DNA of 44,959 nt, taken from Candidatus Binatia bacterium (GTDB taxonomy: Bacteria; Desulfobacterota; Binatia; Bin18). Where the stretch lies: the NCBI GenBank assembly GCA_022824615.1, contig JAJDZM010000182.1:1-44959 (forward strand). The letters run 5' to 3'. Of the stretch, positions 1-44,959 are shown piece after piece. A program made the translations under genes and the position numbers. The notes under the pieces were generated by a model, which saw only the letters and a list, made by a program, of their open reading frames with translations, searched no databases and was not told the origin of the DNA. Each line of letters starts with the position of its first letter. Position 1 is the stretch's first letter.

Positions 1-1029
1 AACCTCTCGTTTCATCACGACCTTTTCCTCGCTCACATCCGGTATCCCGTGCTGGTCTTGACCTATGTGCTGCTCAAACCGCTGCTGTGGGTGGTCGGTA
101 TCGTTGGGTATGCGGATCGACTCTGGGCCGCTGTCAGCCGCACGATGAAGGCCAAGATGCTGGCCGGACATGATTTCGGCGACTACCGTCCCAGCCGGCA
201 CGATGTGGTGGTCTGTACGTTTCCCAAATGCGGCACCAACTGGACCATGCAGATCGCGTATCAAATCGCCATGCGGGGCAAGGGCGAGTTCAGGCATATT
301 CACGATGTGATTCCGTGGCCCGATTTTGCCAGACAGGACCTCATCGTGCCCCTGTCGGACGATGCCGCCCGCCAGGCCGCGCCCACCGGCCTGCGGGTGA
401 TTAAAACGCATCTGGAGTGGGAGCGGATTCCCTATACCCCGGACGCCCGTTATATCTGTATTCTGCGCGATCCCAAGGACGCCTTTGTGTCGGCGTATCT
501 GTTTATCCGCGATGTCATGTTCGGCCCGCTGATGCCTACCGTGCCGGTCTGGCTGCGGCTCTTCTTTTCCGATGCCGCACCGTTCATCTGGTCCGAACAC
601 CTGCACGGCTACTGGAAAAACCGCCACCTGCCCAACCTGCTGATCCTGACCTTTGACGAGATGACACGGGACCTGGCCGCGGCCGTGCGACGTATCGCCG
701 AGTTCATGCAGGTCGAATTGACCCAAGAGGAATTTGCCGAGGTATGTGAGAAGAGTTCCTTTGCCTATATGAAAAGCATAGACGAGAAGTTCAAACCGCC
801 GGCGCTCACCCCGTGGTCGTCGCCCAACCGGCAGATGATCCGTCGCGGTGTCAGTGGCGGGTCAGCCGAACTCCTGTCCCCCGACCAGCAGGACTTCATT
901 GATGCGACATGTAAAGCCGAGCTGGACCGGATCGGCAGCGACTTTGCATACGATGCGGTGTGGGGCAACCAAGCTGGTGAGGAGAACACGGTAACTGCTA
1001 CGCCGAACGTCGAACAACCCAGTGCATAG
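1..1029 (+). CDS. Sulfotransferase-domain protein (5' end outside window)
   Basis: Probable PAPS-dependent sulfotransferase (PF00685 type), transferring sulfate from PAPS to a hydroxyl or amine acceptor. Numbered from the GTG at 49, the 5'-phosphosulfate loop is FPKCGTNW at 58-65, a variant of the usual PKSGTTW. The 3'-phosphate motif is RDPKDAFVSAY at 140-150, and a late RRGVSGG matches the RxGxxG nucleotide-binding segment. A hydrophobic stretch at about 4-20 could be an N-terminal membrane anchor. The frame is open without a stop from base 1 to the GTG at 49, so the true start is probably upstream and the gene is listed as partial. Substrate cannot be inferred. DUF29 follows 32 bases later on the same strand. 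Confidence 0.85.
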   Translation, partial: NLSFHHDLFLAHIRYPVLVLTYVLLKPLLWVVGIVGYADRLWAAVSRTMKAKMLAGHDFGDYRPSRHDVVVCTFPKCGTNWTMQIAYQIAMRGKGEFRHIHDVIPWPDFARQDLIVPLSDDAARQAAPTGLRVIKTHLEWERIPYTPDARYICILRDPKDAFVSAYLFIRDVMFGPLMPTVPVWLRLFFSDAAPFIWSEHLHGYWKNRHLPNLLILTFDEMTRDLAAAVRRIAEFMQVELTQEEFAEVCEKSSFAYMKSIDEKFKPPALTPWSSPNRQMIRRGVSGGSAELLSPDQQDFIDATCKAELDRIGSDFAYDAVWGNQAGEENTVTATPNVEQPSA

Positions 1030-1061
1030 AGATATTTCTCAACACGAGCACCGGTGGTAGA

Positions 1062-1550
1062 GTGGCCCACATGCCGAGAGCACAGCCCCTGGAAACACCC
1101 CAGACTTCCCAGCCGGGTGAATTATACGAACAGGACTTCTCTGCCTGGATTGAAGAACAGGTCGGAGCGTTGCGGTCCGGCCAGACGCACCGACTGGATA
1201 TGGAGAACCTGGCTGAGGAGATAGAGGACATGGGGAGAAGCCAGCGCCGGGCGGTGAAAAGCGCGCTCATCATTATCCTGAGCCATCTTCTGAAATATCG
1301 CTACCAGCCCAACCGTCGGACCAATAGTTGGCGGGCAACCATACGAGAGCACCGCCGTCGCGTGCGCGACGAACTGGCCGACAGCCCGAGTCTGCGACCG
1401 TATAGTGAACGCATTCTTGATGACTGCTACCAGGACGCGCGGGAAGCGGCCGCGGATGAGAGCGGCTTACCTATTGCGTCGTTTCCGGCCGTTTGCCCGT
1501 TTGCTTTGGAGCAGGTTCTTGATCGGAATTTTTTGCCGGAGTCGAACTGA
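1062..1550 (+). CDS. DUF29 family protein
   Basis: Small cytoplasmic protein of the DUF29 family, of unknown function. The family pattern is visible: LYEQDFSAWIEEQ near residue 22, then DMENLAEEIEDMGRSQRRAV, then the LLKYRYQPNRRTNSWRATI block, and a C-terminal part ending near FPAVCPFALEQVLD. Length (162 aa) is typical. The listed start is GTG at 1062; an ATG at 1071 is equally plausible and would remove three residues. DUF29 proteins are often multicopy in cyanobacteria and other bacteria with many accessory genes. No functional link to the flanking sulfotransferase or amidohydrolase is evident. Confidence 0.8.
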   Translation: MAHMPRAQPLETPQTSQPGELYEQDFSAWIEEQVGALRSGQTHRLDMENLAEEIEDMGRSQRRAVKSALIIILSHLLKYRYQPNRRTNSWRATIREHRRRVRDELADSPSLRPYSERILDDCYQDAREAAADESGLPIASFPAVCPFALEQVLDRNFLPESN

Positions 1551-1557
1551 GAGGAGC

Positions 1558-2682
1558 ATGTCAATGAACGTGATCGATGGTGACAGCCATTTTATGGAGC
1601 CGCTTGATCTCTACCCCCGCTATATTGATCCGGCATTTCGGGAGCGGGCCATGCGGGTGGAAAAGGACCCGACCAGCGGTGAACCGACCATCCTGGTGGA
1701 CGGCAAGCCCCTCAAGCTGGTCAATGCCACAGACCTGTTGGCCGCAGTGGTGGCCTATGGACAGAAAGAAATGGGCCGGGACGTCGGCCATTTCGATCAA
1801 TATCTGGCGCTCAGCCCGGACTGGCAAAATATGGACAAGCGGGTCGAGTTTTTGGATGCCGAAGGTATTCAGGCCCAAGTCATCTACCCCACGCTCGGCC
1901 TCTTATGGGAAGGCACTGTGGAGGACCCGGTCTTTGCCGACGCCCTGAGCCGGGCCTATAACACCTGGGCATTTGAACTGTGCGCCGGCCATAGCGATCG
2001 ACTTTTCCCTGCGGCGCATATCTCCCTGCGCGACGCCGAACTGGCCGTGCGCGAACTCAACCGGGTCGCCAAGCTGGGCTGCCGGACGATATTTGTTGCC
2101 GCAGCCCCCATCAACGGGCGTAGTTTCGGCCACCCGGATTTGGACCCCATCTGGGCTGCGGTGCAGGACCTGGACCTGAGCGTCGGCATCCACCTGACCG
2201 GGCATAAGCATTCGACCGGGCGCGAATGGTACCGCGACCGCGACCCCGGCATGATGTTCGTGACCATGAACCTGATCCAGGACCCGCGTATGGCGCTGAC
2301 CACTATGGTCTATGATGGCGTGCTGGAACGCTTTCCCCGCCTGCGGGTGGCCACCATAGAGGCCATGGTCGGCTGGATTGGCGAATGGCTGGAACGGCTC
2401 GACTACCGGTATAAATACATGGGCCATACCTCGCAGATGGAGCGCCCGGCTTCCGAATACTTCGAGCGCAATATCTGGATTAACGGCGATCCCGAAGAAA
2501 GGATGTTTCCCCTCATCGTCCAGTTTGCCGGAGACGAAAAATTCTTCGTCGGTTCCGACTATCCCCACGCCGAGGGCTTTGTGGAGCCCGTGCGTAAAGC
2601 GCGTGAAACCCTGTCTTCGCTGCCGCTCGAGTCGGTGGATAAAATTCTGGGGGGGAACGCCAGTCGCTTCTTTGGGATTTGA
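1558..2682 (+). CDS. Amidohydrolase-family metal-dependent hydrolase (amidohydrolase 2)
   Basis: TIM-barrel hydrolase or decarboxylase of the amidohydrolase-2 family (PF04909, related to ACMSD). The N-terminal metal motif is DGDSHF at residues 7-12, a strand with IHLTGHKH supplies mid-barrel histidines, and SDYPHAEG near residue 333 provides the late Asp typical of the fold. An open frame extends upstream to 1405, but that part overlaps DUF29. The ATG at 1558 has GAGAGGAG just upstream and gives 374 aa, the family size. Proteins of this clade act on small ring-cleavage or amide compounds; the substrate is unknown. It begins 7 bases after DUF29, so co-transcription is likely. Confidence 0.85.
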   Translation: MSMNVIDGDSHFMEPLDLYPRYIDPAFRERAMRVEKDPTSGEPTILVDGKPLKLVNATDLLAAVVAYGQKEMGRDVGHFDQYLALSPDWQNMDKRVEFLDAEGIQAQVIYPTLGLLWEGTVEDPVFADALSRAYNTWAFELCAGHSDRLFPAAHISLRDAELAVRELNRVAKLGCRTIFVAAAPINGRSFGHPDLDPIWAAVQDLDLSVGIHLTGHKHSTGREWYRDRDPGMMFVTMNLIQDPRMALTTMVYDGVLERFPRLRVATIEAMVGWIGEWLERLDYRYKYMGHTSQMERPASEYFERNIWINGDPEERMFPLIVQFAGDEKFFVGSDYPHAEGFVEPVRKARETLSSLPLESVDKILGGNASRFFGI

Positions 2683-2748
2683 CGGGTATTGTGGCCAGGT
2701 GAGGCAGGGGGACGATTCCGGTCCCAGCTCGTACGCCTCTCCGGTCCG

Positions 2749-2765
2749 GGCCGCTCTGAGCGGCC
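2749..2765 (+). terminator. GC-rich hairpin after amidohydrolase
   Basis: Perfect inverted repeat GGCCGCT-CTG-AGCGGCC (7-bp stem, 3-nt loop), 66 bases after the amidohydrolase stop and before the next gene. There is no T-run after it, so it may be a weak or Rho-assisted terminator, or just a structured spacer. Confidence 0.35.
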
Positions 2766-2804
2766 GGTCAATACCGCGTGCTCAGTAGCCACTGAGAGGC
2801 CAGC

Positions 2805-3266
2805 ATGACTCTGAAATGGCTCCTTGGAATTGTGCTCACTCTGAGTGTGGCTGGCGGGAGCATGGCAGACAGCGGAGGCGGATTGAACCCATCTGTTAAA
2901 ACTTTCCTGAAGACCCAAAAGTTAATCTCTGTGGCCACCAAGCGCGCCAATGGTGACTGGAGTCGCCCGGCTCCTGTCTGGTTCGCGTATGAGGATGAGG
3001 TAGTTTACTTCATCACTGCTCCGACCTCATTCAAAGCCCGCCGGATTCGGAAGGGGAGCCCGGTCCTGGTCTGGCTGGATGAGAAGCAGGAGCCGGCTTT
3101 TAGTGGGGAAACCCAGATCGTGACCGATCCCGTTATCCTGGATCGGATCAACGCAGCGTATAAGAAAAAATACTGGATGGCCTGGTTGACGTATTGGGCT
3201 ATGCCGCTGGCCGGCCGGGTTCAGGCCGGCAATATGGTTGCTGTCCGAGTCATACCCAGCCGGTAG
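2805..3266 (+). CDS. Exported PPOX-type split-barrel flavin-binding protein
   Basis: Small protein (153 aa) with an N-terminal signal peptide (residues 1-21, hydrophobic LLGIVLTLSVAGG, cleavage near SMA-DS). A pyridoxamine-5'-phosphate-oxidase-like split barrel follows: TQKLISVATKRANGDWSRPAPV with VVYFITAPTSFKARRIRKG is the usual beta hairpin and flavin-phosphate region. Such proteins bind FMN, F420 or heme. An exported form suggests a periplasmic or lipid-facing redox role, but cofactor and substrate are not readable. The C-terminus contains a second amphipathic or hydrophobic segment (YWMAWLTYWAMPLAGRV). It is followed 11 bases later by the truncated nitric oxide reductase-like fragment. 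Confidence 0.65.
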   Translation: MTLKWLLGIVLTLSVAGGSMADSGGGLNPSVKTFLKTQKLISVATKRANGDWSRPAPVWFAYEDEVVYFITAPTSFKARRIRKGSPVLVWLDEKQEPAFSGETQIVTDPVILDRINAAYKKKYWMAWLTYWAMPLAGRVQAGNMVAVRVIPSR

Positions 3267-3277
3267 AGGACCTCCGT

Positions 3278-3442
3278 ATGGCAGAGTCGTGGCAGGAGAA
3301 CAGGGGCTTCCGTTCACTCTGGATAGTGCTCGCCGGTGTGGTCATCGCCTCGTTCAGCGCGCTGCTCTATTACGGACGCGAAGTCTACCAGATGGCTCCC
3401 CCTATTCCCCCGGGGAAGTTGCCGCGGCAAACACACGGATAA
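3278..3442 (+). pseudogene. N-terminal stump of quinol-type nitric oxide reductase (NorB-like)
   Basis: A 54-aa frame starts at ATG 3278 behind AGAGGA. It has one transmembrane helix (LWIVLAGVVIASFSALLYY) followed by GREVYQMAPPIPPG. The pattern G-x-E-(I/V)-Y-x-x-A-P-P-I-P after the first helix is the N-terminal signature of quinol nitric oxide reductases, which are normally over 700 aa. Here the frame stops after QTHG, and the next 40 bases already overlap the 3' end of the convergent TetR gene. It therefore looks like the 5' remnant of a norB-type gene removed by a deletion. A genuine short membrane protein is the alternative. Confidence 0.55.
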
Positions 3443-4007
3443 AGCCGGCGATGCGCTTTCTGTACAGGGCGGTATCTTTCCAATCGCCTTTCGCGCCAGT
3501 CGACGCAGTAACAAGCAGGTCTGCCGCTGCTGTCGCCGTGAGTCCTGCTTTTTTCAGATTCAGCTCACCTTTTCGGGTGGCATCTTGGAGAGCGGCGGAG
3601 AGCCGTTTACAGAAATTTTCACGTCCTTCGCGATACACATCCGCCGCTAATCCCGAGCCTGCTTGAATAATATCGTCAGCATGCGGCGCTGCTGCAATCA
3701 TTTCTAGCGGCTTTACCGACCAGGCTTCAAAAGCGGAGATCACACGCTTCCAGATTGGGCCGGAATGCTGAAGTTCCACTTCTGCCTCTTGTAGCTGCGA
3801 TGTTATGATAGAACGTGCTAAGGCCAGAAAAATAGCCGATTTGTTCTCGAAATGCTCGTACAGCGCGGGTCTTGAAATATGCGCGAGACGAGCGATGTCC
3901 TCCATCCGTGTCCGCTCCAAGCCGTACTGAAAGAAGCAGGTTTGGGCGGCCTCTAAAATCGCGGCGCGGCGGCTTTCGCTCCGCGTGTGTTCTGCAGCCG
4001 TGCTCAT
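3402..4007 (-). CDS. TetR/AcrR family transcriptional regulator
   Basis: One-component repressor of the TetR family (201 aa). The N-terminal helix-turn-helix is clear at about residues 14-60: ILEAAQTCFFQYGLERTRMED, then IARLAHISRPALYEHFENK, the last part being the recognition helix. The remaining roughly 140 residues form the ligand-binding domain, with no recognisable ligand. It is transcribed away from the SDR gene at 4132, and the 124-base intergenic region carries dyad sequences. It therefore most likely autoregulates and controls the SDR operon. Its 3' end overlaps the truncated NorB-like frame, which marks a rearrangement junction. Confidence 0.9.
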   Translation of the reverse strand: MSTAAEHTRSESRRAAILEAAQTCFFQYGLERTRMEDIARLAHISRPALYEHFENKSAIFLALARSIITSQLQEAEVELQHSGPIWKRVISAFEAWSVKPLEMIAAAPHADDIIQAGSGLAADVYREGRENFCKRLSAALQDATRKGELNLKKAGLTATAAADLLVTASTGAKGDWKDTALYRKRIAGFIRVFAAATSPGE

Positions 4008-4019
4008 AGTCGAGACATC

Positions 4020-4091
4020 ATGACAGACCCTGCCGACCTGTCAATTTCCTCATTCGTTACGAGAAAGGAAATAACTTATTGACATAATGTC
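4020..4091. promoter_or_regulatory. Divergent promoter region with two dyads, candidate TetR operator
   Basis: Between the TetR gene and the SDR gene there are two inverted repeats. One is TGACAG-N11-CTGTCA beginning at 4020. The other is an exact short palindrome, GACATAATGTC, at 4081-4091, which overlaps TTGACA at 4079-4084 and a CATAAT box. TetR proteins commonly bind such dyads in the divergent promoter. The positions fit, but the operator role is inferred. Confidence 0.35.
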
Positions 4092-4131
4092 GCCCCTCAA
4101 CAGAAACGGTGAAGCCAAAGGAGGACCAACC

Positions 4132-5034
4132 ATGGCGTGGAGCGAAAAGGACGTTTCGGACCAAACCGGGCGTATTGCAATTGTGACCGGTGCAAACAGT
4201 GGTATCGGCCTGGAGACGGCCCGTGTTCTCGCGCAAAAAGGCGCCCAGGTGATCCTCGCCTGCCGGAATAAAGAAAAAGGCGAAGCCGCATACGCGGATA
4301 TTCTGCACGGCGCCCCGCAGGCCACGGTCGAATTTCAACCGCTCGACCTGGCGAGCCTGGAGTCCGTTAAAACGTTCGCCGAGAATTTTACCGCTACCCA
4401 TCAAAACCTCGACCTGTTGATCAATAACGCGGGTGTCATGATGGTGCCTGCTTTGGAGCGGACAGCGGACGGTTTCGAGCGGCAGTTTGGCACGAATCAT
4501 CTCGGCCATTTTGCGCTGACCGGACGCTTACTGGCGCTCTTACTCAAAACAGAAAACTCACGTATCGTGACCGTGAGCAGTATCATGCATCGGTATAGTC
4601 CCATGCATTTCGATAATCTGAATGCGGAAAGGAAATATTCACCGAACAGGGCGTATGGCTATAGCAAGCTGGCTAATTTGCTGTTCATGCGTGAGCTGCA
4701 ACGTCGTTATCATACAGAGACAGGCTCTCTGCTCTCCACGGCGGCCCATCCTGGTTCAACCCGAACCAATCTTCAGCAGTATAAGCCGAGTTTTCGGTTT
4801 ATGATGAGTTTTCCGCTTGTGGCGCAGGACCCGCCTGCTGGCGCGCTGCCGACGCTCTATGCGGCCACGGCTGGGGATGTCAGCGGAGGTGACTACTTCG
4901 GGCCCGGCGGTCCATTCGAGATGACCGGCCCGCCGGCCAAGGCGTATATGAGCAAACACGCCCGTAACGACGAAAGCGCCACAAAACTGTGGGCACTGTC
5001 GGAACGGCTAACCGGAGTGACCTATGCGAAATAG
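4132..5034 (+). CDS. SDR oxidoreductase (retinol dehydrogenase/WWOX-like)
   Basis: Short-chain dehydrogenase/reductase of 300 aa. The nucleotide loop TGANSGIG is at residues 19-26, ACRNKEKG suggests NADP preference, NNAG is present, and the catalytic YGYSK motif lies in AYGYSKLANLLFMREL. Length and the PGSTRTNL segment resemble the retinol-dehydrogenase-like extended group acting on lipophilic alcohols or ketones. ATG 4132 is preferred over ATG 4087 because AAAGGAGGA lies 5 bases upstream. It opens a three-gene run, overlapping or abutting the PPOX-like gene at 5051 and then the SnoaL-like gene at 5470. The divergent TetR is the likely regulator. Confidence 0.88.
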   Translation: MAWSEKDVSDQTGRIAIVTGANSGIGLETARVLAQKGAQVILACRNKEKGEAAYADILHGAPQATVEFQPLDLASLESVKTFAENFTATHQNLDLLINNAGVMMVPALERTADGFERQFGTNHLGHFALTGRLLALLLKTENSRIVTVSSIMHRYSPMHFDNLNAERKYSPNRAYGYSKLANLLFMRELQRRYHTETGSLLSTAAHPGSTRTNLQQYKPSFRFMMSFPLVAQDPPAGALPTLYAATAGDVSGGDYFGPGGPFEMTGPPAKAYMSKHARNDESATKLWALSERLTGVTYAK

Positions 5035-5050
5035 AGGTCGAGGAAAACGT

Positions 5051-5473
5051 ATGATCACTATCATTTCCGTATTAGCCGGCCTCTCCGTACTCGCCGCGGC
5101 CTACCATCCTCTGGTGCCGATCATCCTGCAATCCGAGCAGCACGCGCTGTTCAGTGGCCGCACCATGCTCATCACGATGAAGGACCGGGAGACGGCGCAA
5201 ATGAAAACGTTTCCGGTGAACTACCTGCGCGAGGGAGATATGGTCTACATCGGAAGCGATTTCGGGTGGGAGAAACATCTTGAGGGCGGTGCGGAAGTCA
5301 CGATGCTCATTCAGGGAACGGAGGTCACCGGTTGGGCCACTCCCATTCTTGATGATTCCGAGCGAAGCAGCGCGGGGTTCAGGAAGCTGCGCCCGTGGAC
5401 CTATATGCGGGCGGAATGGAGCGGTGCGGTGTTCGTTGAAGTCAAGATTCAAAACGGCGACGAAGCGCCATGA
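5051..5473 (+). CDS. Membrane-anchored nitroreductase/deazaflavin-type split-barrel protein
   Basis: Protein of 140 aa. The N-terminus is hydrophobic (ITIISVLAGLSVLAAAYHPLVP), a likely membrane anchor. It is followed by a split-barrel pattern in which TFPVNYLREGDMVYIGSDFG and WEKHLEGGAEVTMLI resemble F420- or FMN-binding nitroreductase-family (DUF385-like) proteins. The frame is open from 5024, inside the SDR gene, but ATG 5051 has GAGGA at the right distance and leaves a 16-base gap after the SDR. Its last codon overlaps the next start in an ATGA arrangement, so it is translationally coupled to the SnoaL-like gene. Substrate unknown. Confidence 0.6.
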   Translation: MITIISVLAGLSVLAAAYHPLVPIILQSEQHALFSGRTMLITMKDRETAQMKTFPVNYLREGDMVYIGSDFGWEKHLEGGAEVTMLIQGTEVTGWATPILDDSERSSAGFRKLRPWTYMRAEWSGAVFVEVKIQNGDEAP

Positions 5474-5889
5474 CGAACGAAGAACTCGTGAGAGCCGCCT
5501 GCCAGGTGATCTGGAGCGAGGGAGACGTCTCTCGCATAGGCGAGTTTTATGCCGAGGATTTTCAAGCTCACTATCCCCTGACCAACTGGGGTAGCGGATT
5601 GGAGGGTGCGAAGAACTTAGCGCTTGAGATTCGTAAAGCTTTTCCGGACTATCGTGAGCGGATAGACGAACTCATCTCAGCCGGAGACCGCGTCGTTGTT
5701 CGCCTGACCATAACCGGCACTCATACTGGCCCGCTGCCAGATTTACCGGCAACCGGCAGGTCGGTCGAATTCACCGATGTCACAATCTGCCGTATTGAGA
5801 ATGGCAAAATTGTTGAGCAATCGGGTCTGAGCGACTATCTGACCCTCTATCTCCAACTCGGTATCATCGAACTGCCCGGTGTTGGCTAA
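5470..5889 (+). CDS. SnoaL-like/NTF2-fold ester cyclase family protein
   Basis: A 139-aa alpha+beta barrel protein. VRAACQVIWSEGDVSRIGEFYAEDF and the central GAKNLALEIRKAFPDYRERIDELI block followed by GDRVVVRLTITGTH are characteristic of SnoaL-like polyketide-cyclase/ester-cyclase proteins. These bind small hydrophobic molecules and catalyse aldol, cyclisation or isomerisation reactions, or serve as accessory binding proteins. It is the third gene of the TetR-controlled run, with ATGA overlap to the preceding gene. The trio looks like a small-molecule modification cassette, but the chemistry is not readable. Confidence 0.8.
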   Translation: MTNEELVRAACQVIWSEGDVSRIGEFYAEDFQAHYPLTNWGSGLEGAKNLALEIRKAFPDYRERIDELISAGDRVVVRLTITGTHTGPLPDLPATGRSVEFTDVTICRIENGKIVEQSGLSDYLTLYLQLGIIELPGVG

Positions 5890-6038
5890 GAATCCATTCG
5901 TACTCCTCTTTGGAATCTCATCAGACGGGACTTTGAAACCCACTCGCACCTGAGGCCGAGTAGAATGGGGGGACGATTCCGTCACGACCCACTCGGGGCT
6001 CTTGGGCACGGACCATCCAGGAGCGGCCCGGCTCGCGC

Positions 6039-7424
6039 TCAGCCTGCCGTTCCCCGGCGGAGCACGGACAGCACACACGCACACAAACAGACTCCCGCGC
6101 AGACCAGGAACACGTCCTGGAAGGCTGGTATAAACGGGTCTGCATACGCCCCGGAGCCAGCGGCCTCATGCACGAGCTTGCGGCTGGCAAACAGCGTACT
6201 GGCGCCGGTCACGCCGAGGACGACGCCCAGCGTTCGCATCATCTGGCTCATCCCGCCCGCGACCCCCTGCTGGTCGCGGGGAATCGCCCCCATCACAAAG
6301 CTCATATTGGGCACCTGGAAGAGCCCGATGCCCGCCCCAACCAGGCCGAGCGTCAACACGGCCGGCAGGATGGCGGTTTCGCCGGAGAGCGTACTCATCA
6401 GCCACAGCCCGCAGGCCTCGAGACCGAGCCCCACAGAACTCAACAGCCTGGTCCCTATCCGGTCCGTGAGCACACCCGCCAGCGGAGCCACCAGGGCGGT
6501 CGCCAGGGGGATGGCGACCAATACCAGCCCGGCGGTGGCTGCGGGATGCCCCAGGACCTGCACGGTATAGTGGGGGACGAGGAGCCAAATCGCAAACATG
6601 GCGCCGTTCGCCAGCACATTCAGGGCGTTGGCCAGCGTAAAGGCCGGGCGGCGGAACAGGCTGAGATCCACAACCGGGGTGTTGGCCGTGTTTTCGATCT
6701 TCACAAACAGGGCAAAGCTCAGGCCGGAGAGCCCCAGCAGGGTCAGGACGAGGGGTGAAGCCCAGCCGGCGGCTTGGCCCCGACTTATGGCCAGCAGAAA
6801 TCCGGCGATACCGCCCGCCAGACTGAGCATGCCGGGGGCGTCAAAGGCGGGCCGGGCGGTCTGTTTGGTGGCTGCCGGGGTCTGTCTGAACGCCCACCAG
6901 CCCAGTATCAGGGCCGGCACGACCCGAAACAGATATACCGCACGCCAGCCAAAGCTGCCGATCAGGAGGCCACCGACGAGGGGCCCCAAAGCAAAGCCGA
7001 CCGCCGCACTCATCTGAAAAATGCCGAGGACGCGACCTCGGGCAGGTGGCGGGACCGACAATGTGGCCAGTGCCGGGGCTGCGGCAAAAACGAGGGCGAC
7101 GGCGATGCCCTGCACAACCCGGGCTCCGAGCAGCAGGGGGAAGGTGGGCGCCAGGCCACATAGCAGGAGAGCGACGGCGATGGCGACCAGACCCCAGCTC
7201 AGGACGCGGCGGTGACCCCATACATCGGCGACCTTACCGCAGCCGAGCAGCAGGCTGGCATAGGTCAGGACATAGCTAACCACAACCCACTGCATGGCTG
7301 TGACGTCCAGGCCAAAGGCGGCCGTAATCGCCGGGAAGGCGATATTCACGGATGTATCGAGCGAGACCAGCACAGCGCTGGCACTGGCGATAAGAACCGG
7401 AGGCTGGAGGACATAGCGTGGCAT
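6039..7424 (-). CDS. MFS drug/solute exporter (DHA2/EmrB-QacA type)
   Basis: Integral membrane transporter of 461 aa with many hydrophobic helices. The first helix carries SLDTSVNIAFPAI, the typical DHA2 motif D1 (LDxTxVNVALP). The loop GKVADVWGHRR corresponds to MFS motif A, and FALGPLVGGLLIGSFGWRAVY is motif C of proton-coupled antiporters. Late helices end in CACVLSVLRRGTAG. It probably exports hydrophobic compounds by proton antiport. It is transcribed on its own, divergent from the crotonase gene, with no adjacent regulator. Length is slightly short for a 14-helix member, but both ends look complete. Confidence 0.88.
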   Translation of the reverse strand: MPRYVLQPPVLIASASAVLVSLDTSVNIAFPAITAAFGLDVTAMQWVVVSYVLTYASLLLGCGKVADVWGHRRVLSWGLVAIAVALLLCGLAPTFPLLLGARVVQGIAVALVFAAAPALATLSVPPPARGRVLGIFQMSAAVGFALGPLVGGLLIGSFGWRAVYLFRVVPALILGWWAFRQTPAATKQTARPAFDAPGMLSLAGGIAGFLLAISRGQAAGWASPLVLTLLGLSGLSFALFVKIENTANTPVVDLSLFRRPAFTLANALNVLANGAMFAIWLLVPHYTVQVLGHPAATAGLVLVAIPLATALVAPLAGVLTDRIGTRLLSSVGLGLEACGLWLMSTLSGETAILPAVLTLGLVGAGIGLFQVPNMSFVMGAIPRDQQGVAGGMSQMMRTLGVVLGVTGASTLFASRKLVHEAAGSGAYADPFIPAFQDVFLVCAGVCLCACVLSVLRRGTAG

Positions 7425-7521
7425 GGGTCATGTCCTGAGCGGGCTGATACCGGGCCGAGGGCACGATACCCGGCGAGAGGCGAGGGCGGCAAGAGCGTGG
7501 TAACGCTCGCGGGGGCCTTTG

Positions 7522-7550
7522 TTGACAGCACCCGGAGCGGACCGTACAAA
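7522..7550 (+). promoter_or_regulatory. Candidate sigma-70 promoter for crotonase gene
   Basis: TTGACA at 7522-7527, a 17-base spacer, then TACAAA at 7545-7550 (4 of 6 to TATAAT). It is about 125 bases upstream of the crotonase start, in the 250-base divergent gap with the MFS gene. The gap holds no other gene that I can see. Confidence 0.4.
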
Positions 7551-7674
7551 AAGGACCCGCTCAGCGCGACCCGGCCCGCCCGACGGAGGTTTCGATGGGA
7601 ATTTCTGCTCCGGTGTACAAGAAACGCAACACCGCAGACAGGCTCGGCAAGCCCGACCGACGAAGGAGAGAGTG

Positions 7675-8484
7675 ATGACCGTGCGTATTGAAAAAAATGG
7701 TGCCGTGATGACTGTTATTCACAGTCGCCCTGAGGCGCGCAACGCCATGGACCCCGACAGCGCGGAGGCGCTGGTGGCGGCCTTCGAGCGTTTCGAGGCC
7801 GACCCGGAGGCCAGTGTGGCCGTTCTCTGGGGTGAAGGCGGCGCGTTCTGCGCCGGCTGGGATCTGAAATATGCGAGTGCGCTCCAAGGGCGCGCCAAAC
7901 CGCTCCGGGAACTCGACTTTCCAAAAGACGGTAGCACGCCTCCGCGTGGTGCTATGGGGCCGACCCGGCTTGAGCTGTCGAAACCGGTGATCGCTGCGGT
8001 CGCGGGCCCGGCCGTCGCGGGCGGCTTCGAGCTGGCCTTGTGGTGTGACATCCGCGTGATGGAGCAGAGCGCCTACTTCGGCGTCTACTGCCGACGCTGG
8101 GGGGTGCCGTTGATCGACGGCGGGACGGTCCGCCTGCCGCGACTGGTCGGCCAGGGTCGCGCCCTCGAAATCATCCTGACCGGCCGCAAGGTGCCAGCCG
8201 AGGAGTGTCTCCGCATCGGTGCCTGCGAGCAGGTGGTTGCTGATGGTCGCTCGCGCGAGGCGGCCGAGGCGCTTGCCCAGGAGATTGCCCGTTTCCCGCA
8301 GGGCTGCGTGCGCGCGGACCGCCGTTCAGTCTATCGGCAGCATGGCTTACCTGTCGCTGACGCCCTGCGGACCGAGTGGGAAAACAGTGTCGATATCGTT
8401 GAGACAGAAGGTCTCGCCGGCGCCATGCGGTTTAGCAGCGGCAAGGGGCGACACGGGGATTACAGCGACATCGGCAGCACCTAA
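7675..8484 (+). CDS. Enoyl-CoA hydratase/isomerase (crotonase) family protein
   Basis: Crotonase-fold protein of 269 aa. The first oxyanion-hole segment is GGAFCAGWDLKYAS and the second is AVAGPAVAGGFELALWCDI. The Glu in GGFEL corresponds to hydratase Glu144, but the region normally holding the second catalytic Glu (PEI in hydratases) reads YCRRWGVPLIDGGTVRL, with no Glu. True water-adding activity is therefore doubtful; isomerase, thioesterase or other CoA chemistry is possible. The start at ATG 7675 has AAGGAGAG 6 bases upstream and excludes a long in-frame extension to 7519. The cupin gene follows 53 bases downstream. Confidence 0.88.
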   Translation: MTVRIEKNGAVMTVIHSRPEARNAMDPDSAEALVAAFERFEADPEASVAVLWGEGGAFCAGWDLKYASALQGRAKPLRELDFPKDGSTPPRGAMGPTRLELSKPVIAAVAGPAVAGGFELALWCDIRVMEQSAYFGVYCRRWGVPLIDGGTVRLPRLVGQGRALEIILTGRKVPAEECLRIGACEQVVADGRSREAAEALAQEIARFPQGCVRADRRSVYRQHGLPVADALRTEWENSVDIVETEGLAGAMRFSSGKGRHGDYSDIGST

Positions 8485-8537
8485 CGCCCCGTATCGCAAA
8501 AACAGATGACAACCAACCGAGAGGGAGGGCACACGAT

Positions 8538-8999
8538 ATGACAACCACTCACACGGACGAGACACTGCGGTATACCTTCGATGATCGCCAAGTGCGCTGG
8601 TACAGACTAGGCGATTTCGAGCATTTCGTGTTTGCCATGCTCGATGTTGATCGCGAAAAGCTCATCGTCGACTTCATGCTCAAATTCCCGGCCCACGAAC
8701 AGATATTCCTCCACCGGCATCTGGCCCTCACCAACACCTTTGTCGTGCAGGGCGAGCACCGGCTGTATGAGCCCGACGGTTCGCTCATGGAGATTCGTCC
8801 CGTGGGCAGCTACACTGCCAGCCCGCCGGGCGACCCGCATCGCGAAGGCGCCGGTGACAGCGGCGGCGTTGTTTTTTACAGTGTGCGGGGCAAGGATGGC
8901 GTGTTATTCGAGGGGCTGGATGAGGACCTCAAGGTCAACGTCACGCTCAGCCTGGAAGATTTTGCCAGCGCCTACGAAGAACAGAAAAACGCACGGTAA
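8538..8999 (+). CDS. Three-histidine cupin, Dke1-like (diketone dioxygenase) family
   Basis: Single-domain cupin of 153 aa. The metal ligands are readable: H59 and H61 in FLHRH, and H101 in PPGDPHREG. The usual cupin Glu is replaced (ALTNTFVVQGEHRLYEPDG). As I recall, acetylacetone dioxygenase Dke1 uses the same 3-His pattern with the same spacing (62, 64, 104) and has the same length, which supports a non-heme Fe(II) oxygenase or hydrolase rather than a storage-type cupin. Start at 8538 follows GAGGGAGGG. It lies between the crotonase and an LLM oxidoreductase, consistent with oxidative C-C cleavage of a small organic compound. The exact substrate is unknown. Confidence 0.65.
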   Translation: MTTTHTDETLRYTFDDRQVRWYRLGDFEHFVFAMLDVDREKLIVDFMLKFPAHEQIFLHRHLALTNTFVVQGEHRLYEPDGSLMEIRPVGSYTASPPGDPHREGAGDSGGVVFYSVRGKDGVLFEGLDEDLKVNVTLSLEDFASAYEEQKNAR

Positions 9000-9043
9000 A
9001 AAGGGTTTCACAACCCGTCTCACAATCACACTGAGGGCTTGCG

Positions 9044-10057
9044 ATGGGACAGGTGAAGGAATTTGGGGTGAGCTTCCAGCATCTGACGGCCCGGGAATGT
9101 ATGGCGACGGCCCGACAGGCCGAAGCCGACGGCTTTGGGATCTATTGGGTGCCGGAAGACTATGTCCACCGCGGGGCGTTCAGTCTGGCCAGCGCCATCG
9201 CGGCCTGCACAAGTTCGCTCCGTATCGGCATCGGCGTGCTCAACCCCTATACGCGCCACCCCGTCCTGACGGCGATGGAGCTGGGTGCTCTGGAAGAAAT
9301 ATCCGACGGCCGCGCGGTGTTGGGTATGGGTGCCAGCGTCGCCCCCTGGATTGAGGGCCTCCTCGGGATTCCGTACACCAAACCGGCCACCTCAATGCGG
9401 GAAGGCGTGGAGATTATCCGGGCGCTCTTTCGGGGCGAGGAAGTGACGCATACCGGACAGGTATTCCAGACCACGTCCGCCCGCCTCAATTTTCAGCCCC
9501 CCCGGCCGGACGTGCCGATTCACCTGGGGGTGCTGGGCCCACAGAACCTGACCCTGGCCGGCCAGATTGCCGACGGGGCTCTGCTGGCCGTGCTGCTGAG
9601 CCCGGCCTATGTGCGCTACGCGGTAGAGTGTCTCAGACGGGGAACGGACGCTGCGGGGAAAGCCTGGACAGACTTTGAGGTCGGTGGCCTGCTGACTATT
9701 GCCGTTGCCGAAGACGCGGCTGCCGCCCGTGAGGCCGTCAAGCCCTTTCTGGCCACCTGGGTCGGGCTGTTGAGCGGCCAGCCGGAGCATCCGCTCTTCT
9801 CCTGTCCCGGTCTTGCCGCCAGCGACGTGCAGCGCTTCGGCGAACGGTTTGCCGCAGGCGACCTGGCCGTCGATCTGGTAACGGATTGGATGATCGATAC
9901 CTTTGCGATTGCCGGCGACCCGGAGCACTGCCGCCACAGGCTGGCCGCCCTGGTCGATGCCGGACTCACCAATCCGGTCGCGTTCGAGGTGCCGGGCATC
10001 CGGCCCGCGGCCACCCTGGACGCGGTCAAGGCTCACCTCATGCCGCATTTCTTGTAG
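9044..10057 (+). CDS. LLM-class flavin/F420-dependent oxidoreductase (Mer-like)
   Basis: Luciferase-like TIM-barrel protein of 337 aa. Family blocks are EADGFGIYWVPED near 25, SLRIGIGVLNPYTRHP, LGALEEISDGRAVLGMGAS and PIHLGVLGPQNLTLAGQIADGALL. The last block is typical of the methylenetetrahydromethanopterin-reductase-like branch, many of whose members use coenzyme F420. It would reduce or oxygenate a small organic substrate in the cytoplasm. It is the first of five LLM genes in the window. It is followed by a hairpin at 10075 and then the amidohydrolase-like gene at 10167. Confidence 0.88.
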   Translation: MGQVKEFGVSFQHLTARECMATARQAEADGFGIYWVPEDYVHRGAFSLASAIAACTSSLRIGIGVLNPYTRHPVLTAMELGALEEISDGRAVLGMGASVAPWIEGLLGIPYTKPATSMREGVEIIRALFRGEEVTHTGQVFQTTSARLNFQPPRPDVPIHLGVLGPQNLTLAGQIADGALLAVLLSPAYVRYAVECLRRGTDAAGKAWTDFEVGGLLTIAVAEDAAAAREAVKPFLATWVGLLSGQPEHPLFSCPGLAASDVQRFGERFAAGDLAVDLVTDWMIDTFAIAGDPEHCRHRLAALVDAGLTNPVAFEVPGIRPAATLDAVKAHLMPHFL

Positions 10058-10074
10058 TCCCGCGCGGCCACCGA

Positions 10075-10098
10075 CCCTTACCGAGCAGGTGGTAAGGG
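10075..10098 (+). terminator. Hairpin after LLM gene
   Basis: Perfect 8-bp stem CCCTTACC / GGTAAGGG with an 8-base loop, 17 bases after the LLM stop. No T-tract follows, so terminator activity is uncertain. It may separate the cupin-LLM unit from the amide-hydrolase unit. Confidence 0.4.
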
Positions 10099-10166
10099 GT
10101 GCGAGCGTCAGTCGCTGTCTGCGGTGACACAGCAAAACCGGCAATGTTGAAATACGGCTTTCATTT

Positions 10167-10970
10167 TTGTACGCTCACCCCTTGGATTCACCCGAACTAT
10201 CGCTGCTCCAACCTCACGATGTCCCTCCGATCGGCCATCTCCATCAGCAGGCGAACACGCCCACTCTTCTTGTCTGCGAGCACGCGGGAAACGCCATCCC
10301 GTCACGACTCGGTACGCTCGGGCTCGCGCAGGCTGAACGGCAGAGTCATATCGGCTGGGACATCGGAGCGTTGGCTGTTGCGCGGGAGTTGGTGCATGCT
10401 CTTCCGGGCGAACTCATCTATCAAAAATACTCACGCCTGGTGGTGGATTGTAATCGACCGCTGGAGGTGCCGGATTTGATTCCCGAAGTCTCAGCAGGGG
10501 TCAGAGTCCCAGGCAACGCGAGTCTTTCGGACGCGCAACGAGCACAACGTATCCGTGAGATTTGGCAGCCCTTCAGTACTATCATCGAGCGGACACTCGA
10601 CGCCCGAGAGCAACGATCAGTGCCGACTGTTCTGGTGTGTATTCACAGTTTTACCCCAACCCTGAACGGGGTCGATCGACCGTGGCATCTGGGGCTGTTG
10701 TTCAATCGCGATGACGCGCTGGCGACCCTGCTGGCCGAGCACCTGCGCGTCGAAGCACCCGAGGCCGTCATCGGCATGAACGAGCCCTATGTTGTGGCTG
10801 ATGATGAAGACCGGACCATTCCGCGGTTCGGTGAGGCGCGTGGCATCCCCCACGTGTTAATCGAGATGCGGAACGATCTTATTCGCAACACAGCGGGACA
10901 GTCGCGCTGGGGACGGGTATTAACCTGTGCGCTTCAGCGCTGTCTTGAGGAGTTGAGGCTATGCCCCTGA
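10167..10970 (+). CDS. N-formylglutamate amidohydrolase family protein
   Basis: Member of the N-formylglutamate amidohydrolase family (PF05013), 267 aa if the TTG at 10167 is the start; no ATG or GTG is available near the N-terminus. Family motifs visible are LLVCEHAGNAIP (zinc region), HIGWDIGA, YSRLVVDCNR, VCIHSFTP, and late GIPHVLIEMRNDLI with the conserved E and RND. These enzymes hydrolyse an N-acyl (formyl) amide of an amino acid. It overlaps the isochorismatase-like gene by 10 bases, which in turn overlaps the glutamine-synthetase-like gene, forming a tightly coupled trio. The real acyl substrate may differ from formylglutamate. Confidence 0.82.
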   Translation: MYAHPLDSPELSLLQPHDVPPIGHLHQQANTPTLLVCEHAGNAIPSRLGTLGLAQAERQSHIGWDIGALAVARELVHALPGELIYQKYSRLVVDCNRPLEVPDLIPEVSAGVRVPGNASLSDAQRAQRIREIWQPFSTIIERTLDAREQRSVPTVLVCIHSFTPTLNGVDRPWHLGLLFNRDDALATLLAEHLRVEAPEAVIGMNEPYVVADDEDRTIPRFGEARGIPHVLIEMRNDLIRNTAGQSRWGRVLTCALQRCLEELRLCP

Positions 10971-11614
10971 GTCGTGATCTGCCGCTCCGCAGAGGCGAGT
11001 CGGCTTTTCTCATTATCGACGTGCAAAACTACTGCGCGCATCCGGATGGGGAAGAAGTCCGTGCGATCCCGGAAGCACGGCGAGCCGAACGCGACTTCTT
11101 CTTTGCCGCCCTCAAACCAGCCGTCAAGAACATTGCGCGTCTCCAGCACTGCTGCCGCGCCGCCGGCATAGAAGTGCTGTTCTGCGTGATCGAAAACCTC
11201 ACCCAAGACGGACGGGACCGTGGCCTCGACTATAAGATTACCGGCTTTAACGTCCCGAAAGGCTCATGGGACGCTCAGGTCCTGGCTGAAATTACCCCGG
11301 TGGGCGATGAGATTGTCATCGGCAAGACAGCGTCGAGTGTGTTCAACTCAACGAACATCGATTATGTGCTGCGTTCTCTCGGAGTCAAACAATTAGTGAT
11401 TGCCGGGGTTGCAACCGATCAATGTGTGGAGAGCGCCATCCGCGACGCCTGTGATCTTGGCTATCTCGTCACCATGGTCACGGACGCGTGTGCCACATAC
11501 TCCGCAGCCCGACAGCAAGCCAGCGAGCAGGCGATCAAGGGCTACTGTCGGCAAGTCGTGACAGTGGACTTGGTTGCCGAAATTGCGTACCTCAGTACGG
11601 GCCATGATGATTAG
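10961..11614 (+). CDS. Isochorismatase-like cysteine hydrolase (RutB/N-carbamoyl amidase type)
   Basis: Cysteine hydrolase of 217 aa. The catalytic triad can be placed: D20 in LIIDVQN, K122 in IGKTASSVFNST and C155 in AGVATDQCVESA. This subfamily includes N-carbamoylsarcosine amidase, nicotinamidase-like enzymes and RutB (ureidoacrylate amidohydrolase), all splitting amide or carbamoyl C-N bonds. The long insert after the first strand (AERDFFFAALKPAVKN) is usual for the RutB/carbamoyl group. It overlaps its neighbours on both sides, so it is almost certainly co-translated with the FGase-like and glutamine-synthetase-like genes. Confidence 0.88.
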   Translation: MPLSRDLPLRRGESAFLIIDVQNYCAHPDGEEVRAIPEARRAERDFFFAALKPAVKNIARLQHCCRAAGIEVLFCVIENLTQDGRDRGLDYKITGFNVPKGSWDAQVLAEITPVGDEIVIGKTASSVFNSTNIDYVLRSLGVKQLVIAGVATDQCVESAIRDACDLGYLVTMVTDACATYSAARQQASEQAIKGYCRQVVTVDLVAEIAYLSTGHDD

Positions 11615-12917
11615 CGAAGACATCATTATGGTCGTCTGCGCGGACCTGGCAAACCAGGTTCGCGGCAAGGGCTTCCCCGCCAAAGAAAGAGAAACGCGGG
11701 TCCGCCGCGGGGTTGGTTGGGTACCGACCAATAGCTTAATCACCTGTTTCAACACGATTGCGGATGGTCCTTTTGGGTCTCTCGGCGACCTGTTGCTCAT
11801 TCCGGACGAGCGTGCGGAAGTCCGGGTTGTTTTTGATGATGGCAGTGCTCCGGAGCATTTCATGATTGGGGACATTCGGACTTCGGACGGCACGTCCTGG
11901 AATTTTTGTCCACGATCGATCTTACAAAGTGCCTTGGCTGACTTGCTCTCTGAAGCAGGCGTGCAACTGAAAGTAGCCTTTGAACATGAGTTTTGGAGCG
12001 TTGCAGACGAGGCAGTACCGTGGTCGAGCTTCGGTTTAGGCAGCTTCAGACACAGCGCAGCGTTCGGACGGACGATTCTCGCTGCCTTGCGGTCGGCTGG
12101 CCTTAAACCCGATACCTTCTTACCGGAATATGGTCAGGATCAATATGAGGTCACGGTTGCGCCCAGCATGGGCCTCCGTGCAGCCGATGAGTGTGTCATT
12201 GTCAGGGAAATGGTCCGGGCCGTCGCCAAAAGAACGGGCCGAAAAGTGAGCTTTTCTCCGGTCGTGAACGAGGGCACCGGCAACGGACTGCATATTCATA
12301 TCAGCCTTGTTGATCGGGACGGGGTTCCCTGTACCTACGACGCCACCAGTCCTGCGCGCTTGACCCCCGTGGCCGGAAGCTTCTTCGGCGGGATTCGGAA
12401 ATACCTGCCCAGCCTGCTGGCGCTGACGGCCTCCAGCGTGGTGTCGTATGAGCGCTTGCAGCCACATCGGTGGAGTGCGGCTTTTAACAACTTTGCAGAG
12501 AATGACCGAGAGGCAGCGTTGCGCGTGTGTCCTGTGATTGGACTGGAAGGGTTCACAGCCGAGTCACAATTCCGTGTGGAATATCGAGCCGCTGACGCCA
12601 CCGCCAACCCCTATTTGCAACTGGCCGTTCTGGCCAGAGCCGGCTTGCAAGGCATGCGAGACAAGGAACCGACACCAATCCCGACGACCGGTGACCTCAG
12701 TCTGCTGGCGAATGACCAGCTAGCGGAAATCGGTGTCGTCAGATTGCCGTCCGACTTGCAGTCAGCCCTCGACCTGCTCGATAATGAGGGGCTGATGCGC
12801 TCGTGGTTCCCAGGGGAATTCATAGATGTATTCCTGGCGCACAAGGCTGGGGAGGTCGCCTTTCTTCAGGACAAAGATACGACTGACATGAGACGCCTGT
12901 ACGCCGATGCGTACTAG
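11604..12917 (+). CDS. Glutamine synthetase family ligase (gamma-glutamyl-amine synthetase-like)
   Basis: Catalytic-domain glutamine-synthetase homologue of 437 aa. Metal and substrate motifs are present: FEHEFW, EYGQDQYEVTVAP (Glu ligands), GTGNGLHIHISL (metal His), RLQPHRWSAAFNN and FRVEYRAADATANPYLQLAVL (the glutamate/ATP-binding RxxD...NPY block). A catabolic, non-assimilatory member such as gamma-glutamyl-amine ligases (PuuA, IpuC type) is more likely than housekeeping GlnA, given the operon with amide hydrolases. It would activate an amine by ATP-dependent coupling to glutamate. ATG 11604 (or 11607) gives an 11-base overlap with the preceding gene; an extension from 11574 is unlikely. 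Confidence 0.85.
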   Translation: MMISEDIIMVVCADLANQVRGKGFPAKERETRVRRGVGWVPTNSLITCFNTIADGPFGSLGDLLLIPDERAEVRVVFDDGSAPEHFMIGDIRTSDGTSWNFCPRSILQSALADLLSEAGVQLKVAFEHEFWSVADEAVPWSSFGLGSFRHSAAFGRTILAALRSAGLKPDTFLPEYGQDQYEVTVAPSMGLRAADECVIVREMVRAVAKRTGRKVSFSPVVNEGTGNGLHIHISLVDRDGVPCTYDATSPARLTPVAGSFFGGIRKYLPSLLALTASSVVSYERLQPHRWSAAFNNFAENDREAALRVCPVIGLEGFTAESQFRVEYRAADATANPYLQLAVLARAGLQGMRDKEPTPIPTTGDLSLLANDQLAEIGVVRLPSDLQSALDLLDNEGLMRSWFPGEFIDVFLAHKAGEVAFLQDKDTTDMRRLYADAY

Positions 12918-12941
12918 CGGCGCACCAGAGAGGAGCAGACG

Positions 12942-13976
12942 ATGAAGATTGGTCTTGGCCCATATGGCATGCAAGCCCCGCCGGAGAGCGGGTTCAGCCA
13001 CGTTCAACTCTACCGCGAGATGCTGGAACAGATCGAGGTCGCCGAGGAGTTGGGCTATGACTCGGTCTGGCTCACCGAGCATCATTTTCTGCCGGACGGT
13101 TATCTGCCGGCATTGCTGGCCTGCGCCGCAGGCATGGCGACGCGAACCAGCCGCATCAAAATCGGTCTCGGCGTGATCCTGCTGCCCCTCTACGATCCGA
13201 TCCACCTGGCCGAAGAAGCGGCGGTGGTCGATCTGCTGTCAGAAGGACGTTTGATATTCGGTATCGCCCCAGGATACCGGCCCGAGGAATTCGCCGGCTT
13301 TCGTATCCCCCATGAAAAACGCGGCGCGCGCATGGAAGAAATCATGAACATTCTCATCCGGGCCTGGACCCAGGAGCGCTTCTCGTTTGCGGGCAAGTTT
13401 TATTCTTACACGGATATGGCGGTGACGCCGAAGCCGGTCCAAAAACCCCATCCGCCCATCTGGATCGGCGCTTCCATTAAAGAGGGCGTGCGTCGGGTGG
13501 CCAGATACGGCCTGCCGCTCCTGGCCTCTCCGCGCCATCGTCTCGAAGAGCTTGAAGCGCATTACGCCATGTACCAGGACTTCTGCGACGCGTTCGGCAC
13601 CCAGGGCCCGCTCAGGCCCGTTATGCGGGATGTGTATGTGGCGGAGACGACCGCCCAGGCGGAAGCGGAGGCCAGGGAGCACGTGGTGTATATTCACCGC
13701 GAATGGTATGGCGCCTGGTCGCAGTGGCGTCCGTTGACCACCGATCAGGGTAAACGAGTCGTCGACAAGTCTGAGGTGCAGTTTGAGCAGATTCGGGGGC
13801 GCTTCATCATTGGCGACCCGGACAGCGTGAGCCGGGAAATCGAGCAGTATCGGCAGAAGCTCGGGATGGATTATCTGATTGTGCGGATGCAGTTTCCCGG
13901 CCTGGCGCATGACAAGGCGCTCCGCTCAATGCGTTTGTTTGCTAAGGAAGTCAGGCCGCGCTTTGCCGACCGCTGA
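12942..13976 (+). CDS. LLM-class flavin-dependent monooxygenase
   Basis: Bacterial-luciferase-like protein of 344 aa. Blocks include VAEELGYDSVWLTEHHF near 35-51, IKIGLGVILLPLYDPIHLAEEAAVVDLLSEGR and RLIFGIAPGYRPEEF, then PHPPIWIGASIKEGVRRVARYGLPLL, which form the FMN site. The EHHF signature is the classical flavin-reductase-partnered monooxygenase type. It starts 24 bases after the glutamine-synthetase-like gene behind AGAGGAG, so it is likely in the same operon. It may carry out the oxygenation step of that pathway. Confidence 0.9.
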   Translation: MKIGLGPYGMQAPPESGFSHVQLYREMLEQIEVAEELGYDSVWLTEHHFLPDGYLPALLACAAGMATRTSRIKIGLGVILLPLYDPIHLAEEAAVVDLLSEGRLIFGIAPGYRPEEFAGFRIPHEKRGARMEEIMNILIRAWTQERFSFAGKFYSYTDMAVTPKPVQKPHPPIWIGASIKEGVRRVARYGLPLLASPRHRLEELEAHYAMYQDFCDAFGTQGPLRPVMRDVYVAETTAQAEAEAREHVVYIHREWYGAWSQWRPLTTDQGKRVVDKSEVQFEQIRGRFIIGDPDSVSREIEQYRQKLGMDYLIVRMQFPGLAHDKALRSMRLFAKEVRPRFADR

Positions 13977-14008
13977 CGGGGGCGGGTTGGACAGCTAGGA
14001 GAGAGACG

Positions 14009-15595
14009 ATGGCTCCGTTCTTTTACGGTGGATGCTTTGGGTGTGACGGCCCGGACCTGTCGAACGCGCAGTCTGAGGGTGGTCTGACCCGCCGCCAGCT
14101 CCTGGTACAGGGCGGTCTGGCCGGGGCGGCTTTTGGGGCGGTCGGTGCTCAGGCTCCGCCGTCCCTCTTTGCCGGCCCGTCGCCACCACCAGACCAACCA
14201 CCGCACCACGATTGCATCATCGAAGCGCCGTGGGGGCTGGTTTTTCGTGAGGGTCGCCTCGCGCTTTTGCCGGACTGCTCGCTCCGGGTTCGCGGAGACC
14301 GTATCGAACAGGTCAAAAGCGGCCGGCTCCGGGGCGATACGCCGCGGCTCCGAGCCAGCGGCCAACTCCTGCTGCCGGGGTTTATTTCGGGTCACACCCA
14401 TACCTGTTCAGCTACCCCGACCCGTGGGATTATTGAGGGCGGCCGGTCGTATGCCCGACCGCTCGAACTGGTCGAGTCTTTGAGCACCGAAGACCTCGAC
14501 ACTCTGACCGCCTATAATCTTGCCGAGTTGCTTCGCTCGGGTTGTACGACCCAGGTGGAAATGAGTCTGAGCCTGCGTCAGGCCGAGTCCTACGTCCGCG
14601 TTGCTAAGCGTTGGGGGGCGCGCGGCTATCCCGGCGGGATGATCCCCGGTATTGCGCGCCTATTCCCCATCTGGTTTCGGCGTTCGGATCAGGTCTTGCT
14701 CGATTCGGAACAGGAAACACTGGCCGAGATTGAAGCCAACCGACAATTTGCCCTGACTCACAACGGCAGCGCAGACGGGCGGATTCGGCCCCAAATGACC
14801 CCGCATGCCACGGACACGCAGACACCAACGACGATGGCGGCCCTTCTGGCCGCGGCCAAAGAAATCGGTAACGGGATTCATATTCACCTCTCCCAGAGCA
14901 CCCAAGAGACACAGACCGTTCAGCGGGTATGGGGCAAACGGCCGGCCTCGTGGTTGGACGAACTGGGCTTTTATTCCGAGCGCATTTTTGGTGCTCACCT
15001 GACCGGGATTGATGTCCAGCACGACCTGCCGTTTTTAGCCGGCAAGAATCTGACTTATGCGCACTGTCCTTCGGGCAATGGCGCCGGCGGCAGCAGTGGC
15101 ACGCAACCCTATCCGGAAGCGCTTGCCGCTGGCGTGCGCACGACGATCGGCATTGACACCCATTCAAACGACTACATCGAAAACCTGAAACTCGCCGTTC
15201 TGTACGGCCGGGCGCGTGCCCGGCTCTTACACGCCAGCAGCCGCGTTCCACTCCACCTGCCGACCATTTTGGATGCCGTCCACGGCGCAACCCTGGGCGC
15301 CGCGCAAGGACTCGGACGAGAAGACCTGGGCCGTCTTGCGCCCGGCGCCAAAGCCGACCTGTGTACGGTTGATGTCAGCGGCTTCCTGACGGGCACCGGA
15401 GCTGTCCCACCCGAGCCCCTCAACAATCTGCTCTACGCCCATGGCCTGAGCGTGCGGCATGTGCTGGTTGACGGAAAATTCCAGGTTTTTCACGGCCAGT
15501 TTATGAGCGATGACACCGCGCGGGTGCAGCGCCAGGGTGGGGCCGTCGTCCAGAAAATCTGGGCTCAACTGCGGGATGAAAAATGGTTTGGCTGA
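14009..15595 (+). CDS. Tat-exported amidohydrolase (chlorohydrolase/cytosine deaminase-like)
   Basis: Cyclic-amidohydrolase superfamily protein of 528 aa. A twin-arginine signal lies at about residues 30-52 (TRRQLLVQGGLAGAAFGAVG), preceded by an unusual Cys-containing leader, GGCFGCDG. The metal motif is GHTHT (about 130-134), and later ligands are IHIHLSQ, GAHLTGID and GIDTHSND, giving the His-His-His-Asp pattern of Zn/Fe deaminases and chlorohydrolases (TrzA/AtzB/SsnA-like). It hydrolyses a ring amine, chloride or amide, unusually in the periplasm if the signal works. It follows LLM2 by 32 bases and belongs to the same rightward run. Confidence 0.85.
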   Translation: MAPFFYGGCFGCDGPDLSNAQSEGGLTRRQLLVQGGLAGAAFGAVGAQAPPSLFAGPSPPPDQPPHHDCIIEAPWGLVFREGRLALLPDCSLRVRGDRIEQVKSGRLRGDTPRLRASGQLLLPGFISGHTHTCSATPTRGIIEGGRSYARPLELVESLSTEDLDTLTAYNLAELLRSGCTTQVEMSLSLRQAESYVRVAKRWGARGYPGGMIPGIARLFPIWFRRSDQVLLDSEQETLAEIEANRQFALTHNGSADGRIRPQMTPHATDTQTPTTMAALLAAAKEIGNGIHIHLSQSTQETQTVQRVWGKRPASWLDELGFYSERIFGAHLTGIDVQHDLPFLAGKNLTYAHCPSGNGAGGSSGTQPYPEALAAGVRTTIGIDTHSNDYIENLKLAVLYGRARARLLHASSRVPLHLPTILDAVHGATLGAAQGLGREDLGRLAPGAKADLCTVDVSGFLTGTGAVPPEPLNNLLYAHGLSVRHVLVDGKFQVFHGQFMSDDTARVQRQGGAVVQKIWAQLRDEKWFG

Positions 15596-15693
15596 CTTGC
15601 CGTCAGGAGACGATGGCTCAGCGGATCAGGTGCGGACAAAAAAGGCGTCTCTCCGAGGGAACGTCGGAACCTGAATAAAAAATGGAGGGAACT

Positions 15694-16893
15694 ATGCGCG
15701 ACCATTCCCAGACTGCTCTGACAACGGACGCTCTGCTGGAGCGCGCCCGCGCGATCGCCCGGCTGGCGGCCGAGCAAGCGCAGACCATCGAACAGCAGCG
15801 CCGCCTGCCCGACACGCTGATGCAGGCGCTCAAGGACTCCGAGCTGCTGCGTGTCCTCCAGCCCGCCTACTGGGGCGGCTATGAGCGAGACTTGCGGACC
15901 TTTCTCCAGGTGGCGACCGAGATTGCCAAGGGGGATACCTCGACCGGCTGGGTGTACTGCATTCTCGGCATTCACAACTTCTGGATCAGTTATGTTGAGC
16001 CCGAACTGCAAGAGGAACTCTGGGGGGAAGATTCGAGTGTGCTGATGGCCGACTCCTTCGCCCCCACGGGGGCGGCTCAAGAGGTCTCCGGCGGATACCG
16101 ACTCAACGGGCAGTGGAGTTTTTTGAGCGGCCTGTGGTGTAGCGATTGGGTCGCGGTCGGGGCCCGGGTATCACCTCAGCCGGACGCGCCACCCGAGTGG
16201 ACGATGATGTTCGTTCCCAAGACGGATTATCGTCTCAACGACCAGTGGCATGTTGCGGGCTTGCAGGGAACCGATAGCAATAGCGTTGTCGTCGAGAACG
16301 CGTTTGTGCCCCACCACCGGGTCTATTGGTTGGAGCGGGCGGAACGGACCGGAACTTCTCCTGGGCAACATCTGCATCCGAACGCCTTGTATAAACTCCC
16401 CTTTATCCCCACTCTGGGCGTCGCGCTGGTGCCGGTCGCCATCGGGTCGGTCCGAGCGGCCGTTGCTCATTTTGAGGAGTGGACGCGGGCCCGCATCCCC
16501 GTCTATGGCCCGAGCGAGACCCCCCTGCCCGGTACGGCCAGTGCCTATATCGCTCTAGCCGAAGCCGCCACCACCGCGGATGCGCTGGAGGGGCTGATGT
16601 GGCAGTGCACAGACGAACTCGTCACGGAGTATGGACAGGAGGGCCGCGTCCCGACCGCGCAGGACCGGGCCAGGTATTACGCCTGGCGCAGCTATATCGT
16701 GCGGCAGGCCACCCGCGCGGTTGACCGGCTGTTTGAGCTCAGCGGGGGCCGCTCCCTGTATCTCCAGCACCCGGTCCAGCGCATTTGGCGTGACCTGCAT
16801 GCGGTCAGCCAACACATTGCCCTGCACTATGAGGCGGGGCTGGAAGCCTACGGCCGCACGCTGGTCGGGCTGCCGAGCGGGTCGCCGCTGTAG
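15694..16893 (+). CDS. Acyl-CoA-dehydrogenase-fold flavin monooxygenase (HsaA/DszC group)
   Basis: Protein of 399 aa with the ACAD fold but a monooxygenase signature. The N-terminal helix bundle ends RRLPDTLMQALKDSELLRVLQPAYWGG, followed by GDTSTGWVYCI, then YRLNGQWSFLSGLWCSDWV, as in HsaA, HpaB-like and DszC enzymes. These use FMNH2 from a separate reductase to hydroxylate aromatics or oxidise heteroatoms. The residue that acts as base in acyl-CoA dehydrogenases is not seen. The start at ATG 15694 has GGAGG 5 bases upstream, better than ATG 15682. No dedicated flavin reductase gene is nearby. It ends the rightward pathway run. Confidence 0.85.
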   Translation: MRDHSQTALTTDALLERARAIARLAAEQAQTIEQQRRLPDTLMQALKDSELLRVLQPAYWGGYERDLRTFLQVATEIAKGDTSTGWVYCILGIHNFWISYVEPELQEELWGEDSSVLMADSFAPTGAAQEVSGGYRLNGQWSFLSGLWCSDWVAVGARVSPQPDAPPEWTMMFVPKTDYRLNDQWHVAGLQGTDSNSVVVENAFVPHHRVYWLERAERTGTSPGQHLHPNALYKLPFIPTLGVALVPVAIGSVRAAVAHFEEWTRARIPVYGPSETPLPGTASAYIALAEAATTADALEGLMWQCTDELVTEYGQEGRVPTAQDRARYYAWRSYIVRQATRAVDRLFELSGGRSLYLQHPVQRIWRDLHAVSQHIALHYEAGLEAYGRTLVGLPSGSPL

Positions 16894-16903
16894 AGGCCGC
16901 TCT

Positions 16904-17290
16904 TTACTTGATGCCTTCGCCACTGGGATCGTCGACGATAAAGCGCCACGTCCCGTCCGACTGTTTGCGGACCACCTCCACACTGTGCAGCGGCGTCGTG
17001 ACCGGATTCCCATCCGGCCCAGGGCTGGTACTGCTGCCCTTCACCCGCGTGACCGCCACCGTCCCGTCCGTACTCGGTACCGCCGTGACCGCCTCGACGT
17101 TAAACGTGGCCTGGGCGTTAATGAAGCCCTGCATGACCTCACGGATGGCGGCGTGGCCTTTGACCACCTGCTCGGACGACACCACAAAGGTGGCATCGGG
17201 CTCATAGAGCGAGATGGCCGTCTCCAGGTCACCGGCTTTGATTGCTTCGAGCAACAACAGATCGCACTCTTCGGGTTTGTGTGCTGGCAT
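16904..17290 (-). CDS. NTF2-fold (DUF4440/SgcJ-like) small protein
   Basis: A 128-aa protein with the SnoaL/DUF4440 pattern. LLLLEAIKAGDLETAISLYEPDATFVV is the N-terminal helix-strand, followed by GHAAIREVMQGFINAQATFNVEAV and a final strand with DGTWRFIVDDPSGEG. Members act as small hydrolases or isomerases, or as ligand-binding accessory proteins; no catalytic residue can be named. A strong AAAGGAGGAAA site precedes ATG 17290. It is downstream of the 2OG oxygenase on the same strand (gap 42 bases), so the two probably share a transcript. Confidence 0.78.
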   Translation of the reverse strand: MPAHKPEECDLLLLEAIKAGDLETAISLYEPDATFVVSSEQVVKGHAAIREVMQGFINAQATFNVEAVTAVPSTDGTVAVTRVKGSSTSPGPDGNPVTTPLHSVEVVRKQSDGTWRFIVDDPSGEGIK

Positions 17291-17332
17291 ATCCGTTTCC
17301 TCCTTTGATTTGACTCACAATCTCAGACTGTC

Positions 17333-18409
17333 TTAGGCTGCACTGTCAGGCCGGTCTCCTTCGTAGTACGGCGACCGGCCCGGCTTGTCTTTGAGATGGA
17401 CGAAGACCTTGTGTGAGAACCACTCGGTATACTCACGGACCGTCACCGGCCGATACTGGGGCGGATGCTCGGCGTCGCAGCAGGTCTCCACGCACTCAAT
17501 CAGGGTATCCGGGCTGGGACTGTAGAAAAACGGAATCGCGTACCGGTCGCGACCCGACCGGTTAATGGCGCGGTGAAACGTCGCTCGAAACCGGCCGTTG
17601 CTCCACAGACGCAGAATCTCGCCCGCATTGACCAGAAACGTCCCGTCCAGCACCGGCGCCTGAATCCATTTTTTCTCCGAGGTACGCAGCTCAAGGCCGG
17701 GTACCTCGGACTGGGCCAGAAACGTAATAAAGTCGCCGTCAATATGTGGCGAGGCATTAAACTGGTTTTCCTCACACGGAGTTCCAGGATAGTGGGACAC
17801 GCGCAGAATGCCCATCGGTCGCGAGTGTAGAAATGCGTCGTCAAAGAAATGCTCGGGTAGACCCAGGGCGGCGGCGTACACCGGTAACAGGCGCAGACTG
17901 AGCGCTTCCATGGCGTCAAAATATTCGACCAGGGTTTCTCGAAAGCCGGGCAAATCCGTCGGCCACTGATTGCCGCCCTGATAGAGTGGGTCGGGCGAGC
18001 CGCCATTCCCGTGCCTGGCCCGGACCTCACGCCCGATGAAAAACGCCTCACCAATATCCGGCTTGCGGTCGGGCTCGTCCTGTTTGTACTTGGGCTGCTG
18101 AAGCCCCTGCGGCATATAGCCGATGCCTTTGCTATCGACCTTGACGGAGAGCTTACGCTCAAGCGGTAGCGCGTGAAAACGAGCGTTTTCGGCGAAGACG
18201 CGGTCAACCAACTCCTGGGGTACGCCGTGGTTTTTGATGAAAAAGAAACCGATGTCTTCAAGCGCCTGACAGACTTCCCGACCCAGGCGGGCCAGCGCAC
18301 CGGGCTCTCCGGCCAGAAACGGCCCGAGGTCCAACACCGGAATGATATCTTTATCGCTCACCGGGTAGGATTTTTTTACAAAGACGCGGTCCGTGTTCAC
18401 TTGGCTCAT
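17333..18409 (-). CDS. 2-oxoglutarate/Fe(II)-dependent oxygenase (isopenicillin-N-synthase-like)
   Basis: Non-heme iron oxygenase of 358 aa, a typical length for the family. The N-terminal DIOX_N segment is visible (IIPVLDLGPFLAGE, then EDIGFFFIKNHGVPQELVDRVF). The iron ligands follow in SPHIDGDFITFLAQ (His and Asp of HxD) and FRATFHRAINRSGRDRYAIPFFYSP (distal His, then the Arg that binds the 2OG carboxylate). It would hydroxylate, desaturate or demethylate a small molecule using 2OG and oxygen. It is divergent from the SDR at 18587, with 177 bases between. Confidence 0.9.
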   Translation of the reverse strand: MSQVNTDRVFVKKSYPVSDKDIIPVLDLGPFLAGEPGALARLGREVCQALEDIGFFFIKNHGVPQELVDRVFAENARFHALPLERKLSVKVDSKGIGYMPQGLQQPKYKQDEPDRKPDIGEAFFIGREVRARHGNGGSPDPLYQGGNQWPTDLPGFRETLVEYFDAMEALSLRLLPVYAAALGLPEHFFDDAFLHSRPMGILRVSHYPGTPCEENQFNASPHIDGDFITFLAQSEVPGLELRTSEKKWIQAPVLDGTFLVNAGEILRLWSNGRFRATFHRAINRSGRDRYAIPFFYSPSPDTLIECVETCCDAEHPPQYRPVTVREYTEWFSHKVFVHLKDKPGRSPYYEGDRPDSAA

Positions 18410-18586
18410 ATCTTCCCCTCGCTAGACACCGCCCCAAGCATACACAACTGCCCCGCCGGGAAGCAAGAGAACGGCTTGATCCTTGTATGAGATTTCTTTT
18501 TCCCCTGTCGGCTGCTAGGGAAGGGCTGGCAGACATCAAGAGAACGGACAGGGAGTTGCCCTGTTCCAGCCTGAGAGGAGAAGCAT

Positions 18587-19336
18587 ATGACAACAGAGGT
18601 AGCCCTGATCGTCGGGGCCGGTCCGGGAACAAGCGCGAGTTGCGCCCGGATTTTTTCCCGCGAGAGTATGCAGGTGGCAGTGGCCGCGCGCACCCCGGAC
18701 AAGCCCGCGCTCAAGAAACTGGAGAGCGAGTATAACGTGCGGTGCTATCAGTGTGATGCGCGGGATCCCGAGGCGGTGACGGCGCTGTTTCAAGCGGTAC
18801 ACGCCGATCTCGGACGGCCCGCGCTGGTCGTGCACAATATCGACGGCCGGACCCCGGAGATTTTCCGCAAAGATATCGACGAGGCCGACCCCGGCCTGGT
18901 ACGCGACACCCTGCTGAACTCCGCGTATAGCGCCTTCCTGGTAGGCCAACAGGCGGTAAAAGGCATGCTGGCCCACCCGCCCGGCGCCGACGGTCACCGG
19001 GGGACCATTATCTTCACCAATGCCAGCGCGGCCTATAAGGGCTACCCGCGGAGTGGGGCGTTTGCGATGGCCTGTCAGGGCAAATCGGGCCTGGCAGAGA
19101 GTATGGCCAGAGAGCTGATGCCCAAGGGCATCCATATTGCCCACGTGCCGATTGATGCGGCCATCGGTTGGACCCAGGAAGACGGAAGCCGCTGGCATCG
19201 CCTGGCCGGGACAACGGTCGATGACAATATGGCGGACCCGGACGCTATTGCCGAGACCTATCTGCAACTCCATCGGCAGCCCCGCTCGACCTGGGCCTTT
19301 GAGGTCGTGCTACGGCCGTGGGTTGAGCCGTGGTAG
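18587..19336 (+). CDS. Atypical SDR-family protein lacking the catalytic tyrosine
   Basis: Rossmann protein of 249 aa with an SDR-like layout. The nucleotide loop is [10 protein letters not shown] rather than TGxxxGIG, the NNAG position reads HNIDG, and a Ser segment, TNASAAYKG, is present. The usual YxxxK helix is [12 protein letters not shown]: the Lys is there but no Tyr lies four residues before it. It belongs to a divergent subgroup that includes [21 protein letters not shown]. Catalysis may differ or be absent. Start follows GAGAGGAG. The haloalkane dehalogenase begins 49 bases later, suggesting one transcript through to the GST. Confidence 0.78.
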
Positions 19337-19385
19337 AGCCGACATCTATCCGGGAACGGAGACTGTACACAAAAGGAAACACACC

Positions 19386-20270
19386 ATGAAGACTCAAGCC
19401 ATTTCAGCGGATTTCCCCTATACCTCCCACTACGCGGAGGTGCAGGGTTCACAGATTCACTACGTAGAGGAAGGCAGCGGCGACCCAATTTTATTTCTCC
19501 ACGGCAATCCGACCTCCTCGTATCTGTGGCGGAATATCATGCCCCATCTGCACGCCCACGGACGCTGTATTGCCATGGACCTGATCGGCATGGGGAAGTC
19601 CGACAAGCCCGACCTGGAGTATTCTTTCTTTGATCATGTCAAATATGTGGAAGGCTTCATTGAGAAGCTGGGCTTAAAAAACCTCACCTTGGTCATCCAC
19701 GATTGGGGTTCGGCCCTGGGCTTTCATTACGCCATGCGCAACGAGCCCAATATCAAAGCGCTGGCCTTCATGGAGGCGATTATGATGCCGATCCCGAGTT
19801 GGGATGTCTTTCCCCAGGATTTCAAACAGACCTTTCAGGCGTTCCGGACCCCGGAGGTGGGCTGGGACATGATTGTGAATAATCATATGTTCGTCGAGCA
19901 GATCTTACCCGGTGCGGTTGTCCGGACTCTGACGGAAGCCGAGATGGACTATTACCGAGCGCCCTACACCGACCCGCCGACCCGCAAGCCACTCTGGCGC
20001 TGGCCGAATGAGATTCCGATTGCCGGGGAGCCGGCCAATGTGGTGGCGGCGGTGGAAGAGTATAACCGCCAGCTTCAGCAATCCTCGCTCCCCAAGTTGC
20101 TCTTCTGCGCGACTCCAGGGGCGCTTGTCCCCGCCCCGCTCGTGGAATGGTGCCAGCACCATCTACCCAATCTCAAAGTGGTTGATATCGGGCCAGGCAT
20201 TCATTTCATCCAAGAGGACAATCCACAGCTCATTGGGACCGAGTTGGCCAACTGGTACAGCAGTTTGTAA
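19386..20270 (+). CDS. dhaA: Haloalkane dehalogenase (HLD-II, DhaA-like)
   Basis: Alpha/beta-hydrolase of 294 aa that hydrolyses carbon-halogen bonds to alcohol plus halide (EC 3.8.1.5). All five functional residues of the DhaA subfamily can be placed: halide-binding N41 in [12 protein letters not shown], nucleophile D106 and halide-binding W107 in [11 protein letters not shown], acid E130 in FMEAIMMP, and base H273 near [10 protein letters not shown]. Their numbering nearly matches Rhodococcus DhaA as I remember it. The longer open frame from 19137 is discarded because AAAGGAAAC precedes ATG 19386. The protein is cytosolic with no signal peptide. Neighbouring SDR, LLM and GST genes would fit further conversion of the alcohol or detoxification of halogenated metabolites. 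Confidence 0.93.
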
Positions 20271-20331
20271 CATCGGGGGGAATACGGTGCGGGGGTCCAA
20301 GCGGACGGGGCTGGAGATTAGGTATTGGGAA

Positions 20332-20353
20332 GGGCAACCACGGGGGGTTGCCC
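20332..20353. repeat. Intergenic hairpin repeat
   Basis: GGGCAACC-N6-GGTTGCCC, an 8-bp perfect stem followed by CCTAC. It sits in the 154-base spacer after the dehalogenase. Elements of the form GTAGGGGCAACC...GGTTGCCC are a common dispersed intergenic repeat in large bacterial genomes. It could also attenuate read-through. Confidence 0.5.
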
Positions 20354-20424
20354 CTACGTTGTGGCTTGACTCTCCTGCGGAATTCGCATGAAGTGCACTG
20401 AGCTTTTAATAAAAGGAGGAAAGC

Positions 20425-21270
20425 ATGAAATATGGTATTGTCATGTTCGCCACGGATTACGCCATCCGTCCTGACGATTTTGCCAAAGAGTGCGAAGACC
20501 GCGGCTTTGAATCGGTCTGGTATCCGGAACACACCCATATTCCGGCCAGTCGGCGCAGCCCGTGGCCGGGTGGCGGGGAGTTACCCCGAGACTACTGGCA
20601 TACCCACGATCTGTTCGCCTCGCTGATGGCCGCCGCGGCCGCCACGACCACCCTCAAAGTCGGCAGCGGTATCTGCCTCGTGCAGGAGCACGACCCCATC
20701 AAGCTCGCCAAGGAAGTGGCCACGGTAGACCAGCTCTCGAACGGTCGCCTGCTGTTCGGGATCGGCGGTGGCTGGAATGCCGAAGAGATGGAAAACCACG
20801 GCACGCCCTTCGATCGCCGCTGGAAGATTCTGCGTGAAAAAATCGAGGCCATGAAAGCCATCTGGACTGAAGAGGAAGCCGAGTATCACGGCGAGTTTGT
20901 GAACTTCGATCCGATCTGGTCCTATCCCAAACCGCTTCAGAAACCCCATCCCCCCATTCTGCTGGGTGCCCACACCCCGGGCGGTTTGAATCGAGTCGCC
21001 AACTACTGCGACGGTTGGATTCCGATCGGACCACGAATCCCCGACCTCAAGGGCTGGATCGGCGATATGCACGCGCGGGCGGAAAAGTTCGGGCGTCAGG
21101 CCTCGGACCTGGCCGTCTCCGCTTTTATGGCCCCGGCCGAGGAGGCGGTTATCAACCAGTATGAGGAACTGGGGATTGAACGCTCCATTTTCGCCGTCCC
21201 GTCCGAGAGCCGCGACAAAGTCCTGCCGATTCTGGATAAGTACGCCGCGTTTATGTCGAGTATGAGTTAG
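20425..21270 (+). CDS. LLM-class F420-dependent oxidoreductase (TIGR03619-like)
   Basis: Short luciferase-like protein of 281 aa. It has GFESVWYPEHTHIP near 30, LKVGSGICLVQEHDPIKLAKEVATVDQLSNGR, LLFGIGGGWNAEEMENHG, then KPHPPILLGAHTPGGLNRVANYCDGWIPIGP. The PEHTHIP segment and the short C-terminus match the actinobacterial-type F420-dependent LLM group. It starts behind AAAGGAGGAAAGC. The GST follows 28 bases downstream, so LLM and GST are probably co-expressed, and the block may act downstream of the dehalogenase. Confidence 0.9.
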   Translation: MKYGIVMFATDYAIRPDDFAKECEDRGFESVWYPEHTHIPASRRSPWPGGGELPRDYWHTHDLFASLMAAAAATTTLKVGSGICLVQEHDPIKLAKEVATVDQLSNGRLLFGIGGGWNAEEMENHGTPFDRRWKILREKIEAMKAIWTEEEAEYHGEFVNFDPIWSYPKPLQKPHPPILLGAHTPGGLNRVANYCDGWIPIGPRIPDLKGWIGDMHARAEKFGRQASDLAVSAFMAPAEEAVINQYEELGIERSIFAVPSESRDKVLPILDKYAAFMSSMS

Positions 21271-21298
21271 ATGTACCAACCCTCAGGAGGAAGAACGT

Positions 21299-22021
21299 AT
21301 GATTGATTTACACTATTGGCCCACCCCGAACGGCAAGAAGGTCACCATCCTGCTGGAAGAGTGCGGCATGCCGTACAATATGATCCCGTGCAATATCGCC
21401 CAGGGAGATCAGTTCACGGACGAGTTTCTCAGCATCTGCCCCAATAACCGGATGCCGGCCCTGGTGGACCACGAACCGCTCGGCGGGGGCGAGCCGATCA
21501 GCATTTTCGAGTCCGGGGCGATGATGATGTATATCGCCGAGAAGGCCGGACAGTTTTATCCCCAGGATGTTCGCGTTCGTTACGACGTGAACCAGTGGGT
21601 GATGTGGCAGATGGCCAACCAGGGTCCCAAGAGTGGTGAGTGTGGCCATTTTCGCCGTTTGGGCGACGACCAGGGCGATCAGACCTACGCGGTCCGGCGT
21701 TTTACGGATGAGGTCAATCGCATGTTCGGCGTGATGAACAATCAGCTATATCGCCAGCCCTATCTGGCCGGGAACGAATACACCATTGCCGATATGATCT
21801 GTTACCCCTGGACGGTCAACTGGGAAGCCCAGGGTCAGGACATCAACGAGTTCAAATACTTCAAGCGCTGGTTTGAGGAACTCTCGGAACGCGAGGGCGT
21901 CAAAAAAGGCATGGCCGTCGGCAGCGACCTCGGCTTCGATGTCACCAAGCTCTCCCAGGAAGAGAAAGACCAACTGCGCAAAATGCTCTACAACCAACGC
22001 GCCCGCCCGGTCCCGGAGTAG
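21299..22021 (+). CDS. Glutathione S-transferase, Nu-class (YfcG/YghU-like)
   Basis: Cytosolic GST of 240 aa. The N-terminal thioredoxin fold opens MIDLHYWPTPNGKKVTILLEE, cut short here to the diagnostic WPTPNGKK. The GSH-binding segments NNRMPALVD (cis-Pro) and FESGAMMMYIAEK (Glu-Ser) follow. The all-helical C-terminal domain includes NQWVMWQMANQGPKSGE and NEYTIADMICYPW. YfcG/YghU-type enzymes have disulfide-reductase and peroxidase activity and can conjugate electrophiles. In a cluster with a haloalkane dehalogenase, a role in handling reactive halogenated or carbonyl products is reasonable but inferred. Confidence 0.92.
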   Translation: MIDLHYWPTPNGKKVTILLEECGMPYNMIPCNIAQGDQFTDEFLSICPNNRMPALVDHEPLGGGEPISIFESGAMMMYIAEKAGQFYPQDVRVRYDVNQWVMWQMANQGPKSGECGHFRRLGDDQGDQTYAVRRFTDEVNRMFGVMNNQLYRQPYLAGNEYTIADMICYPWTVNWEAQGQDINEFKYFKRWFEELSEREGVKKGMAVGSDLGFDVTKLSQEEKDQLRKMLYNQRARPVPE

Positions 22022-22091
22022 TTGGGGTGTCGGGTGAGGCGGCGCTCACCGTGCGCGCGCTCTGGGGATCAACGTACTGGAGTAATCATCC

Positions 22092-22316
22092 ATGAAGGCA
22101 TTTACCTACTCGGAAGCGCGCCAGAATCTCGCTCGTCTGTTGATTCTTGCGCAAAAAGAAGAAGTGGAAATTCGCAGACGAGATGGCAGCGTTTTTTCTC
22201 TCAAAGTCAAAAAAAACGCACCAGGATCACCGTTTGATGTACCGGGAGTCAAGACGCGGGCCACCACGGCGGATATCCTGGACGCCGTTGGTGAGTCACG
22301 GAGGAGAGGCGTTTAA
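22092..22316 (+). CDS. Phd/YefM-type antitoxin-like protein (orphan)
   Basis: A 74-aa protein with the start of the Phd/YefM fold. TYSEARQNLARLLILAQKEE is the DNA-binding helix segment, then VEIRRRDGSVFSLKVKK forms the beta pair, and a short tail replaces the toxin-neutralising helix. Normally the partner toxin gene overlaps or follows directly. Here the next 38 bases lead into a decayed HigA-like frame and no toxin frame is readable, so the antitoxin is an orphan or a solitary regulator. The GGAG upstream is a little far from ATG 22092. Confidence 0.7.
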   Translation: MKAFTYSEARQNLARLLILAQKEEVEIRRRDGSVFSLKVKKNAPGSPFDVPGVKTRATTADILDAVGESRRRGV

Positions 22317-22354
22317 GGTGATGGGGCTCTCGTTTAACTGAAAGGAGGGCCACC

Positions 22355-22530
22355 GTGCCGATGAAGAACCCGCGCACCCCGGCAAGGTTGTCCGAGTGTC
22401 CTGTCTGGAGCCGCTCGGGTTGAACGTCACTGAAGGCGTGGAAGTGCTTGGCGTCAGCCGATGGATATGTTGTTGGTAACAAATGGCGTCAGCGACGCCA
22501 ACAGTGGACGAAGCGGGCATGGTGAAGGGA
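22355..22530 (+). pseudogene. HigA-type antitoxin with frameshifts
   Basis: An excellent AAAGGAGGG site at 22341-22349 precedes GTG 22355 and ATG 22361, which read MKNP. A base missing near 22373 then shifts the frame: the next frame reads HPGKVVRV, SCLEPLGLNVTEG and VEVLGVSR, a textbook HigA (XRE antitoxin) N-terminus. A second shift near 22458 is needed to continue into MLLVTNGVS, the recognition-helix region. The frame then degenerates around NSGRSGHGE. No single frame encodes the protein, so it is a relic. The extent downstream of about 22500 is uncertain. Confidence 0.7.
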
Positions 22531-22757
22531 GGAAAGATGCCCGCCCTGTGCCCAGCCCACCCACCGCCCCTAAGGCGGGCCGCCCGGTCGGGGCGGCTGG
22601 CCTCTGGCTCATAAAGCTGGGGCAGGCGGGCAGCAAAGGTGTAGAGGGGCTTCTGTGCCAGGCGGACCCCCTGATAACCTGGGGAGGTGAATGGAAGGGT
22701 TGACTGCGATGCCGGGACAGTGTTGCACCGGCACCATAACCATAGGCTCTACCAACA
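22531..22757. other. Spacer without recognisable gene
   Basis: Between the HigA relic and the inverted-repeat element I see no coding frame with family resemblance, no tRNA and no clear promoter. Confidence 0.5.
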
Positions 22758-22927
22758 CTAGAGCGGTTTTCAGGGTGATGTAGCGAGGTGCTATCCATAG
22801 TATCGGAGATAGCTGGCCCACTCAGCCGGGGAGAAAACCTAAAGCGCACCCCTGAGGGGTGCCATTGGACGCTACACTAATGTGAATTTTGCTCTAGCTC
22901 GCTATCCCACCCTGAAAACCGCTCTAG
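22758..22927. mobile_element. MITE-like element with 30-bp terminal inverted repeats
   Basis: The 30 bases at 22758-22787 and at 22898-22927 are inverted copies with about three mismatches; the shared outer part is CTAGAGCGGTTTTCAGGGTG. The element is about 170 bases and encodes nothing. The outer TA next to GAGCGG at both ends would fit a TA target duplication as used by IS630/Tc1-mariner-type transposases. It contains an internal perfect hairpin, GCACCCC-TGA-GGGGTGC, at 22846-22862. A non-autonomous transposable element is the simplest reading; the family assignment is inferred. Confidence 0.65.
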
Positions 22928-23001
22928 CTGGGACAAGCTGGCTGATGAGGGCGCGCAGTCGGCATACAAGCCCTACAAGCAACTCACAATGGAGTGAGAA
23001 G

Positions 23002-23289
23002 ATGGCGGACACGAACGAGGCAAACCGGGTTTCAGATCGAAATTCCGTTGATGTGTGGACTGATCATATACTCCGTGTTCCGATTCTTCTTACGAAGAAT
23101 ATCGGGATCGTATCCGGTTCGATGATCTTCGCGTTCTTCGCAATGGCTATATCGTGGTCCCATAAAGCGCAGGAGTACGGTTGGAATGTTGGTCTCCTGG
23201 CCTGCTATGTCCTCGGCGCCATATTAGGATATCGTGCCTATCAGGAGAGTGTCTCTCGGCCCATTGGGGCGGCGTTCGGGGTGGCCTAG
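23002..23289 (+). CDS. Small membrane protein (first half of an amber-split frame)
   Basis: Frame of 95 aa starting at ATG 23002 (GGAG 10 bases upstream); the longer open frame from 22882 runs through the inverted-repeat element and is unlikely. Two hydrophobic helices are visible: VSGSMIFAFFAMAISW and VGLLACYVLGAILGYRAY. It ends at TAG 23287-23289. The same frame continues open through RIGPIWVVLAVLAEYAV into the next listed gene without another stop, so the two pieces may be one four-helix protein interrupted by an amber mutation. I do not recognise the family. Confidence 0.5.
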   Translation: MADTNEANRVSDRNSVDVWTDHILRVPILLTKNIGIVSGSMIFAFFAMAISWSHKAQEYGWNVGLLACYVLGAILGYRAYQESVSRPIGAAFGVA

Positions 23290-23310
23290 CGCATCGGGCC
23301 CATCTGGGTC

Positions 23311-23685
23311 GTGCTGGCCGTGCTGGCCGAATACGCAGTAACCGGCAGCCAGACGGCAATCGAGACAATGGGTCGCTTCCCGTTCCTCTTTTTTTCATCC
23401 ATAGGCGCTATCTGGAGCTCTTTTCTTCTTGCATACCTCGTAGGCGCTATCTGGAGCGGCTTGGCAAACATGTCGGTGCAAAACCTCATACATCTGTTTC
23501 TCGGTGTGGCTGGAATAGTCGTCACAGTCTTCTTTGGCACATGTGGCGATTTTGGGGAGGATACGAGGAGAAGCCCGGAGGAGCAGCAGAGCGAGCTGCC
23601 GCAAGAACAAAACAAGAAGGACGATGCCCAAGAAGAACCGGTCACCAAGGGCGAGAGCGCCTCTGTGCCTCCGCACGGTGAATGA
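23311..23685 (+). CDS. Membrane protein with charged C-terminal tail (second half of amber-split frame)
   Basis: Frame of 124 aa from GTG 23311, in phase with the preceding gene and separated from it only by one TAG and seven codons. Hydrophobic stretches are at about 1-12, 24-48 and 61-80 (FLGVAGIVVTVFFG), followed by a hydrophilic Glu/Gln/Lys-rich tail (RRSPEEQQSELPQEQNKKDD). A 17-base direct repeat (TAGGCGCTATCTGGAGC at 23402 and 23441) codes for GAIWS twice. No good ribosome binding site precedes 23311, which favours the split-gene reading. Function unknown. Confidence 0.45.
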   Translation: MLAVLAEYAVTGSQTAIETMGRFPFLFFSSIGAIWSSFLLAYLVGAIWSGLANMSVQNLIHLFLGVAGIVVTVFFGTCGDFGEDTRRSPEEQQSELPQEQNKKDDAQEEPVTKGESASVPPHGE

Positions 23686-23855
23686 CCGCGTGATGGTTCA
23701 CTCGAATAGGGCGCAAAGATCAGTCAACTAGCTCCGTAGATCGGCTTACGCTCCGCCAACCCGACAAGTGTGGTTCGGCGGAATGATTGGCAAAGATGCG
23801 GACGTTCACCATTGACGGGCTGAGTAGCTTAAAGCAGTAGGAAACATATGACCGC
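23686..23855. other. Spacer without recognisable gene
   Basis: No convincing coding frame. The end of the spacer carries AGTAGGA before the 52-aa gene. Confidence 0.4.
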
Positions 23856-24014
23856 ATGGGCGAAAATGTTGCCACCAAGGTCGATCTCGCCGAAGTCAGG
23901 GCCGATCTTGCCGCATTGGAATCCCGGCTCTACCGCCACCTGTGGGCTATGACCGCCGGTATTGTCGGTCAGGCGGTCAGCCTCACCATCGCCTTAGTGA
24001 AGCTGACCGCCTGA
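23856..24014 (+). CDS. Small coiled-coil/membrane protein (DUF1640-like)
   Basis: Short frame of 52 aa. MGENVATKVDLAEVRADLAA is a heptad-like coiled coil rich in Leu/Ala/Asp, then LESRLYRHLWAMTAG, and one C-terminal helix (IVGQAVSLTIALVKL) that could insert in the membrane. Small proteins of this form, with a coiled coil followed by a single terminal helix, are frequent near mobile and defence loci, often annotated DUF1640/CCDC90-like. The start at ATG 23856 follows AGTAGGA at about 16 bases; another ATG at 23848 is in a different frame that soon stops. Confidence 0.6.
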   Translation: MGENVATKVDLAEVRADLAALESRLYRHLWAMTAGIVGQAVSLTIALVKLTA

Positions 24015-24142
24015 CCGTGCCTCACAGCGGCTCACGTACCGTTCACCCGACCGACGTGACGGTAGCGGTCCGGATGATTCCTTCTTTATCAATCTTCTCT
24101 CTGCGTCTCTCTCCTCGGTCTCTTCATCACCTGCACGAAGGG
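24015..24142. other. Spacer without recognisable gene
   Basis: Pyrimidine-rich stretch (CTTCTTTATCAATCTTC, CTCTCTGCGTC) with no supported coding frame. An antisense frame across 23994-24251 has no family resemblance. Confidence 0.4.
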
Positions 24143-24171
24143 TTGACAAGGCGTATCTGACTCCAGATAAT
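24143..24171 (+). promoter_or_regulatory. Strong sigma-70 promoter
   Basis: Perfect TTGACA at 24143-24148, a 17-base spacer, and GATAAT (5 of 6) at 24166-24171. This is the best promoter match I found in the window, yet no protein-coding gene follows it on this strand before the convergent DUF262 gene. Confidence 0.6.
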
Positions 24172-24176
24172 TTCTT

Positions 24177-24243
24177 ACGCTGCGGACAAAGTTCGGACTC
24201 ATGTGCCGTGAGGGCCTTTAGGCTTCTATATCCGCGGTTTTTT
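24177..24243 (+). ncRNA. Candidate small RNA with closing stem and U-tract
   Basis: Predicted to start about 6 bases after GATAAT. Its 5' end, CTGCGGA at 24180-24186, pairs with TCCGCGG at 24231-24237 (six Watson-Crick pairs and one G-U), closing a structured 40-50 base interior that includes small hairpins GCC-TTTA-GGC and CTCA-N7-TGAG. TTTTTT follows at 24238-24243. The arrangement of promoter, structured body and terminator-like U-tract within 67 bases is what an independently transcribed small RNA looks like. It lies just beyond the 3' end of the DUF262 gene and points at it. Expression is inferred, and I recognise no known RNA family. Confidence 0.45.
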
Positions 24244-24312
24244 CTTCTCACGAATGGTGTTCCGCCGTACCCGAAAGTCTCCAGTTGAGGGATTATTCGG
24301 GTTCAGAATGCT

Positions 24313-24332
24313 TACTACAACGCGTTGTAGTA
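24313..24332. repeat. 20-bp perfect palindrome at the DUF262 3' end
   Basis: TACTACAACGCGTTGTAGTA is self-complementary over 20 bases and covers the last five codons and the stop of the DUF262 gene. It could be a hairpin at the mRNA end or a protein-binding site. It has no following T-run on either strand. Confidence 0.6.
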
Positions 24333-26120
24333 GTCCCTAATCTTGACCGCCATCAGCTTTCTACGTTCCTGTAGGAACTCGTCGTAGTCCTTGACACTTT
24401 TCTCTTCCATTCCTTGAGGGATACAGTGCTCATCAAGATTAGCGCGCAATTGAGCGGCGTCTGTTATGCCACCATAGCGGGTCTTACCGTTCTCACATTG
24501 CTCCCATAAACTTTGAAAGTACGTTGCTGGCGCTCTATCGCCTATAGCGATGTTAATCTCGCTCTGCATCACAACATAGTTGGCAATCTGATTGTAGCGA
24601 CCACGTGGAAGACCATTCTTCTTCAGATAGCCACGCGGGAAGATGTGATGAATATCTCTTTGACCTTCAAGTAGGTCGCGCACGGAAAGATCACGCGAGA
24701 GAAAACCTTTGTCATTTCCCTTTACCTGGCTTGCCAAAAAGACGTTGAAATAGGGACTGCTAGCTACCGACGTGTCCATCTGCTGCGCAAGCCCTACATC
24801 CCAGAAGGCATCCGAAAGCTCTGCCTGTTCTATCGTGTCGAGATACTGACTCGCGCCTTGCGTAGCCAGGTTCCGAATATCGACACCAAAGGCGGTCTCC
24901 GGCGAACCAGTGTACCTGCCCGTCAGTACAGACATCACGAACCATCGCCGAACCAGCGTCTCGATTTGGGCAGGATTCACCTGCTGCGCGCGCAACGTCA
25001 AGTATAGGATATAAGCGAAATTGACAGTGTTCTGAGACCGGATCATGGAAGCGTCTACAAACCCTGCCGACCGGAGAATCATAATAAAGCGTTTGAAATC
25101 CGTCTCATTCATATAACACAAAATAGCTTTTTCGAGCCTGGCGAAGGACTGTTCGGCAATAACCTCTTCGTACGCTCGCGTCTCGAAGTTTCGGCCAGAA
25201 AGCAGAGCGACCAAGTCCTCCAAGCGTCCGCGCTTGAACTCGGACGTGAAAGCCACGCGGAGCATGTCAGTGTAGGAAGGGTCGTAGAGGTCTTCTTTTT
25301 CTTGCTTCAACCATTGCATCGCGCTGAAGAAGCGTGTGGTGACGAACTCGCCATCTTTCTCCAGGTCGCCATAGGCTTCTGGCGCTTTAGCAAGATGGCA
25401 GAAATAGTCGATACACTTCCGGAGTTGGTGTCCGTTGTATTTCTCGCTGGCGGCCATCTTGGACATAGCGAAATCCGCCGCGTTCAGCGAGACGCCCTGA
25501 GAATTGATGCGGACGAAGATCTCTGCAACAGTCTCCACGTCCAGGTCGGCGTTGAGTTCTATGAGGCCGAGGGAGTTGTTCTTGATGCCCTCAAGTCTCC
25601 GAATACGGTCGTCGATTTTGCGTTTGTCAGCTTCGGAGTTCGCTTTACAGTACTCATCCACAATCTGGCCCATCCATGAATCTGGAGCAAAGATAGTGGC
25701 GATGTCGTCAAGCCACGCCCGATCCCCTCGGATAGCGGGATTAGCCACCTCAAACCGATCCTCTCCTGCATGGAAGGCTATCGCGATACGTTTTCTGTCG
25801 TAATTCTTGTCAATAACTTGTTGGCCAAGTAACGCCGCCAAAAGCGCCGTCACGCGTTGCTGGCCGTCGATTAGGATACGCTTACCATCTGATTGGGTGC
25901 CATCCTTCAGACGAACGTTAGGATTCCGCCAAGCAATGAGGTATCCCACCGGATAGCCACAATAAAGCGAGTCAATAAAATCGCGCACCTTCGCCGCGTT
26001 CCAAACGAAAGGACGCTGGATATCGGGAATGGCGATTTCACCGGACTTGATCCACGTCAGCAGGGTCTCGACAGGATACTGATTTACTGAGTAACGCTGA
26101 ATGGGCATGGATTCCTCCAC
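24315..26120 (-). CDS. DUF262 + HNH nuclease protein (GmrSD-like)
   Basis: Protein of 601 aa with an N-terminal DUF262 (ParB/GmrS-like) domain. [23 protein letters not shown] lies at 31-53 and [10 protein letters not shown] from 85 carries the DGQQR nucleotide-binding/hydrolysis motif. The C-terminal HNH core is [13 protein letters not shown] at 489-501 with the later Asn in NQIAN. GmrSD-type IV restriction systems use this pair of domains to cut modified phage DNA after NTP hydrolysis, though single DUF262-HNH proteins also occur without proven restriction activity. M5 (26108) is an alternative start. Base composition looks less GC-rich than flanking catabolic genes, consistent with horizontal acquisition. 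Confidence 0.85.
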
Positions 26121-26202
26121 GATTGGAACACGGCGCTTGGCCTAGGGCCAATCCTTACCTCTCTTGACCCAAGCCCAGTCAACCCTGCGGGGTCTGGGAA
26201 AT

Positions 26203-26224
26203 CCCCCCTTTGACAAAAGGGGGG
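26203..26224. repeat. Intergenic hairpin repeat
   Basis: CCCCCCTTT-GACA-AAAGGGGGG, a 9-bp perfect stem, followed by a small GCGC-AAA-GCGC hairpin. It lies between the DUF262 gene start and the LLM gene end. Sequences of the form AATCCCCCCTTTGAC...AAAGGGGG are a widespread dispersed repeat type. It may also limit read-through from the LLM gene. Confidence 0.55.
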
Positions 26225-26280
26225 AAGCGCAAAGCGCGGGGAGATTTTCTGAACAGGACGGACAACAGAAAAACGGGGAA

Positions 26281-27375
26281 CTAGGCCACCGCTTTTTGGT
26301 CCAACTGCTGTAAGCGCGGCATGACCTCAGCCGCGAACAGGCGCATGCTCTGCTCGCTGTCTTCATACGGCATGCCGCCATAGCTGAACACGCCGGTGAA
26401 GGCGTCGCAGCCGATCTTGGAACGAATCTCCAGGACTTTTTCAAAACACTGGTCCGGCGTGCCCCAGACCTGGAGGTTGAGGAAAAAGTCGGTCACGCCT
26501 TCGACGCTGCCCATGGCCTCAGACATCTTGCCGTAGTATTCGTAGCCCTTGGTCTTGGCGAAATGGTCCCCACCAAAATTGTAGTGCTTCATGGCCGACT
26601 GCCAGTAGGCGCCGATGTAGCGCCGGGCCATCTCTTCGGCACGACCGGCATCCTTATCGCAGAAGACCCAGCCGCCGGCGATCGGCGCCGGTGCCTCGGT
26701 CCCGTTGGCCTCACGATAGACCGTCCGGTACGTGTCCAACTCCACCGCTACGTCTTCCCACGGCTTCTGGGGAATGATCAGGATGCCGACACCCAGACGG
26801 GCCATGATATCGGACGACTCGGGTGACACCGCGGCGGCATACGTCCGACCCTTAAAGGATTTGAACGGTTTGGGACGGATGTCTTTCTTGGGCTGGGTAT
26901 AGTACTGACCCGCATACTCGCAATAGCCCTGTTCGAGTCCGGTCAGGACCATATCCGCGGCCTCAACAAAGCGTTCGCGCGACTCGCCCATATCGAGCCG
27001 GAAGCCTTCGAACTCGACCTGTCCGGCGCCGCGGCCAAGCCCGAGAATCAGTCGCCCGTCGCACATATCGTCCAACATGGCGATTTCTTCCGCTGCCCGC
27101 ATGGGATCGTGCCAGGGCAGTACGACGACCATCGAGCCGAGTTTGACCGTCTTGGTCCGGCCGGCCATATAGGTCAGGAACTGGAGGACATCGGGCACCA
27201 TGGTGTAATCGGTAAAGTGGTGCTCAACGCTCCAGATTGAATCAAAGCCCAGCGGTTCGGCCAAGTCGGCCAGCCGAAGCTCGTTTTTGTAGACCTCATA
27301 GTCCGAGATCTTCTGAGCCGGATTTTGACAGATCGTAGCCATGCCAATCTGCATCGGTGAATCGAGTTGTGTCAT
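26281..27375 (-). CDS. LLM-class flavin-dependent oxidoreductase
   Basis: Luciferase-like monooxygenase of 364 aa. Signature blocks are FDSIWSVEHHFTDYTMVPDVLQ, cut here to WSVEHHF, then VKLGSMVVVLPWHDPMRAAEEIAMLDDMCDGR and RLILGLGRGAGQVEFEGF, and RTYAAAVSPESSDIMARLG in the FMN-binding half. The start at 27375 (MTQLDSPMQIG) has AAGGAGGA 8 bases upstream, and the 44-residue upstream extension is rejected. It stands alone between a DUF262 gene and a divergent cyclase, 200 bases away. Substrate unknown. Confidence 0.9.
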   Translation of the reverse strand: MTQLDSPMQIGMATICQNPAQKISDYEVYKNELRLADLAEPLGFDSIWSVEHHFTDYTMVPDVLQFLTYMAGRTKTVKLGSMVVVLPWHDPMRAAEEIAMLDDMCDGRLILGLGRGAGQVEFEGFRLDMGESRERFVEAADMVLTGLEQGYCEYAGQYYTQPKKDIRPKPFKSFKGRTYAAAVSPESSDIMARLGVGILIIPQKPWEDVAVELDTYRTVYREANGTEAPAPIAGGWVFCDKDAGRAEEMARRYIGAYWQSAMKHYNFGGDHFAKTKGYEYYGKMSEAMGSVEGVTDFFLNLQVWGTPDQCFEKVLEIRSKIGCDAFTGVFSYGGMPYEDSEQSMRLFAAEVMPRLQQLDQKAVA

Positions 27376-27575
27376 ACTGTGCGTCCTCCTTCGGGTCGTA
27401 GTAATCTTCTCAGGCTCGTCCTCAGAAGTTCGGCAGCATAGCGCAGGGGAAAAAAGAAAGATAGCTGGCGCTCCGCTGTTACGCGGATGCTGAAAACTAT
27501 TTTGCAAGATCGAAGAGCGGTCCAGGCTTTACATTTAGGGTGCGTCGTATACAGGTTGCGTAGAGGAGGGAGCGT

Positions 27576-28523
27576 ATGAGCAAGCGACAATCTCGACCGG
27601 TATTGTTCGGAGCACTGCTGACGACCCTCCTCTTGTGGGGTCATCCAGCCGCCGGACAAGAATGGACGCAATCGAAGTGGGGGCCGGAGGATGAGATCGG
27701 AAGCGCGAACTACATCACGCCTGAACGCGTGAAGCTCGCGGCCAGTCTGGTCAAGACCGGTAAGACGTACGCGCTCGGGATGGTGACCGGTCCCGACACG
27801 CCGGCCTACCCGCCCCGCCACTACAAGGTCTACGTCTGGGATACCGTGTTGGGGGGACCGAACGAGCTTACCACCACCGACGACTTGGCCGTTACCTGGC
27901 TCGGGGTCGGCAGCCAGATCGACGGGTTCGGTCACGTCGGCATCGATCACGTGCATTACAACGGCTGGAAGACGCAGGACTTCCACTCGCTCACGGGCAT
28001 CAAGAAGTTCGGTGTGGAGAACATCCCACCGATCGTGGCGCGCGGCGTACTGCTGGATATGACAAAATACTATGAGGTCGATATCGTGCCGAACGGTACG
28101 GCCTTCAACAGCAAGGAGATCGACGAGGTTGCGAAGAGACAAGGGGTGGAAATCCGCGAAGGCGACGTGGTGCTGTTCCACACCGGCTGGCTGAAGCAAT
28201 TCGCGCAGATGGGTGAGGGCGAGCCGGGGCTAGGCTTTCCCGAACCGGGCATTGGTGTCGAGGGCGCGCGCCACCTGGCCGGGAAAGGTGTCGTTGCGGT
28301 CGGGGCGGACACCTGGGCGCTGGAGGCCATCCCGTTCGAGCAGGAGGCCGAGCGCTTTCCGGTCCACCAGGAGCTATTGGCCAAGAACGGCACCTACATC
28401 CTCGAGAACATGAACACGGCCGCGCTGGCCGCAGATGCGGCCTACGAATTCATGTTCGTGCTCGGCGCACCGCGCATGGCCGGGGCGGTGCAGACGATTG
28501 TCAATCCCGTCGCGATCCGCTGA
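27576..28523 (+). CDS. Exported cyclase/kynurenine-formamidase-like family protein
   Basis: Protein of 315 aa of the cyclase superfamily (PF04199), metal-dependent hydrolases of N-formyl or lactone-type bonds. It has a signal peptide (residues 1-28, VLFGALLTTLLLWGHPAAGQ). The metal region reads GSQIDGFGHVGIDHVHYNG, a looser version of the HxGTHxDxPxH motif. Later GVLLDMTKYY, IREGDVVLFHTGW and VGADTWALE are family-typical. Start follows GAGGAGGGA. It is convergent with the DUF169 gene. Periplasmic hydrolysis of a formamide or lactone product is plausible; the substrate is not known. Confidence 0.85.
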   Translation: MSKRQSRPVLFGALLTTLLLWGHPAAGQEWTQSKWGPEDEIGSANYITPERVKLAASLVKTGKTYALGMVTGPDTPAYPPRHYKVYVWDTVLGGPNELTTTDDLAVTWLGVGSQIDGFGHVGIDHVHYNGWKTQDFHSLTGIKKFGVENIPPIVARGVLLDMTKYYEVDIVPNGTAFNSKEIDEVAKRQGVEIREGDVVLFHTGWLKQFAQMGEGEPGLGFPEPGIGVEGARHLAGKGVVAVGADTWALEAIPFEQEAERFPVHQELLAKNGTYILENMNTAALAADAAYEFMFVLGAPRMAGAVQTIVNPVAIR

Positions 28524-28583
28524 AGCAAGCAGGAAAACCCGCGACATGCCTACCGGGGCCACCTCAATTGATACATCGGTCAC

Positions 28584-29303
28584 CTACTGAAAGCGGCGAG
28601 CGTCTTCTCCGGCATAGCGCGCAACCATTGTATCAATCTGTGAGGTCCGTTCCACTTTGTCGAGAACTTCGGGCAAACGGCGGGCGGGGAGGGCGCACGT
28701 CATCTCGGTGGCCTGCATGCCGGTGCGCGCCCGGCTCAGCGCGCAGCCAACACTCACGGCGACCTGGCCGTCTTTCGCCATGGCCACGATATGACACTGC
28801 GGCTTACCCTCGATCTTGAGATGGGGTAGGGCGTCCGAGAGCACCATGGCGGCGTGCGGGTTGATCCGGAGCAGCACCACGTCGGGATCAATTGACGTTT
28901 CCGCCAGTGGCCCATAGGTAACGGTCCCAGGCTTGTCCGCCACCGTTGGAATATGGGGGAAGACCTCCTCCGCCACCCAGCCGCTGTCCAGCAAGGTCGC
29001 TACGTCGTTGCCCTGGGCGGCTTCTTCCAAGGTTTTGAAACCGTGGGTGAGACTGCCCACGCTACAGTTGCCGTGGTCTTCGGCAACTGTACTGAAGGTA
29101 CGTTCCCCGGCTTTGATCCAGAACACACAGCCAGCGGGCACCCGCCCGGTCCGTCCATCCGGCGTTGGTTCGGCCAGCGGCTCGTCAAAGGCCGGAATGT
29201 TTTCCGGTCGGGTCGGGCTAAAGGTAATCGCCAGCGGCGCGGCCACCGGACGGAGCGCCTTGGTGAGGCGCTCGGCTAAACTGTTCCAATCCACTGTGGT
29301 CAT
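28584..29303 (-). CDS. DUF169 family protein
   Basis: Protein of 239 aa of the DUF169 (COG2043) family. Seen here are LAITFSPTRPENIPAFDE, PAGCVFWIKAGERTFSTVAEDHGNCSVG with conserved Cys, and later VSVGCALSRARTGMQATEMTCALPARRLPEVLD. The family, known from methanogens, Deltaproteobacteria and others, has conserved cysteines and is often near oxidoreductases; its biochemical role is not established. ATG 29303 is chosen because GAAGGAGT precedes it. A decayed second copy of its C-terminus lies at 32755-32850 on the same strand, beyond the OYE-RidA operon. Confidence 0.8.
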   Translation of the reverse strand: MTTVDWNSLAERLTKALRPVAAPLAITFSPTRPENIPAFDEPLAEPTPDGRTGRVPAGCVFWIKAGERTFSTVAEDHGNCSVGSLTHGFKTLEEAAQGNDVATLLDSGWVAEEVFPHIPTVADKPGTVTYGPLAETSIDPDVVLLRINPHAAMVLSDALPHLKIEGKPQCHIVAMAKDGQVAVSVGCALSRARTGMQATEMTCALPARRLPEVLDKVERTSQIDTMVARYAGEDARRFQ

Positions 29304-29455
29304 GGCATTTACTCCTTCGGACAGCACACGGTCTCACGTTTCACTAATCTGGAATGCATGTGTGTCGATCTTGGCTGAGATCTCGCCGTCCTGCCCCCTC
29401 TCGTCTTGCCGCTCACATTATGAGCCTACGACACTCTGCATTTAGCCATGTACGC

Positions 29456-29485
29456 TTGAGAAAAACAATTATAGCGGTCTATACT
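29456..29485 (+). promoter_or_regulatory. Candidate promoter of the OYE-RidA operon
   Basis: TTGAGA at 29456-29461 (5 of 6), an 18-base spacer and TATACT at 29480-29485 (5 of 6), 56 bases before the OYE start. It lies in the divergent gap with DUF169. Confidence 0.5.
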
Positions 29486-29540
29486 CGGCGCCAATCACCT
29501 AGCGGTCTTCTGCGGATCCGACTTTGACGACGAGGAGGGG

Positions 29541-31499
29541 ATGTCCATGTCCAACGCTGATCTCTCACCGCTGTTCGAGCCCATCAAGGTCGGCAAGTTG
29601 CACCTCAAGAACCGGATCGTGATGGCGCCGATGTGCTCGCGTTTGCCGACGGCGGACGGGGAGGTCACGCAGGCGTTGATCGATCACTACGCGGTGCGCG
29701 CGAAAGGCGGCGCCAGCATGCTCATCATCGAGTTCGCCCATGTCGACGAAAAGCTCTCGTCGGCGGAATGGGGCATGCTGAGCGCGAGCAGCGATCGCTA
29801 TCTGGTGGGCCTGAGCCTGCTGGCCGAGACCATTACCCTCAACGGCGCGCGGGCGTGTCTGCAACTCGCGCATGCCGGCCGTCAGAGTTCGTATGCGCAG
29901 CCCTGTCTGTCGCCGTCCGCCATTCCGGACAAGGTCTACGCAGCGCTCTACGGCGATCACTATCGAGTCCGGGAGATCACGCCGGACGAAATCGAGGAAG
30001 TGCTCGACAAATTTGCCGAGGCCGTGCGGCGCGCCAAGAACGCCGGTTTCGAAGCGGTCGAGATCCATGGCGCGCACGGCTACCTGCCCGGTACGTTTCT
30101 GTCGCCTTACGGCAATAAGCGCACCGATGAGTGGGGCGGATCGCTCGAGAACCGGGCACGCTTTTCGCTCGAGATTGTGCGCCGTTCCCGCGCGCTGGTC
30201 GGTCCTGATTTTCCAATCATCTATCGGTACAACGGCGACGATTTCTCGCCCGAGGCGTTCGCCATAGAAGAAGCCCGCGAGTTCGCCCTGATGCTGGAGG
30301 CGGCAGGCATCGATGCGCATCACGTGTCGGGGTCAATCGGAGAGAGCTGGGAGGAGTGCTGCGCGCCTATCTACGCGCCGCGCGGCAACCTCGTGCATCT
30401 CGCCGACGCGGTCAAGCAAGCCGCGACTCTGCCGATCATCACCGTAGGCGCGATCGACGTTCCCATGGCGGCGGAGGTGGTGCGTGACGGAAAAGCCGAC
30501 ATCATCGCTATCGGCCGCGGTTTTCTGACCGACCCCGAGATCCCCAACCACGCCGCAACGGGTGACGTCAGGGCCGTCCGGCCGTGCATTCGCTGTAACG
30601 AGAGTTGTCTGAACGGCGAGATGCTAGGGCGCCCGCAACGCTGTGACGTGAATTTCCAGTGCGGGCGTGAAAGCACCTATCCGATGCGCGCCGCCGATAC
30701 GCGCCGCCGCGTGGTCGTGCTTGGCGGCGGCGCTGCCGGCATGGAGGTAGCGCGGGTCGCCTGCCTGCGGGGACACGAGGTCACACTGTTCGAAAAAACC
30801 GATCGATTGGGCGGCCAGCTTCAAATAGCCGCGCAGCTCGGTTTCAAGGACGACCTGCGCGCGCTGATGGATCACATGGCCTATGAGGTCACGCGCCTAG
30901 ACGTCGACATACGCATGGAGACAGAGGCGACACCGGAGCTGATCCGCCCGTTGAATCCGGACCTGCTGATCGTGGCCTGCGGCGTACAATCGAAGTTTCG
31001 CGACGTCACCGGTGTCGATCTGCCGCATGTCTCCTTTCCCGTCGACCTGCTGGAAGAGAAAGCGATGGCGGGCGACCACGTCATTGTCGTCGGTGGCGGC
31101 TGGCTGGGCTGCGACATCGCGGTTTACCTCGCCCGCCTCGGCAAAAAGGTCGTGCTGACCACCGTCAAGGAAGCCGCCGACGACCTCATTCCCGATCTCG
31201 AGCCCTTCAGCCGCAAGGTGTTCATGGACATGATGATCGGTAACGGCGTCGAGATTAAGGGCAACCACCGCATCGCCGAAATCACGGAGGGGGGCGCTCG
31301 GTTCACCGGCGACGATGGCCAGCTCATCGATCTCGAAGCTGACACCGTCGTACCGGCCTGGGGTTTCCGGCCCGACAGGGAATTCGACAGTGTCGCGCAA
31401 GAGCTTGCACCCGCGTCACACTTTGTCGGCGATTGCGTGCGGCTCGGCAATCTGCGCAGCTGTATCTGGCCGGGGTTTCTTGCCGGGTACGAGGCTTGA
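29541..31499 (+). CDS. OYE-type NADH:flavin oxidoreductase with Fe-S and FAD/NAD domains
   Basis: Multidomain flavoenzyme of 652 aa, like 2,4-dienoyl-CoA reductase and trimethylamine dehydrogenase. Residues 1 to about 340 form the FMN-binding OYE barrel (SPLFEPIKVGKLHLKNRIVMAPM, then HAGRQS, then EIHGAHGYLPGTFLSPYGNKRTDEWGG and IAIGRGFLTDP). A 4Fe-4S linker follows with CIRCNESCLNGE and RCDVNFQCG. The C-terminal part carries a first dinucleotide loop (VVVLGGGAAGMEVARV) and a second (HVIVVGGGWLGCDIA). Electrons pass from NAD(P)H through FAD and the cluster to FMN to reduce or demethylate the substrate. GAGGAGGGG precedes the ATG. It is followed 28 bases later by the RidA fusion. Confidence 0.93.
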   Translation: MSMSNADLSPLFEPIKVGKLHLKNRIVMAPMCSRLPTADGEVTQALIDHYAVRAKGGASMLIIEFAHVDEKLSSAEWGMLSASSDRYLVGLSLLAETITLNGARACLQLAHAGRQSSYAQPCLSPSAIPDKVYAALYGDHYRVREITPDEIEEVLDKFAEAVRRAKNAGFEAVEIHGAHGYLPGTFLSPYGNKRTDEWGGSLENRARFSLEIVRRSRALVGPDFPIIYRYNGDDFSPEAFAIEEAREFALMLEAAGIDAHHVSGSIGESWEECCAPIYAPRGNLVHLADAVKQAATLPIITVGAIDVPMAAEVVRDGKADIIAIGRGFLTDPEIPNHAATGDVRAVRPCIRCNESCLNGEMLGRPQRCDVNFQCGRESTYPMRAADTRRRVVVLGGGAAGMEVARVACLRGHEVTLFEKTDRLGGQLQIAAQLGFKDDLRALMDHMAYEVTRLDVDIRMETEATPELIRPLNPDLLIVACGVQSKFRDVTGVDLPHVSFPVDLLEEKAMAGDHVIVVGGGWLGCDIAVYLARLGKKVVLTTVKEAADDLIPDLEPFSRKVFMDMMIGNGVEIKGNHRIAEITEGGARFTGDDGQLIDLEADTVVPAWGFRPDREFDSVAQELAPASHFVGDCVRLGNLRSCIWPGFLAGYEA

Positions 31500-31527
31500 G
31501 GGTTCCCCTTCAAGGAAGGAGTAACTG

Positions 31528-32754
31528 ATGGCTACGCGACGCTATACCTGGCCCGATGGACACTGGGACTGGCCCATACATGTGACGCACAAGCACGGGG
31601 TGCGGTGCGGCGAGATGATCTTCTTTGGCGGCCAGGTCGATCTCGACTCCGCAGGTAACGTCCGCAATCCGGGTGACCTCACCGCGCAGACCCGGGCCGC
31701 GATGAAGTACATCAGCGTCATTCTGGCCGAACTCGACGCGGACATGGCCGATCTCGTCAAGCTCATCTGTTTCTACGTTCACGATCGCGACGAGGACCGG
31801 GATCGCCTGCTCGCGGAAGTCGCGGCGGCGCTCGGCGAGGGGTCGGGACCGGTGATCTCTCTCATTCCATTGCCGGCGCTCGCTTATGAGGACATGGTCG
31901 TCGAGATCGAGGGCGTGGCGATGCGCGGCGCCGACGGTGCACATCTGGCGCGAACGGCGTCCAACGCCGGGACACCGACGCCCCTGCCCGCACCGTTCAG
32001 TCACGCCTTGCGATGCGGCCGTATGGTGTTCATCGGCGGACAAACGGCGCTCAATGCCGATGGCGGTGTCGTCGAGGCTAGCGATCTCGTCGCGCAGAGC
32101 CGCTTGGTCGCGAAGCGCATCGGCGTGCTGCTCGGTGACCTCGGGGCTAGTTACAACGACGTCGTCAAGGTCAACCGGTACTACGTCGCCGGTGGCACGG
32201 CCAAAGAATGGGAGGGATCGGCGCTAGCGGTTGCGAGTTACTTTGCGGAGCCCGGGCCCGCGGCGACCGGCATTCCCATCCCGGCGCTCTTTCGCGACGG
32301 CTTGATGATCTCCGTCGAAGTGACGGCCATGCTGGGTGAGGATGACGGCCCTCGGCCGCGTCAGCACGCGTGGCCGGCAGGGCATTGGGACTGGCCAGTG
32401 CACCTGCCCTATAAGCACGGCGTCAAGCACGGGAACATGGTCTACGTTGGCGGTCAGGTGTCGATCGATTCTCACGGCACGGTCATCGATCCTGGCGACC
32501 TTGTCACGCAGACGCGTACCAGCATGGCGAACATCGCCAAGGTGCTCGGCGAGTTCGGTCTCGGGCTGGACGACGTCGTCAAGGTGACGGCGTTCTACGC
32601 GGGCAATGCGTCGGCCGAAGTCCTGCACGACAACTTGAGCATCCGCTCGTCCAGTTTCACCGAACCCGGGCCCGCCACGACGGGCATCCCGCTGCCGTGC
32701 CTGGCCTACGAAAAGATGGAGATCGAGATCGAAGTGGTAGCCATGACGGATTGA
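31528..32754 (+). CDS. Three-domain tandem RidA (YjgF/YER057c/UK114) fusion protein
   Basis: A 408-aa protein made of three RidA domains at about 1-131, 141-271 and 281-408. Repeats 1 and 3 are most alike, opening WPDGHWDWPIHVTHKHG and WPAGHWDWPVHLPYKHG, and both continue GGQV-D--G-V--PGDL-(A/V)QTR--M. Repeat 2 is shorter at its start. RidA proteins form trimers with active sites between subunits, so one chain could make a whole trimer. The Arg that binds imine or enamine carboxylates in active RidA lies just before the VEIE strand. Here the three positions read PALAYED, PALFRDG and PCLAYEK, without it, so classic deaminase activity is doubtful. Co-transcribed with the OYE enzyme. Confidence 0.88.
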   Translation: MATRRYTWPDGHWDWPIHVTHKHGVRCGEMIFFGGQVDLDSAGNVRNPGDLTAQTRAAMKYISVILAELDADMADLVKLICFYVHDRDEDRDRLLAEVAAALGEGSGPVISLIPLPALAYEDMVVEIEGVAMRGADGAHLARTASNAGTPTPLPAPFSHALRCGRMVFIGGQTALNADGGVVEASDLVAQSRLVAKRIGVLLGDLGASYNDVVKVNRYYVAGGTAKEWEGSALAVASYFAEPGPAATGIPIPALFRDGLMISVEVTAMLGEDDGPRPRQHAWPAGHWDWPVHLPYKHGVKHGNMVYVGGQVSIDSHGTVIDPGDLVTQTRTSMANIAKVLGEFGLGLDDVVKVTAFYAGNASAEVLHDNLSIRSSSFTEPGPATTGIPLPCLAYEKMEIEIEVVAMTD

Positions 32755-32850
32755 GGGGCATCTTCTCCGACGTCGCGCGTAACCAGCGTATCAATCTGGG
32801 CTGTCCGTTTGATTTTGTCGAGGATCTCGGCGAGGTGGTGGGCGGCAGCC
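32755..32850 (-). pseudogene. DUF169 C-terminal relic
   Basis: Read on the minus strand this stretch gives HHLAEILDKIKRTAQIDT then LVTRDVGEDA, matching RRLPEVLDKVERTSQIDT then MVARYAGEDA at the end of the intact DUF169 protein. About 65 of 90 bases match by hand. Nothing of the first 200 residues remains: the next gene upstream on that strand (the SDR) ends directly at 32853. It is a truncated former paralogue. Confidence 0.75.
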
Positions 32851-32852
32851 GA

Positions 32853-33635
32853 CTATTTCCCGCCTCTGGTCTGGTAATAGCCGAAGGCACTCCAGCCGCC
32901 GTCAATCACCATGACTTCGCCAGTCATAAAACCGGCGTCCTCGCTAGCGACAAAGCGCACGGCTTTGGCGATATCCGCATTCGAGCCCAGCCGCCGCTGG
33001 GGTGTGCGCTTGATTAAATCGACCGCGGTCAGCTTGCCGTCGGCCTCAAGACCGTCGATCATGTCCGACTCGATATAGCCCGGCGCGATACAGTTGACGC
33101 GGATACCATACCTGGCCCACTCGATCGCCATGACGCGGGTCATGTGATCCACCGCGGCTTTCGAGGTGCAGTACCCGAGCGTGGCCGGGAAGGCGTTACG
33201 GCCCAAAATCGAACCGATATTGATAATGCAGCCGCCGCCGTGCTGCGTCATTTGACGCGCCGCGGCCTGGGAACACAGGAAAATGGACTTCACGTTGATG
33301 TCCATATGCTGGTCCCAGTTCTCTTCGGTCATCTCCAGCGTCAACTGCGGACGGGTGATACCGGCATTATTGACCAGAATATCGACCGGTCCGAGTTGCT
33401 CCTCCACCTCGGCAAACAGGCGCGTGACCTCGTCCGCCCGCTCGACACGGCAGCCGAAGGCGCTCGCCTCTCCCCCCCGACTTGTGATCTCGGCAACCGT
33501 CTCTGCGGTATTTTCGGCCCGGGTCGCCACGCAGGCCAGCCGCGCGCCGGCCTCTGCCAGCTCAATCGCAATCGGTTTGCCAAGACCGCGGCTGGCACCG
33601 GTCACGACGGTGACTTTTTCAGAAAAAATACCCAT
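32853..33635 (-). CDS. SDR family oxidoreductase (FabG-like)
   Basis: Classical SDR of 260 aa with all motifs: TGASRGLG at 13-20, NNAG, a Ser in GSILGRN and the YCTSK catalytic helix (YxxxK), with a C-terminal FMTGEVMVIDGGW typical of FabG/3-oxoacyl reductase and glucose-dehydrogenase-like members. The residue pattern after the second strand (ATRAENT) suggests NADP. It is separated from LLM5 upstream on the same strand by only 3 bases, so the two are co-transcribed and translationally linked. Presumably it reduces or oxidises an alcohol/ketone produced by the LLM enzyme; the substrate is unknown. Confidence 0.92.
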   Translation of the reverse strand: MGIFSEKVTVVTGASRGLGKPIAIELAEAGARLACVATRAENTAETVAEITSRGGEASAFGCRVERADEVTRLFAEVEEQLGPVDILVNNAGITRPQLTLEMTEENWDQHMDINVKSIFLCSQAAARQMTQHGGGCIINIGSILGRNAFPATLGYCTSKAAVDHMTRVMAIEWARYGIRVNCIAPGYIESDMIDGLEADGKLTAVDLIKRTPQRRLGSNADIAKAVRFVASEDAGFMTGEVMVIDGGWSAFGYYQTRGGK

Positions 33636-33638
33636 GCC

Positions 33639-34805
33639 CTATTTCTCTCGTGGATGTGCGGCGTTGTACTCGCGAATGGCTTTCAAAATCGCCCCGCCCG
33701 CCTTGTCCATCAGCTCCTTCTTGTTGGCTGACACCCGCTCTGCCGAGGTCTCCAGCCGCCGCAACAATCCCTGGGTGTGGGGCATTACGTGTCGCGCCAG
33801 GAGTTCATAGCTCTTGCGGGCCAGGTCCGGCGGCGTCCAGTCGTGGACAAAGCACAACGGCGTGCCAAAACCGCCCGAGAGTTCCTGGAGGTGGGCGATT
33901 TTTTCCAGCGCGTCTTCGGGCGTTCCAAAAATACCCCCGCCATGTTCATCCAGGCTTCGGGCCGCCCGGTAACCATCCTCAAACGGCTTGCGTTTTGGCG
34001 TGCCGAGGATGCCGACAATATATTCGTTCTGCCAGCGCTGAAGCCCGTCGGCCACCTCGCGGTAGGCCTGTTCCTTTGAGGAGGACAAATGAAAGGGCAT
34101 CACAATACGCCAGTCCGCCCGGTCGAGCCGTTGGTCGTGTTCCCGGGCTGAAGTCTGGCCCCAGCCCCACTGCGTTGGCAGCGCGGTCAGCCCTTCTTCC
34201 AGATACGACGCAATCGAAAGCACGCCGACGCCATATTTGCCCGCCGCTTTCATACCGGCCGGGGAGATCGACGAAGCAACGGCCACGGGAATCTCATCCT
34301 GGAGTGGCCGGAGTTGTAAGGCCGCTTTGTGCAGCCTGAACCAATCGCTCTCGACCGTAATCGGCTCATCCTCGTTCAGCAGACGCAGGACCACACCTAG
34401 CCCTTCATCCATACGGGCGCGTTGCGTGCTGGGGTCGATGCCCAGCATGACCGCGTCAGAGGGTAGGGCGCCTGGGCCCACGCCGAGTATGGCCCGGCCA
34501 CGACTCAGATGGTCGAGGTGAACGATACGCTGGGCGATATTAAAAGGATGGTGATACGGCACGGAAATCACGCCGGTCCCCAGCCGGATGCGCTGGGTCC
34601 GCTCCGCGGCAGCAACCAGGAACATTTCCGGTGAGCCGATGGTTTCCCAGCCGGCCGAGTGATGCTCACCGACCCAGAACTCATCGAACTGGAGCTCGTC
34701 CAGAAACGCGGCCAGTTCGAGGTCGCGCTGAAACTGGAGTGTCGGATGTTCCCCAAGTGGATGATGGGGGGCAAGAAAAGCACCGAAGCGAAGGCGTTGA
34801 CGCAT
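33639..34805 (-). CDS. LLM-class flavin monooxygenase (limonene monooxygenase-like)
   Basis: Luciferase-like monooxygenase of 388 aa. It opens LRFGAFLAPHHPLGEHPTL, then FDEFWVGEHHSAGWETIGSPE, cut here to WVGEHHSAGW, a segment shared by alkanal/limonene-type monooxygenases. GVISVPYHHPFNIAQRIVHLDHLSRGR and AILGVGPGALPSDAVMLGI follow. The start at 34805 (MRQRLRFG) replaces an unsupported extension from 34931 that would overlap the divergent MetE-like promoter. A C-terminal extension of about 45 residues is present beyond the usual LLM core. Operon with the downstream SDR. Confidence 0.9.
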   Translation of the reverse strand: MRQRLRFGAFLAPHHPLGEHPTLQFQRDLELAAFLDELQFDEFWVGEHHSAGWETIGSPEMFLVAAAERTQRIRLGTGVISVPYHHPFNIAQRIVHLDHLSRGRAILGVGPGALPSDAVMLGIDPSTQRARMDEGLGVVLRLLNEDEPITVESDWFRLHKAALQLRPLQDEIPVAVASSISPAGMKAAGKYGVGVLSIASYLEEGLTALPTQWGWGQTSAREHDQRLDRADWRIVMPFHLSSSKEQAYREVADGLQRWQNEYIVGILGTPKRKPFEDGYRAARSLDEHGGGIFGTPEDALEKIAHLQELSGGFGTPLCFVHDWTPPDLARKSYELLARHVMPHTQGLLRRLETSAERVSANKKELMDKAGGAILKAIREYNAAHPREK

Positions 34806-34918
34806 AATGGCTCCATTCCTCACAGTGTTTCGCTGAACTGTACCAAAACCGTTCCAGGGGAACCAGGGACACGTCCCGCGCTTGGCGCTACATCGAAAAA
34901 GGAGATATAGAATCCACC

Positions 34919-35989
34919 ATGCTGAAAACAATGATTACCGGCAGTCTGCCGCGCCCGACGTGGCTCGCCCCGCAGAACCAGATTTCGTCTGTCTCCCTGC
35001 GGCTTGCGGTCGACACTTTGCCCGAGGGGCAGGACGACGCAGTACGCTTGGCCGTGTTCGATCAGCACGAAGCCGGAATGGATATTGTCACGGATGGGGA
35101 GCAGCGCCGCCGGCATTACATCTGGGGATTGACCGAGGAGCTGAGCGGGATTGATTTCAACCGTATGGTGAAAAAGGAAACGCGCGGCGGTCGGTATAAG
35201 ACGCGGATAGACGTCGCCCGTGTCACCGGCCCAATCTGCCGACCACGCTCTATTTTTCTTGACGCGCTACGCTTCCTCAAACAGCACACGACTCAGCCGG
35301 TGAAAATCACCCTGCCGGGTCCGATGACCACCGCGGATACCCTGGCGGATGAGTATTATGGAGAGCCACGGCGACTCGCCGCCGACCTGGCTGGCGTCCT
35401 CAATGACGAGGCGCACGAGCTGGCCGAAAACGGCTGTGACATCATTCAGTTTGATGAGCCGTGCTTTAATATCTATCTCGATGCGGTTGAGGAGTGGGGC
35501 ATCTCCACGCTTGAAGCCGCAGCCGAGGGAGTCCGAGCAAAAACCGCGGTCCATATCTGCTACGGCTATGGCGTTCCGCAGGTCCTGGCCTGGAAGACAA
35601 CGAATACGGATTGGCACCATTATCACCGCACTCTGCCCCTTCTTCGCACCAGTACGATCGATATGATCTCGATCGAATGTGCGGCCTCTGGTGTCGATCC
35701 GTCCGTGCTCGAACTGGCCCGAGGCAAAGACCTCATGGTTGGCGTTATTGATGTGGGGACAGAGGACGTTGAGACACCCGCAACCGTTGCCGAACGCATT
35801 CGGGCCGCGCTTCCCTATGTCGCGCCGGACAAACTCTACCCGTGTACGGACTGTGGTATGATCCCCCGCTCTCGGACCGCCGCGCGCGGAAAAATGAAAG
35901 CCTTGGCGGACGGCGCCCGGCTCGTCCGCACGGAACTGGTAAGCAAAACGATGGCCGGCATCCCGCGAGTGGGTCGGCCAAAGAAATAG
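34919..35989 (+). CDS. Core MetE-like methyltransferase (cobalamin-independent methionine synthase family)
   Basis: Protein of 356 aa, half the length of MetE and matching only its catalytic C-terminal barrel (core-MetE). It opens TMITGSLPRPTWL. QHEAGMDIVTDGEQRR and ITLPGPMTT are family blocks, IQFDEPCFN provides the Glu region, and zinc ligands are in VHICYGYG (His-x-Cys) with the late Cys in YPCTDCGMIPRS (C309/C312). Members transfer a methyl group to a thiol, or act in methyl transfer from unusual donors. Without the N-terminal domain, methyltetrahydrofolate-glutamate use is uncertain. Start follows AAAAAGGAGATATAG. An alpha/beta hydrolase follows 18 bases later. Confidence 0.85.
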   Translation: MLKTMITGSLPRPTWLAPQNQISSVSLRLAVDTLPEGQDDAVRLAVFDQHEAGMDIVTDGEQRRRHYIWGLTEELSGIDFNRMVKKETRGGRYKTRIDVARVTGPICRPRSIFLDALRFLKQHTTQPVKITLPGPMTTADTLADEYYGEPRRLAADLAGVLNDEAHELAENGCDIIQFDEPCFNIYLDAVEEWGISTLEAAAEGVRAKTAVHICYGYGVPQVLAWKTTNTDWHHYHRTLPLLRTSTIDMISIECAASGVDPSVLELARGKDLMVGVIDVGTEDVETPATVAERIRAALPYVAPDKLYPCTDCGMIPRSRTAARGKMKALADGARLVRTELVSKTMAGIPRVGRPKK

Positions 35990-36007
35990 TGCTCGGAAGG
36001 ATTGCGC

Positions 36008-36886
36008 ATGACACGCATACCAATAAATGGCGTCACCCTTCACGTTGAAGAGACCGGCTCCGGCGAGCCGATTATCTTTGTCCACGAGTTTGGTGGCGAT
36101 GCACGAAGCTGGCAGCCACAGGTCGAGCATTTCTCTCCTCACTATCGGTGCGTCGTCTATAACGCCCGGGGCTATCCACCCTCGGATGTTCCTGAAGACG
36201 AGACGCTCTACGGCCAGCGCCTCTCCACCGTTGATCTGAAGGGCGTGCTTGACGCGCTCGACATCGAGCAGGCCTTTGTTGTCGGCCTGAGTATGGGGGC
36301 CTATACGGGCCTGATGCTCACCATGCAGCACCCCGAACGAGTCCGTGCTCTCGTATTTGCCAGTGGTGGTTCGGGCGCGTATCCAGCAACGCGCAAGCAG
36401 TTCTTGGCCGATACCAACGCGGTGGCAGAGAAAATATTGCAGGTGAACTCAGTCGATGCGGCAGGAATTGCCTCCGGCCCCAGCCGAGTACAGCTCCAGA
36501 ACAAAAACCACACCGTCTGGGAGCAGTTTGCCGCTCACCTGTCTGAACACTCTGCCCTGGGCTCAGCCTATACCCTGCGCCACGTCCAGGCCGAACGGCC
36601 CTCGCTGTACGATCTCACCGCTGACCTCCGTGCCGTGACGACGCCGACACTCTTGGTTGTCGGCGATGAAGACGAATCCTGTCTGGATGTCAATCTGTAT
36701 CTCAAACGCACCATGCCCTACGCAGGGCTCAGCATCTTGCCGAAAAGCGGACATCTGTTGAACTTGGAAGAGCCCGAACGCTTTAATGCTTTGATCGACG
36801 AATTCTTTCAGACGGTACAAGCCGGACAGTGGAGCCGCCGAGACCCGCGCTCGGAAACGGTGAGCGCGTTTGGACAAAAGACGTAG
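36008..36886 (+). CDS. Alpha/beta-fold hydrolase
   Basis: Hydrolase of 292 aa. The oxyanion segment is FVHEFGGDARSW (HxFG, not HG). The nucleophile elbow is GLSMGAY with S95, the acid is likely D in VVGDEDESCLD near 221, and the base H is in SGHLLNLEEP near 249. This serine-type triad suggests esterase, lactonase or C-C hydrolase activity, not dehalogenation. ATG 36008 has GGAAGGA at 6-7 bases; the TTG at 36002 is too close to that site. Probably co-transcribed with the MetE-like gene. Confidence 0.9.
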   Translation: MTRIPINGVTLHVEETGSGEPIIFVHEFGGDARSWQPQVEHFSPHYRCVVYNARGYPPSDVPEDETLYGQRLSTVDLKGVLDALDIEQAFVVGLSMGAYTGLMLTMQHPERVRALVFASGGSGAYPATRKQFLADTNAVAEKILQVNSVDAAGIASGPSRVQLQNKNHTVWEQFAAHLSEHSALGSAYTLRHVQAERPSLYDLTADLRAVTTPTLLVVGDEDESCLDVNLYLKRTMPYAGLSILPKSGHLLNLEEPERFNALIDEFFQTVQAGQWSRRDPRSETVSAFGQKT

Positions 36887-36934
36887 GACGGTTACCAGCG
36901 GATTACGGTCTTTTCCAGCCCCTTTCTTCTGGCC

Positions 36935-37696
36935 CTACTGGGCAACCCAACCGCCATCAACAACCATTGGATGGCCGGTCACGAACGACGCCTCGTCTGA
37001 GCAGAGCCAGACCACGGCTTCGGCAATCTCCTCGGGTTTTCCCAAGCGACCAATCGGCTCTCTGGCGGTCATGCCGTCTTCTATGCGTGGGTCTAGCTCC
37101 ATGCCACGTTCGAACATCGGTGTGCGGATGACCCCTGGACAGACGGCGTTCACGCGAATGCCGGATTTGGCATATTCCAACGCCGCGGTTTTGGTCAGTC
37201 CGACCACACCGTGCTTGGCGGCCACATACGCGGGTCCACTCCGAAAACCAACCAGACCGGCAACGGAGGCGGTATTGACAATCGCGCCGCTGCCTTGCGC
37301 CAGCATATGCCGGAGCTCATACTTCATGCACAGCCACACCCCGGTCAGGTTAATCGCAATCACCCGGTCCCAGTGTTTCGGTGTATAATCGCCGGTCCGA
37401 GCAGCAGCCCCCGCAATCCCGGCGTTGTTGAATGCGCAGTCAAGCCGCCCATACGTCTCAACCGCTCGTGTAACTAATGCCTCGACTTCCGCAGCTTGGG
37501 CAACGTCGGTTTGCACGAACACCGCGTCGCCCCCGGCGGATTTGATGAGATTGACCGTCTCCTCTCCACCTTCAACAACTACATCGGAAACAACGACCGT
37601 CGCGCCTTCGCGGGCGAACGCTAATGACGTAGACCGACCAATGCCCGACCCTCCACCCGTCACCAATGCAATTTTTCCGTCTACTTGCCCTGCCAT
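36935..37696 (-). CDS. SDR family oxidoreductase (glucose 1-dehydrogenase/FabG-like)
   Basis: Classical SDR of 253 aa. TGGGSGIG is at 14-21, SDVVVEGGE gives an Asp after strand 2, indicating NAD preference, and [18 protein letters not shown] and the catalytic YVAAK helix are present, as is the C-terminal [16 protein letters not shown]. It is convergent with the alpha/beta hydrolase (gap 48 bases). The enzyme would oxidise a secondary alcohol or reduce a keto group. A CC-rich GGAGG site precedes ATG 37696. Confidence 0.92.
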
Positions 37697-37922
37697 GATG
37701 CTGTATTCCTCCTTGCGCTATGCCAGAGCGTCTCTTCTAGCGTGTTGGAGGCTCTCAATAAAGGGAAGGCATAGCTCGCAGGGGTCGCGCCCCTACAGAG
37801 AGAGACCGTTTGCGGATGAGCACGCCTGCCGCGAGAAGCGGGGTTTTTCCTCGCGGCCTAGCGACGTTCCAAAAAAAAGATGTTATATTGCCCAGCCTAT
37901 CGCATAAGGAAGGCAAAGCATT
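37697..37922. other. Intergenic region with short hairpins
   Basis: This stretch upstream of trpB2 holds AGGGG-TCGCG-CCCCT at 37780-37794 (a dispersed-repeat-like hairpin) and CCGCGAG-N14-CTCGCGG at 37829-37856 with a T-run in the loop. A TTATATT box after an A-run near 37870-37895 may be promoter-like. No coding frame is supported here. Confidence 0.4.
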
Positions 37923-38021
37923 ATGCAACATCGCGGATTTCGGAGCAGCATCACGACCCCAGGACGGCGTATGGCCGGTGCGCGACGTGACTCAGGCGTA
38001 GCGACCCGGCTCAAGGATTGA
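37923..38021 (+). CDS. Arg-rich 32-aa upstream ORF (possible leader peptide)
   Basis: ATG 37923 is preceded by AAGGAAGG at 8 bases, as good a site as any gene here. The frame encodes 32 residues rich in Arg and Ser ([20 protein letters not shown]) and stops 4 bases before the trpB2 ATG. There are no Trp codons, so it is not a classical trp attenuator leader. It may couple translation to trpB2 or be accidental. Confidence 0.3.
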
Positions 38022-38025
38022 GTGC

Positions 38026-39399
38026 ATGAGCGACCAGATCAAATATCTGCTGGAAGAACGCCAGATGCCCACGGCGTGGTATAACATCAACGCCGATATG
38101 CCCGTGCCCCTGATGCCGCCGCTCCACCCGGACACCAAACAGCCGGTCACGCCCGAGTACCTCGCTTCCTTTACGCCAACAGCGCTCCTCGCTCAGGATG
38201 TCAGCCAAGAGCAGTATATTGAGATCCCGGAGCCGGTCCGTGATATTTATAAACTCTGGCGGCCGACTCCTTTTTTTCGGGCCCGCCGCCTGGAGCAGGC
38301 GCTCCAGACCCCAGCCCATATCTACTACAAATACGAAGGCGTCAGTCCGGTTGGTTCGCATAAGCCGAACACGGCCGTGGCCCAGGCCTTTTACGCCAAG
38401 CAAGAAGGGATCGAGACGCTGACGACGGAAACGGGCGCGGGCCAGTGGGGTACCGCGTTGGCCATGGCCTGCAATATGTTCGGGCTGGGCTGCGAGGTGT
38501 ATATGGTCCGTATCTCCTACCAGCAAAAGCCCTACCGCCGCCACGTGATTACGACCTATGGCGCTGAGGTGTTTGCCAGTCCGTCCGACCGCACCGAAGT
38601 GGGCCGGCGGTTTTTGGCTGACAATCCGGACCATCCCGGCTCATTGGGGCTGGCGGTCTCCGAAGGGATCGAAGCAGCCCAAACGTCCGGGGGGACAAAA
38701 AAGTATAGTCTCGGCTCTTTTCTCCCGCATGTGTTGCTGCATCAAACCATTATTGGTGAGGAGACCCTGCTGCAGATGGAGATGGCCGGCGAATACCCTG
38801 ACATTGTGATCGGCTGTGCTGGTGGGGGCTCGAATTTTGCCGGTTTTGCCTTTCCCTTTGTTCGAGAGAAACTCAAGCACGGCAAGCACACGCGTATCAT
38901 CGCGGTTGAGCCGGCCGCCTGCCCGACCTTAACCAAAGGCTCCTTCACCTGGGATTGGGCCGACGCCGGCTGCGTGGCACCGATTTGTCAGATGTATACG
39001 CTGGGTCATTCGTTTATGCCGGCCACTATCCATGCCGGCGGGCTGCGCTATCACGGTATGGCTCCGCACGTGAGTGCGCTTTTACACGGTGGCCATATCG
39101 AAGCCACCGCGTTTGATCAGCTTGCGACCTTTGAGGCCGGCGTGGCGTTCGCCAGAGCCGAAGGTATCGTGCCAGCGCCCGAGTCCAACCACGCGGTCTG
39201 CGTCGCAATGAACGAGGCCGTGCAATGCCGGGAAAGCGGCGAAAAGAAAGTCATTGCGTTTAATCTGAGCGGCCACGGTCATTTTGACATGAGCGCCTAT
39301 GCCGACTACCACGCCGGAAAACTGGAACGTTACGAGTATCCGGCTGAGGCGATTGAACGAGCCATGCAAACCGTGCCTGAGGTGACTTTTCCGGGGTGA
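38026..39399 (+). CDS. trpB: Tryptophan synthase beta-chain-like protein (TrpB2)
   Basis: PLP enzyme of 457 aa of the TrpB2 branch, longer than TrpB1. The Schiff-base lysine is K113 in [14 protein letters not shown], the phosphate loop is [10 protein letters not shown] near 265, and [13 protein letters not shown] holds the catalytic-loop Glu. The N-terminal extension of about 75 residues and the [14 protein letters not shown] entry are typical of TrpB2. It condenses indole with serine. No trpA or other trp gene is nearby, as usual for TrpB2, which may salvage indole or act on another nucleophile. It directly follows the Arg-rich upstream frame. Confidence 0.92.
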
Positions 39400-39536
39400 C
39401 GCGCATTAACTCGGCGGTCTTATTGCGCCGCATTCTGAACGCCGAGTTGCTCATCCTGTCCAACGACAGCCACCTGTTCAATATCAAGCAGCCACAGACC
39501 ATCGTGTTGAGTGTGACCGGCTTTATCGACGGTTAG
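39396..39536 (+). pseudogene. C-terminal relic of an alpha/beta hydrolase
   Basis: In the frame overlapping the trpB2 stop, this stretch reads LLRRILNAELLILSNDSHLF then NIKQPQTIVLSVTGFIDG and stops. The arrangement (I/V)xNAEL-x-x-x-x-(x)SHLF-x-x-x-x-P-x-x-(x)-(x)-(x)-V-x-x-F(I/L) is the last strand, catalytic His and final helix of alpha/beta hydrolases. The rest of the protein is absent. It is too short and lacks its own start, so it is a truncated gene end. Confidence 0.55.
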
Positions 39537-39597
39537 CGCGAGTGGCTGGACTAGGGGGACAGGGCTGTCACGACATTTATCAGAATGGAGGTGTTAC

Positions 39598-39882
39598 ATG
39601 TATGACACGTTATCTCCTGTACAGAAGGAGAAATTTCTTGCCATATCGGGAGAAGTGTATAAGGGAGATACGGAGGGAAACTTTTTAACAAACGATAAGG
39701 ATTGGAAGTATTCTCCTTGGCGTTTCACTTTCGTACTGGAAAAGGAAACTGGTCACTTTGTATGCGAATTATCTCACAGGATGACAAACAATCGTATTTA
39801 CGGGTGGGATCAAGAGGGCAATGAATTGCCTGATAAGGTTTTGCATAAATTTTTTAAGCCCGAACTGGTTTTCAAAAGCTAG
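39598..39882 (+). CDS. Hypothetical protein, AT-rich
   Basis: Small protein of 94 aa, not recognised. It is rich in aromatic and charged residues (WKYSPWRFTFVLEKETGHF, HRMTNNRIYGWDQEGNE) and has no signal peptide or membrane helix. The gene is clearly more AT-rich than its surroundings, and a GGAGG precedes ATG 39598, so it looks like recently acquired DNA. Its size, acidic/aromatic content and location beside an ADP-ribosylglycohydrolase would fit an immunity-type or accessory protein, but this is speculation. Confidence 0.65.
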   Translation: MYDTLSPVQKEKFLAISGEVYKGDTEGNFLTNDKDWKYSPWRFTFVLEKETGHFVCELSHRMTNNRIYGWDQEGNELPDKVLHKFFKPELVFKS

Positions 39883-40079
39883 AAGATTACAGGAGTTATG
39901 AGAGTGAATGCCTCGTTATAGAATTCCCTTATTTTTCCGAGGATAGCAAACTTTTCCAGGGTAATTCTGAATATCCCTTTAGGGGGAAAGAGGAAATGAA
40001 TCATCAGTATATCGTAGCCTCTATTACAATCATCGACGAATTGCTTCAGCAGAGGATTTCCAGATAAGAGGTATCAGCC

Positions 40080-41264
40080 ATGACCGCTCCTACTCTGATA
40101 AACGAAGCCCCCAACCTTGTTCGCTTTCTCCACAACGTCCGTACTGCTCCCACTGACCCTGTACTCCTGCGCGACCGGAGCCGGGGTGTCATGTTGGGTC
40201 TGGCCGTCGGGAACGTTCTGGGCCTCCCAGTAGAGGGGCGGTGGTACTATGAGATTGACGACTGGTATCCGGACAGCGTCACTGAGATAAACCCGAAAGC
40301 GAAATCCCTTCTGATGGATGATGACCTCGCCCAAGCCGTGGATTTGGGCGAAGCGCTGCTCGCCGAAGGCGATGCTACCCGCGATTTCGCTAGGCGGCTG
40401 GTGACTTGGCGTCATGAGAACGGGCACGGTATTGGGAACACCACCAAAATCGTCGTCGGTCTATTGGAAATCCTGGAACTCTTGGAAAAAGGAACACCAC
40501 CGTCAGAGGTAGCCCGCGTTTTCTACGAACGCGAACGTCATCGCTTTTTCTACGAACACGGTTCCCCCTTCCCCGATCTACTGACCGATCTACTGGAAAT
40601 ACTGGAAAAAGGAGTGCCCCCGTCAGAGGCAGCCCAATTTTTTCCAGCCCGTATTTTCTACAAGCACAATCCTATCGCCCCCAACGGCGGTCTCATGCGT
40701 TGCGCCCCAGTTGCGGTCGCTCACCACAGCGCCCCTGAACTGTTAGTCCGTGACTCTGCCGCTCTCTGTGCCGTCACCCATTACGCCCCAACCGCCCAAT
40801 GGTCTTGCATCGTCATCAATACCGCTATCGCTCTGTTGCTCCGCGGCGCCAACCCGGATTTGCCCGCCTTGCTTGCCGCGTCGTCTGCCGATGGTGCGCC
40901 TGATATGCTTGCTAAGGCGTCCGCCGACGATATTCCGACTGATGTGCTGGCCAGTATTGTTGGTGGGCGGCCTATCATGGCTGACGCTTCGTGGTTACGG
41001 TGTGACCAGCACCTGATTGGCCACACTCTGTTGGCGATGCAGGCCGGCTTGTGGGCGGTGGCTACGCCGCTGGATTTTGAGGCGGCGCTGGTGCAGATTG
41101 TCAGCGCGGGCGGCGACACCGACACGAACGCCGCCGTAGCAGGTGCTGTTCTGGGAGCCCGCTATGGTGCAACGGCGATCCCCCAACGGTGGCTGGACTG
41201 CATCCCCGAGCGCGAACGGATCGAAGCGCTGGCCGATGACTTATTGGCGCTCTCTCCTGAATAA
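40080..41264 (+). CDS. ADP-ribosylglycohydrolase family protein (ARH/DraG-like) with insert
   Basis: Protein of 394 aa. It has the DraG/ARH layout: GVMLGLAVGNVLGLPVEG at about 37-54, acidic metal motif MDDDLAQAV, GIGNTTK, a central RCAPVAVAH, THYAPTAQWSC, and the C-terminal SAGGDTDTNAAVAGAVLGAR that binds Mg2+ and ADP-ribose. It removes ADP-ribose from proteins or other molecules. Between GNTTK and NGGLMRCAPVAV there is an insert of about 60 residues containing a duplicated segment, LLEILE(LLEK)G-PPSE-A, which the family does not have. A 65-base degenerate copy of its 3' end recurs at 43529. Confidence 0.88.
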   Translation: MTAPTLINEAPNLVRFLHNVRTAPTDPVLLRDRSRGVMLGLAVGNVLGLPVEGRWYYEIDDWYPDSVTEINPKAKSLLMDDDLAQAVDLGEALLAEGDATRDFARRLVTWRHENGHGIGNTTKIVVGLLEILELLEKGTPPSEVARVFYERERHRFFYEHGSPFPDLLTDLLEILEKGVPPSEAAQFFPARIFYKHNPIAPNGGLMRCAPVAVAHHSAPELLVRDSAALCAVTHYAPTAQWSCIVINTAIALLLRGANPDLPALLAASSADGAPDMLAKASADDIPTDVLASIVGGRPIMADASWLRCDQHLIGHTLLAMQAGLWAVATPLDFEAALVQIVSAGGDTDTNAAVAGAVLGARYGATAIPQRWLDCIPERERIEALADDLLALSPE

Positions 41265-41436
41265 GGTGGTCCATATACGTGATTTTCTATCTGGTTCATG
41301 CTGTAAACCCAGGCCAAGACAGTCGGGACAGCTACTAAAGTGTCTACCGTGTGGAGAGTGAGGTTGAGCTCTTCTATCCTCGCCGGGGTAAGCTATCGCC
41401 CGCGTAGCGCAGTATACACATTGACGGAAGGCTGGT

Positions 41437-42201
41437 GTGACAGTGGATAATCGAGACCGCTCGGCCACTGCTCAGTCATTGCTCAACGCACAGTGGGTGG
41501 ACAAGGCGACCCCTACCGAGGTCCGAGCGCTGCTTGACCGGGGGGCCGACCCCAAGGCGTCGGATAAGAACGGCTGGACGCCCTTGCACTTGGCGGCGCA
41601 GTTCAGTGACCCGGCGGTGGTCGCCCTACTACTTGACCGGGGGGCCGACTCCAAGGCACGGACCAAGAGCGGTACAACACCCTTGCACGGGGCGGCACAG
41701 TCCAACAGAAGCCCGGCGGTATTCACCCTACTACTTGACCGGGGGGCCGATCCCAGGGCGCGGGACAAGGACAGCACAACGCCCCTACACCGGGCAGCGC
41801 ATTTCAGCAGAAACCCGGCGGTGGTCGCCCTGCTGCTTGACCGGGGGGCCGATCCCCAGGCGCGAGACAAGAACGGCATGATACCCTTGCACTTGGCAGC
41901 GCGGTCCTCTACCCCGGCGGTGGCCGCCTTGCTGCTCGACCGGGGGGCCGACCCCCAGGCGCAGGACGAGAACGGTACAACACCCTTGCACTGGGCGGCG
42001 GCGATCAGCAGCAATCCGGCGGTGGTCACCCTACTGCTTGACCGGGGGGCCGATCCCAGGGCACGCGACAAGAATGGCGAGACGCCCAGATTGGATGCCC
42101 TGTCGCATCGGTACGTCCAGTACCAGAAGGACCTCTGGAAGGACAGGAGAGAGAAGCTGGGGGCTAGGCTGCTCATGAATTGCCGACCGGCCTCAACTTG
42201 A
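41437..42201 (+). CDS. Ankyrin-repeat protein
   Basis: Soluble protein of 254 aa with about six ankyrin repeats of 33-34 residues. Each has PLH(L/G/R/W)AA and VV(A/T)LLLDRGADP-AR-K-G, the classic helix-turn-helix consensus. The start is GTG 41437 (or GTG 41443). It would mediate protein-protein contact. The repeats are nearly identical at DNA level, with six copies of CTTGACCGGGGGGCCGA (the fifth CTCGAC), so repeat number may vary. It is translationally coupled (TGATG) to the membrane protein at 42201. Confidence 0.88.
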   Translation: MTVDNRDRSATAQSLLNAQWVDKATPTEVRALLDRGADPKASDKNGWTPLHLAAQFSDPAVVALLLDRGADSKARTKSGTTPLHGAAQSNRSPAVFTLLLDRGADPRARDKDSTTPLHRAAHFSRNPAVVALLLDRGADPQARDKNGMIPLHLAARSSTPAVAALLLDRGADPQAQDENGTTPLHWAAAISSNPAVVTLLLDRGADPRARDKNGETPRLDALSHRYVQYQKDLWKDRREKLGARLLMNCRPAST

Positions 42202-42776
42202 TGAGGAGGCTGACGCTACTGTTTGAGCCTGTGTTTGATCTTGAGCCGGACATCCAGATGGTAAAGAAGGGATGGACATGGCCAGCCTTTTTTTTCGTGC
42301 TGGCATGGGCGTTTTTGATACGTATTGCAGGAAATGTTCTTCGAGAGAACCCATCTCTGGAGGGATTGCTGAGCGCTATTGGGCTGCCAGGCACCTCTCT
42401 TCTGGATGGGCTCATATTCGTGGGTATCGTCGTAGCAGTTGTTCCGGGATTCCTGTTGTTGGTGATCCTGATCATATGGGTCTTACCTGACACTCTCCTT
42501 CCGTTGCTGGTGACACCCGTTGTGTGGAGACAGATTGCGCGGTTTCACTGGGCTCGCGCTGTCCTCCTCTCTCTGTTGCTGGTGACGCCCGTTGTGTGGC
42601 TCCCGCTAGGAGCGTCCGACGGTCTCTTGATGGGGCTTGCATTCATTTTGGCCTGCATTTTTGGCCGATGGGGGAACGGCTGGAGGGAGCAGAATCTTTT
42701 GCGGCGAGGATACGAACATCGTGAGACGGTCATTGCACGCCAATCCCTTGTGAAGATCTACGTCAGGGATTTGTGA
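42201..42776 (+). CDS. Multi-pass membrane protein coupled to the ankyrin gene
   Basis: Protein of 191 aa starting at ATG 42201, which overlaps the ankyrin stop in TGATG. The N-terminus is soluble (MRRLTLLFEPVFDLEPDIQM), followed by hydrophobic segments TWPAFFFVLAWAFLIRIAG, LLDGLIFVGIVVAVVPGFLLLVILIIW, VLLSLLLVTPVVWLPLG and LLMGLAFILACIFG, then a soluble tail. The motif WPAFFF--WA is reminiscent of DUF2628-type small membrane proteins. Function is unknown. Coupling suggests the ankyrin protein and this protein work together. Confidence 0.7.
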   Translation: MRRLTLLFEPVFDLEPDIQMVKKGWTWPAFFFVLAWAFLIRIAGNVLRENPSLEGLLSAIGLPGTSLLDGLIFVGIVVAVVPGFLLLVILIIWVLPDTLLPLLVTPVVWRQIARFHWARAVLLSLLLVTPVVWLPLGASDGLLMGLAFILACIFGRWGNGWREQNLLRRGYEHRETVIARQSLVKIYVRDL

Positions 42777-42919
42777 CGGGTTGGCTGCGGAATGATGCTC
42801 CGTGTAGGGCCGGTCTCTCTCAATACTTATATCTGATACCCCTTTTTCGGCTTGTCCTTACGGAATCCCCTTTATCATGTTGCTTTCCTTTCTCATTCAT
42901 ATAAGAACCCCCTTTTCTG

Positions 42920-43444
42920 TTACTGCTTTTGCAATGCAGCCCGTCGTGCTTCCACAGCAGGTCCATTGATAAGTTTTCTCAAAAACCATCCCAGCAACGC
43001 CCCTGTTACAAAGGCGAAAAACCCCCCGGAAGATGAACGGTCTCCCTCCTCTTTTCTGTTCAACATCCCCAGCACGAGAAACGTAAAAATCACAGAGGCA
43101 ATCACCTTGAAGAGAAACACCACCACTCCCAGCCCCGTGCCGTTCGCTGTGACCGAATACGAAAATACCTTCTGCATGGCAAAGAGGGTTGCGCCACTCC
43201 CCACAATCGTAATCACCTTTCCGTACCCATCCGACCAAAACACGTTATAGCCAGGCGGGGCATCTGCCGGAGCCATAAAAAAGGCAATCATAATGGTGAC
43301 GACTGGCAGCACCATCAAGGCAACAGACCATACGAAATCCACAACATCTTTGAAGATCACGACACGATTTGTCATGCCTAACAACAGAATGGCAAGAAAT
43401 CCCAAACCACCCAACAAGAAAATAGCCTTAATTTCCTGCTCCAT
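42920..43444 (-). CDS. Multi-pass membrane protein, unknown
   Basis: Protein of 174 aa with about four hydrophobic helices (IFLLGGLGFLAILLLGM, FVWSVALMVLPVVTIMIAFF, VVVFLFKVIASVIFTFLVLG, FFAFVTGALLGWFLRKL) and a basic C-terminus. ATG 43444 has GGAGGGAAT at 8 bases; the upstream TTG start is not used. No catalytic motif is seen and I do not recognise a family. It is convergent with the membrane protein at 42201 and lies between the ADP-ribosylglycohydrolase and the 43673 gene. It could be a partner of either or a passenger. Confidence 0.65.
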   Translation of the reverse strand: MEQEIKAIFLLGGLGFLAILLLGMTNRVVIFKDVVDFVWSVALMVLPVVTIMIAFFMAPADAPPGYNVFWSDGYGKVITIVGSGATLFAMQKVFSYSVTANGTGLGVVVFLFKVIASVIFTFLVLGMLNRKEEGDRSSSGGFFAFVTGALLGWFLRKLINGPAVEARRAALQKQ

Positions 43445-43528
43445 AGATATTCCCTCCAATCACAGAAGAGTCCCAGCACGGAGTGCCGGGCCATGTTCCC
43501 ATCACAACAGCGAATGGAGTGAAGTCCG

Positions 43529-43593
43529 GCATCCCCGAGTGTGATCAGATCGAATCGCTGGCCGATAACTTATCCGCGTTCTCTTCTGAATAA
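43529..43593 (+). pseudogene. ADP-ribosylglycohydrolase C-terminal relic
   Basis: These 65 bases match the last 65 bases of the ADP-ribosylglycohydrolase gene (41200-41264) with about 10 differences by hand. They read IPECDQIESLADNLSAFSSE-stop against IPERERIEALADDLLALSPE-stop. No other part of the gene is detectable upstream. It is a duplicated, decayed gene end about 2.3 kb downstream of the intact copy and on the same strand. Confidence 0.8.
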
Positions 43594-43672
43594 GATACTA
43601 CCCGACCCCGTTGCTAGCTGTATTGCTGCATCTGCCACAACCGCCGGTAAATCACGGTACGTGATGTCGTAG

Positions 43673-44716
43673 TTACTCGTAGTCTGTGTGGCTCACGAGA
43701 TGCTGGATAGCCAGATTTGACGACCCATAGCTGACAATGGCGACGTCCAGATCAGCATTCCGGTAGAGATCCAAGGCGCGTTGGAGGCCGCCAAGAATCC
43801 AAGCGGTTTTGTTTTCAAACACTCCGCCCCCGACCAGAGTCAGAAACACCTTATTGTTACCATTGTTACCGGTTTTGCTCGCATTCACGAGAGCCGCGCA
43901 GAGTGTAGCCTCATAGGTCGCCTCCAGAATGAGCCGGGCGAACTCCGTCCAAAGTTCGTGAGGATGATCCAGATAGCCGACCGGCAAAGCGGAACAATAG
44001 GCTTGGGAGACCGTGTGCGTGCAGTCATCAAGCGTCACTTGCGTTTGCCACTGAAGGCCGATACGGAGTAAGGCTCGCAACTCGTCCAGTTCCGGCTCAC
44101 TCAATGCGCGCAGGCGCTCCCCAATCTTGACCAACCCATCATATGAGGGCCACGCATACCCGTTGCGCATGTCCCACAGACGGTTCCCGGTATTGCCCAA
44201 GGCCGCGCCGATATCGGCTAGGCAATCGATCTGGTTGGTAGCGGATTGCCCGGTCTGCCCATTTACGGGGGCAAAGTAGTTGCGATAGATCGTACCCGCT
44301 CCCGCCGCAATGGCACACGCCGGTCCCTGAGTGCGGTCATCTTCATAAATGCCAACCCCCTCCTCAGGGGTGACCTCCGGACCTGTCATTTCAAGCAAAT
44401 TGAACTGGGACGCGACCTGAAACAGTGCACCCTTATTCGTCGTGTTTGTGTGTAATTCCTGGACGTCCTTAACGATTTCACGGACTGTCATGGCTCCGGT
44501 CTTATACCCACTCGCCTGCACCCGGTGGCGCAGGTCGGCCAAGGACGGCGTCTCCAGTTCGCCGCACACTAGCTCTTTCCCGTTTTCATGAGATTTCAGT
44601 ACATTGCCTTCTACGCTGAGATTCGTCCGCACCTGCTCGGGGGACTCTTCTGCAAAGCCGGTCAGTTTTTCAAACCACCTCTCATCATCATCAAATACGG
44701 CATGACCATTGGGCAT
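43673..44716 (-). CDS. Conserved protein of unknown function, possible macrodomain-like
   Basis: Protein of 347 aa. The start at ATG 44716 has AAGGAGAC at 5-6 bases; GTG 44731 is rejected. The N-terminus carries the short motif ERWFEKLTGFAEES. The core is GALFQVASQFNLLEM, TPEEGVGIY and the run TQGPACAIAAGAGTIYRNYF, then LVGGGVFENKTAWILGGL and DLDVAIVSYGSS near the C-terminus. The GGGVF-N---W block and alternating strands recall macrodomain ADP-ribose sites, but I cannot confirm this. Its neighbourhood of ADP-ribosylglycohydrolase fragments supports an ADP-ribose theme. Confidence 0.7.
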   Translation of the reverse strand: MPNGHAVFDDDERWFEKLTGFAEESPEQVRTNLSVEGNVLKSHENGKELVCGELETPSLADLRHRVQASGYKTGAMTVREIVKDVQELHTNTTNKGALFQVASQFNLLEMTGPEVTPEEGVGIYEDDRTQGPACAIAAGAGTIYRNYFAPVNGQTGQSATNQIDCLADIGAALGNTGNRLWDMRNGYAWPSYDGLVKIGERLRALSEPELDELRALLRIGLQWQTQVTLDDCTHTVSQAYCSALPVGYLDHPHELWTEFARLILEATYEATLCAALVNASKTGNNGNNKVFLTLVGGGVFENKTAWILGGLQRALDLYRNADLDVAIVSYGSSNLAIQHLVSHTDYE

Positions 44717-44727
44717 ACGTGTCTCCT

Positions 44728-44796
44728 TCACTCTTCGGCAAAACCGGTCAGTTTGTCAGACCACTTATCCTGCTTCTTCGCTCCACTCCCTGACAT
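44728..44796 (-). pseudogene. Duplicate of the neighbouring gene's N-terminus (22-aa frame)
   Basis: ATG at 44796 opens a frame ending KKQDKWSDKLTGFAEE-stop, nearly the same as ERWFEKLTGFAEE at the start of the 43673-44716 protein. It stops right at that gene's ribosome binding site. It looks like a truncated extra copy of the N-terminal motif, left between the IS relic and the intact gene. Confidence 0.5.
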
Positions 44797-44840
44797 ATCG
44801 GCGCTGTTCCTCAGTCTCCGGTGAGGAGGTCCGAACGGAC

Positions 44841-44959
44841 TTAGGCTCAGGACGCATAACCAGAAGAGCACGGTAGCCGCCAGGCAGATGGCACTGAAGA
44901 AGGTGTGGGCGCACCGGTCGTAACGGGTGGCGATGCGGCGTCAGTCCTTCAGGCGGCCG
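44841..44959 (-). mobile_element. IS5-family transposase C-terminal relic (continues beyond window)
   Basis: On the minus strand: GRLKD-stop, then RRIATRYDRCAHTFFSAI and CLAATVLFWL. GRLKDWRRIATRYD...FFxAI-LAA-V-FW is the C-terminal end of IS5-family (IS427/ISL2-type) transposases. The Trp codon is TGA (44941-44943), and the usual TGA after FWL is TGC, so the copy is dead. The IS end is near 44841 (TTAGGCTCAGGAC). The rest lies outside the window. Confidence 0.8.

Follow-up and report, generated by a model that had tools for sequence, protein, structure and literature searches.

A single-chain triple Rid protein lacking Arg105 and the divergence of its active-site half-sites

The triple Rid gene and its surroundings

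The window (the whole stretch of 44,959 nucleotides of Candidatus Binatia DNA analysed here) contains a single ATG-started open reading frame encoding a triple Rid protein of 408 amino acids, which is preceded by a Shine-Dalgarno-like sequence and by the gene of an OYE-family flavoenzyme (Table 1). PF01042 is the sole Pfam family in the protein and is matched over three stretches (E 6.8e-48), which bears out the first-pass annotation of three RidA domains in a single chain. The score of 162.1 bits, against a gathering score of 27.3, places the protein in the Rid superfamily (PF01042 / YjgF-YER057c-UK114), and TIGR00004 (Rid family detoxifying hydrolase) likewise matches in three stretches, with 116.3 bits for the whole protein as compared to a cut-off of 106.25. 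Repeats 1 and 3 had been described as close and repeat 2 as different, and this agrees with their identities: 45% between repeats 1 and 3, and 33% and 37% between repeat 2 and those two. Alignment scores for the repeat pairs ranged from 179 to 299, whereas the shuffled maximum was 37 (500 shuffles per pair).

Table 1. Features of the triple Rid locus and of the wider window
Feature	Position	Strand	Basis or remark
N-formylglutamate amidohydrolase, isochorismatase, glutamine-synthetase-like and amidohydrolase families	10167-15595	+	same-strand run
Luciferase-like gene	12942-13976		by eye; inside the 10167-15595 run
GmrSD N-terminal domain protein	24315-26120	-	PF03235
Cyclase	27576-28523		PF04199
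OYE-family flavoenzyme (PF00724 + Pyr_redox domains)	29541..31499	+	Pfam; stop 28 bp before the triple Rid start
Shine-Dalgarno-like AAGGAAGGAG	31512..31521	+	read from sequence
Triple Rid protein, 408 aa	31528..32754	+	single ATG-started ORF
Repeat 1	31528..31929	+	HWDWP motif and Glu126 (Glu half) kept; Ile110 at Arg105 column; Ala99 at helix-Arg column
Ile110 codon, repeat 1 Arg105 column	31855..31857	+	alignment
Glu126 codon, repeat 1 Glu120 column	31903..31905	+	alignment; E in 40/40
Repeat 2	31972..32337	+	HWDWP absent; Ser262 at Glu120 column; Ala246 at Arg105 column; Val235 at helix-Arg column
Ala246 codon, repeat 2 Arg105 column	32263..32265	+	alignment
Repeat 3	32362..32751	+	HWDWP, Glu400 and helix Arg373 kept; Thr384 at Arg105 column
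Arg373 codon, repeat 3 helix Arg	32644..32646	+	alignment; R in 40/40
Thr384 codon, repeat 3 Arg105 column	32677..32679	+	alignment
ADP-ribosylglycohydrolase gene, then ankyrin-repeat gene	40080-42201	+	
352-aa ORF	43673-44731	-	no Pfam match at 1e-6

Full-length orthologs, 92-93% identical, were found in five of six same-genus genomes, in records labelled Candidatus Binatia (three), Candidatus Binatota (one), and Desulfurellaceae (one). No match was obtained at 1e-20 in nine other genomes of the same family, and a family-profile scan (E 1e-40) of a draw of 395 genomes of the phylum returned the window's own genome as its only match. For three of the five loci in the same genus, dN/dS was 0.22-0.24; for a gammaproteobacterial ortholog of 72% identity it was 0.09, with dS (2.2) near saturation. 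The three Pfam stretches, the orthologs, and the dN/dS values rule out a chance or spurious frame, and by these sequence measures the gene is real, maintained, and under purifying selection.

The best PDB matches of the flavoenzyme are NCR (6qkg, 297.4 bits) and 2,4-dienoyl-CoA reductase (1ps9, 256.9 bits). An imine-making amine dehydrogenase was considered for this neighbor and rejected, as histamine dehydrogenase (6de6, 186.8 bits) and TMADH (1djn, 181.6 bits) both score below these two. The flavoenzyme gene also adjoins the triple Rid gene in the five same-genus loci, where its identity is 96-98%. It does so too in L036, which belongs to a MAG with a gammaproteobacterial label (OYE 79% identical, triple Rid 72%), and this arrangement was seen only in that one genus and that one MAG. 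The two genes may constitute a module that, if the MAG is rightly labelled, moved between phyla.

Neighbors of the other triples were surveyed by scanning 75 of 100 picked upstream ORFs and 72 of 100 picked downstream ORFs; since the greedy ORF picks include spurious frames, only Pfam-matched neighbors were used. In seven loci the triple has an amidase-type gene as its direct neighbor, and in six of them that gene is on the same strand, with an open frame that starts at most 150 bp from the triple's stop codon. Among the scanned ORFs, the arginase family accounted for 4/75 upstream and 2/72 downstream, amidases for 6/72 downstream, and FAD-dependent DAO oxidoreductases and M20 hydrolases for 4/75 and 3/75 upstream, with class-III aminotransferases also represented. 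Directly upstream of the triple lie a DAO-family gene in L057 and a histidinol-dehydrogenase-family gene in L040. The first-pass annotation had proposed a look at the neighbors of other triple fusions. The context leans toward amine and amide catabolism, but no single substrate common to the neighbors was found, their identity varying by lineage (the L103 record is unannotated).

Several other features of the window and its relatives were recorded. Two genes lie between the PF04199 cyclase gene and the triple Rid gene. A cyclase gene is also found next to single-domain Rid relatives on a plasmid of Arthrobacter, and two genes distant on one of Paracoccus; it adjoins a single-domain relative in G059 (L023) as well, where it was assigned by ORF likeness and not by Pfam. 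The link between this cyclase and Rid genes is a lead. The same-strand run that begins with N-formylglutamate amidohydrolase looks like a nitrogen-compound catabolic cluster, and the GmrSD gene is a restriction-type gene within a metabolic region.

Distribution and origin of three-domain Rid chains

Three tandem RidA domains in one chain, "presumably covalently linked trimer units", were described as 3x-RidA by Niehaus et al. in 2015 (PMC4433059), with EF_0115 of Enterococcus faecalis as an example. The window protein has this layout, as do its relatives, whose chains are about 410-420 amino acids long. The suggestion in the first-pass annotation that such chains are rare does not hold: it was already published in 2015 (PMC4433059), and of 12 genomes sampled from the window's class, six have three-domain Rid frames (two each in G000 and G003; also in G016, G017, G019, and G024), the first domain being weak in G019 and G024 (20 and 10 bits). 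The further triple fusions that the annotation proposed to look for were found, with 39 of 68 loci from a GTDB scan encoding three Rid domains in one ORF, as called with a Rid profile built from our own seed domains and not from Pfam. The remaining loci were one- or two-domain, split over two frames, ended by a contig edge, or without a domain match (L078). Record labels of the triples cover Binatia, Alpha-, Beta-, and Gammaproteobacteria, and one Oceanobacillus, and several three-domain chains in plasmid records are annotated merely as "RidA family protein".

A tree of 104 repeats, for which the window protein, 23 of the 39 GTDB triples, and three plasmid triples were used, rests on few columns and has many weak forks. 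In 26 of 27 triples, repeat 2 belongs to a single clade (100/95); repeat 3 of 24 triples makes up another (99/88), and repeat 1 of 26 triples falls in a clade (100/98) that also includes the long-branched repeat 3 of L106 and L107. The repeat 1 and repeat 3 clades are sisters (99/92). These repeat-wise clades, with repeats 1 and 3 as sisters, support descent of the window family from one old triplication, within the limits set by the weak forks. The repeats of L074 (100/97), of the G017 triple (100/95), and of a second triple in the window's own genome, G000:C260 (100/98), each form a clade of three of their own, and on this weakly forked tree triplication would have occurred at least four times. 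An E. faecalis triple (WP_002367615.1), which lies outside the tree, has repeats 51-57% identical to one another and 18-33% identical to those of the window protein and L074; being closer to each other than to the others, they probably reflect a fifth, separate triplication. Repeated arrival at three domains fits a trimer made covalent.

The second triple in the window's genome (G000:C260, L009:557-1867, minus strand, 436 amino acids) is of separate origin, and its repeat 2 holds the only Arg105 among 14 aligned Rid domains of this genome, in which Pfam gives 16 matches; G003 has a similar 466-codon frame with three Rid matches. A Chloroflexi record (L073:1928-2930, plus strand) has two adjoining single-domain Rid genes that group with the single-domain relatives of the triple, a possible pre-fusion state. 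At L039:5408-9292 (plus strand), the triple Rid frame extends upstream as one 1295-codon open frame, either a long fusion or an accidental frame, and at L071:8288-9546 (plus strand), the coding region spans two overlapping frames (two domains plus one), owing to a frameshift, an assembly error, or a true split.

Arg105 and an arginine on the cleft helix

When the three repeats were aligned with E. coli RidA, TdcF, RutC, YoaB, and YjgH, the column of the catalytic Arg105 was occupied by isoleucine, alanine, and threonine, respectively, and Arg was absent from this column in every repeat of all 40 aligned triples. The first-pass annotation was therefore correct that the deaminase Arg is missing from all three repeats, but not that Ala or Cys replaces it; residues 117, 253, and 391, probably those it meant, sit seven residues past the Arg105 column. 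Judged by Arg105, the window repeats belong neither with the imine deaminases (RidA / Rid1-Rid3) nor with the RidA-subfamily domains of 3x-RidA. Classical RidA identity is ruled out both by profile scores and by this alignment, and RutC identity by a TIGR03610 score of 71.9 bits against a cut-off of 169.1, with the alignment also against it.

Loss of this Arg is itself no novelty, contrary to what the annotation had implied: the Rid4-Rid7 groups were described by Niehaus et al. as lacking Arg105 while keeping the Glu, and were called "mysterious" in 2015 owing to the missing catalytic Arg (PMC4433059). The window protein resembles them in both respects. It differs from them in having three domains per chain, and from Rid4 and Rid7 in lacking the Trp that these carry at the Arg105 column; Rid5 and Rid6 are described as variable there (PMC4433059). 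The E. faecalis triple WP_002367615.1 (possibly EF_0115) has Lys, Arg, and Arg at the Arg105 column and Tyr at the helix position discussed below, in contrast to the window family, where Arg105 is absent, a helix Arg is present, and the repeats are strongly diverged. By its sequence, the window protein is a member of an old, mostly proteobacterial 3x-Rid family without Arg105, and neither the three-domain layout nor the loss of Arg105 is new as a kind.

Other active-site and interface residues are kept to different degrees. The Glu120 column holds Glu126 in repeat 1 (Glu in 40/40 triples) and Glu400 in repeat 3 (39/40), with Ser262 in repeat 2, where Glu is found in only 3/40. In AtRidA a Lys136-Glu182 pair ties subunits together (PMC4960622), which by our own matching corresponds to E. 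coli Lys73 and Glu122. Every repeat of the window protein retains both members (Lys78, Lys214, and Lys352 with Glu128, Glu264, and Glu402), as expected of a Rid trimer. Among 39 triples, a count that excluded L074 and the plasmid triples L103, L106, L107, L109, and L110, the Lys is present in 35, 37, and 36 for repeats 1, 2, and 3, and Glu or Asp in 39, 38, and 39. The window protein has PF01042, the interface Lys/acid pair, and, in repeats 1 and 3, Glu120 in common with E. coli RidA and TdcF, but differs from them in lacking Arg105 and Asn88, in having Gly at Ser30, and in keeping Tyr17 in repeat 3 only.

An Arg in repeat 3 (Arg373) lies 11 residues before the Arg105 column and aligns with E. 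coli RidA Tyr91, three residues past Asn88, an active-site residue of TdcF (PMC5979572). In the alignment used for the half-sites below it falls instead at RidA 94, where E. coli RidA has a short insert. By residue counting, the same place was equated with AmnE Gln103, a conserved cleft residue (PMC6742747). The expectation that Arg373 faces the cleft is based on this match to RidA Tyr91. The annotation had foreseen that the Arg might prove shifted but conserved: none stands at the strand position, yet an invariant Arg on the cleft-lining helix of repeat 3 may make this partly true.

The relation between the two positions was examined in 47 Rid domains. In each of the 15 domains that bear Arg105, the helix position is occupied by Tyr, Phe, or Trp and in no case by Arg or Lys, whereas in the 32 domains without Arg105 (two of them gapped at that column), the helix position is Arg or Lys in 17, His in four, aromatic in five, and another residue in six. 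Arg105 and a helix Arg or Lys never occur together in this set (Fisher p 0.0002, with kinship uncorrected and the window repeats included). The set is a non-random sample: it comprises the loci listed from two 12-genome searches, in which not all matches were given a locus, plus the window's own genome; it includes kin, own-genome genes in three same-genus copies, and the three window repeats, and omits L012 (partial) and L013 (unaligned). Within it, the mutual exclusivity of the two residues at the aligned columns is clear. Single-domain relatives in the window's genome have either Ser at the Arg105 column with a helix Arg, or Trp with a helix Lys. Eighteen single-domain rows, mostly from Rhizobium, have Met at 105 and Tyr at 91, hence neither Arg, which speaks against a swap as a general rule. 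We hypothesize that in part of the family the helix Arg is a relocated anion-binding Arg.

Half-site divergence and the remaining clefts

In AtRidA, Arg165 binds the ligand carboxylate and Glu180 is supplied by the neighboring subunit (PMC4960622); these residues correspond to RidA Arg105 and Glu120. As the two come from adjacent subunits, every domain contributes one Arg half and one Glu half, belonging to two different clefts. Retention of each half was counted in 28 non-redundant triples, 11 of 39 having been dropped as near-duplicates. The ancestral state was approximated by nine symmetric domains, three being the L074 repeats and six single-domain relatives, and the boundaries of the halves were drawn from the strand and helix description in PMC6742747.

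The three repeats differ markedly. Repeat 1 keeps the Glu in 28/28 triples and the His, first Trp, and second Trp of HWxW in 24, 22, and 9, with the helix Arg in three and the strand Asn in none. Repeat 2 shows the reverse, keeping the helix Arg (at the position of Val235 in the window protein) and the Asn in 26 each, the Glu in two, and the HWxW residues in 4, 2, and 1. Repeat 3 keeps the helix Arg in 28, the Asn in 25 (the window protein has Thr354 at this column), the Glu in 27, and the HWxW residues in 27, 27, and 28. The fractions of the Arg and Glu halves retained were 0.38 and 0.59 in repeat 1, 0.52 and 0.38 in repeat 2, and 0.48 and 0.72 in repeat 3. At these aligned columns, the half-sites have diverged, with the Arg half lost in repeat 1, the Glu half lost in repeat 2, and both kept in repeat 3, a clear pattern of loss that supports the three non-equivalent pockets proposed in the first-pass annotation.

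Lineages differ in what was lost. In 27 of 45 triples, the helix Arg is present in repeats 2 and 3 and the Glu in repeats 1 and 3. The repeat 2 Arg has been lost in seven (the window protein, the five same-genus loci, and L036), only the repeat 2 Arg and repeat 3 Glu are retained in three (L106, L107, and L110), and eight show other half-site patterns. With the Arg half of each repeat i set against the Glu half of repeat i+1, these patterns would leave two complete clefts in the 27-row group, one in the window lineage, and one, a different one, in L106/L107/L110; under the opposite packing the numbers are one, zero, and zero. The i/i+1 arrangement is preferred because it leaves a complete cleft in all three groups, whereas the reverse leaves none in two of them. 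L103 has no complete cleft under either packing, which counts against a simple rule, and L043/L070, L050/L054, L047, L074, and L109 have the same number either way and favor neither. The repeat 3 Glu half is intact in the window lineage although its predicted partner has Val235 in place of Arg; as it shows no decay despite the lost Arg, this cleft may still bind something.

The distant plasmid triples L106, L107, L109, and L110 have lost both the repeat 1 Glu and the repeat 3 helix Arg, and L103 has lost the Glu. Three further triples, WIW50287.1 (Bradyrhizobium sp. 62B), WP_280736260.1 (Sinorhizobium numidicum), and WP_140523185.1 (Mesorhizobium sp. B2-1-1), are 29-32% identical to the window protein. 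In the first two, repeats 1 and 2 group inside the corresponding clades of the window family, while repeat 3 is long-branched and does not join the repeat 3 clade; unlike the window protein, both keep the opposite pair of half-sites (Arg in repeat 2, Glu in repeat 3).

We infer from these patterns that the 408-residue chain most likely folds as a single Rid trimer in which the Arg half of each repeat would face the Glu half of the next. The several separate triplications and the Lys/acid pair kept in all three repeats argue for the pseudo-trimer suggested in the first-pass annotation. The cleft between repeats 1 and 2 would then be dead in most of the family and would have died first, with lineages later losing different second clefts. 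As the window lineage has also lost the repeat 2 Arg, i/i+1 packing would leave the cleft between repeat 3 (Arg373) and repeat 1 (Glu126 and the HWDWP segment) as its sole complete one. There, Arg373 on the cleft-lining helix would probably anchor a ligand carboxylate or other anion in place of Arg105, in a roomier pocket. The most likely job would be the water-assisted hydrolysis of an imine, enamine, or related reactive nitrogen intermediate larger than 2-aminoacrylate, as part of a catabolic step that also involves the neighboring OYE-type flavoenzyme. We give this reading as a whole, a single-chain Rid trimer with diverged clefts and one complete, hydrolytic cleft working alongside the OYE enzyme, a probability of roughly 0.5; the new ligand or activity anticipated by the annotation is plausible. 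Counting against this reading are the absence of deaminase activity in the Rid4-Rid7 members assayed to date (PMC8113886), the undecayed repeat 3 Glu half of the window lineage, and neighborhoods that vary between lineages.

Other readings were weighed against the same observations. The chain could be a non-catalytic single-chain trimer that has lost deaminase chemistry in all pockets and acts as a metabolite sensor, a carrier, or a partner subunit of the flavoenzyme. This would account for the absence of Arg105 from every repeat and for the lack of deaminase activity reported for the Rid4-Rid7 members tested so far (PMC4433059, PMC8113886), but the retention of the repeat 1 Glu and the repeat 3 helix Arg in 28/28 non-redundant triples each fits catalysis or a specific anionic ligand better than a scaffold, and we regard a non-catalytic role as rather unlikely. 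Packing in the reverse direction, with the Arg half of repeat i against the Glu half of repeat i-1, would make a different cleft complete, perhaps with a different ligand in each. The seven rows of the window lineage and the three of L106/L107/L110 would then be left without a complete cleft, which makes this arrangement improbable even though it would preserve exactly one in most of the family (the pattern of 27/45 rows). Least probable, and in our view very unlikely, is that the repeats trimerize between chains like beads on a string, with no ring closed within one chain: while the 20-31 residues from the interface acid to the Tyr17 column of the next repeat would allow it, the separate triplications and position-specific divergence of the repeats fit a closed ring of unlike units, and conservation of complementary half-sites would hardly be expected if chains formed mixed rings with one another.

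Beyond the single-chain trimer with one complete cleft preferred here, a broader proposal can be put forward tentatively, as possible but somewhat doubtful: that Rid proteins without Arg105 are often not dead deaminases, their anion-binding Arg having moved from β5 to the cleft helix in a second, unrecognised catalytic design, and that 3x-Rid lineages independently pruned three equivalent sites to two and then to one, keeping different ones. Neither the half-site pattern nor the helix Arg was found reported among the literature matches listed for 3x-RidA, for tandem, triple, or fused RidA, and for Rid4-Rid7 with YjgH, and a literature search on YjgF as a pseudotrimer found no paper. What may be new here is the divergence of the half-sites and the helix Arg that possibly replaces Arg105. 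The association of Arg105 with an aromatic helix residue, or often of no Arg105 with a basic one, provides a two-residue hypothesis for what may replace the catalytic Arg in part of the Rid4-Rid7-type proteins. The 3x-Rid family would itself be a natural experiment in which a symmetric trimer with three interface active sites became an asymmetric single chain. Its half-sites can be told apart and their loss followed in the sequence, so that the family points to the cleft to be studied and to the residues worth testing.
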